Positions 1 through 64,000 of a stretch of 64,000 nucleotides of DNA are shown in pieces (within the stretch, counting starts at the first letter, position 1; the number at the start of each line of letters is the position of its first letter). Source of the DNA: Candidatus Cryptobacteroides choladohippi. Lineage in GTDB: Bacteria; Bacteroidota; Bacteroidia; Bacteroidales; UBA932. The stretch spans positions 1 through 64,000 of the forward strand of contig JAGHSF010000059.1 in NCBI GenBank assembly GCA_018065985.1, read 5' to 3'. Made by a program: the position numbers and the translations under genes. The notes under the pieces were generated by a model, which searched no databases, was not told the DNA's origin, and saw only the letters and a list, made by a program, of their open reading frames with translations.

Positions 1-16
1 CGTCTTCATTTCGCTG

Positions 17-24
17 CGAATATA
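17..24 (-). promoter_or_regulatory. Possible -7 element of a gene leaving the window on the left
   Basis: The minus strand reads TATATTCG, one base off the Bacteroidetes TAnnTTTG box. Seven bases later comes ATGAAGACG, whose ATG lies at 9..7 and whose reading frame runs off the left edge. The spacing matches other near-leaderless genes in this window. Only three codons are visible, so the gene itself cannot be called. Confidence 0.3.
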
Positions 25-147
25 GTAATAAGTTTAATATTTATGAAACTTATTGATAAATTATGTAAGAAAGTAGCATTTTTATGCCTATGTCTTGTGC
101 TGGATGAATGGATAGATGGCTGAAGGCAATGAATTTTGATCCACATA

Positions 148-177
148 AAAGGCCTGGAACCGTAATGGAACCAGGCT
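148..177 (-). terminator. Terminator after the TPR gene
   Basis: A GCCTGG/CCAGGC hairpin with a 13-base loop (two further inner base pairs possible) lies just downstream of the minus-strand TPR gene. On the minus strand it is followed by CCTTTTATG. Confidence 0.55.
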
Positions 178-199
178 TCAATGTGTTCGATAATTGTTG

Positions 200-1270
200 T
201 TATTTTTTAACGACCTCTACCGGATCATAGATGTGGTCACTGTACCAGTCAACAAAGGCATTAAACTTGTCTTCATTAGCGTCAAACCAGTCGGAGAACT
301 CATCGTCATTGCCCTTTCTCAACAACCACATGTTGTATGCTTCCCAGTGGCCGGCCTCTAGAACCATCTGCTGATACTTGAAAATCGGGATGAGATATTT
401 CTGGTTCGCCCCGTCAGCAAAACATTTTGTAAGGAACGCCTGACGGTCCTCAACAAGGCTCAACATATCCAGATGCCCCTTCTCCCTGACAGTGCTAAGA
501 TCTTCTAATCTTGATGAGAATAGGAATTCATATAGAATTTCAAAAGGTATGTCCAGTTCACCATCGTCGTTCATGGAAATCTGATTCATCTGTGTCAGAG
601 AGACGTGATAAGTTGAATCATTCTCATACTTCATATTGGCGTTGTATGCATCGTATATCGCCTTGCTCAGTTCCTCGCTTCTTCTTGAATTGGGCTGCAG
701 AAGTTCGTGGATTTCTCCATATATGATTCCCCATACAGGCTCATTTGACATGCAGAGAAGCTGTGAGATACGATAGTAGTTTGACGAGAAATAAGGATCC
801 ACTTCTATTCCTTTAGCATATGACTCTACGGCGGAATTCAATTCATTACGGCTTCTATACACCGTGCCTAGTTCGAGGTACAGTTGCCCAAAATCAGGAT
901 ATTTTGCTATGCCTTCCTGATATTTTGCAATTGCCTTGTCCTGTTTGCCCATCATGTCAAGGCAATTGCCATGGAGAGCATACATGGCTGCATTATCATC
1001 TCCCTTTTCAGCCTTTTCAAGTATTTTCGCAGCTAATTTGAAGTCCTGCTTCACATAATGACAATATGCCAATTCGTATTGGAGAGTACCAGAATCCGGG
1101 TATTTTTTCAACAACTGATCATAGATTTCAATTGCTTTATTAGCGTTGCCATTATCGGAATATTCAATTGCCAATTGAAACTGATCCTCGTCTTCCTTGG
1201 AAAGCTCCTGGGCATACGACACGAAAGTCGTTGAAAGAAGTACAATAAATAATAAAAAGAAACGTTTCAT
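200..1270 (-). CDS. Secreted TPR-repeat protein
   Basis: The 356-residue product starts with a signal peptide (MKRFFLLFIVLLSTTFVSYA-QE), so it is probably periplasmic or exported. Residues of about 28 to 165 form four consecutive tetratricopeptide repeats with the usual spaced Gly, Ala, Tyr and Pro positions; the repeats end in motifs such as YPDSG and YPDFG. The C-terminal 180 residues are acidic and aromatic-rich and match no domain I recognise. TPR arrays bind other proteins, so a scaffold or chaperone role is likely, but no partner is evident. It stands alone between two minus-strand terminators, so it is probably monocistronic. I saw no catalytic motif. Confidence 0.8.
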   Translation of the reverse strand: MKRFFLLFIVLLSTTFVSYAQELSKEDEDQFQLAIEYSDNGNANKAIEIYDQLLKKYPDSGTLQYELAYCHYVKQDFKLAAKILEKAEKGDDNAAMYALHGNCLDMMGKQDKAIAKYQEGIAKYPDFGQLYLELGTVYRSRNELNSAVESYAKGIEVDPYFSSNYYRISQLLCMSNEPVWGIIYGEIHELLQPNSRRSEELSKAIYDAYNANMKYENDSTYHVSLTQMNQISMNDDGELDIPFEILYEFLFSSRLEDLSTVREKGHLDMLSLVEDRQAFLTKCFADGANQKYLIPIFKYQQMVLEAGHWEAYNMWLLRKGNDDEFSDWFDANEDKFNAFVDWYSDHIYDPVEVVKK

Positions 1271-1652
1271 CCTTCTGTGTGTTTTTGTTGATGCAAATTA
1301 CTATTTATTGCGGTGAAGTTAGCAATTAATTCCACAACCTTGATGGGTTCTTAGGAGATTGTCACCATTTATGAGGCTGGCTGGATGGTAGGAGGACTGG
1401 AAACCGTCGCTTGGTATCCGAGTCCTGAATTTCTCCATCAGTTATTCCCATCTTGCGCTATTGTTGCTTACAGCTGTACCAATCTGTCTTTTCGCTTTGC
1501 TTCCTCTTCGAGAGCAGAAGTGACACTTCTGATTAAAGTTGCAGGGGCTTCTCGAGTCATTGTATGTCTTGGACGGGTCGGTTGTAGTCATTTTCAAAAT
1601 AAGGAAGCCCCGGAAATCCGAGGCTTCTGTATAAATGTGTTCCGGCAGGATA
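1271..1652. other. Intergenic region, no gene seen
   Basis: About 380 bases lie between the TPR gene start and the GH2 gene end. The left edge holds a weak promoter-like stretch for the TPR gene (TAATTTG on the minus strand near 1294..1300). The right edge holds the GH2 terminator. The middle has short ORFs in several frames but no recognisable protein, RNA or repeat. Confidence 0.5.
1604..1627 (-). terminator. Terminator after the GH2 gene
   Basis: GAAGCC and GGCTTC arms enclose an inner CGG/CCG stem with a four-base loop. On the minus strand a T-rich run (TTATTTTG) follows. It lies 26 bases past the GH2 stop codon and closes the operon that begins near 11.97 kb. Confidence 0.6.
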
Positions 1653-8125
<6,473 letters not shown>

Positions 8126-8141
8126 GATCTTTTCTTTTGTG

Positions 8142-10367
8142 TTACTTTGTCTTGAGCAGCTTGACGCCGTGGCTCGGAACGAAGAAGCTGGTGGTTCCGG
8201 CGGGAACGTCCTCCTGGATCCACAGGTTGCGCAGAGTCACGTTGTCTCCGGGGTAGAAGTCTGCATATCTGCTGATGTCCACTGTGGCATCCTTTTCACC
8301 GCGGTTGAAAATGCCGAAGGCCATGGTGCCGTCAGCAAGTTCGCGGGCCCAGATCTCGATCCTTCCGTCTACAACGACCGGACGTGCCTGGCGTCCAAGG
8401 ATATCCTGGTTGATTGCGTTCACCTCGTGGTTGCAGAGCAGCTGGCGTGTAAAGTCGTCCATCTGTGCCACGTCGCATCCGATGAGCATGTTCGCGGCGA
8501 GAAGCGCCCAGAGCGAGATGTGGGTGTACTGCTCATCTGCAGTAAGGCGAGAGTCGCGCAGATTGTCGCTCCAGCCGACCTTTCCCACGATCATCATGTC
8601 GGGATCGTTCCAGTGGTTGGGCTGTCCGTAAGGGTAGAGCTCCCGCTGCTCCTTGAAGCCTATGTCCTCGAGAGACTCCCATGTGTCGGTGATGTCGCCG
8701 GTGGTGCGCCATGAGTTGGCATCCACAGCGTATCCCCACTTCCACACGTCCGCCATGCCGTACTGGCAGAGTGAATAGAAGATGTCGCGGGGCTGGTTGC
8801 GAAGGTACTCGCCCATGAGCATGTACGGGCGTACATACGAAGCCACGGTTCCGCGGTCAACCTCTGTGGCGTGCTTGCGTACGTAACCGCACCAGTCGTA
8901 TTTCAGGTAGTCGACGCCCCATTCGTTATATGACTGGGCGTCCTGCAGTTCATGGTCAAGGCTGCCGAGATATCCGCCACAGGTGCGGTCTCCGGGAGAT
9001 GAATAGATTCCGAAGCGCAGTCCGTGTGAGTGCAGCCTGTCGCCGAGTCCCTTCATCGAGGGGAATTTCCCGTTCACTGCTATGGTGCCGTCTGCGTTGC
9101 GTTCCGGTGCTTCCCATGCGTCATCCACGTTTATGTAGTTGTAGCCATAGTCTGCAAGGCCCTTGTCGATGATGGCCTGGGCAGACGAGATGACTTTCTC
9201 CTGAGACACTGAAAGGCCCCAGCAGTTCCATGAGTTCCAGCCCATGGGAGGAGTAAGCGCAATCTGGTCGCCGACACGGATGGTGAGTTCGGTGTCGGCT
9301 GCGCCCTCTGCGTTCTGGGCGTGCAGATGGAACCTGTACTCTCCGCTGCGTGAAAGCTTGCCGCCGATGCAGCAGTTTTCGCTGTCGATGGTCAGGCCGT
9401 CAGGAAGGTCGGCGGATGTTATGGTCATCGGGCGCTTGCCTGATACAGGTATTCTGTAGATTACGGGCGAATCGGGGCGCACGCCGAAGAGCATCGCACC
9501 GTTGAAACGGGGAGCGAGAGGTTCGTCGGGTGTGAGAATGTATTTCGGGGTGATGCTGTAGCTGCGCGATGTTCCTGAATTGACATCGGTGTAGTTCATG
9601 TCAACACGGCAGTATCCCCTCTCGGGAAGAGGGAATGTGAATACCTTCTTCTGCTTCCAGCCTATTGTCAGCGTCGTCTCGAGCCTGTCGAAGATCTCAC
9701 CTGTTTCAGGATTGTGTACCATCAGTTTGAAACAGCCTTTCTGCTTTTCCTTTATAGGGTTGGTGATAGAGACCTTTATGCATGACTGCCCGTTCTCCAC
9801 CGCCTCCTTGAGGGAATACTCCATGGCGTCACACTTGCTGGGAATCTGCATTGTGACAGGACCATGATACATGCCGCCGTCACCGTCTTCGTTCCATACG
9901 CGTATTGCCAGGACGTTGTCTCCGTTAAGGTTGACGAATCCCTCTTTGAGGTCAGCAACATACCATCTGTCTTCCTTCCATGCAGTGGCAAATCCCGTCT
10001 CGCTGTCAGGCATTCCGCCGGTCTTGCCTATCTTCCTGCCGTTGATGTACACCTCGTCGGCATCGTCGATGCGGCCACAGTAGATTTTCAGGGCACTTTT
10101 GTAATCTGATGTTTTCAGCAGTTCTGAAATGTTGAAGTGTATGCGATACCATCCGTATTCGGCAAGATATCCCGGGAAACCCTGGTCGTCCCAGCGCATC
10201 ACGGTCTGCATATCCTGCCAAGAGGAGTCATCGAAGTCGGCATTCTTCCATTCCGGATTGTCTCCGAAGTGGAATTTGGCTGTCTCAAAGGACAGTTCCT
10301 GTGCCGTAGAGGAAAGTGAAATTACAAACAGCGCGGCAATGGCGCTCAACAGTGCTTTTTTTCTCAT
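8142..10367 (-). CDS. GH27 alpha-galactosidase
   Basis: A 741-residue exported enzyme (signal peptide MRKKALLSAIAALFVISLSSTAQ). Residues of about 23-175 form a beta-sandwich like the GH2 sugar-binding fold. A putative Ig-like module lies near 280-370. The GH27 barrel starts at PPMGWNSWNCWG. The nucleophile Asp is in YLKYDWCGY and the acid/base Asp in RTTGDITDTW. A small beta-domain closes the protein. It should release terminal alpha-galactose from oligosaccharides or galactomannan-type chains outside the cytoplasm. It lies 8 bases after the lipoprotein gene and 16 bases before dnaE, in one operon. Confidence 0.9.
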   Translation of the reverse strand: MRKKALLSAIAALFVISLSSTAQELSFETAKFHFGDNPEWKNADFDDSSWQDMQTVMRWDDQGFPGYLAEYGWYRIHFNISELLKTSDYKSALKIYCGRIDDADEVYINGRKIGKTGGMPDSETGFATAWKEDRWYVADLKEGFVNLNGDNVLAIRVWNEDGDGGMYHGPVTMQIPSKCDAMEYSLKEAVENGQSCIKVSITNPIKEKQKGCFKLMVHNPETGEIFDRLETTLTIGWKQKKVFTFPLPERGYCRVDMNYTDVNSGTSRSYSITPKYILTPDEPLAPRFNGAMLFGVRPDSPVIYRIPVSGKRPMTITSADLPDGLTIDSENCCIGGKLSRSGEYRFHLHAQNAEGAADTELTIRVGDQIALTPPMGWNSWNCWGLSVSQEKVISSAQAIIDKGLADYGYNYINVDDAWEAPERNADGTIAVNGKFPSMKGLGDRLHSHGLRFGIYSSPGDRTCGGYLGSLDHELQDAQSYNEWGVDYLKYDWCGYVRKHATEVDRGTVASYVRPYMLMGEYLRNQPRDIFYSLCQYGMADVWKWGYAVDANSWRTTGDITDTWESLEDIGFKEQRELYPYGQPNHWNDPDMMIVGKVGWSDNLRDSRLTADEQYTHISLWALLAANMLIGCDVAQMDDFTRQLLCNHEVNAINQDILGRQARPVVVDGRIEIWARELADGTMAFGIFNRGEKDATVDISRYADFYPGDNVTLRNLWIQEDVPAGTTSFFVPSHGVKLLKTK

Positions 10368-10375
10368 TGGTTATT

Positions 10376-11758
10376 CTAGTTGGTTTCCATAAGCACGGCG
10401 CGAACGGAAGATTCGCAATCGCGATGATGAGAGGTAAATTGTTTAACTCCATTCATCAGGATCAGGTGCCATGAATAATCGTTACTTTCAGAGGGATAAG
10501 GAGTCGAACTCCAGCAATAACAATAACCATTTTCGCCATCATTGATTAATCTCCCGTCATAATAGCCTGCGGCAGGCATGTAAATAATGTTGTCTTTGTA
10601 TTTATCCCTGCCCTTGAAGGACTTGCACTTGACTCCGTTGACTGTCGTCCAGTCCGTGTCGGTCTTCTCGCCGGTGTGGAGCAGTTCGAGTTCCTCTTTC
10701 GTGGGCATGCGCCAGTTGCTGCCCCAGACTGCTTTGGCAGTGTCGTCATTGCCGCTCAGAGGCTCCGTGCCGTGTTTGTATGTTTTATGCGGATCCCTGT
10801 CTATGGAGCCGCCCCAGCAGTAGTGGCCGCCATAGCTCTCCGGCTTTCCGTCGGTCACGCCCACGTTGTATTCAGCCCACTTCGGGCCATTTTCCCACAG
10901 CTGAACCCATGGAACATCGACTTCCTTGCCCTCGATTGTCGCCTTGGCGGTGCCTCTTGTCGGCGCCGGGGAGTTGTCTTCAAAGACGATGGTATATATC
11001 TTGTTGCGCTCGATGGTGATTTTCTTATCCGGTATCGTGGACATGATCTTGGTGTAGCCATTGCCATCCGGGTCGAGCTGTATCTTGATATCCTCATATT
11101 CCCTGGGAACGACAGCAATGTAGAAAGCCACGCCTTCGGCAGTGGTTTTTACCGCTTCGCTGTATGTTACGGTAGTCGGCTCTGTGTATTCTCCCGCTAT
11201 GTCTTCAAAACTGGCTCCACCATTGCGGATTATGCAATAACCGTTCATCTGGCGCGGCCAGCTATCGATCGAGATGCGCTTTACAGCCGGAATGCGGTCG
11301 CTCTTCACAACAATTTTCAGCACGCCGCAGAGGTTCTTGAACTGAAGCTCGTTGGTGTTGCTGTGGGCATACATGGGCATATTGAACTTGTCAGCCGACC
11401 ATGTTTCATTGATGTTGGCGGGAATAAGGAACTCCGGATCACTGAGATAATACTTATCACCATCCCAGTATGCTGAGAAGAAGGCGTAGTGATTGATTTC
11501 CCTGGGAGACGGTTCGGCCTTGGGCTTGAAAGTGGTTGTTGTTCCCGAGCTCTGGGCGATGTATGTCTTTCCTTCAATATTTATCTCATCACCTTCTTCC
11601 CAACTCGGCGTCATCCCTTCAAGAGTGGCCTTTGTCACCATCTCCATCGTTGCGGTGAATTCGGCATTCTTATCCGTGTTCTGCTTCCTGTCAAACTCTT
11701 TCTGGCAGCTGCAAAGCATTGTTGCCGCAGCCAGTGCCATTGTCAAGTATCTCTTCAT
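10376..11758 (-). CDS. Fimbrillin-like lipoprotein with FISUMP/DUF1566-type C-terminus
   Basis: The ORF track starts at 11872, but the first 38 residues there overlap another small ORF. The ATG at 11758 gives MKRYLTMALAAATMLCSCQ, a lipoprotein signal with the lipidated Cys in MLCSC. This start also has AAGGAG about 10 bases upstream. The 460-residue protein then shows the fimbrillin-family pattern KATLEGMTPSWEEGDEI. The C-terminal half has the FISUMP/DUF1566 pattern: WGSNWRMPTKEELELL, YCWSSTPYP and SSVRAVL. Such proteins are surface lipoproteins that may bind glycans or take part in fimbria-like structures; this role is inferred. It leads the operon with GH27, dnaE and GH2. Confidence 0.75.
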   Translation of the reverse strand: MKRYLTMALAAATMLCSCQKEFDRKQNTDKNAEFTATMEMVTKATLEGMTPSWEEGDEINIEGKTYIAQSSGTTTTFKPKAEPSPREINHYAFFSAYWDGDKYYLSDPEFLIPANINETWSADKFNMPMYAHSNTNELQFKNLCGVLKIVVKSDRIPAVKRISIDSWPRQMNGYCIIRNGGASFEDIAGEYTEPTTVTYSEAVKTTAEGVAFYIAVVPREYEDIKIQLDPDGNGYTKIMSTIPDKKITIERNKIYTIVFEDNSPAPTRGTAKATIEGKEVDVPWVQLWENGPKWAEYNVGVTDGKPESYGGHYCWGGSIDRDPHKTYKHGTEPLSGNDDTAKAVWGSNWRMPTKEELELLHTGEKTDTDWTTVNGVKCKSFKGRDKYKDNIIYMPAAGYYDGRLINDGENGYCYCWSSTPYPSESNDYSWHLILMNGVKQFTSHHRDCESSVRAVLMETN

Positions 11759-11771
11759 ATTCCTGACTCCT

Positions 11772-11918
11772 TTAAATATTGAACCATCCGGAGGTGTCGC
11801 CCTCCTGGTATGTCTCGTTCTGATTTCCATCCATCTGACTCTGGCAGATGACTGCCTGTACATCAATCTCAATCGCTTTTAAGCCGGGAGATACATACTT
11901 TCTTTTTTCGACCTTCAT
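11772..11918 (-). CDS. Small 48-residue protein in the fimbrillin leader
   Basis: This ORF is too short for the track. It begins MKVEKRKYVSPGLKAIEIDV and ends in GDTSGWFNI. This is the style of the small Bacteroidetes peptides that begin with a basic KKYVSP-type head, followed by an aliphatic stretch and a polar Gly/Asp-rich tail. It starts about 45 bases after a TACCTTTG promoter box and ends 13 bases before the fimbrillin-like lipoprotein start, so both should share one mRNA. A single Cys lies at about residue 25. Function is unknown; it could be a secreted or processed peptide, or a translational leader. Confidence 0.6.
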   Translation of the reverse strand: MKVEKRKYVSPGLKAIEIDVQAVICQSQMDGNQNETYQEGDTSGWFNI

Positions 11919-11936
11919 GATTTTCTGTTTTAGCAA

Positions 11937-11971
11937 GGCTGAAGTTTCACTTCAAGCCAAATACAAAGGTA
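11937..11971 (-). promoter_or_regulatory. Promoter and leader hairpin of the fimbrillin-GH27-dnaE-GH2 operon
   Basis: The minus strand carries TACCTTTG at 11964..11971, matching TAnnTTTG. The early transcript can form a hairpin from GGCTTGAAGT and ACTTCAGCC at 11937..11958. No good -33 TTG is visible. The leader carries the 48-residue ORF. Confidence 0.5.
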
Positions 11972-12054
11972 CTGATTTTTTGTCATATTTTCCTTTGTCT
12001 CATGCTGTTCCGGAGCATGTTCATGCTGTCAGACGTTTACGCCGTATATCAAAA

Positions 12055-12086
12055 ATTCAGGGCGGCCTTTCCGGGCCGCCCTGAAT
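12055..12086 (-). terminator. Strong terminator after secDF
   Basis: A perfect 13-base-pair inverted repeat (ATTCAGGGCGGCC and its complement) has a six-base loop. On the minus strand it runs into ATTTTTG. It lies 19 bases beyond the secDF stop. Confidence 0.85.
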
Positions 12087-12105
12087 TTATATGCATGACT
12101 GAAAA

Positions 12106-15100
12106 TCAGTTCTTTGCAGCCTTCTTCCTTGCAGCCACAGTTGAATCGTACATGATAGGGGTACCGATCATGATTGATGCATAAGTACCGATGATGATAC
12201 CTACACAGAGTGCAACTGAGAGACCTCTGATTGACTCACCACCCCAGATTGCGATAGCGATCATAGGAAGGAGGGTTGATACTGAGGTGTTGACTGTACG
12301 GGTAAGAGTCTGGTTGAGGGACTTGTTGACCTGAGTCTTGAAGTCGTCGTTCGGGTGCAGGCCGATGTTCTCACGGATACGGTCGAAGATAACCACGTTA
12401 TCGTTGATTGCGTAACCGATGATGGTAAGGATGGCCGCGATGAACGTCTGGTCGACGTCAAGGTTGAAGGGCAGGATACCGCTGAACAGTGAGAAGAAGC
12501 CGATGACGATGAGTGCAGTGTGTGCAAGTGATACAACACCGCCGAGACCCCAGTTCCATCCCTTGAATCGCCATGCGATGTAGGCGAAGATGATGAGGAG
12601 GGCGAGAATCACTGAGATGACAGCTGAACGCTTGATGTCGTTGGCGATGGATGCACCTACCTTGTCTGAAGAAATGATACCGTTGGGGTTGTCGAGAGTT
12701 GATGTGAAATCAGCAAGTGTGATATCCTCAGCGAAGAAGCCCTTGAGACCATCGAAGAGCATGCTCTCGATCTCTGCGTCAACGCTTGAAGCCTCGTCCT
12801 GGTATTTGTAGGAGGTTGTAATCTTCATCTGAGACTCTCCACCGAACTGCTTGACCTCGACTGAAGACTCGGGATCTGCTGCGTTGAATACCTTCTCGGC
12901 TGCTGCACGTACCTCCTCAGCAGTTACAGGCTTGTCGAAGCGTACAACATAGGTACGGCCACCGGTGAAGTCTACACCGTAGGTGAAGCCCTTGAAGCTG
13001 ATTGAAAGGATTGCGATAAGGATGAGGGCGCCGGAAACGATGTAAGAGATCTTGCGACCGCCAACAAAGTCGATATGGGTGTTCTTGAGGAAGTTCCTCG
13101 TGAAGTTGTTCTCGAATGTGATGTTCTTGCCCCTTGAGATGCGGCCTTCGAAGATGAGGCGTGTGATGAAGATAGAGGTAAGTACAGAGGTGATGATACC
13201 GATGATCAGGGTTGTTGCGAATCCCTTGATAGGGCCTGAACCGAAGAGGAACAGAACGATACCGGTAAGGAGTGTTGTAACCTGACCGTCGATGATTGCA
13301 GAGTATGCGTTGCTGTAACCGTCAGCCACAGCCTTGCTGATGCCCTTGCCTGCCTTGAGCTCTTCCTTGACACGCTCGTAGATGATCACGTTGGCATCCA
13401 CGGCCATACCGAGGGTGAGGACGAGACCTGCGATACCGGGAAGTGTGAGCACTGCACCGAAGCTTGCGAGGGTACCGAAGAGGAGAACGACGTTGGTGAT
13501 AAGTGCAACGTCAGCTGCGAGACCTGCGCCCTGGTAGAAGAATACCATGTAGGCGAGCACGAGGAGGAACGCGATGAGGAAGGAGATGAGACCAGCGCGG
13601 ATTGACTCTGCACCGAGTGAAGGACCTACAACCTGCTCCTGAACGATTGTTGCAGGTGCGGGGAGCTTACCTGACTTGAGGACGTTGGTAAGGTCGGTAG
13701 CCTCTTCGATGTCGAAGTGTCCTGAAATCTCTGAAGAACCTCCGGTGATCTCTGAGTTCACGGTAGGATATGAATATACTGTTCCGTCGAGAACGATTGC
13801 AATCTGCTTGCCGATGTTCTCCTTGGTGAGGCGTGCCCATATATTGGCGCCCTCTGCGTTCATTGTCATTGAAACGGTAGGCTCACCGTTGCGGCGGTTG
13901 TCATAGGATACGCGCGCGTCGGTAACAACGCCACCGTCGAGGGGTGCCTTTCCGTCACGGCTTGAAGCCTTGATGGCGACGAGCTCATAGATGTTGGCAC
14001 CTTCGAAGTACTCGCTGGGCTTCACGCTCCACATGGGGCGGAACTCTGCGGGGAAGATGTTGGCAACGTGAGGGTCGCGGAGCATCTTGCCCACTGCTGC
14101 GGTATCGGCTGCAGTGGCATATCCGATGCATGCATTGCCGCGTGCCTGTGAGGGCTGGAGAAGTGCGAAGAGAGGGTTGGCCTTCTTTGCTGCCTCGTAG
14201 TCAGCCTCCTCGGAGTTGGCTGCGATTTCCTCGGCAACGATGTCTGAACCTTCCTTTGCGGGTGCTGCCTCTGCCTCCTCTGCAACAATTTCGTCGTCAC
14301 CCAACTGGGCGAGGATGCTGTTGGCCTCGATGAGGTAGGGCTGGATCTCCTGTGCGTCGAAGGTGGGCCAGAACTCGAGGGATGCTGTTCCCTGGAGCAG
14401 CTTGCGGACACGCTCAGGCTCCTTTACACCGGGAAGCTCGACGAGGATGCGTCCGGTATTGCCGATCTTCTGGATGCTGGGCTGGGTTACACCGAAACGG
14501 TCGATACGGTTACGCAGGACGTTGAATGAGTTTGCGATGGCTGCATCTGCGTCCTCACGGATGACCTTGATGACATCATCGTCAGAAGACTCGGGACGGA
14601 TGCGGTCGCGCATTTCATAGGTTCCGAAAATCTGAGAGAGTCTCTGGCCGCCTCCGACTTCCTTCCATGCCTCTGAGAAGAGGGTGATGAAGTCTGACTG
14701 AGAGTTGACCATGCGGGTCTTTGCAAGTTCGACTGCCTTGAGGAATTCAGGGGTTGAGTTGCCGCCTGCGAGAGCCTTCACGAGGTCCTCGAGCTGCACC
14801 TGCAGCATGACGTTCATACCACCCTTGAGGTCGAGGCCGAGGTTGATCTCCTTGGCGAGGACTTCCTTGAAAGTGTGACCTAAATAAACCTTCTCTGCTG
14901 AGATTGAATCTGTGTACCTGAGAGTCTCATTCTTTCTGAGAGAATCCAGGAAGTAGGCCTTGTCAGCGTCTGCCACCTTTGCGAATGCAGGAGTGTTCTG
15001 AGCAGCCTCCACTGCAGCCTCTGCCCTCTTTGCGGCCTTCTTGTTCTGAATGCCGGTTACGAGAGTGAAGGAGAGCTGCCAAAGGCAGGCCAGAATAAGG

Positions 15101-15138
15101 CAGATTGCCACAAGTCTGATAGCACCTTTACTTTGCAT
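12106..15138 (-). CDS. secDF: Fused protein translocase subunit SecDF
   Basis: A 1010-residue membrane protein combining SecD and SecF, as is usual in Bacteroidetes. It uses the proton gradient to help pull secreted proteins through SecYEG. An N-terminal membrane segment is followed by NLGLDLKGGMNVMLQV, a SecD hallmark, and a large periplasmic domain. The SecD membrane bundle contains LTLGMAVDANVIIYERVKEE. The SecF half begins around residue 660 with the GVDFTGGRTYVVRF signature and ends with the IGYAINDNVVIFDRIREN motif. A long Glu/Ala-rich insert lies in the SecD periplasmic part (about residues 280-315). The gene has its own TAACTTTG promoter and a strong terminator. Confidence 0.97.
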   Translation of the reverse strand: MQSKGAIRLVAICLILACLWQLSFTLVTGIQNKKAAKRAEAAVEAAQNTPAFAKVADADKAYFLDSLRKNETLRYTDSISAEKVYLGHTFKEVLAKEINLGLDLKGGMNVMLQVQLEDLVKALAGGNSTPEFLKAVELAKTRMVNSQSDFITLFSEAWKEVGGGQRLSQIFGTYEMRDRIRPESSDDDVIKVIREDADAAIANSFNVLRNRIDRFGVTQPSIQKIGNTGRILVELPGVKEPERVRKLLQGTASLEFWPTFDAQEIQPYLIEANSILAQLGDDEIVAEEAEAAPAKEGSDIVAEEIAANSEEADYEAAKKANPLFALLQPSQARGNACIGYATAADTAAVGKMLRDPHVANIFPAEFRPMWSVKPSEYFEGANIYELVAIKASSRDGKAPLDGGVVTDARVSYDNRRNGEPTVSMTMNAEGANIWARLTKENIGKQIAIVLDGTVYSYPTVNSEITGGSSEISGHFDIEEATDLTNVLKSGKLPAPATIVQEQVVGPSLGAESIRAGLISFLIAFLLVLAYMVFFYQGAGLAADVALITNVVLLFGTLASFGAVLTLPGIAGLVLTLGMAVDANVIIYERVKEELKAGKGISKAVADGYSNAYSAIIDGQVTTLLTGIVLFLFGSGPIKGFATTLIIGIITSVLTSIFITRLIFEGRISRGKNITFENNFTRNFLKNTHIDFVGGRKISYIVSGALILIAILSISFKGFTYGVDFTGGRTYVVRFDKPVTAEEVRAAAEKVFNAADPESSVEVKQFGGESQMKITTSYKYQDEASSVDAEIESMLFDGLKGFFAEDITLADFTSTLDNPNGIISSDKVGASIANDIKRSAVISVILALLIIFAYIAWRFKGWNWGLGGVVSLAHTALIVIGFFSLFSGILPFNLDVDQTFIAAILTIIGYAINDNVVIFDRIRENIGLHPNDDFKTQVNKSLNQTLTRTVNTSVSTLLPMIAIAIWGGESIRGLSVALCVGIIIGTYASIMIGTPIMYDSTVAARKKAAKN

Positions 15139-15176
15139 AATTATGGATATTAAAATTTTATAACCAAAATAGTGCG

Positions 15177-15234
15177 CAAAGTTAGCATTTTTATCAAAAT
15201 AAAGAAACTTTACGGCAGGAATTTACTATATTTG
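15177..15234. promoter_or_regulatory. Divergent promoters of secDF and nfeD-floA
   Basis: On the minus strand TAACTTTG (15177..15184) serves secDF. On the plus strand TATATTTG (15227..15234) serves the NfeD gene. The GTG that the ORF track uses as the NfeD start is the last base of this -7 box plus the next two bases, so it cannot be translated from this promoter. Confidence 0.65.
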
Positions 15235-15257
15235 TGTGGAATAGAAATGCTGAAATC

Positions 15258-15725
15258 ATGTGGTGGATCATTGCAGCCCTGCTTCTGACGGGCATTGTGC
15301 TGATGTTTGTGGAAATGCTTCTCATCCCCGGAGTTGGCATTGCCGGAATCCTTTCATTCGCATCTTTCGGTGCGGCATGCTGGTATGCCTTCACGGTCAT
15401 CGGGCGCACCTCCGGCATAATCACAACCATCATCGCCTCGGTCATTCTTGTAATCCTGACAATCATCATCCTTCGCGGCAAGACCTGGAAGCGCTTCGAA
15501 CTCAAGACTGAGGTCGATTCCAGGGTGAACGCCGAAAACGAGAGGGTGAAGGTGGGCGACACCGGCATAGCCCAGACGCGCCTGGCCCCGATGGGGACCG
15601 GCAAGTTCGGCGACGTGTACTGTGAGGTGAAGAGCGCCACCAATGCCATGATCGATGCCGGGACTCCCGTAGAAGTCGTCGAGACGGCAGACAACAAAGT
15701 GATAGTCAAACCAATAGGACAATAA
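15258..15725 (+). CDS. NfeD-family membrane protein
   Basis: A 155-residue membrane protein if translated from the ATG at 15258, giving MWWIIAALLLTGIVLMFVEM. The upstream GTG at 15234 overlaps the promoter. Two to three hydrophobic segments (about residues 3-75) precede a soluble C-terminal OB-fold-like domain with GDTGIAQTRLAPMGTGKFGD and ending in VIVKPIGQ, both characteristic of NfeD. NfeD proteins work with flotillin/SPFH proteins in membrane microdomains. The FloA gene follows after only three bases, which fits this partnership. This is the short NfeD type without the ClpP-like protease domain. Confidence 0.88.
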   Translation: MWWIIAALLLTGIVLMFVEMLLIPGVGIAGILSFASFGAACWYAFTVIGRTSGIITTIIASVILVILTIIILRGKTWKRFELKTEVDSRVNAENERVKVGDTGIAQTRLAPMGTGKFGDVYCEVKSATNAMIDAGTPVEVVETADNKVIVKPIGQ

Positions 15726-15728
15726 CAT

Positions 15729-16673
15729 ATGGAACTCGCAATCTGGATCGCCGTAGGTGCGGTCGCCCTGATCATCATTCTCTGGTTCTTCCCTGTAGCC
15801 CTCTGGTTCCAGGCCCTTCTTTCCGGTGTTCACATCTCGCTTATCCAACTCGTTCTCATGCGCTGGAGAGGCGTGAACCCCAAGACCATAGTCATGGCCA
15901 TGATCATGGGAACGAAGGCCGGCCTCAAGCTGCGCTCGAACGAGCTCGAGGCACATTATCTGGCAAAAGGTAACGTCAACAAGGTAGTGATGGCCCTCAT
16001 ATCGGCCAACAAGGCCAACATCAACCTCGACTTCCAGAGTGCAACCGCAATCGACCTTGCAGGCCGCGACGTGCTCGAGGCCGTGCAGATGTCGGTCAAT
16101 CCCAAGGTCATCGACACTCCTCCCGTGACAGCTGTGGCCAAGGACGGCATCCAACTCATCGCGAAGGCGCGCGTAACCGTGCGTACCAATATCAAGCAGC
16201 TGGTCGGTGGCTCCGGCGAAGAAACAGTGATAGCCCGTGTAGGCGAGGGCATCGTCTCTTCGATCGGTTCGGCAGAGAGCCACAAGATGGTTCTCGAGAA
16301 CCCCGACAGCATCTCCAAGCTCGTGCTCAACAAGGGCCTTGATGCAGGAACGGCATTCGAGATCCTCTCGATCGACATAGCCGACATCGATGTCGGCAAG
16401 AACATCGGCGCCGTGCTTCAGATGGACCAGGCCGAGGCTGACAAGAATATCGCCCAGGCCCGCGCCGAGGAGCGCCGTGCAATGGCTGTTGCCCAGGAGC
16501 AGGAGATGAAGGCGAAGGCCCAGGAGGCCCGCGCACGCGTGATCGAGGCCGAGGCTCAGGTTCCCCTCGCAATGGCGGAGGCCTTCCGCTCAGGCAATCT
16601 CGGTGTCATGGACTACTACCGCATGAAGAACATCCAGGCCGACACCGACATGCGTGAGAACATCGCCAAATAA
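15729..16673 (+). CDS. floA: Flotillin-like protein FloA
   Basis: A 314-residue SPFH-type scaffold protein close to the Bacillus FloA (YqfA) length. It has an N-terminal hydrophobic hairpin (about residues 5-40) that anchors it to the inner membrane, and a family core with [16 protein letters not shown]. The Ala/Glu-rich coiled region (about 235-290) includes [19 protein letters not shown]. Flotillins organise membrane microdomains and affect fluidity and protein oligomerisation. The gene sits three bases after NfeD in one operon. A second flotillin of the other class lies at 23.3 kb. Confidence 0.92.
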
Positions 16674-16727
16674 AGGATATTGTCTGCTTTGCGAAGGTCA
16701 TGGCCTTCCTGTCAGGCAGCGCGCGTC

Positions 16728-18626
16728 TTACCTGCAGTACCTGTCGGAATCCTTGATCAGGCTCTCGACGGCAACGCGGAGGCCCGAGGTTTCGTCGGCC
16801 ATTAGTTCTTCCAGGTTGAAATGGATGCGGAACTTCCAGTGATTCTGGGGGTTGGCCGGGAAATTGATGCGCTCGCACATGCAGTCGGGATTCCGGAACC
16901 CGCCGTCGAGTGCAACCCAGTCCTGAATGGGGAAGACTGCCAGCATGGATGCCGATTTCAGGTGGTCCCAGAGTATGCGGCGTATCTCCCATGGCTCGGG
17001 ATCCCCCTTGCCTTCCTCTGCCTTCTGCATCCGCAGGGTGGGCATGTCGTGGTTTGAGCTGGCACAGACGCTCAGGTACGGCCAGGGGCGTCCCTTGTCC
17101 ATGTTTGCCATCTCGAAGGAGAGAATCCTTTCGTGTTCCATGACCACAGGTACGCAGTCGGGAACCATTCCCAGGTCCTCACCGCAGGCGAGCATGCCTG
17201 TCGCGCCCAGAAGCTCGGGCAGTTTGTGCTCCGCGTTCCGTTTCCAGAACGATTCGTGGCGGTGGTAGAAGAAATCGGTGTACAGTTCCTCGAAACGCCA
17301 TCTCTGCCAGTCCTCAAGGCCGGACTTGTCGGGGGTGATGAGCGGCTGGTACATGCCGGGATGGCGCGGGTCCTCATGGAAAAGGCCCTCCAGCGGCAGT
17401 CCGCGGTCGAGAATCTCCTGGCGGCTGTAAGGCATTGCGGGGTTGAAGTGGCCGTACTGGCCGCTTGAACATTCTGCGGGAATCTCCCAGATGCGGAAGA
17501 ATCCCAGGATATGGTCGATGCGGAATGCGTCGAAGTACCGGCTCATCTTGCGCAGGCGCGCCTTCCACCATGCGTAGTCGTCCTTGGCCATCTCCTCCCA
17601 GTTGTATGTGGGGAATCCCCAGTTCTGGCCGTCCGCGCTGAAGAAATCCGGGGGTGCTCCGGTACTTGAATCAAGGTTGAAGAGCTCGGGATGCCTGTAG
17701 GCCTCGGCGCTGTCGGCGCTGACTCCTATGGGGAGGTCTCCCTTGAACGAGATGCCCTTGGAGCGGGCGTAGTCCACCTCTTCGGAAAGCTGCCTGTCGA
17801 GGTGGAACTGCATCCAGGCATAGTATTCTGTCTCAAGCTTGTCCCGGCGTGCGCAGAACTCGCAGTACTCGCCAAGCCACTCGCTGTTCTCCCTGGAGAA
17901 CTTCTTGAACGCGGCACCGGCAAGGTCCTTTGCGCCCTGGGCCTCGAAGGCCTTGCGTATGTAGGCCATCTTCCTCGCGAACACCAGGGGGTAGTCGATT
18001 TCCTTGAGGGCGTTGAGTTCCCTGCGCTCCTTCCTGAAAGCGGCGGTCTCCCTGATCCCTATGCCCTGCAGGTTGATGTACATGGGATTGAGGGCGAAAG
18101 TGGACACCGGGCTGTAGGGGTATGAATCGGCCCAGCCGCCGTTGCGGGTGGTGTCGTTGATGGGCAGGAGCTGTATCATGCACTGACCTGTGGCAGCGGC
18201 CCAGTCCACCAGCGGGCGGAGGTCCTTGAACTCACCAATGCCGAAGTCCTTTTCGGTCCTGAGCGAGAATATGGGAACGGCAGTTCCGGCTCCGCGGAAG
18301 CCCGGACGGTCGAACATCGCGGCCTGGTGCTCCCTGGGGAAGGGACATCCGGCTATGGGGCAGTCGATCCATGCGTCTTCGCAGAGGATTTCCTTCGCGC
18401 CTGCCTCGGCCTTGCGGCTGTGGTGCTTCCATTCGGTGCGGCGGATGAGCCCGTCGGCCATTACCACGTATGTGTAGTCCTTGAGGTCGGCTGCGGTGCA
18501 CCTGGGCAGTCTCACTGTCCAGATGCCCCCCTCGTTCCATGCCATGGGATACTTCACGTCCCTGGAAATCAGGCACAGGCTCTCGCCCCAGGAGGTCTGG
18601 TAGTTTATCTTGAACGTTGCTTTCAT
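16728..18626 (-). CDS. malQ: 4-alpha-glucanotransferase, GH77
   Basis: A cytoplasmic GH77 enzyme that transfers maltodextrin units during starch or glycogen use. The track start at 18641 is a TTG inside the promoter; the ATG at 18626 (MKATFKINYQTSWGE) is preferred and gives 632 residues. Residues of about 1-110 resemble one CBM20 starch-binding module. The catalytic domain shows YSPVSTFALNPMYINL, the nucleophile Asp in FRIDHILGFFRIWEIP and the acid/base Glu in ACGEDLGMVPD. As I recall, Bacteroides MalQ proteins are longer and carry two CBM20 modules, so this is a compact form. Neighbours are unrelated. Confidence 0.93.
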   Translation of the reverse strand: MKATFKINYQTSWGESLCLISRDVKYPMAWNEGGIWTVRLPRCTAADLKDYTYVVMADGLIRRTEWKHHSRKAEAGAKEILCEDAWIDCPIAGCPFPREHQAAMFDRPGFRGAGTAVPIFSLRTEKDFGIGEFKDLRPLVDWAAATGQCMIQLLPINDTTRNGGWADSYPYSPVSTFALNPMYINLQGIGIRETAAFRKERRELNALKEIDYPLVFARKMAYIRKAFEAQGAKDLAGAAFKKFSRENSEWLGEYCEFCARRDKLETEYYAWMQFHLDRQLSEEVDYARSKGISFKGDLPIGVSADSAEAYRHPELFNLDSSTGAPPDFFSADGQNWGFPTYNWEEMAKDDYAWWKARLRKMSRYFDAFRIDHILGFFRIWEIPAECSSGQYGHFNPAMPYSRQEILDRGLPLEGLFHEDPRHPGMYQPLITPDKSGLEDWQRWRFEELYTDFFYHRHESFWKRNAEHKLPELLGATGMLACGEDLGMVPDCVPVVMEHERILSFEMANMDKGRPWPYLSVCASSNHDMPTLRMQKAEEGKGDPEPWEIRRILWDHLKSASMLAVFPIQDWVALDGGFRNPDCMCERINFPANPQNHWKFRIHFNLEELMADETSGLRVAVESLIKDSDRYCR

Positions 18627-18638
18627 ATCGATTTTGTG

Positions 18639-18646
18639 CAAAGATA
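18639..18646 (-). promoter_or_regulatory. malQ: malQ -7 box
   Basis: TATCTTTG on the minus strand ends 12 bases before the malQ ATG at 18626. The mRNA should have a leader of only about six bases. Confidence 0.6.
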
Positions 18647-18667
18647 CTTGAAATTCCTCAGCTGTGT

Positions 18668-19057
18668 CTACAGATCCCCGTAGACGGGCAGCGTCTGCTG
18701 CGGCGTGAAGACGCCGTTTACCTTTTTATATAGGAAAGTCTTTGTTCCGTTGGTGACTATGAGCCAGCGTACGCCGAGCACGGCATTGTAGCGCATGGCC
18801 TGTTCCAGCACGGCGGAGCTCAGTTCCACTTCCGGGCGCTTGCACTCCACGACCGCCAGCGGCCGGGCCTCTCGGCTCCATACGAGAATGTCGGCGCGGT
18901 ATGTCTTCTGTCCGAAGGACAGGGAAGCTTCGCTCATCATCATGTGCTCCGGCACCGCCATCGTGTCCCTGAGCACGCCGATGAACCACTGCCGCACCCT
19001 CTCCTCGGGGGTTGCAGCCACCATCTTCTTCCTAAGCGGGTCCCAGTATTGCTCCAT
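18668..19057 (-). CDS. Orphan HsdR N-terminal-domain protein
   Basis: A 129-residue protein resembling the N-terminal nuclease-like domain of type I restriction HsdR subunits (HSDR_N_2 type). Visible features are TPEERVRQWF near residue 16 and the PD-(D/E)xK-like core in YRADILVWS followed by LAVVECKRPEV. The track start at 19261 lies in the opposite gene. The ATG at 19057 is preferred because TATATTTG ends seven bases upstream of it. No helicase, methylase or specificity gene is nearby, so it is not a restriction system. Such stand-alone proteins are common in Bacteroidetes and have no firm function. Confidence 0.78.
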   Translation of the reverse strand: MEQYWDPLRKKMVAATPEERVRQWFIGVLRDTMAVPEHMMMSEASLSFGQKTYRADILVWSREARPLAVVECKRPEVELSSAVLEQAMRYNAVLGVRWLIVTNGTKTFLYKKVNGVFTPQQTLPVYGDL

Positions 19058-19063
19058 GATGCA

Positions 19064-19092
19064 CAAATATAGGTCAAAATAGATTATCTTTG
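19064..19092. promoter_or_regulatory. Back-to-back promoters of the HsdR-N gene and maf
   Basis: The 43-base gap carries TATATTTG on the minus strand (19064..19071) and TATCTTTG on the plus strand (19085..19092). The boxes end six and eight bases before the respective ATGs, so both mRNAs should be nearly leaderless. The upstream regions of the two promoters must overlap. Confidence 0.65.
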
Positions 19093-19100
19093 CTGCCCGT

Positions 19101-19670
19101 ATGGCAAAAAGAATAATACTCGCAAGCAATTCTCCGCGCCGCAGGGAGCTCCTGAAGGGCCTTGACGTGGAGTTTACCGTCGATACAGGCAACACTTTCG
19201 AGGAGCAGTTCGCCCCTGACACACCGCACGAGCAGGTTCCGGCCTTGATGTCGGTGGGCAAGTCGCACGGCTTTCACCGCCCTTTGGAGGATGACGAGAT
19301 CCTCATCACATCGGATACCATGGTCCTGCTTGACAAGGCCATAATGGGCAAGCCGCACTCCCGTGAGGAGGCGCTTGCCATGCTCCGTTCCCTGTCAGGC
19401 AAAACCCACGAGGTCATCAGCGCCGTGACCATACGCGACGTCCGCAGGGAGGAGACCTTTTCCGATGTTACCAGGGTCTCTTTCAGGGAGATGGAACAAT
19501 CTGAGCTCGAGTATTACGTGGATACCTACAAGCCCTATGACAAGGCTGGCGCATATGCCATCCAGGAATGGATAGGTTACACAGGCATCACGGGCATCGA
19601 AGGCTCATACTTCAATGTCATGGGATTCCCGGTACACCGTGTGGCTGAGGAGCTGAAGAAATTTCTCTAG
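19101..19670 (+). CDS. maf: Maf-family nucleotide pyrophosphatase
   Basis: A 189-residue cytoplasmic enzyme that hydrolyses non-canonical or modified nucleoside triphosphates to monophosphates. The family start ILASNSPRRRELLKGL is present. Also visible are SDTMVLLDKAIMGKP, the catalytic Asp region with its Lys, and YAIQEWIGYTGITGIEGSYFNVMG near the C-terminus. Length is typical. It ends four bases into the convergent flavoprotein gene. Confidence 0.95.
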   Translation: MAKRIILASNSPRRRELLKGLDVEFTVDTGNTFEEQFAPDTPHEQVPALMSVGKSHGFHRPLEDDEILITSDTMVLLDKAIMGKPHSREEALAMLRSLSGKTHEVISAVTIRDVRREETFSDVTRVSFREMEQSELEYYVDTYKPYDKAGAYAIQEWIGYTGITGIEGSYFNVMGFPVHRVAEELKKFL

Positions 19671-20860
19671 AAACTGCGGGCCACCACCATGGCGCAGCTC
19701 CAGGCTGCCTGAAGGTTGAATCCACCCGTAATCGCATCCAAGTCAAGAACTTCCCCGGCAAAGTAGAGCCCGGGGTATTTTTTGCTCTCCAGTGTGCCGA
19801 GATTCACTTCCTGGAGCGAAACGCCTCCGCAGGTCACAAATTCCGCCTTGAAGTGGCAGCGGCCTGCAATCTCGTAGGCATCAGCGGTAAGGGCGCCGAC
19901 GAGTCTGTTTGCGCCTTTGCTGCCCAGTTCCGTCCATATGATATCCTCCCTCAGGCCTGCACGTCCGATAATATGCTGCCAGAGGCGGGCGCTGAGCCCG
20001 TCAGGAGTTACGTTTGCAACCCTTTTCTTTCCGTTCTGCCTTGCGGACTCCGACAGGAATGACCGGGCCTGATCCTCGCTCCACCCTGTCCAGTTTATCA
20101 TCAGCGTGCCTTTGTATCCGTTGCCGGCAAGGTGGCGTGCCGCGTACGAGCTCAGCTTGAGCGTTGCCGGGCCGCTGACGCCCCAGTCGGTCAGCAGCAG
20201 GGTGCCGGAAGCCCTGAACGGTGTGCCGGCAAGAGACAGGATGGCGTCCGGGGCCAGCGCTCCCATAAGCGAGCGAAGTCCGTCGTTATCGATCTTAAGG
20301 GTGAACAGCGACGGTACCGGCTTCTCGATCTGCAGTTCCAGCGGTTCCAGAAGTTTCAGAGCCCCGCCGCCTGTGGTGATCACCACTGAATCGGCCCTGA
20401 AGGGCCCTGCGGAGGTATCGAGCCTGAACCCTCCTTCCTCAGCGTATACCGCGCCGACCTTTGCGCCGCATCTGAGTTCCACACCAAGATGGCGCATGCG
20501 GTTCTCGAGAGTGCGTACGATCTGCATCGCATCCTGACTTTTCGGGAACACGCACCGGTCTTCCTGTATCACATACTGGACGCCTTCGCGCTGGAACCAG
20601 TCCATGGTGTCACGGTTGCTGAACACGCGAAGAGCGCGCTTCATGAGCTGTGCTCCTCTGGGGTATGCCTCCTCCAGACGTCCGACGTCTTCGAACGAAT
20701 TTGTGAAGTTGCATCTGCCGCCTCCCGTGATGGCGACTTTGGCCAGAGGCCTGGCCCCGGACTCCAGCACGGTGACCTGCAGTTCCGGTTTTCTGCGCTT
20801 GATTTCTATCGCGCAAAAGCATCCTGCGGCCCCGGCTCCTATGATAATTACGTTGCTCAT
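19667..20860 (-). CDS. YhiN/HI0933-type FAD-dependent oxidoreductase
   Basis: A 397-residue flavoprotein of the HI0933 family. The FAD-binding Rossmann motif IIGAGAAGCFCAIEIKRR is at the N-terminus. GGGRCNFTN (about residues 47-55) is the family hallmark. The C-terminus has CGGVSLQEVNLGTLESKKYPGLYFAGEVLD followed by GGFNLQAAWSCA, which closes the FAD site. The substrate of this family is not established. The start at 20860 is supported by TAAATTTG ending seven bases upstream, which implies a leaderless message. Confidence 0.92.
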   Translation of the reverse strand: MSNVIIIGAGAAGCFCAIEIKRRKPELQVTVLESGARPLAKVAITGGGRCNFTNSFEDVGRLEEAYPRGAQLMKRALRVFSNRDTMDWFQREGVQYVIQEDRCVFPKSQDAMQIVRTLENRMRHLGVELRCGAKVGAVYAEEGGFRLDTSAGPFRADSVVITTGGGALKLLEPLELQIEKPVPSLFTLKIDNDGLRSLMGALAPDAILSLAGTPFRASGTLLLTDWGVSGPATLKLSSYAARHLAGNGYKGTLMINWTGWSEDQARSFLSESARQNGKKRVANVTPDGLSARLWQHIIGRAGLREDIIWTELGSKGANRLVGALTADAYEIAGRCHFKAEFVTCGGVSLQEVNLGTLESKKYPGLYFAGEVLDLDAITGGFNLQAAWSCAMVVARSF

Positions 20861-20867
20861 CAGCTTG

Positions 20868-20899
20868 CAAATTTATAAAAACGCAAGTAAAACTACTTG
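20868..20899 (-). promoter_or_regulatory. YhiN promoter with palindrome
   Basis: TAAATTTG (20868..20875) is the -7 box. Immediately upstream is the palindrome CAAGTA-AAAC-TACTTG (20884..20899), inside the promoter spacer where a repressor could act. No -33 TTG is clear. Confidence 0.5.
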
Positions 20900-20986
20900 A
20901 TTTGCCCTGGTAAGAAGGCAGATAATGCACTATATTTATGACAAATGACTAATTTTACTGTGCAGTTTTGAATAAATAAGGGAACA

Positions 20987-20999
20987 GGTGACAGTCACC
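20987..20999. promoter_or_regulatory. Short perfect palindrome upstream of the TPR-LuxR gene
   Basis: GGTGAC-A-GTCACC is a perfect six-base inverted repeat about 90 bases before the start of the LuxR-type regulator gene. TATATTTA, one base off a -7 box, lies near 20931. It may be an operator, but a chance occurrence cannot be excluded. Confidence 0.3.
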
Positions 21000-21088
21000 G
21001 GCCATCATGCATGGGTAACTGTGGTGTGGTTGTTGCTTAAGCCGGGTGGTCAATACTCTCTGGCTGTTGCCTGTCCTCTTGTTTAATT

Positions 21089-22519
21089 ATGAAGAAGAAG
21101 GTACTTGTCATATTGATTCTTGCCTTGTCGTGCCATGCTCTCATGGCGCGGGATTCCCGTTTGAACAAGGCGGACTCTCTTTTCAATGCCGGCAAGTTCA
21201 AGGAGGTCATACAGATTTCAGAAAAGTTGGCTGAAGAAGCAGAAACAGCTGGTGATACCAATACTTATATGATGGCATTGTGCCTTGCCGGCAGATCCTA
21301 TTTTGCATTGGGAGATGAACAGAAGGCGAGCGATTACTGCTTCAGTTGTTTTAACAGATGTGTTAAAACCAAGGTTTTTATTTCCCAGAAGATTCCTGAA
21401 ATCGGTTTCATGCGTGCATCACTTTCCTCAGCATCGAAGGTCTACAGGGCAAGCGGTGAATATGACGAGGCCGAGCAGTATCTGCTGCGCTGTATCAAGA
21501 TCGAAGAGGCTCTCTATGACGAGATCACACTTGCCATCCGATACGGCAATCTGGCCGATCTGTATATTGACAGTGGTAGATATGACGAAGCTCTCTCCGC
21601 TCTCCAGAAAGCCAGGACATATACGCGTGATAATGATAATCGCGTTTGGTGCATACTGGGATACAGTTCCGGCCGCTGTTTCGAGGCCATGGGAGATTCC
21701 CTTGCTGCTGAGAAATGTTACAGGGATGCTCTCGATAAATTTTTTCACAGAAAGGATCTTTACGACAACCTGTTTGCTCCTAACTTTCTGATGAAGCTTG
21801 CGGCTTACGAGATGGATCATGGCAATCGTGAAAAGTCTTTGGAGTTGTACGGGCTCGTTGCAGAATTGAATTCCTCATACTATGTAAATCCGTCGTCATG
21901 TCTTGAAGCATGCAGTATTCTGGCCGAACAGTATAAGGGAGAGGATGATGCTCTCAGCGCCAAGTATGCTGCCATTGCAGATTCGCTGGCGTTCTATCCT
22001 CACCTTAAGCAGCTGTCTGACGACATTGCATTGTATTACGTAGACTTCCCCAAAAAGGAGCGTGAGCAGATAATCAGGAATCAGCATCTTCGCCTTTCGC
22101 TTGTGATGAGTCTGCTTCTGCTCGTGATTGTGGCTCTTATTGCCATCATCTCCCGTTACAGGAACCTGAAGGAGATAGCCAGGATTCGTGAAGAACAGAA
22201 CGAGGCCCTTCGCAAGGCAAACGAGCAGAAGGAACAGCTTCTCGAGATTTCAAAGGCTATTGCCGACAAGCGTGTGCGCAGCGAGGTGTCCCGCATCGCC
22301 TCTGAAATCGGCAAGGATGGCGACGTGAAGCTTACAAAGCGTGAGAGCGAGATAGCAGCACTCATTGCCGACGGCCTTCTCAACAAGGAGATCGCCGACC
22401 ATCTGAACATCAGCGTGCGTACTGTGGAGTTTCACCGCAACGCCATATACCGCAAACTGGGCATCAACAATGCCGTGGAACTGATGAATTATATGAAGGA
22501 AATTAATAGCGATACTTAA
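21089..22519 (+). CDS. Membrane-anchored TPR regulator with LuxR HTH
   Basis: A 476-residue one-component regulator. A signal sequence (about 1-20) is followed by a periplasmic TPR array (about 25-300). A single membrane span, LSLVMSLLLLVIVALIAIISRY, lies near 345-365. A charged coiled coil comes next (about 370-400), then a LuxR/GerE helix-turn-helix at the C-terminus (KRESEIAALIADGLLNKEIA then NISVRTVEFHRNAIYRKLGI). The layout suggests a periplasmic TPR sensor that controls a cytoplasmic DNA-binding domain. This architecture is common in Bacteroidetes. Targets are not visible. It is monocistronic, with a terminator 30 bases downstream. Confidence 0.9.
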   Translation: MKKKVLVILILALSCHALMARDSRLNKADSLFNAGKFKEVIQISEKLAEEAETAGDTNTYMMALCLAGRSYFALGDEQKASDYCFSCFNRCVKTKVFISQKIPEIGFMRASLSSASKVYRASGEYDEAEQYLLRCIKIEEALYDEITLAIRYGNLADLYIDSGRYDEALSALQKARTYTRDNDNRVWCILGYSSGRCFEAMGDSLAAEKCYRDALDKFFHRKDLYDNLFAPNFLMKLAAYEMDHGNREKSLELYGLVAELNSSYYVNPSSCLEACSILAEQYKGEDDALSAKYAAIADSLAFYPHLKQLSDDIALYYVDFPKKEREQIIRNQHLRLSLVMSLLLLVIVALIAIISRYRNLKEIARIREEQNEALRKANEQKEQLLEISKAIADKRVRSEVSRIASEIGKDGDVKLTKRESEIAALIADGLLNKEIADHLNISVRTVEFHRNAIYRKLGINNAVELMNYMKEINSDT

Positions 22520-22548
22520 CCTACTGAACATATATCACAAATAACAGC

Positions 22549-22580
22549 AAACGGCAGGCCGAGAGGTCTGCCGTTTACAT
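22549..22580 (+). terminator. Terminator after the TPR-LuxR gene
   Basis: AAACGGCAG and CTGCCGTTT form a nine-base-pair stem extended by an inner CC/GG. It is followed by ACATTTTG. Confidence 0.75.
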
Positions 22581-22602
22581 TTTGCGAAAAATTATAAAAA
22601 AA

Positions 22603-22633
22603 TTGTTGTTTTACGATAAATTTTATATATTTG
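22603..22633 (+). promoter_or_regulatory. Promoter of the second NfeD-flotillin operon
   Basis: TTG at 22603..22605 and TATATTTG at 22626..22633 are separated by 20 bases, an excellent Bacteroidetes housekeeping promoter. The ATG follows 19 bases later. Confidence 0.75.
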
Positions 22634-22652
22634 TGAAAAAATAAGCACAATT

Positions 22653-23261
22653 ATGGTTGAATGGTGGACATCTCTTGGCGTAATGATGAAGGTTCTCTGG
22701 GGCATCACGCTCTCCGCTTCCCTCATCTTTGTAATCCAGTCTGTTATGACTTTTATCGGGGCTGACGCTGACTTCAATGCCGATTTCGATACCGACATTG
22801 ATGGTGGTGGCGCCGACATCGACGGCACCGGCGGTCACTCCGGAATGGGTCTGCTTACATTCCGCAACTTTGTGAACTTCTGCCTCGGCTTCGGCTGGAC
22901 TTCGGTCCTGCTCAAGGAGCAGATTGCTTCCCAGAGCGTTCTCTTCACTGTTGCCGCAATCATCGGCATAGGCCTTGTGGCCATAGTGATGCTGCTCTTC
23001 AAGTGGATAAGCGGCATGCAGGAATCCGGCAACATCGATGTGTTCAAGCAGGCCGTCGACTGCACCGGAAAGGTTTATCTGGCAATCCCTGCCGAGCGCA
23101 AGGGCGAGGGCAAGGTGCAGATCTCAATCAACAATGCCGTGCGCGAGTACAATGCCGTGACTGACGGCAGCGCCCTGCCCACGGGTACCGACATCAGGGT
23201 GGTCGAGGTCGTTTCGGCCAGCACCCTTCTCGTAGAGGAAGTAAACACGTTAATCATCTAA
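22653..23261 (+). CDS. YqiJ/NfeD-like membrane partner of flotillin
   Basis: A 202-residue membrane protein. It has an N-terminal span (about 10-35), an unusual Asp/Gly-rich loop (ADADFNADFDTDIDGGGADI), a probable re-entrant segment and a span at about 97-118. The C-terminal OB-fold-like domain (about 130-202) contains CTGKVYLAIPAERKGEGKV and ends in EVNTLII. This matches the NfeD/YqiJ type encoded next to YqiK flotillins. The flotillin gene follows after four bases, so the two probably form a membrane complex. The acidic loop could bind divalent cations; that is speculation. Confidence 0.8.
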   Translation: MVEWWTSLGVMMKVLWGITLSASLIFVIQSVMTFIGADADFNADFDTDIDGGGADIDGTGGHSGMGLLTFRNFVNFCLGFGWTSVLLKEQIASQSVLFTVAAIIGIGLVAIVMLLFKWISGMQESGNIDVFKQAVDCTGKVYLAIPAERKGEGKVQISINNAVREYNAVTDGSALPTGTDIRVVEVVSASTLLVEEVNTLII

Positions 23262-23265
23262 TAAA

Positions 23266-24687
23266 ATGGACCTTTATCTTATTCTCATTCTCGTGGCAGT
23301 GGTCTTTGTGACCTTCGCCGCCATCCTCGCACGCTACAAGCGCTGCCCTTCTGACAAGATTCTCGTCATCTACGGAAAGACCGGCAGGAACAAGCAGGGC
23401 TCCGCATCCTCGGCGCGATGCATCCACGGTGGTGCATCGTTCATCTGGCCCGTTTTCCAGAGCTATTCCTTCCTTGACCTTACTCCCATAAGCATCGAGT
23501 GCAACCTGACCAACGCGCTGTCAAAGCAGAACATCCGCGTGGATGTGCCCTGCCGCTTCACCGTCGGCATCAGCACCGAGCCCGAGAACATGACAAATGC
23601 CGCCGAGCGTCTGCTCGGTCTCAGGATCGACGACATCAGGGGCATAGCCACCGATATTCTCTTCGGTCAGCTGCGTCTTGTCATTGCCACCATGGATATC
23701 GAGGAGATCAACGCCGACCGCGACAAATTCCTCGCCAACGTCAGCACCAACGTTGAGGCCGAGCTCCGCAAGATAGGCCTCAAGCTCATCAACGTCAACG
23801 TGACCGATATCCGCGACGAGTCAGGCTATATCGAGGCCCTCGGCAAGGAGGCAGCCGCAAAGGCAATCAACGATGCCAAGAAGAGCGTTGCCGAGCAGAA
23901 CCGCTTCGGTGAGATCGGTAAGGCCGAGGCCGACAGGGACAAGGACATCCGTATCGCGGAGACTTCGCGAGATACCCGTATCAAGACCGCCGAGGCCAAC
24001 GCTCTCGCAGTCGAGGGAGAGAATAACTCCAAGATTGCAATTGCCAATTCTGACGCTACCCGTCGTGAGAGGGCCGCTGAGGCAGAGCGTCTTGCAGTTG
24101 CGGCCGAGAAGGTGCAGGCTGCAAAGGCTCTCGAGGAGGCATACAAGTCCGAGCGCGACGCCGAGCTTGCCCGTGCCGAGCGTGAGAAGGCTACACAGCA
24201 GGCCAACATCGTGGTTGCCGCCGAGATCGAGAAGCAGAAGATGATCATCGCAGCCGAGGCTGAGGCCGAGAAGCTCCGCCGCGAGGCCAAGGGTGAGGCT
24301 GACGCCATCTTCGCAAAGATGGATGCGCAGGCTCGCGGTGCCCTGGAGATACTCTCCAAACAGGCCGAAGGTTTCAACCAGCTGGTTGCTGCTGCCGGTG
24401 GTGACGCAAAGGATGCCATCACGATGCTGATTTCCGAGAAGCTGCCCGAACTCGTCAAGACTCAGGTCGAGGCTGTCAAGGGCATCAAGATCGACAAGGT
24501 TACCGTCTGGGATGGCGGCAACTCCAAGGACGGAAAGACGGCTACGTCAAACTTCATCTCTGGCATGATGGGATCCGTTCCCCCTCTCGAAGATCTCTTC
24601 AAGATGGCTGGACTGAGTCTCCCCGGCTACCTCAAAGGTGCCGAAGCCCCCGTTGCAGAGGCTGCCGAAGAAGTCAAGGGAGAGTAA
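23266..24687 (+). CDS. Flotillin (SPFH/Band 7, YqiK/FloT class)
   Basis: A 473-residue flotillin. A short N-terminal membrane segment (about 3-22) is followed by the SPFH domain (about 25-200), with VRVDVPCR-like and KLINVNVTDIRDESGYIEALG motifs. A long Ala/Glu/Lys coiled coil (about 200-360) contains repeated EA-rich segments. The C-terminus has EILSKQAEGFNQLVAAAGGDAKDA. It should form large membrane rings or rafts that organise proteins. It belongs to the animal-flotillin/FloT-like class, unlike FloA at 15.7 kb. The operon continues with an XRE gene four bases downstream. Confidence 0.92.
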   Translation: MDLYLILILVAVVFVTFAAILARYKRCPSDKILVIYGKTGRNKQGSASSARCIHGGASFIWPVFQSYSFLDLTPISIECNLTNALSKQNIRVDVPCRFTVGISTEPENMTNAAERLLGLRIDDIRGIATDILFGQLRLVIATMDIEEINADRDKFLANVSTNVEAELRKIGLKLINVNVTDIRDESGYIEALGKEAAAKAINDAKKSVAEQNRFGEIGKAEADRDKDIRIAETSRDTRIKTAEANALAVEGENNSKIAIANSDATRRERAAEAERLAVAAEKVQAAKALEEAYKSERDAELARAEREKATQQANIVVAAEIEKQKMIIAAEAEAEKLRREAKGEADAIFAKMDAQARGALEILSKQAEGFNQLVAAAGGDAKDAITMLISEKLPELVKTQVEAVKGIKIDKVTVWDGGNSKDGKTATSNFISGMMGSVPPLEDLFKMAGLSLPGYLKGAEAPVAEAAEEVKGE

Positions 24688-24690
24688 AGT

Positions 24691-24906
24691 ATGCCGATTG
24701 TAGTTAATGTTGATGTAATGCTCGCCAGGAGGAAGATGTCCTCCGGCGAGCTTGCAGACAAGATAGGAATTTCGGCCACCAACCTGTCCATCCTCAAGAC
24801 GGGCAAGGCCAAGGCCATACGTTTCAGCACGCTGGCCTCAATCTGCAAGGCGCTGGACTGCCAGCCCGGCGACCTGCTCGAATATCAGGCTGATGAAGAT
24901 GAATGA
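24691..24906 (+). CDS. Small XRE-family HTH regulator
   Basis: A 71-residue Cro/CI-type DNA-binding protein of the compact HTH_26/YozG kind. The helix-turn-helix is clear: SSGELADKIGISATNLSILK, then STLASICKALDCQPGDLLEY. It has no other domain. It follows flotillin by three bases and its 3' end overlaps the next gene by 14 bases, which suggests translational coupling. It may control this operon, but no operator was identified. Confidence 0.9.
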   Translation: MPIVVNVDVMLARRKMSSGELADKIGISATNLSILKTGKAKAIRFSTLASICKALDCQPGDLLEYQADEDE

Positions 24907-25429
24907 CATTGTAATCCTTGTGGCTGAAGAGGCCGAGGAACGTATGGTACGGCAGTACCTGCCCGAGGCCGAATGTGTGCGCACCGGGGTCGGGGCGTCG
25001 AATGTGATAAGGACATGCTGCGGGATACCTGCCGGGACCAGGGTGTTCAACATAGGATACGCCGGCAGCAATTCCCTCACCATAGGAACCGTGACGGCCG
25101 TCAGCCAGACCTTCCGCCTGATGAGCGATGCATACAGGTTCGTCGACCACAACAATCCTCTCTGCCTTGGCCGGGAGGGTTTCCCGTGCTATACAAGCAA
25201 TTCGTTCGTCACAGAGTCAGACAGGGTGGAACCCACCCTTTTCGACATGGAACTCAATTACATGGCGGCATTCCCCTTCGAATTCGCGGGTGCGATCAAG
25301 ATCGTCAGCGACAATCTGAGCGTGGACGCATTCCAGAACAACGCCATCCGTGAATCGGGCATCCTGACCTCTGCAGAAGTCTGGGAGAGGGTGGCCGCAT
25401 TGTACCGTTCAATCGTAAACAATAAATAA
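24893..25429 (+). CDS. Short MTAN/nucleoside-phosphorylase-like protein
   Basis: A 178-residue protein that looks like a shortened 5'-methylthioadenosine/S-adenosylhomocysteine nucleosidase. Family landmarks remain. VRTGVGASNV is near residue 35 and NIGYAGSNS near 55. FDMELNYMAAF carries the Met-Glu that contacts ribose. IVSDNLS carries the catalytic-type Asp. MTAN is usually near 230 residues, so some strands are missing; activity is uncertain but the key residues look intact. It overlaps the XRE gene and sits two bases before a sugar isomerase, within the flotillin operon. Futalosine hydrolase and purine phosphorylase are alternatives within the same fold. Confidence 0.7.
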   Translation: MKMNDIVILVAEEAEERMVRQYLPEAECVRTGVGASNVIRTCCGIPAGTRVFNIGYAGSNSLTIGTVTAVSQTFRLMSDAYRFVDHNNPLCLGREGFPCYTSNSFVTESDRVEPTLFDMELNYMAAFPFEFAGAIKIVSDNLSVDAFQNNAIRESGILTSAEVWERVAALYRSIVNNK

Positions 25430-25430
25430 A

Positions 25431-26393
25431 ATGAAAGCTAAAACCATCATCAGCGCAGCTCTGATTGCAGTTCTCTGCCTTTGTTCCTGCGCAAACAACT
25501 GTTCAAAGAAGTGCTGCGCTCATGACGAGTGCTGCTGCCATCAGTTCTCAAAGAAACTTCCCGTGGGCGTTCAGCTGTACTCCGTTCGCACCGACCTCGA
25601 AAAGGACTTCTACGGTACCCTCAAGGCAATCCGTGAGATGGGCTATGCAGGAGTGGAATTCTACGGCGAGTATTACGGCAACACTCCCACCCAGGTGAAG
25701 CAGTGGTGCACAGAGCTCGGACTCATCCCCTTTTCCAACCATGTGCCTTTCCAGCAGATGATCGACGACGTGGACAAAGTCATCGAGGACAATCTCATCC
25801 TTGGTGTTCAGTATCTCGTCTTCCCCTATATGGATGAGGCAAGCCGTCCCGGCATCGATCCCGAGCAGTTCAAGGCAACGGTTGCAAAGATCGGTGAGAT
25901 CGGACAGAAGGTCCACGCAGCCGGCTTCCAGCTCCTCTATCACAACCACGACTTCGAGTTCGTGACCCTCGAGGACGGCACGGTCGGATATGACTACATC
26001 TTCGCAGCCAACGGCCGTGAGAAGCTCCAGAATGAGCTCGACGTATGCTGGGCAAACTATGCAGGCTTCGATCCCGCAGAGGTTCTCGCGAAGTACGCAG
26101 GCAGCATCCCTGTAGTCCATCTGAAGGACTACTATCTCGAGGGCAAGCTCAGTTCGGCTCCCTATGCGCTTATCGGCATCAGTACCGACAACGCGATGAA
26201 GGATGACGGAGGCTGGTTCGAGTATCGCCCCGTAGGCATGGGTCTGGTGGACATCCCCTCAGTGATCAAGGCCGCCATCGACGGAAACGCACAGTGGCTC
26301 TGCGTGGAGCAGGATGAGCCCAATGAGGGTCTGACACGCCTTCAGGGAGTTGCAAAGAGCGTGGAATATCTGAGGTCCCTCGACCTGATGTAG
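25431..26393 (+). CDS. Sugar phosphate isomerase/epimerase-like lipoprotein
   Basis: A 320-residue TIM-barrel protein of the xylose-isomerase-like family (AP_endonuc_2). GVQLYSVRTDLEKDF starts the barrel. Metal-site residues are seen in YHNHDFEF, in ELDVCWANYAG, in VVHLKDY and in WLCVEQDE. A lipoprotein signal precedes it (LIAVLCLCSCA), so the enzyme is probably tethered outside the cytoplasm. Right after the lipid site comes an exceptional Cys-rich tail, CSKKCCAHDECCCHQ. Related proteins act as sugar isomerases, epimerases or 3-keto-glycoside-processing enzymes; the substrate here is unknown. It ends the operon that starts with NfeD-like at 22.65 kb. Confidence 0.82.
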   Translation: MKAKTIISAALIAVLCLCSCANNCSKKCCAHDECCCHQFSKKLPVGVQLYSVRTDLEKDFYGTLKAIREMGYAGVEFYGEYYGNTPTQVKQWCTELGLIPFSNHVPFQQMIDDVDKVIEDNLILGVQYLVFPYMDEASRPGIDPEQFKATVAKIGEIGQKVHAAGFQLLYHNHDFEFVTLEDGTVGYDYIFAANGREKLQNELDVCWANYAGFDPAEVLAKYAGSIPVVHLKDYYLEGKLSSAPYALIGISTDNAMKDDGGWFEYRPVGMGLVDIPSVIKAAIDGNAQWLCVEQDEPNEGLTRLQGVAKSVEYLRSLDLM

Positions 26394-26424
26394 TTCGGAT
26401 ATTTCAGGAATTCCAAAATATTTT

Positions 26425-26457
26425 TTTGGGTAAATTCCTCAAATAATTGTATATTTG
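26425..26457 (+). promoter_or_regulatory. Promoter of the structured RNA
   Basis: TTTG at 26425..26428 and TATATTTG at 26450..26457 are 21 bases apart, a near-perfect Bacteroidetes promoter. No ORF starts downstream before the CYTH gene, which has its own -7 box. Confidence 0.7.
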
Positions 26458-26459
26458 CA

Positions 26460-26760
26460 TTCTTAATCCGACTACTCGGATAAGAACTCTTTGATTTTAC
26501 ATGCATCAGAAGGAATCCTGAACGTCAGAGCTTCTGACATATGAGGAGAAAAGTTGATGCAGATGATTCCAGAATAGGGTTCCGCTTATGCTAGCGGTAA
26601 CTAAAATGGTGTGGAATTCAGGTTGTCGTGAGACATCCTTGGTACTTTAAGGTATAATCGGAACTCCTCCTGGAATTATTCTTCAAGATCGGCAATCATA
26701 TCATTCTGCGTTCGGCATCTTCTGTATTTTTTCATGACAGACGGAGATACCGTTTTTTTT
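26460..26760 (+). ncRNA. Unidentified structured RNA, about 270-300 nt
   Basis: An independent non-coding unit with its own promoter and base composition visibly poorer in GC than its neighbours. The 5' end forms an 11-base-pair hairpin with one bulged A (26460..26486, ATCCGA-CTAC-TCGGAT at its tip). GCATCA (26503) pairs with TGATGC (26555) around a GTCAGA/TCTGAC hairpin. A long stem ATTCCAG/CTGGAAT (26566/26670) extends through GGGTTCCG/CGGAACTCC (26577/26659). It encloses a GTGA (GNRA) tetraloop hairpin at 26621..26638. The 3' end has a T-run near 26726..26731 and ACGG-loop-CCGT with eight T at 26741..26760. No tmRNA CCA end and no RNase P core motif was seen. A 6S-like or Bacteroidales-specific RNA is possible. 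Confidence 0.65.
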
Positions 26761-26762
26761 GT

Positions 26763-26770
26763 TATATTTG
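26763..26770 (+). promoter_or_regulatory. CYTH gene -7 box
   Basis: TATATTTG lies 19 bases before the ATG of the CYTH gene, directly after the T-run that ends the RNA gene. Confidence 0.55.
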
Positions 26771-26789
26771 AGAAGGACAGCACAGTCAC

Positions 26790-27266
26790 ATGGCACAGGA
26801 GATCGAGAAGAAATTCCTCATCAGGGAGGATTGCAGGCAGGAAGCCTTCGATGCGATACGCATCACCCAGGGCTATCTTTCATCGGCCCCGGAGCGGACC
26901 GTGCGCGTCCGCGTGAAAGGCGGCAGGGGATTCATCACCGTCAAGGGAAAGGGCAGCGCATCAGGAGCATCCCGCTTCGAGTGGGAGAAGGAAATCCCGG
27001 TTGACGATGCCAGGGCCCTCCTCGAACTTGCAGAGCCGGGAGTGATAGACAAGACACGCTATCTTGTGAGGAACACCGACGGCGTGCACGTCTGGGAAGT
27101 TGACGAATTCTACGGCGACAACGCCGGGCTCACCATCGCCGAGATCGAACTCTCTGACGAGAACGAGCCCTTCGACAAGCCCGACTGGCTTGGAGATGAG
27201 GTCACCTCAGACCCCAGGTACTACAACGCGATGCTGGTGAAGAACCCTTACAAGAACTGGAAATGA
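26790..27266 (+). CDS. CYTH-domain triphosphate tunnel protein
   Basis: A 158-residue soluble protein with the CYTH/TTM signature ExExK at the very N-terminus (EIEKKF, residues 4-9). Charged tunnel strands follow: TVRVRVKGG, FITVKGKG, FEWEKEIP, and later EVDEFYG and IAEIELSDEN. This matches the short bacterial class often annotated as inorganic triphosphatase or class IV adenylate cyclase-like. It probably hydrolyses triphosphate or a related substrate with a divalent metal. The next gene begins 30 bases downstream on the same strand and may be co-transcribed. Confidence 0.9.
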   Translation: MAQEIEKKFLIREDCRQEAFDAIRITQGYLSSAPERTVRVRVKGGRGFITVKGKGSASGASRFEWEKEIPVDDARALLELAEPGVIDKTRYLVRNTDGVHVWEVDEFYGDNAGLTIAEIELSDENEPFDKPDWLGDEVTSDPRYYNAMLVKNPYKNWK

Positions 27267-27296
27267 CTGCTGGCCGGTAGCCAGCGTATTTGACTC

Positions 27297-28682
27297 ATGA
27301 TAGAAGTTGATGCCAGAATCCATGACCGCTACTCCCTCGAGTTCAAGATGGGGTTTGTTGCCGGCAGCCAGCCTGAGGAGCGTGACTTCAAGGTAGGCAT
27401 GTGGATCTTCGTGCCTTCGGTGCTGGACATAACCCCGGCATCATTCACCCCGTCAGAGTTCTACCGCTGCGTCAAGTCGAACATACGCCTCATGACACCG
27501 CAGTTCCGCCTTTGCGACATCGTCGGCGGGAAGGCAGCCCCGCTTGGCAATGTCATATCCGCCTCTGACAGCGACTATGAATATCAGCTGAAACTTTTCT
27601 GCGCCATTGTGAAAAGCTCGCTGAGGGCGCAGGTCAAAGTGATCCTTGCCGCGTCTGAAAACGGACGCAAGGCTCTTTGTGAGGCACTTGTCGCCGACAT
27701 CCGCGCAATCTTCGGCGCCGTTGACGGCCTGCGTGCCTCGGAAACCGGCCGCAATCACACCGACTGCCATGACTACTGCAACGAGTTCCTGATGAACATA
27801 GTGGCCCAGGGCTGCATCAAAATCTATCTGGCAGGCAGGAACTCCGACATTGCGGCGCTGCTGCATGAGGTCGACGGACGCCGGGAAGCCGGCGGGTTCC
27901 CGAAGATATGCGCCGGCTCCGAGGACGGCAATGCCGCTTTCCTGCACCGCCGTGGCGTCCTGAAGAAATATGTCGAGAGCCTTCTGTATCTGCGCGTTCC
28001 AAAAAAGCGTGATGGCGTGTTTGCGGAGCAGGCATACTTCAGCCTTGCAGCCGGCCTTGCAATGATCTTTGCGACAGTGGTGGCCTGGGCTTTCCAAAGG
28101 CATTTCGGCAATCTGACCTGGCCTCTTTTCATTGCGCTGATAATCAGCTATATGCTGAAAGACCGCATAAAGGAGCTCATGCGTTTCTGGTTTGCCCATC
28201 GCCTCAGTGACCGCTACTATGACAACAGGGCCAGGATGAGCATCCACGGCACCGACATAGGCGTCCTGAAGGAGGCCTTCGACTTCATTCCCCAGAACAG
28301 GGTCCCTTCGGATGTGGATGCCTTGCGTAACAGCTCCCATCTCTTTACCGCCGAGAATCATTTCTCCGACGAGAACGTGCTCCTCTACCGCAAGAAGGTC
28401 CATCTCGACCGTGAAAGGATGGACAAGGTCAGCACATACAGCTTCAGCGGCGTCAACGACATCATACGCCTGCAGGTGCGCCCCTTCCTCAGAAAGATGG
28501 ATGATCCCGGCCAGACCTTCTATCTGCTGGATGGTCAGGATGAGCTGCAGGCCGTTGCATGCAGCAAGGAATACCACATCAACATAGTTCTCCAGTACCG
28601 CTACGGTGTCACCACCGAATACAAAAGATTCCGTCTGACGCTTGACCGTGACGGAATCAAAAATCTTGAAGCTATTCTGTAG
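27297..28682 (+). CDS. Unknown membrane protein with large soluble flanks
   Basis: A 461-residue protein I do not recognise. Residues 1-230 are soluble and mixed, with FVPSVLDITPASFTPSEFY near the start. Two adjacent hydrophobic segments (about 243-265 and 268-287, LAAGLAMIFATVVAWAF and WPLFIALIISYML) form a membrane hairpin. The C-terminal 170 residues are soluble and charged, ending FRLTLDRDGIKNLEAIL. No catalytic motif is evident. The layout suggests two cytoplasmic domains bracketing a membrane hairpin. It is downstream of the CYTH gene, so the two may share a message. Its 3' side has palindromic tandem repeats. Confidence 0.75.
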   Translation: MIEVDARIHDRYSLEFKMGFVAGSQPEERDFKVGMWIFVPSVLDITPASFTPSEFYRCVKSNIRLMTPQFRLCDIVGGKAAPLGNVISASDSDYEYQLKLFCAIVKSSLRAQVKVILAASENGRKALCEALVADIRAIFGAVDGLRASETGRNHTDCHDYCNEFLMNIVAQGCIKIYLAGRNSDIAALLHEVDGRREAGGFPKICAGSEDGNAAFLHRRGVLKKYVESLLYLRVPKKRDGVFAEQAYFSLAAGLAMIFATVVAWAFQRHFGNLTWPLFIALIISYMLKDRIKELMRFWFAHRLSDRYYDNRARMSIHGTDIGVLKEAFDFIPQNRVPSDVDALRNSSHLFTAENHFSDENVLLYRKKVHLDRERMDKVSTYSFSGVNDIIRLQVRPFLRKMDDPGQTFYLLDGQDELQAVACSKEYHINIVLQYRYGVTTEYKRFRLTLDRDGIKNLEAIL

Positions 28683-28733
28683 TACGCTCGCTAGCAGTTC
28701 GCGACCAACGGTCGCCGAAGGTCGCCGGGGGAC

Positions 28734-28822
28734 GTTACGGGGGCAGAGCCCCCGTCAAAAGGTGTCAACGGCGCAGCCGTTACGGGGGCGGGCCTCCGTC
28801 AAAAGCCGTTAACGGCGCAGCC
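28734..28822. repeat. Two-copy tandem palindromic repeat between convergent genes
   Basis: Two units of 45 and 44 bases begin GTTACGGGGGC and end GGCGCAGCC. Each unit contains a G-rich hairpin (GGGGGCAGAGCCCCC in the first) and an AACGGCGCAGCCGTT-like hairpin, joined by GTCAAAAG. The array fills the gap between the unknown membrane protein and pheS and stops two bases before the pheS stop codon. It may act as a bidirectional terminator or be a dispersed REP-like element. Confidence 0.75.
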
Positions 28823-28823
28823 G

Positions 28824-29861
28824 CTAGACCTCAGGTGCGGAATCAAATTCCTTCAGGAAACGCATATCGTTCTCGAAATAGTGGCGCAGGTCGTTGACCT
28901 GCCACTTGAGCATGGCGATGCGCTCAAGACCCATGCCGAATGCGAATCCGCTGTATTTCTTTGAATCGATGCCGCTGGCCTCGAGGACGTTGGGGTCCAC
29001 CATGCCGGCGCCGAGGATCTCGAGCCAGCCTGTTCCCTTGCAGATGTTGCAACCCTTGCCGTGGCAGATGTTGCAGCTTACGTCAACCTCTGTAGAGGGC
29101 TCGGTGAAGGGGAAGTATGAGGGCCTCATCCTGATCTGTGTGTCGGGGCCGAACATTTCTCGTGCGAACAGAAGCAGAGCCTGCTTGAGGTCGGCGAAGG
29201 TGACGTTCTCATCGATGTAAAGGCCTTCCACCTGATGGAAGATGCAGTGCGCACGTGCGCTGATTGCCTCGTTGCGGAACACACGTCCGGGGCAGATGAC
29301 ACGGATGGGAAGTCCCATGCTCTCCATCGAACGTACCTGCACGCTTGAAGTGTGGGTGCGCAGAAGGATGGGATTGAGATGCCCTGCGCTAACGAAGAAG
29401 GTGTCCTGCATGTCGCGGGCAGGGTGGTTGGGAGGGAAATTGAGAGCCTCGAACACATGGTAGTCGTCTTCGATCTCAGGTCCTTCGGCCACGTCGTAGC
29501 CGAACTTGCGGAAGATGTCCACAATCTCCTGACGGACAATGCTTACAGGGTGACGGGAACCGAGCTCGAAGTTGTCTCCCGGCATGCTGAGATCCTGCTT
29601 GGGAGCGCTTGCAGCCGCACTTTCGCTAATCGTTGACTTGAGCTCGTCAATCTTTGACTGAACGGTGTTCTTAAGTTCGTTGAGGGGCTTTCCGAATTCC
29701 TTCTTGAACTCCTTGTCCATCGTACGGAACTCATCGAAGAGGGCGGTTACCGAACCCTTCTTTCCAAGGAAGGCAATCCTTGCGTCCTCTATGTCCTTCT
29801 GTGTCTTGCACACGAGCTTGCCAAGTTCGGCAAGTATCCTGTCTATATCTTCACGTGTCAT
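28824..29861 (-). CDS. pheS: Phenylalanyl-tRNA synthetase alpha subunit
   Basis: A 345-residue class II synthetase subunit that charges tRNA-Phe as part of an alpha2beta2 enzyme. The N-terminal coiled coil (about 1-90) precedes the catalytic core. Motif 2 is seen in VRSMESMGLPIRVICPGRVFRNEAISARAH, and HQVEGLYIDENVTFADLK follows. Motif 3 lies in FAFGMGLERIAMLKW near the C-terminus. Length is normal. The gene follows the small secreted protein gene by three bases, so it is probably expressed from the promoter near 30.29 kb. PheT is not in the window. Confidence 0.97.
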   Translation of the reverse strand: MTREDIDRILAELGKLVCKTQKDIEDARIAFLGKKGSVTALFDEFRTMDKEFKKEFGKPLNELKNTVQSKIDELKSTISESAAASAPKQDLSMPGDNFELGSRHPVSIVRQEIVDIFRKFGYDVAEGPEIEDDYHVFEALNFPPNHPARDMQDTFFVSAGHLNPILLRTHTSSVQVRSMESMGLPIRVICPGRVFRNEAISARAHCIFHQVEGLYIDENVTFADLKQALLLFAREMFGPDTQIRMRPSYFPFTEPSTEVDVSCNICHGKGCNICKGTGWLEILGAGMVDPNVLEASGIDSKKYSGFAFGMGLERIAMLKWQVNDLRHYFENDMRFLKEFDSAPEV

Positions 29862-29864
29862 ATT

Positions 29865-30263
29865 CTAGTTGTTTCTTTTTGCATTTCTTTTGTCTCTTGC
29901 CTTCTTCTCCTTGGCCGCACCGCTCTTGAGATACTTTTCCCACTGGCTCTCGTCAAATACCTTTTCGAAAGCGGCGTAGGTCTTGTCCATCCACTTGTCC
30001 TGAGCCATGACAAAGAGGTCGGCGTTGCTTACCTTGCTCTGGTTGAGCTCCTTGAGCTCGTCCATCATGCCCTTGTAGTTTGCCGTGAGGATGGAGTCGA
30101 CGTAGAAGACCTGCCAGTCCTCGAGCTTCAGATTCTCGGCATGGTGCTCTACCTCCCTCTCTATTGCTTCGGCAAGTTTCTTCTCCTGTTCCTCCTCGCT
30201 CATCTGCTGTGCAAAAACACCCAGAGGCAAGAGGAAAAGTACGAGACTAACAAAAAATTTCAT
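29865..30263 (-). CDS. Small secreted protein of unknown function
   Basis: The track start at 30305 is upstream of the TAAATTTG promoter box. The ATG at 30263 gives MKFFVSLVLFLLPLGVFAQQ, a clear signal peptide, and a 132-residue product. The mature part is charged and helical, with EEEQEKKLAEAIEREVEHH, and ends in a basic KEKKARDKRNAKRNN tail. There is no recognised domain. LEDWQVFYVDSILTANYKGMMDEL suggests a periplasmic helical bundle. It precedes pheS in the same operon, a pairing with no obvious reason. Confidence 0.75.
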   Translation of the reverse strand: MKFFVSLVLFLLPLGVFAQQMSEEEQEKKLAEAIEREVEHHAENLKLEDWQVFYVDSILTANYKGMMDELKELNQSKVSNADLFVMAQDKWMDKTYAAFEKVFDESQWEKYLKSGAAKEKKARDKRNAKRNN

Positions 30264-30292
30264 AGATTTGCAATTGTCAATCTGCAAATTTA
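30263..30292. promoter_or_regulatory. Overlapping divergent promoters
   Basis: TAAATTTG on the minus strand (30285..30292) drives the small secreted protein gene and pheS. TAGATTTG on the plus strand (30263..30270) can drive the C69 dipeptidase gene at 30309. The plus -7 box overlaps the first codon of the minus gene. Confidence 0.55.
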
Positions 30293-30308
30293 ATAAAGAA
30301 AACATAAA

Positions 30309-32012
30309 ATGAGAAAATTTCTGTTTGCCACGCTTGCTCTCGCAACGTTGCTGAGTTTCCGTGCGGGTGCCTGCACCAACGTCATAATCACGAAGGGCGC
30401 CAGTTCAGACGGATCCTGCATGGTTTCCTATGCTGCCGACTCGCACTGGCTCTACGGCGAACTGTATTTCAATCCCGCTGCCGACCATGCAAGGGGATCA
30501 AAGCTTCCCATCGTGGAGTGGGACACATACAAGCCCCTCGGATCGATAGCGCAGGTGGAGCATACCTGCCAGACCATGGGCAACATGAACGAGCATCAGC
30601 TCATCATAGCCGAGACCACCTGGGGCGGCCGTGACGAGTTGTCAGACCCGGCCGGCATCATGGACTACGGCAGCCTCATTTACGTGACCCTGCAGCGTGC
30701 AGAGACGGCTCGTGAGGCCATCCAGACCATAGTCGGGCTCGCAAACGAATACGGATACCCCTCAAGCGGCGAGACCTTCAGCATCGCTGACAAGGACGAG
30801 GCCTGGATCATGGACCTCATTGGCAAGGGACCCGACAACAAGGGCATAGTGTGGGTTGCGCGCCGCATACCCGACGGTTACGTCTGCGCACATGCAAACC
30901 TCTGCCGCATAACCACTTTCCCCTGGGATGACCCCGACAACTGCCTCTTTGCACCCGACGTTGCCGAGTTTGCCCGCAGCAAGGGATGGTACAGCGGCCC
31001 CGACGAGGAGTTCAGTTTCAGGGCGGCATACTGCCAGCTCGACTTCGGCGAGGTGCGTGGCTGCGACGGCCGTGTCTGGAGCGCATTCAACACCTTGGGC
31101 AAGGGCAGTTTCACATATGAGAAGGACGGGCAGGAAGTGACCATGCCTGCCGACGGCTGGCTCGACTATGCCATGGGCTACGACCTGGAAGGCGAGCTGC
31201 CCCTGTGGGTGAAACCTGCTGCGAAAGTCACCCCGAAGACCCTTGCCGACGTCATGCGCGACCACTTCGAGGGCACTCCCATGGACATGCGCACCGACAT
31301 AGGCGCAGGTGGCAATGCCTGCCCTTACCGCTGGCGTCCCATGGACTTCGAGTGGGAGGGCGAGACTTATGTCAACGAGCGCGCCATCGCCACCCAGCAG
31401 ACTGGCTTCTGGTTCGTGGCCCAGGCCCGCGGATGGCTCCCTGATGCCGTTGGCGCTCTTGTGTGGTTTGGCGTCGATGATGCTGCAACCTCTTATCTTA
31501 CACCTGTTTATGTAAGTTCTACCGAGGTTCCCGAGTGCTTCCGCGAGGGCAACGGCGACCTCCTCCACTACAGCCCCACCTCTGCATTCTGGATGTGCAA
31601 CCGTGTCACCAATTCCTGCTACAGGATGTACAATCAGATGGAGCCCGTCGTGCGCAGGGAGATCGATGCATACGAATATGACATGATGTTCGACCGTGTT
31701 CCCAAGTTCGACGACCTTCTCTGCCGCACCCTTTCCAAAGGGGGCAGGCGTGCGTTGAAGAAGACCCGCAAGGCCATGACCGCCTTCAGTGTCGACAACG
31801 CCCAGAGGCAGTTCAGGAACTGGGTGGAACTCGAGGAGCTGCTCACCGTCAAGTTCATCGACGGCAACGTGAAGGCACAGGATGCCGACGGCAAGTTCCT
31901 TCATTCACAGTATCATGCCGGAACTCCCGAAGGTCTGGAGCAGCCCGGCTACACAGACTTCTGGAAGAAGGCGGTCGCCTGGTTCCACGGAAAAACGGTA
32001 AAGGTTCAGTAA
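30309..32012 (+). CDS. C69-family dipeptidase
   Basis: A 567-residue Ntn-hydrolase of peptidase family C69 (PepD type). The signal sequence ends at RAGA and the next residue is the catalytic Cys of CTNVIITKGASSDGS, which becomes the N-terminal nucleophile. Core motifs are AADSHWLYGELYF, HQLIIAETTWGG and the region around FSIADKDEAWIMDLIGKG. It likely cleaves dipeptides in the periplasm. A MarR gene starts one base after the stop and is probably co-transcribed. Confidence 0.93.
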   Translation: MRKFLFATLALATLLSFRAGACTNVIITKGASSDGSCMVSYAADSHWLYGELYFNPAADHARGSKLPIVEWDTYKPLGSIAQVEHTCQTMGNMNEHQLIIAETTWGGRDELSDPAGIMDYGSLIYVTLQRAETAREAIQTIVGLANEYGYPSSGETFSIADKDEAWIMDLIGKGPDNKGIVWVARRIPDGYVCAHANLCRITTFPWDDPDNCLFAPDVAEFARSKGWYSGPDEEFSFRAAYCQLDFGEVRGCDGRVWSAFNTLGKGSFTYEKDGQEVTMPADGWLDYAMGYDLEGELPLWVKPAAKVTPKTLADVMRDHFEGTPMDMRTDIGAGGNACPYRWRPMDFEWEGETYVNERAIATQQTGFWFVAQARGWLPDAVGALVWFGVDDAATSYLTPVYVSSTEVPECFREGNGDLLHYSPTSAFWMCNRVTNSCYRMYNQMEPVVRREIDAYEYDMMFDRVPKFDDLLCRTLSKGGRRALKKTRKAMTAFSVDNAQRQFRNWVELEELLTVKFIDGNVKAQDADGKFLHSQYHAGTPEGLEQPGYTDFWKKAVAWFHGKTVKVQ

Positions 32013-32013
32013 G

Positions 32014-32460
32014 ATGCTTCTGTCAAAAAGAATAGCGGTTTGCCTCAATCTGGCTGCATGCAAGCTCAAACAGTATACCGCAGCCCAGCTGAAGCGTTGC
32101 AATGTAGGTCTCACTCCCGAGCAGTTCCTGCTCATCGACATCCTCTGGAACCAGGGTCCCATGTCTCAGCAGAGCGTGGCCGACCTCATGCAGAAGGACA
32201 AGAACTCCATCACCAAGCTGGTGGATGCTCTCGAGAAGAAGGGTCTTGTGATGCGTAAGAAGGATGTGACCGACAGGCGCTCGAACCTTATCGTGCTCAC
32301 TTCCGAAGCCGAGGATCTGAAATTCGGTGCGAAGGAGACAGGCATCTCCATACTCGACAGCATCCTCGAGGGAATCAGCGAGGAGGAACTGGAGAACTTC
32401 CTCGGCACGCTTGCCAAGCTTACGGGAAACATGGAGCTGAAGATTCTGAGCGAGGGCTAG
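32014..32460 (+). CDS. MarR-family transcriptional regulator
   Basis: A 148-residue winged-helix regulator. The MarR domain is clear: PMSQQSVADLMQKDKNSITK, VDALEKKGLVMRK and the wing DVTDRRSNLIVLTSEAE. Such proteins usually dimerise and repress from 16-20 bp palindromes until a small ligand binds. It sits with the C69 dipeptidase gene and ends four bases into the last gene of the convergent sul-hdr operon. That operon's promoter has two 18-bp palindromes of MarR-like size, so this protein is a candidate regulator; the link is inference from proximity only. Confidence 0.92.
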   Translation: MLLSKRIAVCLNLAACKLKQYTAAQLKRCNVGLTPEQFLLIDILWNQGPMSQQSVADLMQKDKNSITKLVDALEKKGLVMRKKDVTDRRSNLIVLTSEAEDLKFGAKETGISILDSILEGISEEELENFLGTLAKLTGNMELKILSEG

Positions 32461-34259
32461 CAGCTCTCGTCGAGAATCTCTGCAATATCCTTTACCGGGC
32501 GGTCGGCGTATCGTCCGAATGTGCTCATGCACAGGGGACAGCCGGTGGCTATGGCATCGGGTGCATCCTTGACAAGGTCATCCAGGGCATTCCTGGTCAT
32601 CGCCTCCCTCTGGGCGAATCCCAGCGTCAGACTTCCAAGGCTGCCGCCGCAGCATATGCTCTCTGCATGGTTGTGGCCGGCTTCCCTGAGCTCGGCACAG
32701 CGTCCCAGCAGATCCCTTGGCGCTTCGTAGATGCCGCTGCCGCGTCCCAGTTCGCAGGGGTCATGCCAGACCACTGAACCGCTGCCTTTGACGGGCGAGA
32801 GCTTGCCCAGCCTGACAAGTTCGTCGAAGTACTGGCTGTGGTGTATCACCCTCACTCCGGGAAGGCTGTAGTGCTCCCTGAAGATCTTGTAGCATATGGG
32901 GCAGCTGAGTATCAGCGTGTGGGCGCGGGATTCGCTGATGATCTGCTCGTTCTTGCGTATCAGCTGCTTGGCCTCGCCTATCTTTCCTGCGGTGAGCATG
33001 GGCCTTCCGCAGCACAGTCCGCCGTCGCGGTCCATCCACACATAGTTGACCCCGGCCTTTTTCAGCACCGACTCCACCGCCCTGGGAATGCGGGGCGTGA
33101 GCTGGGTCATGCAGCCGGCAAAGTACAGGACCTTGGACCCTCTGGCCGCGTCTGCGAGCGGACGGGTGTCTATCCCGGAGTAGTCCTGCTCTATGCTGTA
33201 GCGTCGGGTGGCACGCTGGGCCATGCGCAGCGTCGGTCCTTCTACGCCCACCTGGCATACCGCCTGGCATTTGCCGCACAGCAGGCACTTGTCGCTTATC
33301 TCGTCCACGCGTTTTTCGTGTCCGCGCCTGATGTGCCTGTTGAGGTACACGGTGCAGTCCTTCAGATTGGCCTTCTTCACGCTCATGGGGCATGCGTCGA
33401 TGCACACGCCGCAGCTCGGGCAGCTGAAGATCTCGGCACGGGCAAATCCTCTGCGGGCGTGGCGTATGCGGAGCCCGGCGTTGCGCATGGGAATCAGCAG
33501 CATCTCTGCCGGAATGTGCATGTAGCGGGTGAACGGCAGCACGAACATGAATACGCCCAGCGCTATGGAATATGCCCACCAGGTGGGGAGCATGTTGAAC
33601 TCGTTGCCGAGGAACTGCCTTGCCATCCAGTTGAGCGGAATGGTCATGAAGGAACCGCCGCTGATATGGGCTGTAAAGCCCTCTGCCAGCCATCTGAGCG
33701 GAAATATGGCCCACAGGGCATACTGGCCTATGAGATCGAGGAAAGACGGCCTCGTGGTCCTTCTCATGCCGAATATGAGCGAGCGGAAGCGCTTGATGAC
33801 CGCCAGTGCTATGCCCACCAGCACCACAAGCAGGAAAAAGTCCATCAGGAAGAAGAGTACCGAGCCTTTCACGGTGCTGTCGGCCTCTGCCACGAAGTAG
33901 TTGAAGAAGATGGGGTAGTAGAAGAACTTTATGCGCTCAGGCACGAAGAGGATCACCTCCACATGGCCCAGCACTATTAGCATGAACCATCCGAAGGCTA
34001 TGCTTGAGTGCATGAAGCCCAGCATGGGGTTGCGCTTCCACAGCTTGACATGCAGCAGACAGTTGAGAAAGATGTCCTTCACGTTCTTCACCGCCGTTTC
34101 CGGGGTGATGAGGGACTTGTAGAACTGAAGCCTGTCCTCCCTCGGGAGCTGCAGAAGTATCTTCAATATACCGTAGATGCAGTAGCCGAACACGAAGAAC
34201 ATTCCTGCCAGGAAGGGCAGGACGAAGGGGTGGAATCCTGATGCTATCCTGTCTATCAT
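32457..34259 (-). CDS. Membrane-bound HdrD/DsrMK-like iron-sulfur oxidoreductase
   Basis: A 600-residue protein from the ATG at 34259 (MIDRIASGFHPF), whose ATGA overlaps the stop of the small HdrC gene. The N-terminal half (about 1-265) has five or six membrane spans with His residues (GFMHSSIAFGW, VLGHVEVILFVPE, FTRYMHIPAE), as in quinone-reacting NarI/DsrM-like subunits. Two [4Fe-4S] motifs follow: CPSCGVCIDACPMS and CLLCGKCQAVCQVG. Two complete CCG domains follow: AGCMTQ...LCCGRP...CPIC and HDPCELG...ICCGGS...CPLC. The protein combines HdrE and HdrD functions and should move electrons between menaquinone and a thiol/disulfide or sulfur substrate. Confidence 0.85.
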   Translation of the reverse strand: MIDRIASGFHPFVLPFLAGMFFVFGYCIYGILKILLQLPREDRLQFYKSLITPETAVKNVKDIFLNCLLHVKLWKRNPMLGFMHSSIAFGWFMLIVLGHVEVILFVPERIKFFYYPIFFNYFVAEADSTVKGSVLFFLMDFFLLVVLVGIALAVIKRFRSLIFGMRRTTRPSFLDLIGQYALWAIFPLRWLAEGFTAHISGGSFMTIPLNWMARQFLGNEFNMLPTWWAYSIALGVFMFVLPFTRYMHIPAEMLLIPMRNAGLRIRHARRGFARAEIFSCPSCGVCIDACPMSVKKANLKDCTVYLNRHIRRGHEKRVDEISDKCLLCGKCQAVCQVGVEGPTLRMAQRATRRYSIEQDYSGIDTRPLADAARGSKVLYFAGCMTQLTPRIPRAVESVLKKAGVNYVWMDRDGGLCCGRPMLTAGKIGEAKQLIRKNEQIISESRAHTLILSCPICYKIFREHYSLPGVRVIHHSQYFDELVRLGKLSPVKGSGSVVWHDPCELGRGSGIYEAPRDLLGRCAELREAGHNHAESICCGGSLGSLTLGFAQREAMTRNALDDLVKDAPDAIATGCPLCMSTFGRYADRPVKDIAEILDESC

Positions 34260-34579
34260 TTCTTTTCGTATGTTCTGCAGATGCTGAGAATGAGATGGCG
34301 GGTGTTGATGCCTCTGGGGCATACCATGGTGCATTTGCCGCAGAGCATGCAGCAGGAGAGCATCCCTGACACGTCAGTGCCGCGCTGCAGGCCGAGTATG
34401 ACCTTGCGCATGCTCATTCCGGAATACTGCCCGGCGGTGCAGGTGGCGCTGCAGCTTCCGCACGCCATGCATGTCTTCATGTCCGGCTCCAGCCTTTCGA
34501 TCTTCCTGTACAACGAGAGGTCGGCCCTGTCAAGATCGATGGTCGAGCTTGGGGAAAGTCTGAATCCGAATTCCATCAT
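34256..34579 (-). CDS. Small HdrC-like ferredoxin subunit
   Basis: The real gene is the last 107 codons of the track ORF 34256..35083; the earlier part is a shadow of hdrA. It starts with two tandem ATGs (MMEFGFRLS) overlapping the hdrA stop. Two [4Fe-4S] motifs, CMACGSCSATCTAG and CMLCGKCTMVCPRG, identify an HdrC/QmoC-type electron carrier. It is half the length of the upstream HdrC, so the operon has two distinct C subunits. It overlaps the membrane subunit gene by four bases and probably wires HdrA to it. Confidence 0.85.
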   Translation of the reverse strand: MMEFGFRLSPSSTIDLDRADLSLYRKIERLEPDMKTCMACGSCSATCTAGQYSGMSMRKVILGLQRGTDVSGMLSCCMLCGKCTMVCPRGINTRHLILSICRTYEKK

Positions 34580-35586
34580 CTGCTGAGGTAATTGAATATG
34601 CTGAGTGCGGCGGCGCGGGCTTCCGCAACCGTCTCCGGAACCGTCTTGGTGCCTGTGCATGCTCCCGCGAAGAAGATTCCGGGCTTCTGCGACTCCAGAA
34701 TGCTGTAGATGTTGTCCTTGCTGCGCAGGAAACCGTCCGTATCGACTTCGACGTGCAGCATGTCGGCGATGCTCGTTGCAGACGGGTTGCACTGCATGCC
34801 CGCCATGAGGCAGAGGCAGTCCATCTGAATCTTGAGGGGCTTGCCGCTGAGCGTGTCCTCTGCCTTGACCTGCACGCGGCCGTCTATGGTCTCGCTGACC
34901 TCGCTGACGCGTCCGCGGATGAACCGGATGCCGTAGTCGCGCTGCGCGTTGAGGTAGAAGTCCTCGTATTTCTTGCCGAAGAGGCGAAGGTCCATATAGA
35001 AGCAGAAGACCTCGCAGCCGGGGAACTTCTCCTTGATCTCGATGGCCTGCTTGATGGCTGTCATGCAGCATACCTTGGAGCACTGGGTGTTGCCGGCCTT
35101 GATGTCCCTGGACCCTACGCAGTGCACGAAGCCGAAAACTTTCGGTTCCCTGGGGATGCGCAGGTCCTCGGCTCCGGCGAACCAGTTCTCGAGGTCCCTG
35201 TTGGTTATCACATGGTCATAGACCCCGTAGCCGTATTCCTCCTTCTTTGCGGCATCGAACAGCTTGAACCCGCTGGCAATGAGCACGGCGCGGCTGAGGA
35301 TGTTCACACCGTTCGAGAGCATTACGGCATAGCCGTCCTTCAGGCGGTTGATGCTCTGCACCGTGGTCTCCAGGAAGATGTTGGCTTCCCTGCAGCTTTC
35401 CACGAGTTTTGCAACCAGTTCCCTGGCCGGCGTCATGTCGGGGAACAGCCTGTGCCAGCAGGCAACGTGTCCGCCAAGGTGGTCGGACTGCTCCACGATT
35501 ATGGGACGCAGGCCCAGCGACAGCATTTGCCTGGCTGCTTCAAGTCCGGCGACTCCTCCGCCTATGATGATGACGTTCTCTTTCAT
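34576..35586 (-). CDS. hdrA: HdrA-like FAD/iron-sulfur subunit
   Basis: A 336-residue short HdrA, comparable in layout to QmoA or sulfur-oxidiser sHdrA and far smaller than methanogen HdrA. The FAD Rossmann motif IIGGGVAGLEAARQMLSLG is N-terminal. The HdrA cluster motif CVGSRDIKAGNTQCSKVCC lies near residues 155-175. LIASGFKLFD and the C-terminal PGIFFAGACTGTKTVPETVA complete the FAD site. It lacks the N- and C-terminal ferredoxin extensions of bifurcating HdrA, so flavin bifurcation is not assured. It overlaps the small HdrC gene and follows hdrB by three bases. Confidence 0.88.
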   Translation of the reverse strand: MKENVIIIGGGVAGLEAARQMLSLGLRPIIVEQSDHLGGHVACWHRLFPDMTPARELVAKLVESCREANIFLETTVQSINRLKDGYAVMLSNGVNILSRAVLIASGFKLFDAAKKEEYGYGVYDHVITNRDLENWFAGAEDLRIPREPKVFGFVHCVGSRDIKAGNTQCSKVCCMTAIKQAIEIKEKFPGCEVFCFYMDLRLFGKKYEDFYLNAQRDYGIRFIRGRVSEVSETIDGRVQVKAEDTLSGKPLKIQMDCLCLMAGMQCNPSATSIADMLHVEVDTDGFLRSKDNIYSILESQKPGIFFAGACTGTKTVPETVAEARAAALSIFNYLSR

Positions 35587-35589
35587 AAA

Positions 35590-36660
35590 CTAATGACATT
35601 TAAGCACTTGTGGCATCTCAGGACGGAGGAGGTCCTCCTTGTTGAGACCCAGATACTTCTCTGAAGGCTTGTATTCGATTCCTATCTTGTCAAGGAAAGG
35701 CTCCACTGCCACCTGGTGAACCTGAAGGCCAAGGTCCCAGGGGTTCTCTCCCAGCACCAGACCGGCAAGTTCCTCATAGGTGAACACAGGAATGCCGTAT
35801 CCGTTCTGGCCGTAGGTCTTGCCTGTCTGCTCGGCTATCACATACTGCCAGCGGTCCAGGAAATATGGGCATCCGGGGCAGTTGGTGATGATTGCGTCAG
35901 GATGGTAAGGCTCCATCGACTCGAACTTCTTGTGGGTGTTCGACACGCAGTAGCCTCTGTTGGCCTTTACGAGGTACTGGCGGAAACCGAATCCGCAGCA
36001 GTGCCGGCGCTCGGGGTAGTCGATAACCTGGCCTCCCCAGCTCTCCACCATTCCGCTGAGCACGCAGGGATATTCCGCCCCTCCCACACCCTTGTGGGGG
36101 AACATCTTGGAATAATGGCAGCCTATGTGCTCGACTATCTTCAGGGGCTCTCCCGTCTCCTTGTCCACCAGGCGGTACTGCGCGTTCTCGGCAATCTGGT
36201 TCCTGAACTTGTAGACAAGGTCGCTTGCATGAGCTATATACTTGGGAATCTTGAATTCCCGGCGGCATGCCTTCCACAGGTTCTCACGTATCCTTGCCTC
36301 CAGTTCCGGGAACTCCCTCCATGTCTCGATGGTCTCGGTGTAGTTTCCGAAGGAAGTTATGCAGGACACCACCAGATTGTCGTATCCGCACTCGGTCATG
36401 AGGGCGAACTGGCGCGCGACAATGGTCATGGCAGTCTCCTGAGGTATGGTGTCGGAATGGTAGGCTATGCCTCCGCAGGTGGTATGGTGCTCGTTGTCGC
36501 AGATGTCCTTTCCCAGGAGATCGCGGCATATCTTCAGAAAGTATTTCTCGCTTGCCGGGAAAAAACTCTGACGTATGCAGCTGCGTGCATAGTACCAGTG
36601 GTCATCGGGGATGTCCTTCTGGTAGTCCGACCATATTTTCTGTTTGCCTTGATAGATCAT
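35590..36660 (-). CDS. hdrB: HdrB-like CCG-domain subunit
   Basis: A 356-residue HdrB relative, probably the catalytic disulfide- or sulfur-handling subunit. The C-terminal CCG domain is complete: EHIGCHYSKMFP, RRHCCGFGFRQY and TNCPGCPYF. The N-terminal CCG domain is degenerate, with HHTTCGGIAY in place of CCG and VVSCITSFGNY in place of the CxxC element. A classical HdrB binds two non-cubane clusters through two CCG motifs; here perhaps only one is normal. The gene sits between two hdr genes with two- to three-base gaps, so co-translation is likely. Confidence 0.83.
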   Translation of the reverse strand: MIYQGKQKIWSDYQKDIPDDHWYYARSCIRQSFFPASEKYFLKICRDLLGKDICDNEHHTTCGGIAYHSDTIPQETAMTIVARQFALMTECGYDNLVVSCITSFGNYTETIETWREFPELEARIRENLWKACRREFKIPKYIAHASDLVYKFRNQIAENAQYRLVDKETGEPLKIVEHIGCHYSKMFPHKGVGGAEYPCVLSGMVESWGGQVIDYPERRHCCGFGFRQYLVKANRGYCVSNTHKKFESMEPYHPDAIITNCPGCPYFLDRWQYVIAEQTGKTYGQNGYGIPVFTYEELAGLVLGENPWDLGLQVHQVAVEPFLDKIGIEYKPSEKYLGLNKEDLLRPEMPQVLKCH

Positions 36661-36662
36661 TT

Positions 36663-37400
36663 TCAGTCGTTGTTGAAGTGAATGTCGGAGCAGTGCTCGA
36701 AGGTATGCCTGCGATACTCTTCCATGCTCATACCCATCTCCTCAGCCTTCTTTCGGGAGAATTCCTCCACCAGTGCCGTTCTTTCGGTGCCTCCGCTGAC
36801 GTCGAAGATGGCCTTGAGTTCCGACATGTCCTCGGGAGCGATCTGCCTGAGGGCACCGGGACCCTTTCCCTTGTAGTTGGCTCCCATCCTTGCATAGCTT
36901 GCCTCCTTGTGCTCGAGGTGCCATTTCCATACGGGGCCCGACTCGGGGTGATCCTCGAACCTGAAGGTGTCGGGGTATACGCAGTAGCCGTATTCCAGGA
37001 TATTCCTGTTGATGGCTTCGGTAAGCGGGTAGATCTGCCTTCCCCTCTCGGACTCGGTGAAGTATCCCAGCTTGACGGAGAGGTTGCGCAGGGCCATGAT
37101 GACCTTGCCCGGGGCATTGCTTCTGGGGCATCGCGTCATGCAGGACATGCATTCCCCGCAGTACCAGATGGTCTCGCTCCGCAGCAGGGCCTCTATCTCG
37201 CTGTCATCCTTGCGCTGGACCGTATCCACGATCTTTCGCGGGTCATAGCGGTAGAACTCCGCAGCAGGGCATATGGCTGTGCAGGTTCCGCAGTTTATGC
37301 AGGCCTTCAGGCCTTCGCGGAATCTGTAATCCTTGCACAGCTCGTCATACAGTTTCGTTGTCACTATACAGGTTTCAGTTTTCTTGCCAATCTCGAGCAT
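36663..37400 (-). CDS. hdrC: HdrC-like ferredoxin subunit, long form
   Basis: A 245-residue subunit with two [4Fe-4S] motifs, CINCGTCTAICPAAEF near residue 34 and CGECMSCMTRCPRS near 82. The C-terminal half is helical, with no cluster. It should carry electrons between HdrA and HdrB. The track ATG at 37400 lies 37 bases inside the SDR gene. A GTG at 37364 shares its G with the SDR stop (TAGTG) and gives a 233-residue product, so translational coupling there is an attractive alternative start. It opens the five-gene hdr block C-B-A-C-D. Confidence 0.85.
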   Translation of the reverse strand: MLEIGKKTETCIVTTKLYDELCKDYRFREGLKACINCGTCTAICPAAEFYRYDPRKIVDTVQRKDDSEIEALLRSETIWYCGECMSCMTRCPRSNAPGKVIMALRNLSVKLGYFTESERGRQIYPLTEAINRNILEYGYCVYPDTFRFEDHPESGPVWKWHLEHKEASYARMGANYKGKGPGALRQIAPEDMSELKAIFDVSGGTERTALVEEFSRKKAEEMGMSMEEYRRHTFEHCSDIHFNND

Positions 37401-38140
37401 AGTCCCGGGAAGAAGCGCTTGATGTACACCATCAGCAGTTCCTTGCGCCCGACCAGGACTTCTCTTTTTCCCTTGCTTATCGCACGGGTGATCCTGCGTG
37501 CCGCCGTCTTCACGTCAAGTCCGCCGGCCTGGCCGGGGTCCATCTTTCCGTAGCGGGCGCCGCCCTCCACCAGTGCGTTCATTGAAATGTTCGTCTGTAC
37601 CCTCCCGGGGCACACCATGGTGACATCTATCTCCCTGTGCTCGGCCGCCAGAGTCTCGAAGAATCCGTACAGTGCAAACTTCGACGAGCTGTATCCGCAT
37701 CTGAGAGGAAAGCCGAAGCGGCCAGCTATGGAGCTTGTCACGGCAATCTTCCCGCCGCCCTGCGAGAGCATCAGGGGAAGAATGGCCTTGCTTATCGCTA
37801 CAGGGGCGAAGAAGTTGATTTCCATGATTTTGCGTATGGTCTCCATGGAGGTGTCCTCGATGCGTGTGCGCTGGCTTACCCCGGCGTTGCAGAACAGTAT
37901 GTCAAGCCCGGAGAAGGCCTCCCATGCCTGCTGGCAGAGAGCGTCGATCCCGGATGCATCCTGAAGGTCGAACGGCAGGACCACCGCGCCCCCGGCTCCG
38001 ATACGCATGCAGCCGTCGGCCACTCTCTGAAGCCTGTCGGCGGAGCTGGCCGTGAGCACGAGGCAGGCGCCCTGCGCGGCGTACTCGTACGCGCAGGCTT
38101 CCCCTATCCCCGAAGATGCCCCTGTGATCCAGACTTTCAT
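37364..38140 (-). CDS. SDR reductase, candidate 3-ketocapnine reductase
   Basis: A 258-residue short-chain dehydrogenase. The NAD(P)-binding motif TGASSGIGEACAYEYA is N-terminal. NAG is in LFCNAGVS, the catalytic Ser in AVTSSIAGRFG and YxxxK in CGYSSSKFALYG. A hydrophobic-basic tail (IKRFFPGLCSRLARKLKPV) suggests membrane association, as in ketosphinganine reductases of the same superfamily. Its position directly after a cysteate-synthase-like gene and an SPT/SulA-type gene points to reduction of the 3-keto product to capnine. That assignment is by context. It overlaps the upstream gene by four bases. Confidence 0.8.
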   Translation of the reverse strand: MKVWITGASSGIGEACAYEYAAQGACLVLTASSADRLQRVADGCMRIGAGGAVVLPFDLQDASGIDALCQQAWEAFSGLDILFCNAGVSQRTRIEDTSMETIRKIMEINFFAPVAISKAILPLMLSQGGGKIAVTSSIAGRFGFPLRCGYSSSKFALYGFFETLAAEHREIDVTMVCPGRVQTNISMNALVEGGARYGKMDPGQAGGLDVKTAARRITRAISKGKREVLVGRKELLMVYIKRFFPGLCSRLARKLKPV

Positions 38141-39351
38141 GCCAGTACTGCTTTTCTGAATCCGGTGTTACGCTCCGACCCTTCGCCCATGTTGACGGAA
38201 ACCACGTCTCCGTTGTGGATGAGGCCTTCCTCGAGAGCCTTGAGGAATCCGGCGATGCAGACCATTGCTGCCGGTCCGGGGATAACTCCCGTGTTTTCGT
38301 GAATCCATCTTGCCAGTTCCACGAGGCTGTCTTCCTTCACTCTCACGAAGGATCCGCCGCTCTTGTGAACGATGGGAGCCACGATGGGGAACATTCCGGG
38401 CGTGCCGGTCGAGAGAATGGAGATCGAGGTGCGTGGTGTGACGCTTGGGAAGTCCTTCTCCCAGCCTTCGGGGAAGCCTTCGCTCCTGGCTTTCTCCCAG
38501 CCGAGGACCATGGGGTCGCAGGTATCCTGCTGCGCAAGTATCATCCTCGGCAGCCTGACGTCCATACCCTGGGCATTCAGCTCGCGCACGCCTTTGTCAA
38601 GCGCTATGGGGGCTGTTCCGCCGCTCACGGCCTGCACATAGACATCCGGCATCCTGCCTATCTGGCGGAGGTACTCGAACACGAGTGTTCTCTTGGATTC
38701 CACGCGTATGGGGTCGATGTTGCCTGCGGTCATCAGGGTTCCGGTCTGCATGCTGAATGCGGCGGCCTCCTTCTTGGCATCGGCGTAGTTGCCTTGCGAG
38801 ATGCGCAGGTCCTGCCTGTGCGACATGATGGTCAGGGCGGTGTCCGGGGAGACGTCGCAGGGCACGAAGATGGTGAATTTCACATCAGCCTCGGCACAAT
38901 AGCGGCTGAAGGCTGTGGCGGTGTTTCCTGTCGATGCGGCGCAGAAGTGCTTCACGCCCCATTCCTTGAAGAGGGATGCACCCAGTGCCGCAGCGGGGTC
39001 CTTGAAGGTGCCGGTGCCGCCCGAGAGGTCGGAACGTGACACAAGCGGAGTGCAGTCTATGCCGTACTTCTGCTTTGCGTAGTCCTTGAGGCACTTCCAT
39101 TCCTCGAAGGGAACGGCGCCCTCGCCGAGGGTGACGATGTTCTCGCGATGCTCCAGAGGAAGAAAGTCGAACCAGTGGAAGAGGTTCTCGGCCTTCCGGC
39201 TGCAGAGTTCGGGCAGTTTCGCGTAGTCGGCAAAGTATCTTGCCTCCGCCCTCTGGCAGCCGCATGTGCATTTCTGCCCTTCGGCGAACCACTGGCCAAA
39301 GCTCTCTATCTCCCGCCCGCAGGATGTACAGTAAAGGTGATATTTCGCCAT
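38137..39351 (-). CDS. Cysteate-synthase-like PLP enzyme (threonine synthase family)
   Basis: A 404-residue fold-type II PLP enzyme. The N-terminus has a zinc-ribbon-like set of Cys (LYCTSCGRE, then CTCGCQ). The PLP lysine is in GGTGTFKDPAAALG, and the phosphate/PLP loop in AASTGNTATAFSRYC. The family is threonine synthase. In methanogens a cysteate synthase that makes cysteate from phosphoserine and sulfite evolved from this family (established knowledge). The context here, next to an SPT/SulA-type acyltransferase and an SDR, makes cysteate for sulfonolipids the best reading. A true threonine synthase is the alternative, but nothing else of threonine synthesis is nearby. Confidence 0.72.
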   Translation of the reverse strand: MAKYHLYCTSCGREIESFGQWFAEGQKCTCGCQRAEARYFADYAKLPELCSRKAENLFHWFDFLPLEHRENIVTLGEGAVPFEEWKCLKDYAKQKYGIDCTPLVSRSDLSGGTGTFKDPAAALGASLFKEWGVKHFCAASTGNTATAFSRYCAEADVKFTIFVPCDVSPDTALTIMSHRQDLRISQGNYADAKKEAAAFSMQTGTLMTAGNIDPIRVESKRTLVFEYLRQIGRMPDVYVQAVSGGTAPIALDKGVRELNAQGMDVRLPRMILAQQDTCDPMVLGWEKARSEGFPEGWEKDFPSVTPRTSISILSTGTPGMFPIVAPIVHKSGGSFVRVKEDSLVELARWIHENTGVIPGPAAMVCIAGFLKALEEGLIHNGDVVSVNMGEGSERNTGFRKAVLA

Positions 39352-39354
39352 GTA

Positions 39355-40620
39355 CTAGTGGATTAGGGCCATGTCTGGCATTTCGTGGTCGTATTCGCCG
39401 CGCTCGAGCCTCTCCTTGATGTCCTTGAATGCGGCCAGTGTACGGTCCACATCCTCGATGGAGTGCGCTGCGGTGGGGATTATGCGGAAGATGAGCATTC
39501 CCGGGGGAATGACGGGGTAAGTCACGATAGAGCAGAAGATGCCGTAGTTCTCTCTGAGGTCCACAGCGATGTTGGAGGCCTGGTTCACACCGCAGTAGAG
39601 GTGTACCGGGGTCACGCATGCCTCTGCGGGTCCGATTTCGTATCCGAGTTCGCGGAAGCCTTCCTGCAGTCTGCGGGTCACCTTCCAGAGCTGGGCTCTG
39701 AGCTGGTCTCCCTCGGCGCTGCGTATGATCTCGAGACGCTTCAGACAGCCCTCGACTATGGGCATGGGAAGGCTCTTTGCGTACATCTGCGAGCGCATGT
39801 TGTATCGCAGGTAGTTGATGATGTCCTTGTCTGAAGCCACGAATCCGCCAATGGTTGCCATCGACTTGGCATAGGCGCCGATGTAGAGGTCGATGCCGTC
39901 CATCACGCCGAAGTGTTCGGAGGTGCCGCGGCCGTTCGGACCCATTACGCCGAAGCCGTGGGCATCGTCGATGAGTATGCGGAAACTGTATTTCTTCTTC
40001 AGTGCAACTATCTGGTCGAGTATGCCGAGTGCGCCTGTCATGCCGAACACACCCTCGGTGATGAGGAGCACGCCGCCGCCGTTGGCGTCAGCCTCCTCAG
40101 TGGCCTTCTTGAGCTTCTGCTCGCAGGATGCAATGTCGTTGTGCTTGAATTTGTACACGCTTCCCATATGCATGCGCACGCCGTCGATGAGGCAGGCATG
40201 TGCTTCGGAGTCGATCACGACCACATCGTGGCGGCTCAGAAGGGAATCTATGGTGGAGACTATGCCCTGATATCCGAAGTTGAATTCGAAGGCGGCCTCC
40301 TTGCACTCGAACTCGGCAAGCTCGCGCTCGAGCCTCTCGTGCAGTTCGGTCTGGCCTGTCATCATGCGGCTTCCCATAGGGTATGCCATACCCCAGCGTT
40401 CAGCTGCCTGAGCGTCTATCTTTCTGATTTCAGGGTGATTGGCGAGTCCGAGGTAGTTGTTCAGACTCCAGCAGAGCACTTCCTTTCCGTTGAAGCGCAT
40501 GTGGGGGCCAAGCTCTCCCTCAAGTTTAGGGAAAGCGAAATAGCCGTCAGCCCTGTCTCTGTACTGTCCTATCGGTCCTCCCGAGGACTTTCTGATCTTG
40601 TCAAAAATGTCTACTTGCAT
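39355..40620 (-). CDS. sulA: Alpha-oxoamine synthase, candidate cysteate acyltransferase SulA (or SPT)
   Basis: A 421-residue fold-type I PLP enzyme of the serine palmitoyltransferase/KBL family. Seen directly: NNYLGLANHPE near residue 75, DDAHGFGVMGPNGRGTSEH and the PLP lysine in AYAKSMATIGGF. The SPT-like segments YLRYNMRSQMYAKSLPMP and NYGIFCSIVTYPVIPPGM are also present, which separate it from KBL and BioF. It should condense a fatty acyl thioester with an amino acid. With a cysteate-synthase-like gene four bases downstream, cysteate is the likely amino acid, giving 3-ketocapnine as described for SulA of Alistipes. Serine (sphingolipid) remains possible and sequence reading alone cannot decide. 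Confidence 0.78.
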   Translation of the reverse strand: MQVDIFDKIRKSSGGPIGQYRDRADGYFAFPKLEGELGPHMRFNGKEVLCWSLNNYLGLANHPEIRKIDAQAAERWGMAYPMGSRMMTGQTELHERLERELAEFECKEAAFEFNFGYQGIVSTIDSLLSRHDVVVIDSEAHACLIDGVRMHMGSVYKFKHNDIASCEQKLKKATEEADANGGGVLLITEGVFGMTGALGILDQIVALKKKYSFRILIDDAHGFGVMGPNGRGTSEHFGVMDGIDLYIGAYAKSMATIGGFVASDKDIINYLRYNMRSQMYAKSLPMPIVEGCLKRLEIIRSAEGDQLRAQLWKVTRRLQEGFRELGYEIGPAEACVTPVHLYCGVNQASNIAVDLRENYGIFCSIVTYPVIPPGMLIFRIIPTAAHSIEDVDRTLAAFKDIKERLERGEYDHEMPDMALIH

Positions 40621-40622
40621 AT

Positions 40623-41696
40623 TTATCTGATTTTTTCTTTTGATACTAGTCCCATCATCCTGAAGAGGAATTTTGGAAGCCTCTTTCTCGGGTCGCGTTT
40701 TTTCATGTCAATGTACCAGCCCAGTTTCTTGGCCACCGGAATGCTGTGGGTCTCGACGAACTCGATGAGGGTGCCGTCGGGATCCTCTATGTAGGTGAAG
40801 TGGCCTGAGGCGTCGCCCATGTCGAAGACTTTGCCTCCCGGGCAGCTGTCGACGGTGAACGGATGACCTTTGCTCTCGCAGAACATTCCCAGTTCCTTCA
40901 TTCCCGTCACATCGAAGCAGATCTGGATGAAGCCGGGGTCACCCCAGAAGCGTCCCTCGTATATCTTGCGGGGGTTACGGTCCAGCGCCTGCACCAGTTC
41001 GATCGTGTTCTGCCCGAACAGACCGCAGAATGCCCCCTGGCGCTCCTTTGCTGTTCCGAGCAGCACGCGGCGGTACCTCTGGTAACCGTACGGGAACGGT
41101 CCCAGGTCATCGAAGGTGCCTGTCGTGTCGTAAATGACTTTGTCGAATCCGAGCACCTCGGAGTAGAACTTCACCGATCTGTCGATGTCGGTGACGCCGA
41201 CGACTGCACCTGTGATTCCGCCGGTGAGGCGGTTCTGCTCGATGAAGACACTCCTGTCCTCGACTATCTGGAAGAAGTTGCCGTACAGGTCCCTGACGAT
41301 GAAGGTGCGTGTTCCGTCGGGAAGAGACGACACTTTGCCGCAGTCTGTCCATTTCCGGGTTATCTCGTTGTGGAACGCTTCCACGTCGCGGCATTTCACC
41401 TTTGCGGCAAAGATGCCGAGGTCGCCTGCGGCAGGCTCAAAGGGGCAGGGTACGGGCTTGCGCTCCGAGTATTGCCATATCTCAAAGCCGCCGCCTCCCT
41501 GCAGGCTGATGGCTATGCATGCGTGTCTTTTCTGCGGGACACCACCGGTGTAGGGAAGCATACGCTCGGCTACCGTGTCGTCCTCGAGAATCTTGACGTC
41601 GATGCCGAACATCTCGATGAACCAGTTCCAGGACTTGCGGAAGTCCATGGTTCCCACACCCACCTGCTGTATGCCTGAAATGAAGAAATCGTTCAT
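40623..41696 (-). CDS. Double-domain VOC protein, HPPD-sized but lacking the metal His residues
   Basis: A 357-residue vicinal-oxygen-chelate protein, the length of 4-hydroxyphenylpyruvate dioxygenase, with four beta-alpha-beta modules. Glu positions are kept (NTIELVQAL, GTLIEFVET). The strand positions that hold iron-binding His in HPPD read GAVVGVTD and GFIQICFDV, with no His. An oxygen-using dioxygenase is therefore unlikely, which suits an anaerobe. The C-terminal tail is basic and hydrophobic (KRLPKFLFRMMGLVSKEKIR), perhaps membrane-binding. It is the first gene of the sul-hdr operon, two bases before sulA. It may bind a lipid or acyl intermediate, or use another metal; function is unknown. 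Confidence 0.72.
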   Translation of the reverse strand: MNDFFISGIQQVGVGTMDFRKSWNWFIEMFGIDVKILEDDTVAERMLPYTGGVPQKRHACIAISLQGGGGFEIWQYSERKPVPCPFEPAAGDLGIFAAKVKCRDVEAFHNEITRKWTDCGKVSSLPDGTRTFIVRDLYGNFFQIVEDRSVFIEQNRLTGGITGAVVGVTDIDRSVKFYSEVLGFDKVIYDTTGTFDDLGPFPYGYQRYRRVLLGTAKERQGAFCGLFGQNTIELVQALDRNPRKIYEGRFWGDPGFIQICFDVTGMKELGMFCESKGHPFTVDSCPGGKVFDMGDASGHFTYIEDPDGTLIEFVETHSIPVAKKLGWYIDMKKRDPRKRLPKFLFRMMGLVSKEKIR

Positions 41697-41698
41697 TT

Positions 41699-41758
41699 TA
41701 GTAAAAGCATTTACTATTTATATCTGCAAATATAGTAAACGGTTTTACTAACGCCAAA
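41699..41758 (-). promoter_or_regulatory. sul-hdr operon promoter with twin operators
   Basis: On the minus strand TTTG (41755..41758) and TATATTTG (41727..41734) are 20 bases apart. Two perfect 18-bp palindromes of the form TAGTAAA-N4-TTTACTA occur at 41733..41750 (spacer CGGT, between -33 and -7) and 41699..41716 (spacer AGCA, two bases before the ATG). Their centres are 34 bases apart. The inner half-sites also form TTTACTAT/ATAGTAAA (41710..41739). This geometry fits repression by a dimer, perhaps with DNA looping or a tetramer. Confidence 0.8.
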
Positions 41759-41759
41759 C

Positions 41760-42501
41760 TTTTTACAACAATTGGAAATCCGCCCGTTCCGTTCCGGTCA
41801 TGGCGACAAACACACAGGAGGCGACTGTTATGTTATTATTGGTCGCTTTCTTCGTAGATGGATGCGAATTCACGGCGAGAGGCCTCTCGCCCCTGCCTCA
41901 ATCACGCCTGGCTGACTCCAGCCGCGGATTTCGGCACCCGCTTCCGTGCCGCGGGTGTCACGTCCGTCGGTGGCGACAGCCTTTGCCCGTTCCGCATCCA
42001 TAGCAGGGATTATTATCTTTATATTTGATTCATAACCATTTATTATCGGTTGCCGCAGATGCTGGCGGCTGTCTCCTCCGGAGGTCCGGCGGGCTAAAGC
42101 CCTTCTGCTCGGGCCGCGAGCATCAAAATGCTCGCAGTAAACACCCTCACGACCTTACGCTACGCTCCATCCCGTCTCTCGCTACGCTCGATCCACCCAT
42201 TCATGTGGCCATGGCGGCCACAGGCCATAAATCAAGCGAAAATATGCCCTCAGAAGCGTCTTTCTCCACGAATCGTGTCTTTATGTGGAGAAAAGCATAT
42301 TATTCTTCGAAAAATCCTTATCGCAGGCAATATTGTGGAAGAAACGCCGTCCGCGGCCATGAACAGCGCCATTTTATGGAGGGAATGCCTGTACCAAGCC
42401 CCTCAAAAGAAGGTGACTCCTACCTTCGCTCACAACATCTATAGTCGCTTGCAAAGGTAAGAGATACCTTCCGTTCGATTATGGTTTTCTGTGACTGTTA
42501 A
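41760..42501. other. About 740 bases without a credible gene
   Basis: Short ORFs exist in all frames but none looks like a protein. Structured elements are visible: GCGAGCAT-CAAA-ATGCTCGC (42116..42135), TTTCTCCAC/GTGGAGAAA with a 15-base loop (42261..42293) and AAGGTA-AGAGA-TACCTT (42454..42470). A TACCTTTG box (42452..42459) points leftwards on the minus strand. The stretch around 42160-42200 has imperfect CTACGCT-type repeats. It may hold an unrecognised RNA or decayed sequence. Confidence 0.45.
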
Positions 42502-44685
42502 CTACCTGGCGTCTATCTCGAAGACGTTGCTTGAGAGATGTGAGTTTCTGAGGAGGTCAAGGCCTACGTTCATGAGGAAGTCTCCTGAGAAGGACCTGCC
42601 TTCAAAGTCGAATTCCGGCTCCTGTCCTTCGGGAACATTGGTCTCCCTGACAGAGTACATTCTGTCTGGATCGAGGCCCTGGAACCTGAGTTTGCAAGCT
42701 GTTTCGGAATAGCGGGGGAAGATGTTGTATACGAACAGAACACTCCTTGACTTGTCCTCGGTCACGTATTCTACAGACATGTGGTCTGATTCATAAGGAG
42801 ATACAAGGCGGTACATGTCGCCTTCAAGGATGACAGGCTTCAGCCTGTTCCAGTTCCTTATGGCCATCTGGCAGTATGCGAGTTCCTCTCCGCTCAGATC
42901 CTGAAGGCCAATGTCGAAGCCAAGCTTGCACATGGAGGCAACGTCCACGCGGAACTTCACGCTGGCATCGCTGTTCCATGAGGTCACATGGGCGCACATG
43001 GCCTTTGCCGGGAAGAACTGGGAGAATCCCCACTGGATGTAGCAGCGCTCCACAGGGTCGGTGTTGTCTGACAGCCAGAATTCGGTGAAGTGCCTCAGGG
43101 ACTCGTAGTCGCACCTTGCGCCACCGCCTGAGCAGAGCATCATGTGCAGTTCGGGATAGCTTTCGCTCACCCTCTCCATCACCTTGTACAGGCCTCTCAC
43201 ATGGTCTATGTACATCTGCTGCTGCTCTGATTTCTGATAGGGGGAGAACTTGTTGGTAATGGGAGAGTTGCAGTCCCACTTGAAGAACTCGATGTCAGGG
43301 TTCTCCTTCATGAGGCCGTCAACTATGCCGAAAACGTAGTCCTGTACCTTGGGGTTGGCAAGGTCGAGAACCAGCTGGTTCCTGAAAAGGTAGGTGTCGC
43401 GATCGGGCTGCTCCAGCGCCCAGTCCGGATGCTGACGGTAGAGCTTCGACTGGGGGTTGACCATCTCAGGCTCTATCCAGATGCCGAACTTTACTCCGGC
43501 ATCCTTTGCTGCGTCCACGAGTGCCGGTACGCCTCCGGGAATCTTTGCATGGTTGACTTCCCAGTCGCCAAGACCGGCGTTGTCGCTCTCGCGGGCGTCC
43601 TTGCCGTTGCCGAACCAGCCGTCGTCGAGGAGGAAGAGGTCGACCCCAAGGTTGGCGCCCTCCTTCATGATGCCTGCGAGTTTGGCCTGGTCGAAGTCAA
43701 AGAAGGTGTTCTCCCAGTTGTTGAGCAGCGAGAAGCGGTCGCCCCTGCCGTCCTTGAGCTGGTAGTTCCTTGCCCAGCGCTGGAAGTTGCGGCTTCCCTG
43801 GCCGAGGCCCTGCTGGCTGAGCGTGAAGAAGAAGTCAGGGGTGCGGAACACCTCGCCCGGCTTGAGCCTGTACTCTGACTCGAAGGGATTGATTCCCGAG
43901 ATCACGCGCAGTATGCCGTGGTGGTCGACTTCGAAAGTGAATAGGAAGTTGCCGTTCCATCCCAGATTGCCCATGAGCACCTCGCCGCGGTCCTCCTGCG
44001 CGGGCCCGTCGAATCCTATTTCGAAGAAAGGCTGGATGAATTCTGCGGAGCGTGAGCCCTGCCTGCTCTCAAGCTGCTTCTTGCCGCCCTTGAGCTCCTC
44101 CGTGAACTGCTGGACCTCGCGTGCCCAGTCGCTGACATATTCGTTCAGGAAATAGCTCGGACGCTTGAAATACAGCAGGTTGGAGGAGAACCTGGTAAGT
44201 GTGACAGGCTTTTTCTCATTGTGGCTTATCTCGCTCCAGCACTTGATTATGTTCTCCTTTTCGAATGCCACATAGTGAAGCGTCACGTTCACTGGATACT
44301 TGTCGTCGGCAAGGCGGATTATCGTTTCAGTGCCGCCTTCCACAGCCTTCTGCTCGTGTCCCTTGTAGTAGAGATAGCTGCTGCGGTTGCCGTCGTTGTG
44401 GACCATTCCGAAGGCTGTCTCATAGTACTCCTCGCTGCCGGTGGTGGCGTATGCCTCGCCGCCGCGCACGACGTTGAGGCCGTCTCCTGCCGCGAACTCA
44501 TCCCAACTTAGATGATCGATGTCGGCGGAGTTCCTGAGGCTCTTTCCAAGATAGGCCTGGTAGAGGCGCCCCTTGTTTGCAACCTTGAATACAAGGTCGG
44601 TCTCGCAGGTGGATATGCGTATGGTCTGGGCGCTCAGTGCGCAGCAGATCAGAAGAAGGGCCGAGATGGAAGCCGGTCTTTTCAT
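42502..44685 (-). CDS. GH36 alpha-galactosidase
   Basis: A 727-residue exported enzyme (signal MKRPASISALLLICCALSAQ), the usual GH36 length. A large N-terminal beta-sandwich (about 20-300) precedes the barrel. LDDGWFGNGKDA starts the active-site region and FGIWIEPEMVNP follows. The nucleophile Asp is in FFKWDCNSPI, and the acid/base Asp in FWLSDNTDPVER. It should remove terminal alpha-galactose, for example from raffinose-type or host glycans. It ends the minus-strand operon that begins at 50.37 kb, three bases after the metallophosphoesterase gene. Confidence 0.93.
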   Translation of the reverse strand: MKRPASISALLLICCALSAQTIRISTCETDLVFKVANKGRLYQAYLGKSLRNSADIDHLSWDEFAAGDGLNVVRGGEAYATTGSEEYYETAFGMVHNDGNRSSYLYYKGHEQKAVEGGTETIIRLADDKYPVNVTLHYVAFEKENIIKCWSEISHNEKKPVTLTRFSSNLLYFKRPSYFLNEYVSDWAREVQQFTEELKGGKKQLESRQGSRSAEFIQPFFEIGFDGPAQEDRGEVLMGNLGWNGNFLFTFEVDHHGILRVISGINPFESEYRLKPGEVFRTPDFFFTLSQQGLGQGSRNFQRWARNYQLKDGRGDRFSLLNNWENTFFDFDQAKLAGIMKEGANLGVDLFLLDDGWFGNGKDARESDNAGLGDWEVNHAKIPGGVPALVDAAKDAGVKFGIWIEPEMVNPQSKLYRQHPDWALEQPDRDTYLFRNQLVLDLANPKVQDYVFGIVDGLMKENPDIEFFKWDCNSPITNKFSPYQKSEQQQMYIDHVRGLYKVMERVSESYPELHMMLCSGGGARCDYESLRHFTEFWLSDNTDPVERCYIQWGFSQFFPAKAMCAHVTSWNSDASVKFRVDVASMCKLGFDIGLQDLSGEELAYCQMAIRNWNRLKPVILEGDMYRLVSPYESDHMSVEYVTEDKSRSVLFVYNIFPRYSETACKLRFQGLDPDRMYSVRETNVPEGQEPEFDFEGRSFSGDFLMNVGLDLLRNSHLSSNVFEIDAR

Positions 44686-44688
44686 ATC

Positions 44689-46128
44689 TTATTTCAAATA
44701 ATAGTGATCTGGTGTTATTTCATGATATCTGTCCTCTCCCTGAAGATACCACATGAGTTTCACATAATAGCTGTCCGGGCTGCTCTTGAGGGCAATCTTT
44801 ATATGATGGAAGCCTTTTTCGAGATGGATCCTGTCCCTTACCCATCCGCTGCTTTCCATGAAAGGAACACCGTCGATGCTCAGGATGCCATCGTCGTCAA
44901 GTGCAAGCAGGAAGTTCCAGAGTCCGGTTTCCGGCACGTCGAGATAGCCCTCGAAGATGAATCCTGACCTGGGCTTCCCGGGACTCGTGTAGAGTCTGAG
45001 ACAATCTGCGACGTCGCTCCAGGCCTTGATGGCTTCAGTCTCCATGTTGCCGAGACCGTCCACACCGTTGTAGAGGGTAAGTGTCAGGCCGTGCTCCCTG
45101 CCTTTGGCCTTTACTGCCTTGTGGAGCGGATAGTCGGCGTTGTGTGCGTAGGTGTAGTCGTCCACGACCTTGCCGTCGCGCTCGCGTATCCAGGTGCGGA
45201 AACCGAAGTCCCCTTCGCTGAGCTGGATGATGCGTATGCCGCGTTCGAGGTCGTTGTAGACGGTGTTGTCTCCCGAGTAGCGTCCGTACACAAGGGCCAC
45301 ACCGTGCTCGTCGGCAATGTAGTCGTTGTTGTGGTCGTGCCCGCAGAATACGCCGTGTACGTCCTGGTTCTCGATGAATGCTGTCAGCAGACCGGAGTTC
45401 CTGGTGCCGGGGCATTCGTTCTCCTGCCGCACACCGATGAGGGGATTCTCCTCATAGGCGTTGCCGAACTCGCACAGGGGGATGTGGAAGAATGCGTACG
45501 AAGGAACAGGCATGTTGCCGTTTGCCTTTGCGAATGCCTTGCTCTTGTGCTCGTACCACGCGATCTGGCTGTGTGCTATCCACGCATAGCCGCCGTATTC
45601 GGGAACCTGTGAATAGTCGTTGGAGTCGATGCAGTAGAGAACGGCTTCGACCTTCTTCCCGTCGGGTGACAGGACCCTGAGGGCAACGTCGTCAAGATAT
45701 CCGTCCTTGACGGTGTTGAGCGACATCGGATGGCTTGTGACAGCCTTTGCCTGATCCCATTCGGAGAGGTCTCTCTCCCTGTCGTGGTTGCCGTATAGGG
45801 AGACGAATGGTATTTTTCTCTCGTCGGCTGCGGAATAGAATTCCTCGATGCTTGGTCCTACGTTGCCGCCACCGAAGACCATGTCACCTGTGTGGATTAT
45901 CACATCGGGCTTTTCGATGTCGAGAATGTTGCGGAACTGGGCGAAGGTCTTTGCAAACTCTCCGGGATTGTCATTGCAAAGATGGGTGTCCGTCAGCTGC
46001 ATGATCTTGAGCTTTCCGTCGGCATTGAAGCGTATGGAAGGGTCGGCCCCGCCCACGGCTGTTTTCGGAGTGCAGGCGGCAAGTGCCAGCGCGGCGGTTG
46101 CGGCTGCAATCAGGAAGATTCTCCTCAT
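44689..46128 (-). CDS. Calcineurin-like metallophosphoesterase lipoprotein with PA14-like tail
   Basis: A 479-residue lipoprotein (LALAACTPK lipobox). Metal-binding motifs of the calcineurin-like phosphoesterases are in order: QLTDTHLCNDNPG, HTGDMVFGGGN, LYGNHDRERD and GHDHNNDY. The region after about residue 370 resembles a PA14 or similar carbohydrate-binding beta-domain (SGFIFEGYLDVPETGLWNFLLALDDDGILSIDG). It probably dephosphorylates a sugar phosphate or glycan-linked phosphodiester at the cell surface. It lies six bases after GH29 and three before GH36. The PA14-like tail supports a glycan substrate. Confidence 0.87.
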   Translation of the reverse strand: MRRIFLIAAATAALALAACTPKTAVGGADPSIRFNADGKLKIMQLTDTHLCNDNPGEFAKTFAQFRNILDIEKPDVIIHTGDMVFGGGNVGPSIEEFYSAADERKIPFVSLYGNHDRERDLSEWDQAKAVTSHPMSLNTVKDGYLDDVALRVLSPDGKKVEAVLYCIDSNDYSQVPEYGGYAWIAHSQIAWYEHKSKAFAKANGNMPVPSYAFFHIPLCEFGNAYEENPLIGVRQENECPGTRNSGLLTAFIENQDVHGVFCGHDHNNDYIADEHGVALVYGRYSGDNTVYNDLERGIRIIQLSEGDFGFRTWIRERDGKVVDDYTYAHNADYPLHKAVKAKGREHGLTLTLYNGVDGLGNMETEAIKAWSDVADCLRLYTSPGKPRSGFIFEGYLDVPETGLWNFLLALDDDGILSIDGVPFMESSGWVRDRIHLEKGFHHIKIALKSSPDSYYVKLMWYLQGEDRYHEITPDHYYLK

Positions 46129-46134
46129 ATCTTG

Positions 46135-47472
46135 CTACAGGTTTTTCTTGAAGTTGAGAGTGATGATCTGGTCCGGACAGTTTGCAGGACGTGCGGGCAA
46201 TGTCATGACCAGACCTTCCTTGGTCTGCTCGAAGGGAACGGCGGCACCTGTCTCGAAGTCGACTGCAGAAACGCACTTGTTGCCCTTGACGGGCACGAGA
46301 ATCGCACCGCTGGCGTTGAAGTTGTGGACGTAGAGGATGTTATCCTTCTGGGTTGTGATGCCCCAGGGCTGCTCGCCTGTGCATCCGGCCTTGGTCTCAT
46401 ATACGGTCTCGCCGTGCTTCTGCAGCCACTCGCCCATTTCCAGAAGTCTCTTCACCTGCTCCTCGGGAATTGTTCCGTCGGGACGGGGACCTACGTTCAG
46501 CAGGAAGTTGGCGCCGTTGCCGGCAGCAGACACGAGATATCTGATGAGTCTGTCGGTGCTCTTGTATGTGAAGTCGTCGGCGCAGTAGCCCCAGTTGTTG
46601 TTCATGGTCTCGCAGGTCTCGAGAGGAAGGCTATCGGAAACAGGGGAATCCGCTGAAAAGCCGGAGGTGTTCTTGCCGGGAAGGTCCTTCTCGAAGAGTT
46701 GCATGTCCTCACCCTCGAAGTTCTTGTGATGGTGGTTGTTGCCAATCAGGCAGGCAGGCTGCAGGGAGTGGATGAGGCTGTACTGCCTGTCGACGTCCCA
46801 GATCTTTGCCTGGTCCTCGATGCTGCTGCCCGGCTTGTCCCAGATACCGTCGAACCATATTCCTCCGATGGGGCCGTAGTTGGTGAGGAGCTCGGTGAGC
46901 TGTGTGCACATGAAGTCGATATAGTGACCCCATGAGTTCTCGTCACCGTCAGGACGCTCGGACTTTGCGCCGGTATTGCCAAGGGGCCAGTAGTCGTTGC
47001 GTCCCCAGTCGAGGTGGGAGTAGTAGAAGTGCAGGCTGATTCCCTCCTTGGCACAGGCCTCGGAGAGTTCCTTGATGATGTCGCGGCCGAAGGGAGTGGC
47101 ATCCACGATGTTGTAGTCGGATGCCTTGGTGCCGTACATCGAGAATCCGTCATGGTGACGTGAGGTTATGGTGATGTACTTTGCACCGGCTGCCTTGAAG
47201 ACTTTCACCCACTCCTCGGCATTGAACTTGGAAGGATAGAAGCCGGCGGCCATGCGTTTGTATTCGTCGTATTTGATGCCGTGTAAATGCATGCACCATT
47301 CTCCGTCTGCGATCATGGAGTAGATGCCCCAGTGGATGAAGATGCCGAACTTGTCGTCGGCATACTGCTTGCGGGCAGCGATGTTCTCAGGTGCGGGAAC
47401 GTAGCCTTTCTGGGCTGAAGCAAACGGGGCCACCAGTACAAGAGCGGCAAGAAGAGTAAGGACTTTTCTCAT
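46135..47472 (-). CDS. GH29 alpha-L-fucosidase
   Basis: A 445-residue exported fucosidase (signal MRKVLTLLAALVLVAPFASAQ). FGIFIHWGIYSM, TITSRHHDGFSMYGTKASDYN and WGRNDYWP are family landmarks. The nucleophile Asp is in GGIWFDGIWDKPG. GANFLLNVGPRPDGTIP closes the barrel. A short beta-domain follows. It cleaves terminal alpha-fucose, common on mucins and plant glycans. It lies 13 bases after GH97 in the operon. Confidence 0.94.
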   Translation of the reverse strand: MRKVLTLLAALVLVAPFASAQKGYVPAPENIAARKQYADDKFGIFIHWGIYSMIADGEWCMHLHGIKYDEYKRMAAGFYPSKFNAEEWVKVFKAAGAKYITITSRHHDGFSMYGTKASDYNIVDATPFGRDIIKELSEACAKEGISLHFYYSHLDWGRNDYWPLGNTGAKSERPDGDENSWGHYIDFMCTQLTELLTNYGPIGGIWFDGIWDKPGSSIEDQAKIWDVDRQYSLIHSLQPACLIGNNHHHKNFEGEDMQLFEKDLPGKNTSGFSADSPVSDSLPLETCETMNNNWGYCADDFTYKSTDRLIRYLVSAAGNGANFLLNVGPRPDGTIPEEQVKRLLEMGEWLQKHGETVYETKAGCTGEQPWGITTQKDNILYVHNFNASGAILVPVKGNKCVSAVDFETGAAVPFEQTKEGLVMTLPARPANCPDQIITLNFKKNL

Positions 47473-47485
47473 AAATATTTGATTC

Positions 47486-49429
47486 TTAAAGTATTCTGGT
47501 TATTGTGGCAACATAGCCGCCGCCAGCGGCCATATGGATCTTGAGGGGCTTCTGGGCGTACTGCCTGGTGGTCTTGTGAACTACCTCGGTTGCAACGGTG
47601 TCAGCCTTTCTGCCGTCTGCCCAGTACTCTATCTCGTACTGGCCGAGAGGGAGGAAGTCGAGGCTGATCTCAAGGTCGCGTGCCTTCTCGTTGTTCATCA
47701 CGCCAAGATACCACACGTCGGCCTTCCTTTTTGCAATGGCGATATATTCGCCGGGATATCCGTCGATGAAGCGGGTGTCGTCCCATGTCGTCGGCACCTG
47801 CTTGAGGAAGTCGGCACCGCTCTGGCCGAGGATGAACTGCGGCGCGTCGCATACGCAGCACTGGGGTGCTTCGTAGATCACGAACTTCGACAGTTCTGCG
47901 CAGCGGGTGTTCATCATCGATGTGGGAATCTCAGTCTTGTGCATGCCCTGGGGCTCGTTGCGGAAGGCACCGGGAGTATAGTCCATTGCACCGGCGAGCA
48001 TTCGGGTGAATGCCAGGTTGATGTTGTGCGAGGGGGTGATTTCAGTGCCCCACTTGGCGTACTCGGCACCCTTCACGCCTTCGCGCACCACCTGGTTGGG
48101 CCAGGTCCTGTTTATGCCGTCGGGGTGGTATGCTCCATGGAAATTCACCATCAGATGGTGCTCGGCGGCACATTCCACAATCTTGCGGTACCAGTTCACG
48201 ATTTCCTGGTCCATTCGGTCCATGAAGTCTATCTTGACGCCGGCAATGCCCCACTGCTGGTAAACGGCGAAGGCCTTCTTGTAGTTGTCGTTGCGGGCGG
48301 TGTCGGTGCTGTGCATCCATACCCAGATGCGCACGCCGCGCTCCTTTGCGTATGCAATCAGCTCCTGCATGTCAATCTGCGGTGCGGGAGTGCAGGGGTC
48401 GGCCTCGGGGAGGTCGAACTGGCCGTACCACTGCCAGTCGATGAGCATGTAGGGCCAGCCCTGGGCGGCTGCAAGGTCGATGTATTCCTTGATGACCGGC
48501 ATCTCCATCTTCACGTCGGCGCTCCACCAGTTGTCCCAGGCCATCATGCCGGGGTTCACCCAGTTGGGGTTCTCGATGCGGCAGGGCGGGTTCAGGCTGG
48601 AGATGATCTCGCTCTCGATGAACCTGCCGGGGTTGTCGGCTATCATGATCACGCGCCATGGGGTGTTCTGCTTCTCGCTGAAGATGGCTTTCACACCATC
48701 GGCATCCTCGTCGGGAAGAGGAGCCAGGCGGGTGATGATTGCCCCGTCCTTCGCTGCGGCATACCAGCCGGGGAAGTTGTCGAGGCAGGCGTCCATCAGG
48801 GCGACGTAGTTGTTCCTGTCGATCTCGACCAGAAGCGGAAGCAGGTCGACTTCCTGCTCGGTCATCTGCGCAACGGGAGTCTTTGTGAAACAGCTCTCCT
48901 GAGACCCGGTGAAGCCTTCGTCTCCGTTGCGGCCCACCCAGGCGTACGAACCGGCGGGCACGCGGTACTCGGTCAGCTCGCGGGTTATCCTGCGGTTGCC
49001 GGGAGTGTCGGAAGCATAGAGGGTGTAGCGGAAGGCTGCACCGTCGTTATAGACACGCACGGTGAAATCCATGTTCCGCCCGTCCTTGACGGTTTCGTGC
49101 ATGTGCAGCACCGCCTCGTTGTAGAGGAGCTTCACATGGGCGTGCTTGTTCTTCACCACGGGATCCCAGGCATCTGTGTGCAGCATGGGCTCGCAGGGCT
49201 GAGTGAGTACGAAGCCTTCGTCCATGGGACTTTCGCCCTTGAACTCGAATCCAAGGGGCGAGTCGGCCACGATGGTCTTTCCCTTGAAGGTCACGTTGTA
49301 GCTCAGGGCTCCGTCCGTGTTGACGGTAAGGACGATTCTGCCATCGGGAGATTCAACTTTCACTGATTCTGCCATGGCGTTGCCGGCCATGAGACAGAGA
49401 GCGGCAAAAAGGATGAGTGTCTTTTTCAT
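47486..49429 (-). CDS. GH97 glycosidase, predicted alpha-galactosidase type
   Basis: The track start at 49441 is a TTG overlapping the esterase stop. The ATG at 49429 (MKKTLILFAALCLMAGNAMA) gives 647 residues and a clean signal peptide. A beta-sandwich (about 25-280) is followed by the barrel with MMAWDNWWSADVKMEMP and YMLIDWQWYG. GVKIDFMDRMDQEIV carries an Asp at the position used as nucleophile by retaining GH97 alpha-galactosidases, rather than the inverting SusB glucosidase arrangement. Calcium-site Glu residues are plausible in MHKTE and NFHGAYHPDG areas. It likely cleaves alpha-galactosides outside the cytoplasm. Confidence 0.92.
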   Translation of the reverse strand: MKKTLILFAALCLMAGNAMAESVKVESPDGRIVLTVNTDGALSYNVTFKGKTIVADSPLGFEFKGESPMDEGFVLTQPCEPMLHTDAWDPVVKNKHAHVKLLYNEAVLHMHETVKDGRNMDFTVRVYNDGAAFRYTLYASDTPGNRRITRELTEYRVPAGSYAWVGRNGDEGFTGSQESCFTKTPVAQMTEQEVDLLPLLVEIDRNNYVALMDACLDNFPGWYAAAKDGAIITRLAPLPDEDADGVKAIFSEKQNTPWRVIMIADNPGRFIESEIISSLNPPCRIENPNWVNPGMMAWDNWWSADVKMEMPVIKEYIDLAAAQGWPYMLIDWQWYGQFDLPEADPCTPAPQIDMQELIAYAKERGVRIWVWMHSTDTARNDNYKKAFAVYQQWGIAGVKIDFMDRMDQEIVNWYRKIVECAAEHHLMVNFHGAYHPDGINRTWPNQVVREGVKGAEYAKWGTEITPSHNINLAFTRMLAGAMDYTPGAFRNEPQGMHKTEIPTSMMNTRCAELSKFVIYEAPQCCVCDAPQFILGQSGADFLKQVPTTWDDTRFIDGYPGEYIAIAKRKADVWYLGVMNNEKARDLEISLDFLPLGQYEIEYWADGRKADTVATEVVHKTTRQYAQKPLKIHMAAGGGYVATITRIL

Positions 49430-49437
49430 ATGTGTTT

Positions 49438-50367
49438 TCAATATAAAGCTTTGAAGTCTTTCTTTCCCCAGGGGGCCTCAGGTGCCTCGGGGTCATCGAT
49501 GAGGGAGTCTATCGAGCGTCTGTTGCCCTTCATCACGTCCTGCTGCAGGAATTCCATTTCCTTGTCGAAGCAGAATCCCTCGTAGATGGACACCTCGTGA
49601 CCGTGACCTGCATATCGGTAAATGTGATGCTTGAATCCCTGCTTCCTGAGGCACTTCGAAATCTCGTCCGAACCTCCGAAACACAGGTTGAAGAAGGCTA
49701 TCTTCTTGTATTTCACAATCATGTCCGCAGTGCCGTGGAACAGGGCGATGGGGCAGGGCTCGTTCTTGAACCTGATGGGATTGCGGTGGCTGTAGATGGC
49801 TCCGGCGAACGACATCACGCCGGCATAGTTGAAGTCCTCGGGCAGGACCTTTGCAATCTCGCTCCGGTTGCATATCTCATACTCTCCCTGCAGCACGGAG
49901 ATCGCTCCTGCAGATGAGCCGCTGAGGACCATGTTGTGCGGGTCCACTCCGTATCTGCTGCCGTTTTCCAGGAGAAAAGCGGTGGCGCTGAAAAGATCCT
50001 CCACTGCAAGCGCGATGGACCTGTCGAGGGCCTTTATGAACTTGAGGTCGAGCTTTGCCTGCCTGTAGTCCTTGAGGCCGAGGCGGTAGTCGATGCTGAC
50101 CACGGGGTAGCCCTGTGCGCAGAGGAGCTTGAACCATTCGTGCCCGCTGTCACGTGAGCCTTCCTTGAAGCCCCCGCCGAACATGAAGAGTATGGTCGGT
50201 TTTGCAGGGTCGATCCTGTCGGTGGGTCTGTATATGTCCAGGTAGAGCGAGTCGGTGCCTCTCACTGCGAACAGCAGGGTCTGGTCCGGCTTGTATTTCT
50301 CCGCACCGGATACGGCTGCAGATATGAGCATTAACAATGAAGCAAGGAGTATTTCGAATCTGTTCAT
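49438..50367 (-). CDS. Secreted alpha/beta-hydrolase (carboxylesterase-like)
   Basis: The track start at 50457 precedes the transcript. ATGs at 50382 (MSINIMNRF) and 50367 (MNRFEILLASLLMLISAAVSGA) are better, the latter giving a clean signal peptide and 309 residues. The fold is alpha/beta-hydrolase with an oxyanion FGGGFKEGS, the nucleophile elbow GSSAGA (VLSGSSAGAISVL), an Asp in FHGTADMIV and a His in AGHGHEV. It probably removes acetyl or other acyl groups from glycans, which suits its position at the head of the GH97-GH29-phosphoesterase-GH36 operon. Substrate is not known. A TATATTTA box lies upstream near 50.4 kb. Confidence 0.83.
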   Translation of the reverse strand: MNRFEILLASLLMLISAAVSGAEKYKPDQTLLFAVRGTDSLYLDIYRPTDRIDPAKPTILFMFGGGFKEGSRDSGHEWFKLLCAQGYPVVSIDYRLGLKDYRQAKLDLKFIKALDRSIALAVEDLFSATAFLLENGSRYGVDPHNMVLSGSSAGAISVLQGEYEICNRSEIAKVLPEDFNYAGVMSFAGAIYSHRNPIRFKNEPCPIALFHGTADMIVKYKKIAFFNLCFGGSDEISKCLRKQGFKHHIYRYAGHGHEVSIYEGFCFDKEMEFLQQDVMKGNRRSIDSLIDDPEAPEAPWGKKDFKALY

Positions 50368-50441
50368 AATGTTAATTGACATGTGATTCCTGTTTGAACT
50401 TGTAAATATAGCAAATCTTTTGCTCGTTTCAGGCCAATCTG

Positions 50442-50472
50442 TTGTTCCCTTGTACAATTATATCTATATTTG
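50442..50472 (+). promoter_or_regulatory. Promoter of the GH54-like gene
   Basis: TTG (50442..50444) and TATATTTG (50465..50472) are exactly 20 bases apart. The ATG is at 50507. It diverges from the esterase operon. Confidence 0.7.
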
Positions 50473-50506
50473 AAAGACTCTGCGTCAACAATCAAACTCA
50501 CCACAT

Positions 50507-53500
50507 ATGAAAAAATCATCCTTTCTTGTTGCCCTGACTGCTGCAGTAGCCGTATCTGCAACTGTCATCACCGCCCTGGCCGTTGCCGGGGAGGGCGGAC
50601 GCGTTCAGATGCGTCCCGAGGGACCATGCGACATCTATGCAGCGGGCGGCACGCCCTGCACGGCGGCCCATTCGACCACCAGGGCGCTGTATGCAAACTA
50701 CGACGGGCCTCTCTATCAGGTGATGCGTCAGTCAGACAAGAAGACTCTCGACATAGGCGTCGTGCAGCCTTCTGCCAAAGATGCCGGCGGATATGCCGAC
50801 GCAGCAGCCCAGGACGAGTTCTGCAAGGACACATACTGCTGGGTGACAATAATCTACGATCAGTCAGGCACCGGCAATGACCTCCATCAGGCGCCTCGCG
50901 GAGGCTTCAGCGGAAATGCCCAGGGCGGCTTCAACAACGTTCCCGTTGCAGACTGGGCTCCCATCACCTTGATGGGCCACAAAGTCTACGGACTGTTCAT
51001 CAACCAGGGTATGGGAATGCGCCGGAACGACACCAGAGGCACGGCCGTCGACGACCTCGCGGAAGGTCAGTACTGGGTGTTCAACGGCCAGCATTTCAAC
51101 GACGGATGCTGCTTCGACTACGGCAATGCCGAGACGGACAGCCGCGATGACGGCGACGGTACCATGGAGACCACCTACTACGGCGTGTCCCGCGGATGGT
51201 ACTACGGACACGGCCAGGGTCCCTGGGTGATGACCGATCAGGAGAACAACCTCGTCGGCTGCGTGAACGAAGACCCGAACGACAAATACTGTCCCACCCT
51301 GAAGAGCCAGACGGCCCGCTTCATCACTGCGATGGCCGACGGCGAGCCCCATCACTGGAGGTCGATGAGCGGTGATGCACAGAAAGGCGAGCTCGAGATT
51401 CTCTATGACGGCTGCCGCGTGAAGAATCCCCGCAGCAGCTACGACCCCATGCGCAAGCAGGGCGCCATCCTTCTTGGCAACGGCGGCGACAACTCCTACT
51501 GGTCAGCAGGAACCTTCTACGAGGGTGCCATGACCAAGGCCGGCACCTTCCCTTCAGTCGAGACCAACCAGGCCGTGCAGGCAAATGTCGTTGCGGCGGG
51601 CTATGACGTCCAGCGTCTTGCAATATCCGCAAGCGACAAGGTGGGCTATCCCAACGGACTGCAGACCTTCACCCCGAAGACAAGCCGAAGCACCTCAGTG
51701 GTGTTCGTGAACACTACGGGCGCGCCCATCGATGACCTCGAACTCAGTATCGCTGCGCCTAGGGGCTGGAAGGCTGTCGTTGCAGGCACCAGGGAGAAGA
51801 GCCGCAAGATAGGCTACACCGTGAAGCCCGGCCAGACCGTGGTCGCCGCGTTCAATGTCACATCATCGAGGAAGCTCTTCAACGGCGACCTTGTCGCAAA
51901 GGCAAGCTGGACCTCAGAGTCGGGCAAGTGCCACGAGACAGCGGTCGAGAAGGTGCGCAACGTGGCTCCCATAAAGATCAACGAGTTCAAGACCAACGGT
52001 TCCGACGCGTTCATCGAGCTTTACAACGCCGGCATGAAGACAGTCGACATCTCGAAGTGGACCATCAAGTCCCACTCCATCCACATGCCGGTCGTGTCGG
52101 CCATCAACATCCCTGCAGGCACGAAGCTCGGCCCTGGCGAGTTCTATCTGCTCGGCCTTGCCACTTCAGGACTTTCCGTCGATGCGGCAGCAGGTGACGA
52201 CATCATCTACGTCAGGTCGGTCGAGGGCATCTCGGAGGGCGACGAAATCCTCATCGGCTCCGAGACCAGGAAGGTTGCAGGCATAGTGAAGCCTGAGGTT
52301 GAGCCGCAGGTTCCCGGCTGGGAGGCTATTCCCCAGGGCATTCCTGCCGGCACGACAACCGTATGGCAGCCGCTCCCGGACGGACCGGTGATCACGGTCC
52401 CTGCAGGATCCACCAACATCCCCGTGCAGCTTGTTCAGGGTTTCAAGCCCGGCGACAAGATGGCTCTCGGCTATGGCACGACATATCCTCCCACCACGAA
52501 CGATGTGGTAAAATATGAGGTGGTTACGGTAACGGAAGTCGGTTCCCAGGGCAACCAGTCATGGCTCTCTGCCGACGCAAAGCCTGGCGACACCAACATC
52601 AAGGTGCAGTCGGTTGACGGCATCTACCCCGGCGCCCGTATCCGTCTCGATATCGACAGCGAAGGCCATGGAATAGAGACCGTTACAGTCAAGTCTGTCG
52701 GCACCCCCAGCGAATTCCATCCCAGCTGGGACATGTTCGACCCGAACGCCGATGCCGGCACCGGAGTGGAGCTTGAGGAGCCCCTCAAGTTCTTCCATGC
52801 CCGCAATATCCCTTTCAGCACACGCGGAAGCGGCATCAGCTTCGAGCCTGCCACCAGATTCGACCATTCTTCAAACGAGCCCGTCGTCGCCCTGATCCAC
52901 GCGATCAGGCTTGACAGGCCTCTCGCAAAGGCTCATCCCATCGACGAGGCTGTATATGACGCCAGCGCCGAGGGTGTGGGATATCAGGGAGATGTTGCTC
53001 CCGACCAGTACTACGGTGGCCCTCAGCTGTCACTGCAGCGCGGCAACATGACCCTCCGCGACAACAAGGGCAACATAGTCGATGCAGTCAACTACGGCGT
53101 TGTTGTGGATCCCTGGCTTTCAGAGGGTTATCATGCAGAGTCCGGCAACGGGAAGTATGGCAGCCACGCTCCTTCTCCCGACGACGACCAGATCAGTGCA
53201 GGACGCTTCCCCGACGGAGCCGACTCCGACGACAACAAGATGGACTTTGCCCTGCAGCATGGCACCGCACTGTTCGAGGATGCTCCCGCCGGAGCACTCG
53301 ATATAGTGGTTTACAAGGCTGACGGCCTCCGCATCGGAGATACCTTCCACCTCGGTTTTGGAAAGAATGCAGAGGCTGTGCGCGCCGGACTCTACAACGG
53401 AACCAGGACAGTCACCAGAATGGAGTCCCGCTGGGGCCGCATGGTTCCGGTCGAGCATGAGGTGATGGACATCACTCTGCTGTCTCCTCTTGCCTCAGAC

Positions 53501-53563
53501 CACAAGGCCGGTACAACCATCACGACCAACGTTCCCACTCCCGGACGTCCCAACCGTTACTAG
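50507..53563 (+). CDS. GH54-like alpha-L-arabinofuranosidase with lamin-tail and repeat domains
   Basis: A 1018-residue exported multidomain protein. After the signal (about 1-26), residues of about 40-360 match the AbfB catalytic domain of GH54. The start is CDIYAAGGTPCTAAHSTTRALY; QSGTGNDLHQAP and FINQGMGMRRND follow. TMETTYYG holds the expected nucleophile Glu, and GNGGDNSYWSAGTFYEGAMT is the hallmark of the acid/base region. An NEW3-like beta-domain follows (about 390-480), then a lamin-tail domain (KINEFKTNGSDAFIELYNAG, about 490-560). The long C-terminus has repeated beta-rich segments such as AAGDDIIYVRSVEGISEGDEI and PGDTNIKVQSVDGIYPGARI. It likely releases arabinofuranose from plant polysaccharides. 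Confidence 0.85.
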   Translation: MKKSSFLVALTAAVAVSATVITALAVAGEGGRVQMRPEGPCDIYAAGGTPCTAAHSTTRALYANYDGPLYQVMRQSDKKTLDIGVVQPSAKDAGGYADAAAQDEFCKDTYCWVTIIYDQSGTGNDLHQAPRGGFSGNAQGGFNNVPVADWAPITLMGHKVYGLFINQGMGMRRNDTRGTAVDDLAEGQYWVFNGQHFNDGCCFDYGNAETDSRDDGDGTMETTYYGVSRGWYYGHGQGPWVMTDQENNLVGCVNEDPNDKYCPTLKSQTARFITAMADGEPHHWRSMSGDAQKGELEILYDGCRVKNPRSSYDPMRKQGAILLGNGGDNSYWSAGTFYEGAMTKAGTFPSVETNQAVQANVVAAGYDVQRLAISASDKVGYPNGLQTFTPKTSRSTSVVFVNTTGAPIDDLELSIAAPRGWKAVVAGTREKSRKIGYTVKPGQTVVAAFNVTSSRKLFNGDLVAKASWTSESGKCHETAVEKVRNVAPIKINEFKTNGSDAFIELYNAGMKTVDISKWTIKSHSIHMPVVSAINIPAGTKLGPGEFYLLGLATSGLSVDAAAGDDIIYVRSVEGISEGDEILIGSETRKVAGIVKPEVEPQVPGWEAIPQGIPAGTTTVWQPLPDGPVITVPAGSTNIPVQLVQGFKPGDKMALGYGTTYPPTTNDVVKYEVVTVTEVGSQGNQSWLSADAKPGDTNIKVQSVDGIYPGARIRLDIDSEGHGIETVTVKSVGTPSEFHPSWDMFDPNADAGTGVELEEPLKFFHARNIPFSTRGSGISFEPATRFDHSSNEPVVALIHAIRLDRPLAKAHPIDEAVYDASAEGVGYQGDVAPDQYYGGPQLSLQRGNMTLRDNKGNIVDAVNYGVVVDPWLSEGYHAESGNGKYGSHAPSPDDDQISAGRFPDGADSDDNKMDFALQHGTALFEDAPAGALDIVVYKADGLRIGDTFHLGFGKNAEAVRAGLYNGTRTVTRMESRWGRMVPVEHEVMDITLLSPLASDHKAGTTITTNVPTPGRPNRY

Positions 53564-53586
53564 GAGTGGCCCCGAGGCATAATCGG

Positions 53587-54702
53587 ATGATAGACAGGGT
53601 GGCGGTGCTTTTCAGTGCCGCCGCCCTTGTCCTGTCTGTCATACTGTGCATTCACGCGCTGAGCGGCCACGGGCTGATCGGCTGTTCTGCCGGTACCAGC
53701 TGCAACGAGGTCCTGGGCAGCCGCTGGTCCTATCTTTTCGGCCTGATCCCGGTCAGCGGCCTTGCGGTGGTCTGCTACGTGGCAATGACTCTTTGCCTGC
53801 TCTTCAGACGCGGTTTCGAGGCCGATGAGCAGTTCTTCAGGTGGCTCGACAGGGTGACGCTTGTGCTCGCCGGTGCCATAGCCGGGTCTGCCATCTGGTT
53901 CATCTGGCTGCAGAAGAACATGATACGCTCGTTCTGTCCTTACTGCATGACGGCGCATGTCTGCGGCCTGATCCTGCTGTGCCTGCTGCTTGCCGGTTCG
54001 CGTCAGAAGTTCATTGCCCGCATCCTTTGCTCTCTTGCCGGCATCGCCCTCGCAGGCTGTCTGGCGGGAGTGCAGCTCTCCACGACACCGCGCACGGCGT
54101 ATGAACGCGGCTTCATTCCCGAGGCCCTGCCCGTTCCCCCGTATGAGGAGATGCCCCTGATCGGCAGCCCGCAGGCTGAAGACGTTGTGACGCTCATGTT
54201 CGACTACCGCTGCTCCCACTGCCGGAAGATCCACTCCCTGCTCGGGGAAGTGGCGGGGCTGCTTGACGGCAAGGTCGCCTTTTCCGTTGTCCCTGTGCCC
54301 CTTGGAAAGGACTGCAACCCCTATGTGCCTGCCGGAGAGGACAGGTTCAAGGGGTCCTGCGAACTCACAAGGTATGCCCTTGCCCTCTGGCGCTGCGACA
54401 GGGATGCCTACGCCGGATTCGACGCATGGCTGTTCGAGGACCGTCCGGGAGGCTGGTATCCCCGCGAACCCGGTGAGGCCTTTGACAAGGCTTGTGCCCT
54501 GGTTGGCAGGGAAAACCTTGTCCGGGCCCTTTCTGATCCGTGGATTTCCCGGTACATGGCTGATGTGTGCGAGCTTTTCGGCCGCACCTCGACTCAGGGG
54601 AAAGGCGCGGTTCCCAGATTCATACATGGCGACAGATGGCTGGTGCCTGACGTCGATGACGCCTCCGGGCTGAGTGAGTTGGTCCGAGAGTTGCTGCAGT
54701 AG
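53587..54702 (+). CDS. VKOR-DsbA fusion thiol oxidoreductase
   Basis: A 371-residue membrane protein joining a vitamin K epoxide reductase domain to a thioredoxin-like domain. Five membrane spans occupy about residues 5-170. The loop Cys pair is in GCSAGTSCNEVLGSRW and the active CxxC in SFCPYCMT. The C-terminal domain has a DsbA-type CSHC in DYRCSHCRKIH. It should form disulfides in exported proteins and re-oxidise through quinone. A GTG at 53566 would add seven residues; the ATG at 53587 gives a better membrane start. It begins just after the GH54-like gene, so they may be co-expressed. Confidence 0.9.
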   Translation: MIDRVAVLFSAAALVLSVILCIHALSGHGLIGCSAGTSCNEVLGSRWSYLFGLIPVSGLAVVCYVAMTLCLLFRRGFEADEQFFRWLDRVTLVLAGAIAGSAIWFIWLQKNMIRSFCPYCMTAHVCGLILLCLLLAGSRQKFIARILCSLAGIALAGCLAGVQLSTTPRTAYERGFIPEALPVPPYEEMPLIGSPQAEDVVTLMFDYRCSHCRKIHSLLGEVAGLLDGKVAFSVVPVPLGKDCNPYVPAGEDRFKGSCELTRYALALWRCDRDAYAGFDAWLFEDRPGGWYPREPGEAFDKACALVGRENLVRALSDPWISRYMADVCELFGRTSTQGKGAVPRFIHGDRWLVPDVDDASGLSELVRELLQ

Positions 54703-54725
54703 GCCTGAACAAAATGAAAATTTCA

Positions 54726-54733
54726 TATATTTG
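54726..54733 (+). promoter_or_regulatory. Promoter of the small lipoprotein and SDR-GNAT genes
   Basis: TATATTTG lies 20 bases before the ATG at 54754, right after the VKOR-DsbA stop. No clear TTG is seen at the right distance. Confidence 0.55.
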
Positions 54734-54753
54734 CACCAGTAAACGATTAGAAA

Positions 54754-55257
54754 ATGAAAAGATTTATCACATTCGCTGCCATTGCAGCTCTTGCAGTTGT
54801 TGCACTTTCATCCTGTAAGAAGGATGGTCCTGACAAGAAGGCTCAGTTCGGTTATGCGACCGTAACTGCAAAGTATTCAATCAACGACGACCTCAACAAG
54901 GCTGCCGACATGACGCTCAATATCGTGAAGTTCGACGGATCAAAGATGAGCGTTCCCGTCTCAACGACCCAGCAGGTTGTGGATATCGAGAAGTTTACAG
55001 GCAGTATCCCTGCCGACTTCAAGTACGAGTTCGTGGCAAAGCAGAAGGAGAGCATCACCAAGGAGTCCTTCAACTGCTCTCTTACCTACGATTTCACCGT
55101 CAAGGTTTACGACACCACCGGCAAGCTCAAGAGGACCAAGTCTTCCAACGGCACCGTATCGATGAATGGCGGCAAGGAAATCCTCGACCTTATCATCGAG
55201 AGATTCAACCGTGTAAAGACCACAATCTCCATCAAGGAGGACATGACAATAGAATAG
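54754..55257 (+). CDS. Small lipoprotein of unknown function
   Basis: A 167-residue protein with a lipoprotein signal, MKRFITFAAIAALAVVALSSC, and a Lys-rich start (KKDGPDKKAQFG) after the lipidated Cys. The mature part is beta-rich (VTAKYSINDDLNKAADMTLNIV, LTYDFTVKVYDTTGKLKRTK) without a recognised motif. It is probably anchored in the outer membrane and facing the periplasm or surface. The next gene starts with GTG directly after its TAG, implying translational coupling. Confidence 0.8.
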   Translation: MKRFITFAAIAALAVVALSSCKKDGPDKKAQFGYATVTAKYSINDDLNKAADMTLNIVKFDGSKMSVPVSTTQQVVDIEKFTGSIPADFKYEFVAKQKESITKESFNCSLTYDFTVKVYDTTGKLKRTKSSNGTVSMNGGKEILDLIIERFNRVKTTISIKEDMTIE

Positions 55258-56556
55258 GTGAAGTACGCTCTTGTTACTGGCGCAGCCTCCGGAATGGGCC
55301 GCATGTATGCCCACCGGCTGTTTGAGATGGGTTACGGTATCGTGGCCGTCGATGTGCGCCAGACCGGGCTGGACATACTTGCAGATGAATTGGCAGGACA
55401 CGCAGACCGTGTTCTGCCAATTTGCATGGATCTTTCGGAACCCGGTGCCGCCGCAAAGATTGCCGCGCTCACCCGGGACCTTGATGTCGAAGTTCTCATC
55501 AACAATGCCGGGATGATAAATGTTGCATCCACGGCGGCGATTCCATCCGACCGTCTCGCTGCGATGATGGGCCTTCACTGTGCCACGCCCTTGCTGCTCT
55601 GCCACGAATTCGTGCCGCGCATGCAGGCTGCGGGCTGCGGGTATGTGCTCAATGTCTCGTCGATTTGCGCCTGGATGGACTGGCCTCTCATAGGCATGTA
55701 CGGCAACACCAAGCGTTTTGTCAAAGGCTTCAGCCGCTCGCTGCGGCTGGAATGTGCGGGATCGGGCGTCAGCGTGACCACAGTGCTGTTCGGTGCAGTC
55801 GACACTCCGCTCTTCGGATTCCCTCAGAAGGCCGTGCGCTGGATGAAGCGCCTTGGCGTGATGATCAGCCCGGAAAAGGCCGTCAGCAAGGCCCTCGATG
55901 CCATGTTCCGCCGCCGCAAGGTGCTGGTGCCGGGGCTCTGCAACAAGCTGGCCATTCCGCTTCTGCCTCTGGTTCCCGACAGCCTTCTTCGGGCAGCGGT
56001 GCGCAGGTTCGGAAGGCTTTTCCCGAACATACGTCAGGCCGGGCTGGACGACATCCCCCTCATTCGCAGGATGGCCGACGTGGCGTTCAGGCACACATAC
56101 AAGCCCCTTCTGACGCCCGAGCAGATAGATTACATGATGGATTGGATGTACTCCGAGGAAAGCCTCATACGGCAGATGACCGAGGAGCAGAATACCTTCC
56201 TCCTTCTCGAAGGCAAGGGTTATGCGTCGATACGCCCTGATGGTTCCGCCGACGGCATCAGCCGTTTCCACCTTGAAAAGCTGTACGTCCTGCCGCAATA
56301 TCAGGGGCAGGGCATAGGCAGGGACCTGATCAATGCCGCCGTCGCCCATGCGCAAAGGCTTGCCGGAGGCGATGTGCTGGTGGAACTGAACGTCAACAGA
56401 CACAATCCGGCAGTCGATTTCTACAAAAAGATGGGATTCGTTATCGATCGTGACGTCGACAACCCCATAGGCGGCGGCCATTTCATGAACGACCACATAA
56501 TGGCGGCGGTTTTCCCTGTTTCAGATAATTCCAGCCCGCGTAGCAGGCGCGCCTGA
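55258..56556 (+). CDS. SDR-GNAT fusion protein
   Basis: A 432-residue fusion beginning at a GTG that abuts the lipoprotein stop. Residues 1-260 are a short-chain dehydrogenase: VTGAASGMGRMYAHRL, LINNAGMINVAS, the catalytic Ser in LNVSSICAW and YxxxK in GMYGNTKRFVKG. Residues of about 265-420 are a GNAT acetyltransferase, with the acetyl-CoA loop in YVLPQYQGQGIGRDLINAAV and NRHNPAVDFYKKMGFV. The two activities may act on one substrate, for example reduction and then acetylation of an amino sugar or lipid; this is inference. The reading frame is continuous, so the fusion looks real. Confidence 0.88.
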   Translation: MKYALVTGAASGMGRMYAHRLFEMGYGIVAVDVRQTGLDILADELAGHADRVLPICMDLSEPGAAAKIAALTRDLDVEVLINNAGMINVASTAAIPSDRLAAMMGLHCATPLLLCHEFVPRMQAAGCGYVLNVSSICAWMDWPLIGMYGNTKRFVKGFSRSLRLECAGSGVSVTTVLFGAVDTPLFGFPQKAVRWMKRLGVMISPEKAVSKALDAMFRRRKVLVPGLCNKLAIPLLPLVPDSLLRAAVRRFGRLFPNIRQAGLDDIPLIRRMADVAFRHTYKPLLTPEQIDYMMDWMYSEESLIRQMTEEQNTFLLLEGKGYASIRPDGSADGISRFHLEKLYVLPQYQGQGIGRDLINAAVAHAQRLAGGDVLVELNVNRHNPAVDFYKKMGFVIDRDVDNPIGGGHFMNDHIMAAVFPVSDNSSPRSRRA

Positions 56557-56700
56557 CTTTCGCGTTGCCTCCCGCCTGGGCTCTTGCGTTAGCCCCCGCC
56601 TGGGCTCTTGCGTTAGCCCCCCGCCTGGGCTCTTGCGTTGCCTCCCGCGCCTGGGCTCTTGCGCTTGCCCCGTGTCTGGGCTCTTGCGTTAGCCCCCGCG
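56552..56700. repeat. Tandem repeat array, 23-26 bp units
   Basis: Five good copies of CCTGGGCTCTTGCGTTAGCC-type units begin at 56575, 56599, 56624, 56650 and 56675. A more degenerate copy lies at 56552. Spacing varies between 23 and 26 bases and copies differ at a few positions, often within the run of C. The array begins next to the SDR-GNAT stop codon. It is direct-repeat in style, with no spacers, so it is not CRISPR. Confidence 0.85.
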
Positions 56701-57049
56701 CTTACAATGCCAGGGGCCCCGCCCCTTGATACCCCGCGGCCTTTCCGCCTTTCCGTATTTGCTGTTCGCAAATACCCGGCCCGGCCGTCGCTCTGGTGAG
56801 CGAGGGAGGAGGTTGAGGTCGCGTGTCCTCTCACAGGCGGTATCCGAGGACTCAGAATTCGCCTGCCTCCAGGTGCTTACGTGTTGTCATTGTGCCCAAT
56901 CCCGAAAATTGGTTGAGATTGGGCTTGGCTGTTTCGTCTGAAAGTGGCAGAAGTGAAGACCACCGTTCCCAATCCCATTTGAAAACCAGGAGTGGGAACA
57001 ACCGTTTTTGTCAATTATACCGGAACAAGGCTATGCTGCAATAAACGCC
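56701..57049. other. Gene-free stretch with hairpins
   Basis: No protein or known RNA is recognised. Two inverted repeats are visible: CCCAATC/GATTGGG (about 56898..56924) and GTTCCCA/TGGGAAC (about 56963..56999). They share the CCCAATCCC word with each other. The region separates the repeat array from the tRNA-Gly terminator. Confidence 0.4.
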
Positions 57050-57076
57050 GAACGACAGCCACTTGGACTGTCGTTC
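57050..57076 (-). terminator. Terminator after tRNA-Gly
   Basis: GAACGACAG/CTGTCGTTC forms a perfect nine-base-pair stem with a nine-base loop, eight bases past the encoded CCA of the tRNA. The following minus-strand sequence is only weakly T-rich (GGCGTTTATT). Confidence 0.5.
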
Positions 57077-57083
57077 ATCATTT

Positions 57084-57159
57084 TGGAGCGGAAAACGGGG
57101 CTCGGACCCGCGACCTCAACCTTGGCAAGGTTGCGCTCTACCAACTGAGCTATTTCCGC
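57084..57159 (-). tRNA. tRNA-Gly (anticodon GCC)
   Basis: Reading the minus strand gives a full cloverleaf. The acceptor GCGGAAA pairs with TTTCCGC, the D arm is GCTC...GAGC and the anticodon arm CAACC-TTGCCAA-GGTTG has anticodon GCC. The T arm is GCGGG...CCCGT. The 3' TCCA is encoded, giving 76 bases with CCA. A TATCTTTG promoter lies upstream. Confidence 0.95.
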
Positions 57160-57182
57160 ATTGCCGTTGCGTTTCGGGATTG

Positions 57183-57279
57183 CAAAGATAGGAACAATAT
57201 TCTAAACTCCAAAATTTTTTAAAATATTTTTACATTTTCTTTCAGACTATGGGAGAATGTCAAAAAAGTTGTATATTTG
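57183..57279. promoter_or_regulatory. Divergent tRNA promoters
   Basis: TATCTTTG on the minus strand (57183..57190) serves tRNA-Gly. TATATTTG on the plus strand (57272..57279) serves tRNA-Ser. Both continue with the same bases, TTTGCAATCCCG. The AT-rich stretch between them contains runs of A and T. Confidence 0.65.
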
Positions 57280-57309
57280 CAATCCCGTTTGACATGACGT
57301 GGTGAGATT

Positions 57310-57398
57310 GGAGAGGTGGGTGAGTGGCTGAAACCACCGGTTTGCTAAACCGACGTACGGAGCAATTCGTACCACGAGTTCGAATCTCGTCCTCTCCG
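57310..57398 (+). tRNA. tRNA-Ser (anticodon GCT)
   Basis: The acceptor arms GGAGAGG and CCTCTCC pair. The anticodon loop TTGCTAA contains GCT. A long variable arm (TACG...CGTA) marks a class II tRNA, as expected for Ser. The T loop TTCGAAT is standard. No CCA is encoded after the discriminator G. Confidence 0.95.
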
Positions 57399-57420
57399 CA
57401 CAATGCAATCAAAGCAATAG

Positions 57421-57446
57421 ACGCTGCACGAAAGTGCAGCGTTTTT
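57421..57446 (+). terminator. Terminator after tRNA-Ser
   Basis: ACGCTGCAC-GAAA-GTGCAGCGT is a perfect nine-base-pair stem with a GAAA tetraloop, followed by TTTT. Confidence 0.9.
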
Positions 57447-57593
57447 GCGTATGTGGGTGCCGACGTCAAGAACCTGTCTTGTTAGGTAGGGCCCCGATAG
57501 GCTAATAGAACCGGCGCTTCTCCTCGCCGTATGCCAGAATCTGCATCCGGGACACCAGCAGACGGGCGGAAATCCGGTCGCCTATCCGGTCGC

Positions 57594-59633
57594 CTACCTT
57601 GAAGTTGCGAGCGCAATGCCGCGCTCACCCTTTTCGTTCACTGCACAATAGAAGTGGTATGTCACATCTTTCCAGCGGATGACGCAACTTTTGTGTGCAT
57701 ACAGATTGTCGTAGTATTTTGACGGGTATATCAGGTCCGCGCCCTTCCACTCGGTCCAAAGGGTGAGGTTGCGGCTGCAGGCGAAAGTGTTGTATGCCTG
57801 ATATGCCCTGTCAGGATCAAAGGCGCGGAAGTAGAACATCACGTAGATGTCGCCAATCTTCTGGATCTGCGGATCTCCGGTGATAGTACCCGGATCCTCG
57901 AATCCGTAAACAGGATTGTCGTTGTACCGCTCCCAGTTCAGGAGGTCGTCGGAGAAGGCCATTCCTATGCGCTCGGCCTTGTATCCGTTGGTCGGATTGG
58001 TCCCGCAGGCGTTGTAGAACATCACGAATCTGTGACCGGTATTTTTCTTCCTGTCTTTGATAATGCAGCTTTTGTACTGTGAGTAGTCCTCGAACCACTG
58101 GCATTCCTCATCATTCGGGGAGAGTATGGGCTCATTGAGGCATTCCCATTCCACTGCCTCGCCCACAGTGTCGCTGGAAGCGAGTCCTATGGAGAGGGGG
58201 GCGGTCTCGTAGCCGGGGTTGCTGCCTCCGAGATAGCTCATCCAGTATTTCCCGTCGTACTTCTGCATTTCATAGCTTCCACCCCATTTCAGGTCCTGGA
58301 GCGCAACGTATCCGGCTTTCTGGAATTTGTCCCAGCCGTTTCCGCCGCTGCTCATGATTCTGCCCAGGGTGTTCCAATGGATGAGGTCATCACTGTCAGA
58401 CAACCAGGTTTCATATCCCTTGCCGTCAAATTGGACCCAGGTCATATACCACTTGCCGTTGTGCCTGAAAACGCTGGGGCTGTCGGCCATATGTTCCGGA
58501 TCCGAAGGGCGCAGAACAAATCCGTGCTTTATCGGAGTGGCCACCTGGTCGTAGATTTTCGCCATTTCCTCCGGAGAGACTCCCTGTTGCTCCTTTTTCA
58601 GTCGGAGCTTTCTCACGGCTTTTCTGAACTTGCACTTGTTTCTGGTGGGGAAAACCTGTCTGATGGTGCCGTCGGGATTGTAGTAGAGTCTGTCTGCGCA
58701 CATGCTGCGACGGTGGAACGATTCTTCACCCGCTCCTGTGGCTATGCTGACATAAGGATTGTGGTAGAACAGCCACCATTGGCCCTTGAATTCCACGATG
58801 GTGTGCTCGTTGTTGTACTTGTCCATCGATTCCATGAACTTGCCTTTGTATTCATAAGGCCCGAGGGGGCTGTCGCCCATACAATAGTCAAGTTCGTATG
58901 CGGGATAGTCCAGATAGGAGGTTACGTATGAGAGATAGTACCTGCCATTGTACTTGTGGCAGCATATTCCCTCGAAGAAATGGGGCGCTTCTATGTGGTA
59001 GACTCCGGTATCGTTGCCGTTTTCGTCGAGCACGCCGCCGCTGTGGTCATAGGATATCATGTCGTCGTTCAACTTGACGACATTCACTATGTTCTGCCCC
59101 ATGAAGAGGTATGCCTGCCCGTCGTCATCGATGAAGCAGTGAGGGTCTATGAAGTCGCGGTTCGTGGCTATGCCGGGAGTCTCCGGCGTGAACATGGGCT
59201 TGCCCAGAGGGTCCTCGAAGGGTCCGAATGGGGAGTCGCTGACCGCAACGCCTATCTGATTGGTGTTGGCCGAATAATAGAAGAAATACCTCATCACAAG
59301 GGTGGAGTCCGACTCGCTCCTCGGAACCATCTTTCTGACACACTGAGGTCCCCAGGCATTGGACTTGGCCCAGGTTGTCTGCTCAAGTGGTCTGAAAATC
59401 ACTCCGCCGTCCGTGAAATGCTTCATGTCGGTGGTGTAGTAACAGTGGTAATCCTTCATGTCGAAGCCGTGGCTGGCTGTCTGGTCGTGACTGGGATAGA
59501 CGAACAGCGTGTCACCGAACACGATAGCCGAAGGGTCGGCGGCATAGCTGTCTGTGAGAATCGGGTTGATGCTTTCGCTGCATCCTGCGAAAATCAGGAG
59601 CAGCGCTATTGAAAATGTTGCCAGTTTTTTCAT
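57594..59633 (-). CDS. GH43-like double beta-propeller lipoprotein
   Basis: A 679-residue lipoprotein (LLIFAGCSES lipobox). The N-terminal half (about 25-330) is a GH43-type five-bladed propeller. Likely catalytic acids are in YAADPSAIVFG, in FIDPHCFIDDDG and in HIEAPHFFEG. The C-terminal half (about 370-679) is a second propeller, with ADSPSVFRHNGKWYMTWVQFD and repeated blade motifs such as GDPQIQKIGDIYVMFYF. The two are joined by a basic linker (KCKFRKAVRKLRLKKEQQ). GH43 enzymes cut arabinosides, xylosides or galactosides; the second propeller may be another glycosidase or a binding domain. It stands alone and diverges from the GH92-GH99 gene. Confidence 0.83.
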   Translation of the reverse strand: MKKLATFSIALLLIFAGCSESINPILTDSYAADPSAIVFGDTLFVYPSHDQTASHGFDMKDYHCYYTTDMKHFTDGGVIFRPLEQTTWAKSNAWGPQCVRKMVPRSESDSTLVMRYFFYYSANTNQIGVAVSDSPFGPFEDPLGKPMFTPETPGIATNRDFIDPHCFIDDDGQAYLFMGQNIVNVVKLNDDMISYDHSGGVLDENGNDTGVYHIEAPHFFEGICCHKYNGRYYLSYVTSYLDYPAYELDYCMGDSPLGPYEYKGKFMESMDKYNNEHTIVEFKGQWWLFYHNPYVSIATGAGEESFHRRSMCADRLYYNPDGTIRQVFPTRNKCKFRKAVRKLRLKKEQQGVSPEEMAKIYDQVATPIKHGFVLRPSDPEHMADSPSVFRHNGKWYMTWVQFDGKGYETWLSDSDDLIHWNTLGRIMSSGGNGWDKFQKAGYVALQDLKWGGSYEMQKYDGKYWMSYLGGSNPGYETAPLSIGLASSDTVGEAVEWECLNEPILSPNDEECQWFEDYSQYKSCIIKDRKKNTGHRFVMFYNACGTNPTNGYKAERIGMAFSDDLLNWERYNDNPVYGFEDPGTITGDPQIQKIGDIYVMFYFRAFDPDRAYQAYNTFACSRNLTLWTEWKGADLIYPSKYYDNLYAHKSCVIRWKDVTYHFYCAVNEKGERGIALATSR

Positions 59634-59676
59634 GGGATTATTTAATTGGGCATAAAGTTAAGAATTTTATTTTTCG

Positions 59677-59684
59677 TATTTTTG
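59677..59684 (+). promoter_or_regulatory. Promoter of the GH92-GH99 operon
   Basis: TATTTTTG matches TAnnTTTG and ends 23 bases before the ATG at 59708. It excludes the track start at 59609, which lies upstream of the box. Confidence 0.6.
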
Positions 59685-59707
59685 CACAAAATTTACAATC
59701 CATAGTA

Positions 59708-62700
59708 ATGAACAAGATCCTTAAAGCCTTCGCCATCATCTGCTCGGCATGCCTTCTGGCAGCCTGCACTCAGGAGAACAGCAAGACCGAACCTGTCGAC
59801 TACGTTAACACATACATCGGAAACATCAGCCATCTGCTGGTGCCGGTATATCCTACCGTGAGCCTTCCCCACTCCATGCTCAGGGTGTTCCCCATGCGCA
59901 GGCAGGTCACCGACGAGTACGTGAACGGACTTCCGCTCCTTGTGACCGGTCACAGGGCCGAGGCCGGACTCAGCATAGGTTTCCCCGGTCTCAAGCTGAA
60001 CTGGGACAACGAGCATGTCACTCCATACAGCTACGAAACAGAGCTCGCCGAGTCCACCATCCATTCGACCTTCTCAGCTTCGCACCAGGCAGCCATCTAC
60101 GACCTCCAGTTCCGAGGCGAGGGCCCCTTTTCCCTCACGGTCAACGCTGAAGGAGGCGAGATGAGCGCCGAAGGAAACACAGTCAAGGGCTTCCAGTACT
60201 GTGGAGGCCAGACCAGGGCATACATTTACGTAGAGTTCGAGACCGCTCCCAAGGCTGCCGAGAACATCGACAAGAGCCATGTTGCCCTCAGCTTCGACAC
60301 CTCCGAGCTCCGCATACGCTACGGTGTATCCTTCATCAGCACCGAGCAGGCTGCCAAGAACCTTGCACGCGAAATCAAGGATTATGACGTGAACGCCCTC
60401 ATCGCACAGGGCCGCAAGATCTGGAACGATGCTCTGGGCCGCCTCGAGGTAAGCGGAGGCAGCGAGGATGACCTTACAGTGTTCTACACCTCATACTACC
60501 GCACGCTCGAGCGCCCCGTATGCATAAGCGAGGACGGACGCTACTGGAGCGGCGAGGACAACCAGGTGCACGAGGACGGTGGAGTTCCCTACTATACCGA
60601 CGACTGGCTCTGGGATACCTACCACAGCGCACACCCTCTGCGCACCATCGTCGATCCCGCACTGGAGGAGAGCATACTGGCCTCCTACCTCAGGATGTCC
60701 GACGAGAACAGCCACGGCTGGCTGCCCTGCTTCCCCGGTGTCGGCGGTGCCGGACGCGCCATGAACTGTTGCCATACCATAGGATCACTGGCCGATGCCG
60801 TATGCAAGGGCCTCGACGTTGACGTGCAGAAGGCCGCTGCAGCAGCAGCCAACAGCCTGCGCACAAGGACCGTCGTTCCCTGGAGCAACGCTCCCGCGGG
60901 ACAGCTCGACGAGTTCTACTGGAAGAACGGATACCTCCCCGCACTTCTCGAAGGCGAGAAGGAGACCGACCCCAACGTGCACGAGTTCGAGAAGCGCCAG
61001 CCCATACCTGTAACGACCGGTACCTCATTCGACTGCTGGGCGGCTTCCAGGCTCCTCAGAGTCGCATTCGACAAGACCGGCAACAAGGATTGCCTTGACG
61101 AGTCGGAATATTTCTTCAAGCACTCCTTCGACTACCGCAACCTCTTCAACCGCAAGACCGGTTTCTTCCACCCGAAGGACAGCAAGGGCCGCTTCATAGA
61201 GCCCTTCGACTACAACTTCCCCGGCGGAATGGGTGCCCGCGAGTACTATGACGAGAACAACGCCTGGGTATACCGCTGGGACGTTCAGCACAATGTGTAC
61301 GACCTCGTGTCCCTCATGGGTGGCGAGCAGAAGTTCGTGGCACAGCTCGACAGCATGTTCGCCGAGCCTCTCGGAATGGACAAGTACGATTTCTACGCCA
61401 AGCTGCCTGACCATACCGGAAACGTGGGCCAGTTCTCGATGGGTAACGAGCCTTCGCTCCACGTCCCTTATCTGTACAATTTCGCAGGTGCTCCCTGGAA
61501 GACCCAGAAGCGTGTGCGCCAGATGCTCGACAACTGGTTCCGCAACGACTACATGGGCATGCCGGGTGATGAGGACGGCGGCGGTCTCACCTCCTTTGTC
61601 GTATTCTCCAGCCTGGGATTCTTCCCTGTATGCCCCGGCAAGCCTGAGTACAGCATCGGCAGCCCGCTGTTCGAGGATGCAAAGATCCATCTTCCTGACG
61701 GAAAGACCTTCGAGGTCAAGGCCAACAACGTTTCGAAGGACAACAAGTACATCCAGTCGGCAACGCTCAACGGCAAGCCTTGGAACGAGCCGACGATCAG
61801 CCACGCTGACATAGTCGCCGGCGGTGTGCTCGAGCTCGAGATGGGTCCCCTTCCCAACAAGGAGTGGGGCGTGAAGTCAAGCATCAGCTATGACTCTTAC
61901 AAGGGCCTTGCAATGGCTGGCTACCAGGGATGGTTCTTTTCTCCGGAAGGGGGTTCGGAATATGCCTGGGCCTATTCGAGTGCCGACGGAGTCTATTATG
62001 TCGATATGCTTCCCGACGTGCTCGAATATCCGCAGACATATCCGATTCCGGGCAGGATGGCTGACGGAAGCCATCCTCGGGTTTATTCCGCATACGACTA
62101 CAGTTCCGTGGATGTTCATTTCCGCTGGATGAAGGAATACGGTCTGGATGGTGTGTTCATGCAGCGCTTCATAGGAAACATCACGAACTCCCGGAGGGAT
62201 CATTATCTCCATGTTATGGACAATGCCATGTCCTGCGCGGAGCGTTACGACAGGGCCATCTGCATAATGTATGACCTCAGCGGGGGAGAGGACGGCACCA
62301 TGGCTGATGTGCTCCTTGATGATATCGATGAACTGAACGTCAGGTACAATCTCTTCGACCACGGGGCCCGCCCGTCATATCTCTGGCACAACGGCAAGCC
62401 GCTCGTGGTTGTATGGGGCATAGGATTCATGGACAGGGCAGAGTATTATCTGGACGAGGCGGCCAGGATCATAGACGGCCTGAAGGAACGCGGCTATAGC
62501 ATCATGCTGGGAGTCCCGACATACTGGCGTGAACAGGGTGAGGATACACGCAAGGATCCCAGGCTTTATGACTATATCTCCAAAGCCGACATCATCATGC
62601 CGTGGTATGTCGGCAGATCGGACAATGATACCCTTGAGGATTTTCTCAAGATTGTCCCGGAAGACGTGAAATGGTGCAAGGAGCATGGAATCGGTTTCGC

Positions 62701-63004
62701 CGGAGACGTATGGCCCGGATTCAGTTGGGAGAACATGTGTCCCGGTGCAGATGACGCGGTGCCCCGCCGTGGCGGCGAATTCCTGCAGAGGCAGATCGAC
62801 GCCTGCATCGAGGCAGGCTGCGAGAGCCTGTACATCTCGATGTTCGACGAGGTGAACGAAGGTACGGCCATCTTCAAGATTGCGCGTGAGGTGCCTGTGC
62901 CTGCTTACAGGCAGGTAATAGTGCCGCTTGAGGACGGAGTCCCTTCAGACCGTTACCTGACCATCTGCGGAGAGGCAGCAAGACGGCTCAAGGAGCAGAA
63001 ATAA
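59708..63004 (+). CDS. GH92 alpha-mannosidase fused to a GH99-like domain
   Basis: A 1098-residue lipoprotein from the ATG at 59708 (MNKILKAFAIICSACLLAACTQ). Residues of about 28-730 are GH92. Landmarks are VDYVNTYIGN, DDWLWDTYHSAHPL, the GVGGAGRAMNCCH region, GNEPSLHVPYLYNFAG, PGDEDGGGLTSFVVFSSLGFFPVCPG and IGSPLFEDA. GH92 enzymes are calcium-dependent exo-alpha-mannosidases. Residues of about 740-1098 resemble GH99/GH71-type barrels: GYQGWFFSPEGG, YGLDGVFMQRFIG, ADIIMPWYVGR and FDEVNEGTAIFK, which keeps the ExxE pair expected for GH99. GH99 is an endo-alpha-mannosidase family. One polypeptide may thus cut mannan internally and from the end. Confidence 0.88.
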   Translation: MNKILKAFAIICSACLLAACTQENSKTEPVDYVNTYIGNISHLLVPVYPTVSLPHSMLRVFPMRRQVTDEYVNGLPLLVTGHRAEAGLSIGFPGLKLNWDNEHVTPYSYETELAESTIHSTFSASHQAAIYDLQFRGEGPFSLTVNAEGGEMSAEGNTVKGFQYCGGQTRAYIYVEFETAPKAAENIDKSHVALSFDTSELRIRYGVSFISTEQAAKNLAREIKDYDVNALIAQGRKIWNDALGRLEVSGGSEDDLTVFYTSYYRTLERPVCISEDGRYWSGEDNQVHEDGGVPYYTDDWLWDTYHSAHPLRTIVDPALEESILASYLRMSDENSHGWLPCFPGVGGAGRAMNCCHTIGSLADAVCKGLDVDVQKAAAAAANSLRTRTVVPWSNAPAGQLDEFYWKNGYLPALLEGEKETDPNVHEFEKRQPIPVTTGTSFDCWAASRLLRVAFDKTGNKDCLDESEYFFKHSFDYRNLFNRKTGFFHPKDSKGRFIEPFDYNFPGGMGAREYYDENNAWVYRWDVQHNVYDLVSLMGGEQKFVAQLDSMFAEPLGMDKYDFYAKLPDHTGNVGQFSMGNEPSLHVPYLYNFAGAPWKTQKRVRQMLDNWFRNDYMGMPGDEDGGGLTSFVVFSSLGFFPVCPGKPEYSIGSPLFEDAKIHLPDGKTFEVKANNVSKDNKYIQSATLNGKPWNEPTISHADIVAGGVLELEMGPLPNKEWGVKSSISYDSYKGLAMAGYQGWFFSPEGGSEYAWAYSSADGVYYVDMLPDVLEYPQTYPIPGRMADGSHPRVYSAYDYSSVDVHFRWMKEYGLDGVFMQRFIGNITNSRRDHYLHVMDNAMSCAERYDRAICIMYDLSGGEDGTMADVLLDDIDELNVRYNLFDHGARPSYLWHNGKPLVVVWGIGFMDRAEYYLDEAARIIDGLKERGYSIMLGVPTYWREQGEDTRKDPRLYDYISKADIIMPWYVGRSDNDTLEDFLKIVPEDVKWCKEHGIGFAGDVWPGFSWENMCPGADDAVPRRGGEFLQRQIDACIEAGCESLYISMFDEVNEGTAIFKIAREVPVPAYRQVIVPLEDGVPSDRYLTICGEAARRLKEQK

Positions 63005-63019
63005 ACATGAATTTGAATT

Positions 63020-64000
63020 ATGTGCGGGAAATATATACTGGCTCTGGCATTGGTGGCGTCCATGACCGCATGCACGGGCCTCTCCGAAAGGGATGATTAC
63101 AATCTCAAAACCAGGGAGCTGGCAGAATCGTTTGTCCAGCCGCCGCTCCAGTACGGACCATATGTCTGGTGGCATTGGATGGGTAGCAATTTCTCCAAGG
63201 AAGGCATCAGGAAGGACCTCGAGGCCATGAAGGAATCCGGCATAGCCGGAGCCACAATATTCAACCTGACCTCAGCCGTCCAGGAATCGCAATTCCCGAT
63301 TGAAAACAACCCCTGGCCGGAGCAGACCTACCGCAGCGATGCATATTGGGACGCCATGGAATATGCAGCCGCCACGGCACTGGAGCTGGGACTGAAGATA
63401 GGCCTGCACAATTCTCCCGGATATTCGACTTCCGGCGGCCCCTGGGTCACGGAGGAAACCTCAATGCAGAAGGTCGTCAACAGCCGTACCGACATCAGGG
63501 GCGGCAAAAAGGTACGCATCAATCTGCCACATCCCGAAATGCCGGTATTCAACGGCTGGGGTGGCAAAAGGGGCCCGGGAAGCTTCTATGAAGACATAGC
63601 CGTGATAGCGGTCCCTGACGGCAAAGACATCCAGGCAGACAAAACGGTTGATCTCACGAGCCTCATGTCCGAGGACGGTGAGCTCGAATGGGACGCACCT
63701 GCCGGGATCTGGCATATCTTCCGCATAGGCCATGGCCCTATGATGTCCTGCCCCCATCCTGTGCCTGATGACCTCATCGGCAGGACTTTGGAATCGGACA
63801 AGATGACCGCCTCCTCCGCGGCATTCCATTGGGACAATGTCCTCGGCCCTCTCAAGGAACACGTAGGCAGATACTTCGGCAAATCGTTCACCCACATACT
63901 GATAGACAGCTACGAAGCCGGCGATCAGGATTGGGGCGAAGGCTTCCGTGAAGTGTTCAAGGATATGCACGGCTATGACCCCATGGCGGCCATGGCCATA
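63020..64000 (+). CDS. GH106-like alpha-L-rhamnosidase lipoprotein, partial (runs off window)
   Basis: This frame is open from the ATG at 63020 to the window end (327 codons) and is absent from the ORF track because it has no stop. A lipoprotein signal is clear (MCGKYILALALVASMTACTG). The mature protein starts with YVWWHWMGSNFSKEGIRKDLEAMKESGI, typical of the GH106/glyco_hydro_106 family. LKIGLHNSPGYSTSGGPWVT and HILIDSYEAGDQDWGEGFRE follow. It probably removes alpha-rhamnose from plant or bacterial glycans. It starts 15 bases after the GH92-GH99 stop, so the genes form an operon. Confidence 0.85.
   Translation, partial: MCGKYILALALVASMTACTGLSERDDYNLKTRELAESFVQPPLQYGPYVWWHWMGSNFSKEGIRKDLEAMKESGIAGATIFNLTSAVQESQFPIENNPWPEQTYRSDAYWDAMEYAAATALELGLKIGLHNSPGYSTSGGPWVTEETSMQKVVNSRTDIRGGKKVRINLPHPEMPVFNGWGGKRGPGSFYEDIAVIAVPDGKDIQADKTVDLTSLMSEDGELEWDAPAGIWHIFRIGHGPMMSCPHPVPDDLIGRTLESDKMTASSAAFHWDNVLGPLKEHVGRYFGKSFTHILIDSYEAGDQDWGEGFREVFKDMHGYDPMAAMAI

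Follow-up and report, generated by a model that had tools for sequence, protein, structure and literature searches.

The locus examined here raises the question of why genes for a heterodisulfide reductase (Hdr)-like complex lie beside genes for sulfonolipid synthesis in Candidatus Cryptobacteroides choladohippi, and whether their products could supply the sulfite needed to make cysteate. Host inflammation and diet have both been associated with the sulfonolipids of gut Bacteroidales such as Alistipes and Odoribacter (PMC11211663 and works cited there). A literature search pairing sulfonolipid with heterodisulfide reductase returned nothing, no description of a C1-B-A-C2-D complex was found, and the source of sulfite for cysteate was not addressed in the literature found. 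The analysis covered the window of 64 kb, together with the source genome and a set of 129 Bacteroidales genomes.

Operon structure and sulfonolipid genes

Nine genes on the minus strand, comprising five hdr genes (32457-37400) and four sulfonolipid genes (extending to 41696), are separated by intergenic gaps of only -37 to +3 bases, and so the hdr genes and the upstream sulfonolipid genes form one operon. The genes run in the order VOC protein, SulA/CFAT, PLP enzyme and ketoreductase, followed by hdrC1-B-A(short)-C2-D(membrane), as the preliminary description had read the hdr genes. The C1-B-A-C2-D order was found again at approximately 90 further Bacteroidales loci, and the arrangement is therefore not due to chance.

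The first gene of the operon (40623-41696, minus strand) encodes a VOC/glyoxalase-fold protein of 357 aa, which adjoins cysH/CFAT or hdr/CFAT in other families. The second (39355-40620, minus strand) encodes SulA/CFAT, the cysteate acyl transferase (3-ketocapnine synthase); its best PDB match is 7U7H (1e-170), it also matches the cysteate-C-fatty acyltransferase 28EH, and it carries the Lys281 motif (QMYAKSLP, with YAKSLP present) that is diagnostic of SulA (PMC9304779). The third (38137-39351, minus strand) encodes a PLP fold-type II enzyme of 404 aa that had been described as a cysteate synthase. It is not the canonical enzyme, given that it scores 126.8 bits against TIGR03844, where the curated cut-off is 324.9, and also falls under the threonine-synthase cut-offs; canonical TIGR03844 cysteate synthases at related loci score 420-465 bits. 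The two enzymes are, however, mutually exclusive (28 and 34 genomes with one or the other and 0 with both among the 129 genomes, p=5e-5), and the PLP enzyme gene adjoins CFAT in several families. Context and mutual exclusion with the canonical enzyme indicate that it is probably an alternative cysteate synthase. The fourth gene (37364-38140, minus strand) encodes a short-chain dehydrogenase that is, by context, a probable 3-ketocapnine reductase, an activity class that is already known (PMC11211663).

Subunits of the Hdr complex

HdrC1 (36663-37400, minus strand; 245 aa) contains two 4Fe-4S motifs. HdrB (35590-36660, minus strand; 356 aa) possesses an intact C-terminal CCG site and a degenerate N-terminal site (C28, T61-C62, C100-x-x-S103, H59, H68), and its sequence matches the pattern of an HdrB1-type active site ([TS]C, CxTSFxxY, YHxD, CCGxGFR). 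The degenerate N-terminal site is present in 100 of 100 Bacteroidales HdrB sequences, with minor T/S exchange, and differs in methanogens. It is also present in Picosynechococcus B1 and in an Acidithiobacillus plasmid HdrB, the latter being a putative sHdrB1 encoded alone near a GcvH-like gene, outside a full sHdr cluster.

The short HdrA (34576-35586, minus strand; 336 aa) has an FAD fold and a CSKVCC cluster motif, matches HdrA models only at about positions 315-556 of 777, and lacks both the N-terminal and the C-terminal ferredoxin domain of methanogen HdrA. Its best solved relative is sHdrA (6TJR; full length, 1e-59), in agreement with the sHdr-like short HdrA first proposed. The hdrA and hdrC2 genes share 4 bases, with no gene in between, and HdrC2 (34256-34579, minus strand; approximately 107 aa) is a small ferredoxin-like subunit with two 4Fe-4S motifs.

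The last subunit is an HdrDE/EtfD-like membrane protein, the open reading frame of which is listed at 32457-34334 (minus strand) and in that form runs into hdrC2. Translation more likely begins at 34259 than at the listed 34334; the protein would then have 600 aa, and its start codon would overlap the stop codon of hdrC2 (ATGA). The protein has the features of the EtfD type, namely five predicted membrane helices, two 4Fe-4S motifs, two CCG domains and conserved histidines, of which H95, H109 and H273 are invariant in 15 sequences and are candidate heme b ligands. Its top structural match is EtfD (PDB 9OJN), at approximately 17% identity by structure alignment; racemase matches returned by Foldseek had low TM scores and were discarded as noise. 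EtfD hands electrons to menaquinone (PMC13083937), and the membrane subunit is predicted to be a menaquinone module.

Relationship to known Hdr systems

Methanogen sequences are set apart in the HdrA tree (support 97/96) and split off in the HdrB tree (100/100), and neither subunit clusters with ferredoxin- or NADH-linked Hdr, which upholds the view that the complex is unlike methanogen HdrABC. Methanogen HdrABC, HdrA2B2C2 and HdrDE share homologous subunits, the fold and the intact C-terminal CCG site with the Bacteroidales complex, but the latter differs in its HdrA without ferredoxin domains, its degenerate N-terminal CCG site in HdrB, its separate clades and an operon free of bifurcating partners. 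A bifurcating HdrABC of the methanogen type was ruled out by the 336-aa HdrA without ferredoxin domains and the lack of a hydrogenase or formate dehydrogenase gene in the operon. QmoABC acting with APS reductase was rejected because the operon has no QmoB-like subunit or QmoC-like fusion and no ATP sulfurylase was found, and DsrMK-like sulfite reduction because the source genome has no PF01077 protein.

The complex resembles sHdr (shdrC1B1AHC2B2, or in type II a set that includes EtfAB and a fused B3) in a partly matching gene order, C1-B1-A-C2-(B2-like), the short HdrA without ferredoxin domains, the HdrB1-type site and the likely product sulfite. It departs from sHdr in its tiny C2, in the fusion of the second CCG protein (B2) to an EtfD-like membrane module, and in its anaerobic-type, non-lithotrophic hosts, for which a biosynthetic role is proposed. 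The operon contains no ShdrH, etfAB or free HdrB2, and no TusA, DsrE or rhodanese sulfur carrier. The absence of LbpA, first noted in the window, extends to the source genome as represented by a 93% complete assembly; its sole GCV_H protein is a canonical gcvH within gcvT-H-PA-PB, and four other hdr-bearing genomes have no GcvH/LbpA-type protein whatsoever. LbpA is essential in sHdr (PMC6067878, PMC10332631), and sulfur handling must therefore differ from that of sHdr. Without LbpA, ShdrH and a free HdrB2, the complex does not qualify as a true sHdr. In the HdrA tree, the single sHdrA reference sits on a long branch outside the clade formed by Bacteroidales and Picosynechococcus, and with sHdr references consisting of 6TJR and plasmid records only, the tree places the complex neither inside nor outside sHdr.

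Another related system is the hdrC1-B1-A-C2-B2-SQR-like cluster on the Picosynechococcus PCC 7003 plasmid NZ_CP016476, the HdrA of which lies inside the Bacteroidales clade and the HdrB1 of which is 41% identical with the same active-site pattern. In that cluster, however, the place of the membrane HdrD is taken by a free HdrB2 together with a flavoprotein that resembles sulfide:quinone reductase, and no sulfonolipid genes adjoin it. The EtfD/FadF-type menaquinone reductases (PDB 9OJN) share the five transmembrane helices and an identical order of the paired 4Fe-4S and CCG domains (two of each), whereas the Bacteroidales subunit is partnered by an HdrABC-type set and not by ETF.

Possible sulfite supply and distribution of hdr in Bacteroidales

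Family searches of the source genome, the assembly of which is 93% complete, returned no CysD/CysH (PF01507), no Sat-type ATP sulfurylase (PF01747) and no siroheme sulfite reductase (PF01077). The last of these occurs in only 7 of the 129 Bacteroidales genomes and is missing from 89 of the 96 that possess CysDH. Hdr is present in 41 of 95 genomes with SulA and 1 of 34 without (p=4e-6); among genomes lacking CysDH, the corresponding figures are 16/20 and 0/13 (p=5e-6). Within the SulA-bearing genomes, hdr is found in 16 of the 20 that lack CysDH compared with 25 of the 75 that possess it (OR 8, p=2.6e-4), and the association holds with one genome per family (p=1e-3). At least one of CysDH and hdr is present in 91 of the 95, leaving four with neither. 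Both occur together in 25 SulA-bearing genomes, which means that they do not strictly exclude each other, and over all genomes, with SulA ignored, their association is marginal (p=0.03). These distributions suggest that SulA-bearing Bacteroidales carry a sulfate-to-sulfite module that ends at sulfite, or the Hdr complex, or both. Habitat is a possible confounder where CysDH has been lost; the 0/13 in the control genomes without SulA speaks against this. Hdr has no genome-wide association with either cysteate synthase among SulA-bearing genomes (p=0.21), and its link to sulfonolipids therefore rests on SulA, CysDH and synteny.

Genes for hdr are independently linked to sulfonolipid or cysteate-synthase genes in four more genomes, three of which belong to other families, and linkage in 5 of 41 has a probability of approximately 2e-4 under a simple placement model. 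The canonical TIGR03844 cysteate synthase lies downstream of hdrD at 21 loci. At the equivalent place, cysH or cysHDN lies inside the sulfonolipid clusters of five genomes and nearby in a sixth, and it adjoins a cysteate-synthase-like gene in two others. In such clusters (L250, L271), the CysD/N/H module resembles the Hdr complex in genomic position and presumed product, sulfite, although the proteins are unrelated and reduce sulfate with ATP, as opposed to redox chemistry on reduced sulfur. Elsewhere, hdr is mostly apart from sulfonolipid genes, and the majority of SulA neighbourhoods lack both sulfite genes and hdr, so synteny by itself is weak evidence.

Proposed role and alternative explanations

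The best reading of these data is that an LbpA-independent, membrane-anchored, sHdr-like complex supplies sulfite to cysteate synthase. The comparison of genomes strongly supports such a supply, as the preliminary description had envisaged, although not by way of a true sHdr. We infer oxidation as the direction, sulfite as the product and menaquinone as the acceptor, and give an even chance to the Hdr complex being an oxidative sulfite generator that makes the operon a self-contained anaerobic route to sulfonolipid. HdrB (B1-type) would take up sulfane sulfur, probably as a persulfide, on a protein or on a low-molecular compound, that originates from cysteine, sulfide or thiosulfate, and HdrC1-B-A-C2-D would oxidise it to sulfite without oxygen, with electrons passing from HdrC1 to the FAD of HdrA, HdrC2, the EtfD-like membrane subunit and finally menaquinone. 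The adjacent PLP enzyme would then convert sulfite and phosphoserine to cysteate, from which SulA and the ketoreductase would form capnine; in relatives that keep CysD/N/H, sulfite derived from sulfate would fill an equal role. More tentatively, the complex may represent a new menaquinone-coupled, LbpA-independent branch of the sHdr family, in which strict anaerobes make sulfite for lipid and not for energy and which replaces sulfate assimilation as the origin of sulfite for cysteate and sulfonolipids across many Bacteroidales families. If the complex does oxidise reduced sulfur, sHdr-type chemistry would here serve anabolism under strictly anaerobic conditions and dispense with the lipoate carrier that is currently considered essential; such LbpA-free oxidation would bear directly on the mechanism of sHdr and would connect gut sulfide or cysteine to a bioactive lipid.

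The main rival, an unlikely one, is that sulfite is supplied by reduction, with menaquinol (and proton motive force) cleaving thiosulfate, S-sulfocysteine or an S-sulfonate to thiol or sulfide and sulfite. All the genomic evidence for sulfite supply fits this equally well, two-electron S-S cleavage is native Hdr chemistry and suits the descent of HdrB and HdrD from disulfide reductases, and the missing LbpA is consistent with a reaction that requires no lipoate carrier. The HdrB signature, however, is of a type found in a sulfur oxidiser and unlike that of disulfide-reducing methanogen HdrB, EtfD-type subunits are known as quinone reducers, and the reduction of thiosulfate with menaquinol is strongly uphill. 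A Qmo-like reduction, in which menaquinol electrons drive APS to sulfite, would likewise yield sulfite, and the HdrA- and HdrC-like parts do resemble Qmo. Neither PF01507 nor PF01747 was found in the source genome or in the hdr-bearing genomes without CysDH, so no known enzyme is present to make APS, and the HdrA is short and the operon lacks a QmoB-type subunit; this form of the reducing direction is extremely improbable.

Co-occurrence and a shared operon establish a link to SulA and not a reaction, and the complex could instead serve sulfonolipid synthesis by maintaining the redox state of a partner that bears a thiol or persulfide, for instance the VOC protein or a carrier, or by disposing of electrons or sulfide. 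This is rather unlikely, as it leaves unexplained both the enrichment of hdr exactly where CysDH is missing and the presence of cysHDN at the equivalent place in other clusters. It is doubtful that the complex is a general anaerobic redox complex, such as a menaquinone-linked electron sink, that merely shares an operon and a lifestyle with sulfonolipid synthesis. In the phylum sample hdr occurs only in the source genome, it often stands alone or with other neighbours, and in one genome its immediate neighbours include a QmoABC-like trio and a methionine-gamma-lyase-like gene, all of which would suit such a function; the 0/13 among genomes lacking both SulA and CysDH and the recurrence of sulfonolipid genes next to hdr in different families argue against it.

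Promoter and candidate repressor

A Bacteroidota-type promoter (41727-41758, minus strand) lies upstream of the VOC gene and consists of TTTG (41755-41758), a 20 bp spacer and TATATTTG (41727-41734), which fits the Bacteroidota consensus TTTG/TAnnTTTG. Two perfect palindromes, TAGTAAA-N4-TTTACTA, are present as putative operators, one within the promoter spacer (41733-41750) and one between the promoter and the first start codon (41699-41716); with up to 2 mismatches allowed, the 64-kb window contains these two matches and no others, against an expectation of 0.03. A MarR-family regulator (32014-32460, plus strand), the gene for which is convergent with the operon and has 4 bases in common with the end of hdrD, is a candidate repressor. 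Close MarR homologues lie near hdr at 11 loci, at four of which they are immediately 5' of hdrC1; one of these four has a related palindrome immediately 5' of its marR-hdr operon, and a further locus carries the identical operator pair with identical spacing.

Organization of the hdr and sulfonolipid genes

The hdr set occupies 32457-37400 on the minus strand. Its first four genes, hdrC1, hdrB, hdrA and hdrC2, encode proteins of 245, 356, 336 and about 107 aa, of which HdrA is short and HdrC2 small, and the fifth, hdrD, encodes an HdrDE/EtfD-like membrane protein listed at 625 aa but probably 600 aa long; the order C1-B-A-C2-membrane D given in the preliminary description stands. Closely packed upstream lie genes for a ketoreductase-type SDR (37364-38140) and a PLP enzyme (38137-39351), then those for SulA/CFAT, the cysteate acyl transferase of sulfonolipid synthesis (39355-40620), and for a VOC-fold protein (40623-41696). 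The intergenic gaps across the nine genes from VOC through hdrD range from -37 to +3 bases. The two-part VOC-fold protein is a steady SulA companion, in hdr or cysH clusters alike.

SulA/CFAT has 7U7H (A. finegoldii SulA, 1e-170) as its best solved match, followed by 28EH, a cysteate-C-fatty acyltransferase. The Lys281 motif that distinguishes SulA from serine palmitoyltransferase (PMC9304779) is shared by the window protein and 101 of 103 related ones, and 39355-40620 is firmly predicted from sequence to encode SulA. The PLP enzyme scores 127 bits against the TIGR03844 cysteate synthase, under the cut-off of 325. Enzymes of the window type and canonical TIGR03844 occur in 28 and 34 of 129 genomes, with an overlap of 0 (p=5e-5), and because the two are never found together the window PLP enzyme is read as a putative alternative cysteate synthase.

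The hdr genes share a cluster with sulfonolipid genes in the window and in three other genomes (G041, G108 and G081), and in G008 hdr adjoins a canonical cysteate synthase. In a second collection, a TIGR03844 cysteate synthase lies downstream of hdrD in 21 of 62 loci (identity checked in four, 420-465 bits, cut-off 325), and these 21 loci are close relatives and not independent. The G081 locus (L169) has a changed hdr order, C1-C2-D-B-A, with the VOC, SDR, PLP enzyme and SulA genes still alongside.

A Bacteroidota-type promoter (TTTG-20 bp-TATATTTG) lies 5' of the VOC gene, with two perfect palindromes, TAGTAAA-N4-TTTACTA, inside and just past it (41699-41750); the whole 64 kb contains no other match even when two mismatches are allowed, against an expectation of 0.03. 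At the far end of the operon, convergent with hdrD, lies a MarR gene (32014-32460). The palindrome pair recurs in the nearest relative (L036), a related palindrome sits immediately 5' of a marR-hdrC1 operon in L070, and 11 loci have a MarR homologue close to hdr. Operator type and regulator are both conserved in relatives, and we infer a candidate dedicated MarR repressor for the hdr-sulfonolipid operon.

Proposed source of sulfite

The CysD/CysH family of the sulfate-to-sulfite route (CysDH, PF01507), Sat (PF01747) and siroheme reductase (PF01077) were searched for in the window's genome, a 93% complete assembly of 2.24 Mb, and none was found, gene absence in draft genomes being able to reflect incompleteness; all three are also absent from G008, of the same genus and rated 100% complete. 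Among 129 genomes of the order, which are related and whose tree is ignored by the Fisher tests except in a one-per-family repeat, hdr is present in 41 of 95 with SulA versus 1 of 34 without (p=3.7e-6). Within the SulA-positive genomes, hdr occurs in 16 of 20 lacking CysDH versus 25 of 75 possessing it, an odds ratio of 8 (p=2.6e-4). The difference persists with each family represented by a single genome (p=1e-3) and when the count is limited to genomes with a completeness of 90% or more (p=6e-4). CysDH or hdr is present in 91 of the 95, and 25 genomes carry both. As a habitat control, hdr among CysDH-negative genomes was found in 16 of 20 with SulA versus 0 of 13 without (p=5e-6), a distribution that supports the proposed link between hdr and sulfite supply.

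In other families, two loci (L250:12344-18270 and L271:4486-10823) carry, at the corresponding place of the sulfonolipid cluster, cysH-cysD-cysN, a transporter and cysQ, and neither cluster has a sulfite reductase. The cluster contains cysH alone in G056, G069 and G085, cysH lies nearby in G026, and cys genes adjoin a cysteate-synthase-like gene in G022 and G010. Siroheme sulfite reductase is absent from 89 of 96 CysDH-positive Bacteroidales genomes, and therefore sulfate assimilation in these genomes seems to end at sulfite. Judged by distribution and position, cysHDN and hdr would have a common function, the supply of sulfite.

Relationship to sHdr and direction of the reaction

The suggested likeness of the short HdrA to that of sHdr, the sulfur-oxidising heterodisulfide reductase-like complex that produces sulfite, agrees with its best solved relative, 6TJR from Hyphomicrobium (full length, 1e-59), although methanogen HdrA matches with a similar score over part of its length. 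On the HdrA tree, Bacteroidales and Picosynechococcus plasmid sequences form one group, methanogen HdrA is set apart (97/96), and sHdrA lies just outside the group on a long branch, sHdr and Qmo references being few. In HdrB the C-terminal CCG ligands are intact (C181, C221, C222, C261 and C264), but the N-terminal site reads C28, T61-C62 and C100-x-x-S103, with H59 and H68 conserved. Each of the 100 Bacteroidales sequences compared has this N-terminal pattern, apart from minor T/S and H/Q exchange, as do Picosynechococcus B1 and an Acidithiobacillus plasmid HdrB near a GcvH-like gene, whereas methanogen HdrB and Picosynechococcus B2 possess the full ligand set. The split between the two types is supported at 100/100, and HdrA and HdrB, as anticipated, both stand apart from their methanogen counterparts. 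In the membrane subunit, five helices are accompanied by two 4Fe-4S and two CCG motifs and by invariant histidines, and its top match by structure and by sequence is EtfD (9OJN), which feeds menaquinone (PMC13083937).

The cyanobacterial plasmid locus (L183:6065-11805, NZ_CP016476.1) carries hdrC1-B1-A-C2-B2 and a sulfide:quinone-reductase-like gene, and its HdrA falls inside the Bacteroidales clade, suggesting possible horizontal transfer. An Acidithiobacillus ferrooxidans plasmid (L284:787-4490, NZ_AP025161.1) carries a lone long HdrB-like protein with a GcvH/LbpA-like gene near and hemerythrin genes.

sHdr is said to be inevitably associated with its lipoate-binding partner LbpA, which is essential (PMC6067878, PMC10332631), and those sHdr clusters that a survey of Bohai Sea sediments assigned to genomes were proteobacterial (PMC12345210). 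The only GcvH-type protein of the window's genome is the canonical one in gcvT-H-PA-PB, four other hdr-bearing genomes (G004, G018, G047 and G123) have none, and ShdrH, free B2, B3 and EtfAB are absent. The resemblance to sHdr covers the C1-B-A-C2 order and short HdrA noted in the preliminary description, together with a B1-type site, but does not extend to LbpA, ShdrH or free B2; these absences, with those of B3 and EtfAB, rule out filing the complex as sHdr, though it may well work like one.

The favoured reading, given about an even chance, is that the complex would oxidise sulfane sulfur to sulfite and that the electrons released would pass to menaquinone. In its favour are the B1-type site of HdrB, the EtfD-type membrane subunit, and the sulfide/sulfite and menaquinone potentials, with which oxidation to sulfite is feasible anaerobically. 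The main rival, in which thiosulfate or S-sulfonates would release sulfite on reduction, would also account for a lipoate carrier not being needed, but it is rather unlikely, the HdrB site and membrane subunit favouring oxidation instead. The Qmo-like reducing direction offered earlier as an alternative is very unlikely in the form of APS reduction, since sulfate cannot be activated here by known enzymes, no sulfate-activating enzyme having been found.

Distribution of the hdr complex

The order C1-B-A-C2-D was found again in about 90 Bacteroidales loci. In a phylum sample of 297 genomes, hdrB is present only in the window's own genome and SulA in 77, and therefore the complex is mainly a feature of the window's own order. 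A NarL-type response regulator gene adjoins or lies near hdr in seven genomes (G004, G022, G064, G065, G072, G090 and G116), and in six of these seven loci a second conserved gene, resembling the kinase of this regulator, is adjacent. In G024 (L160:1-5634), a QmoABC-like trio (853, 657 and 355 aa) lies directly upstream of the hdr operon and a methionine-gamma-lyase-like gene lies downstream.
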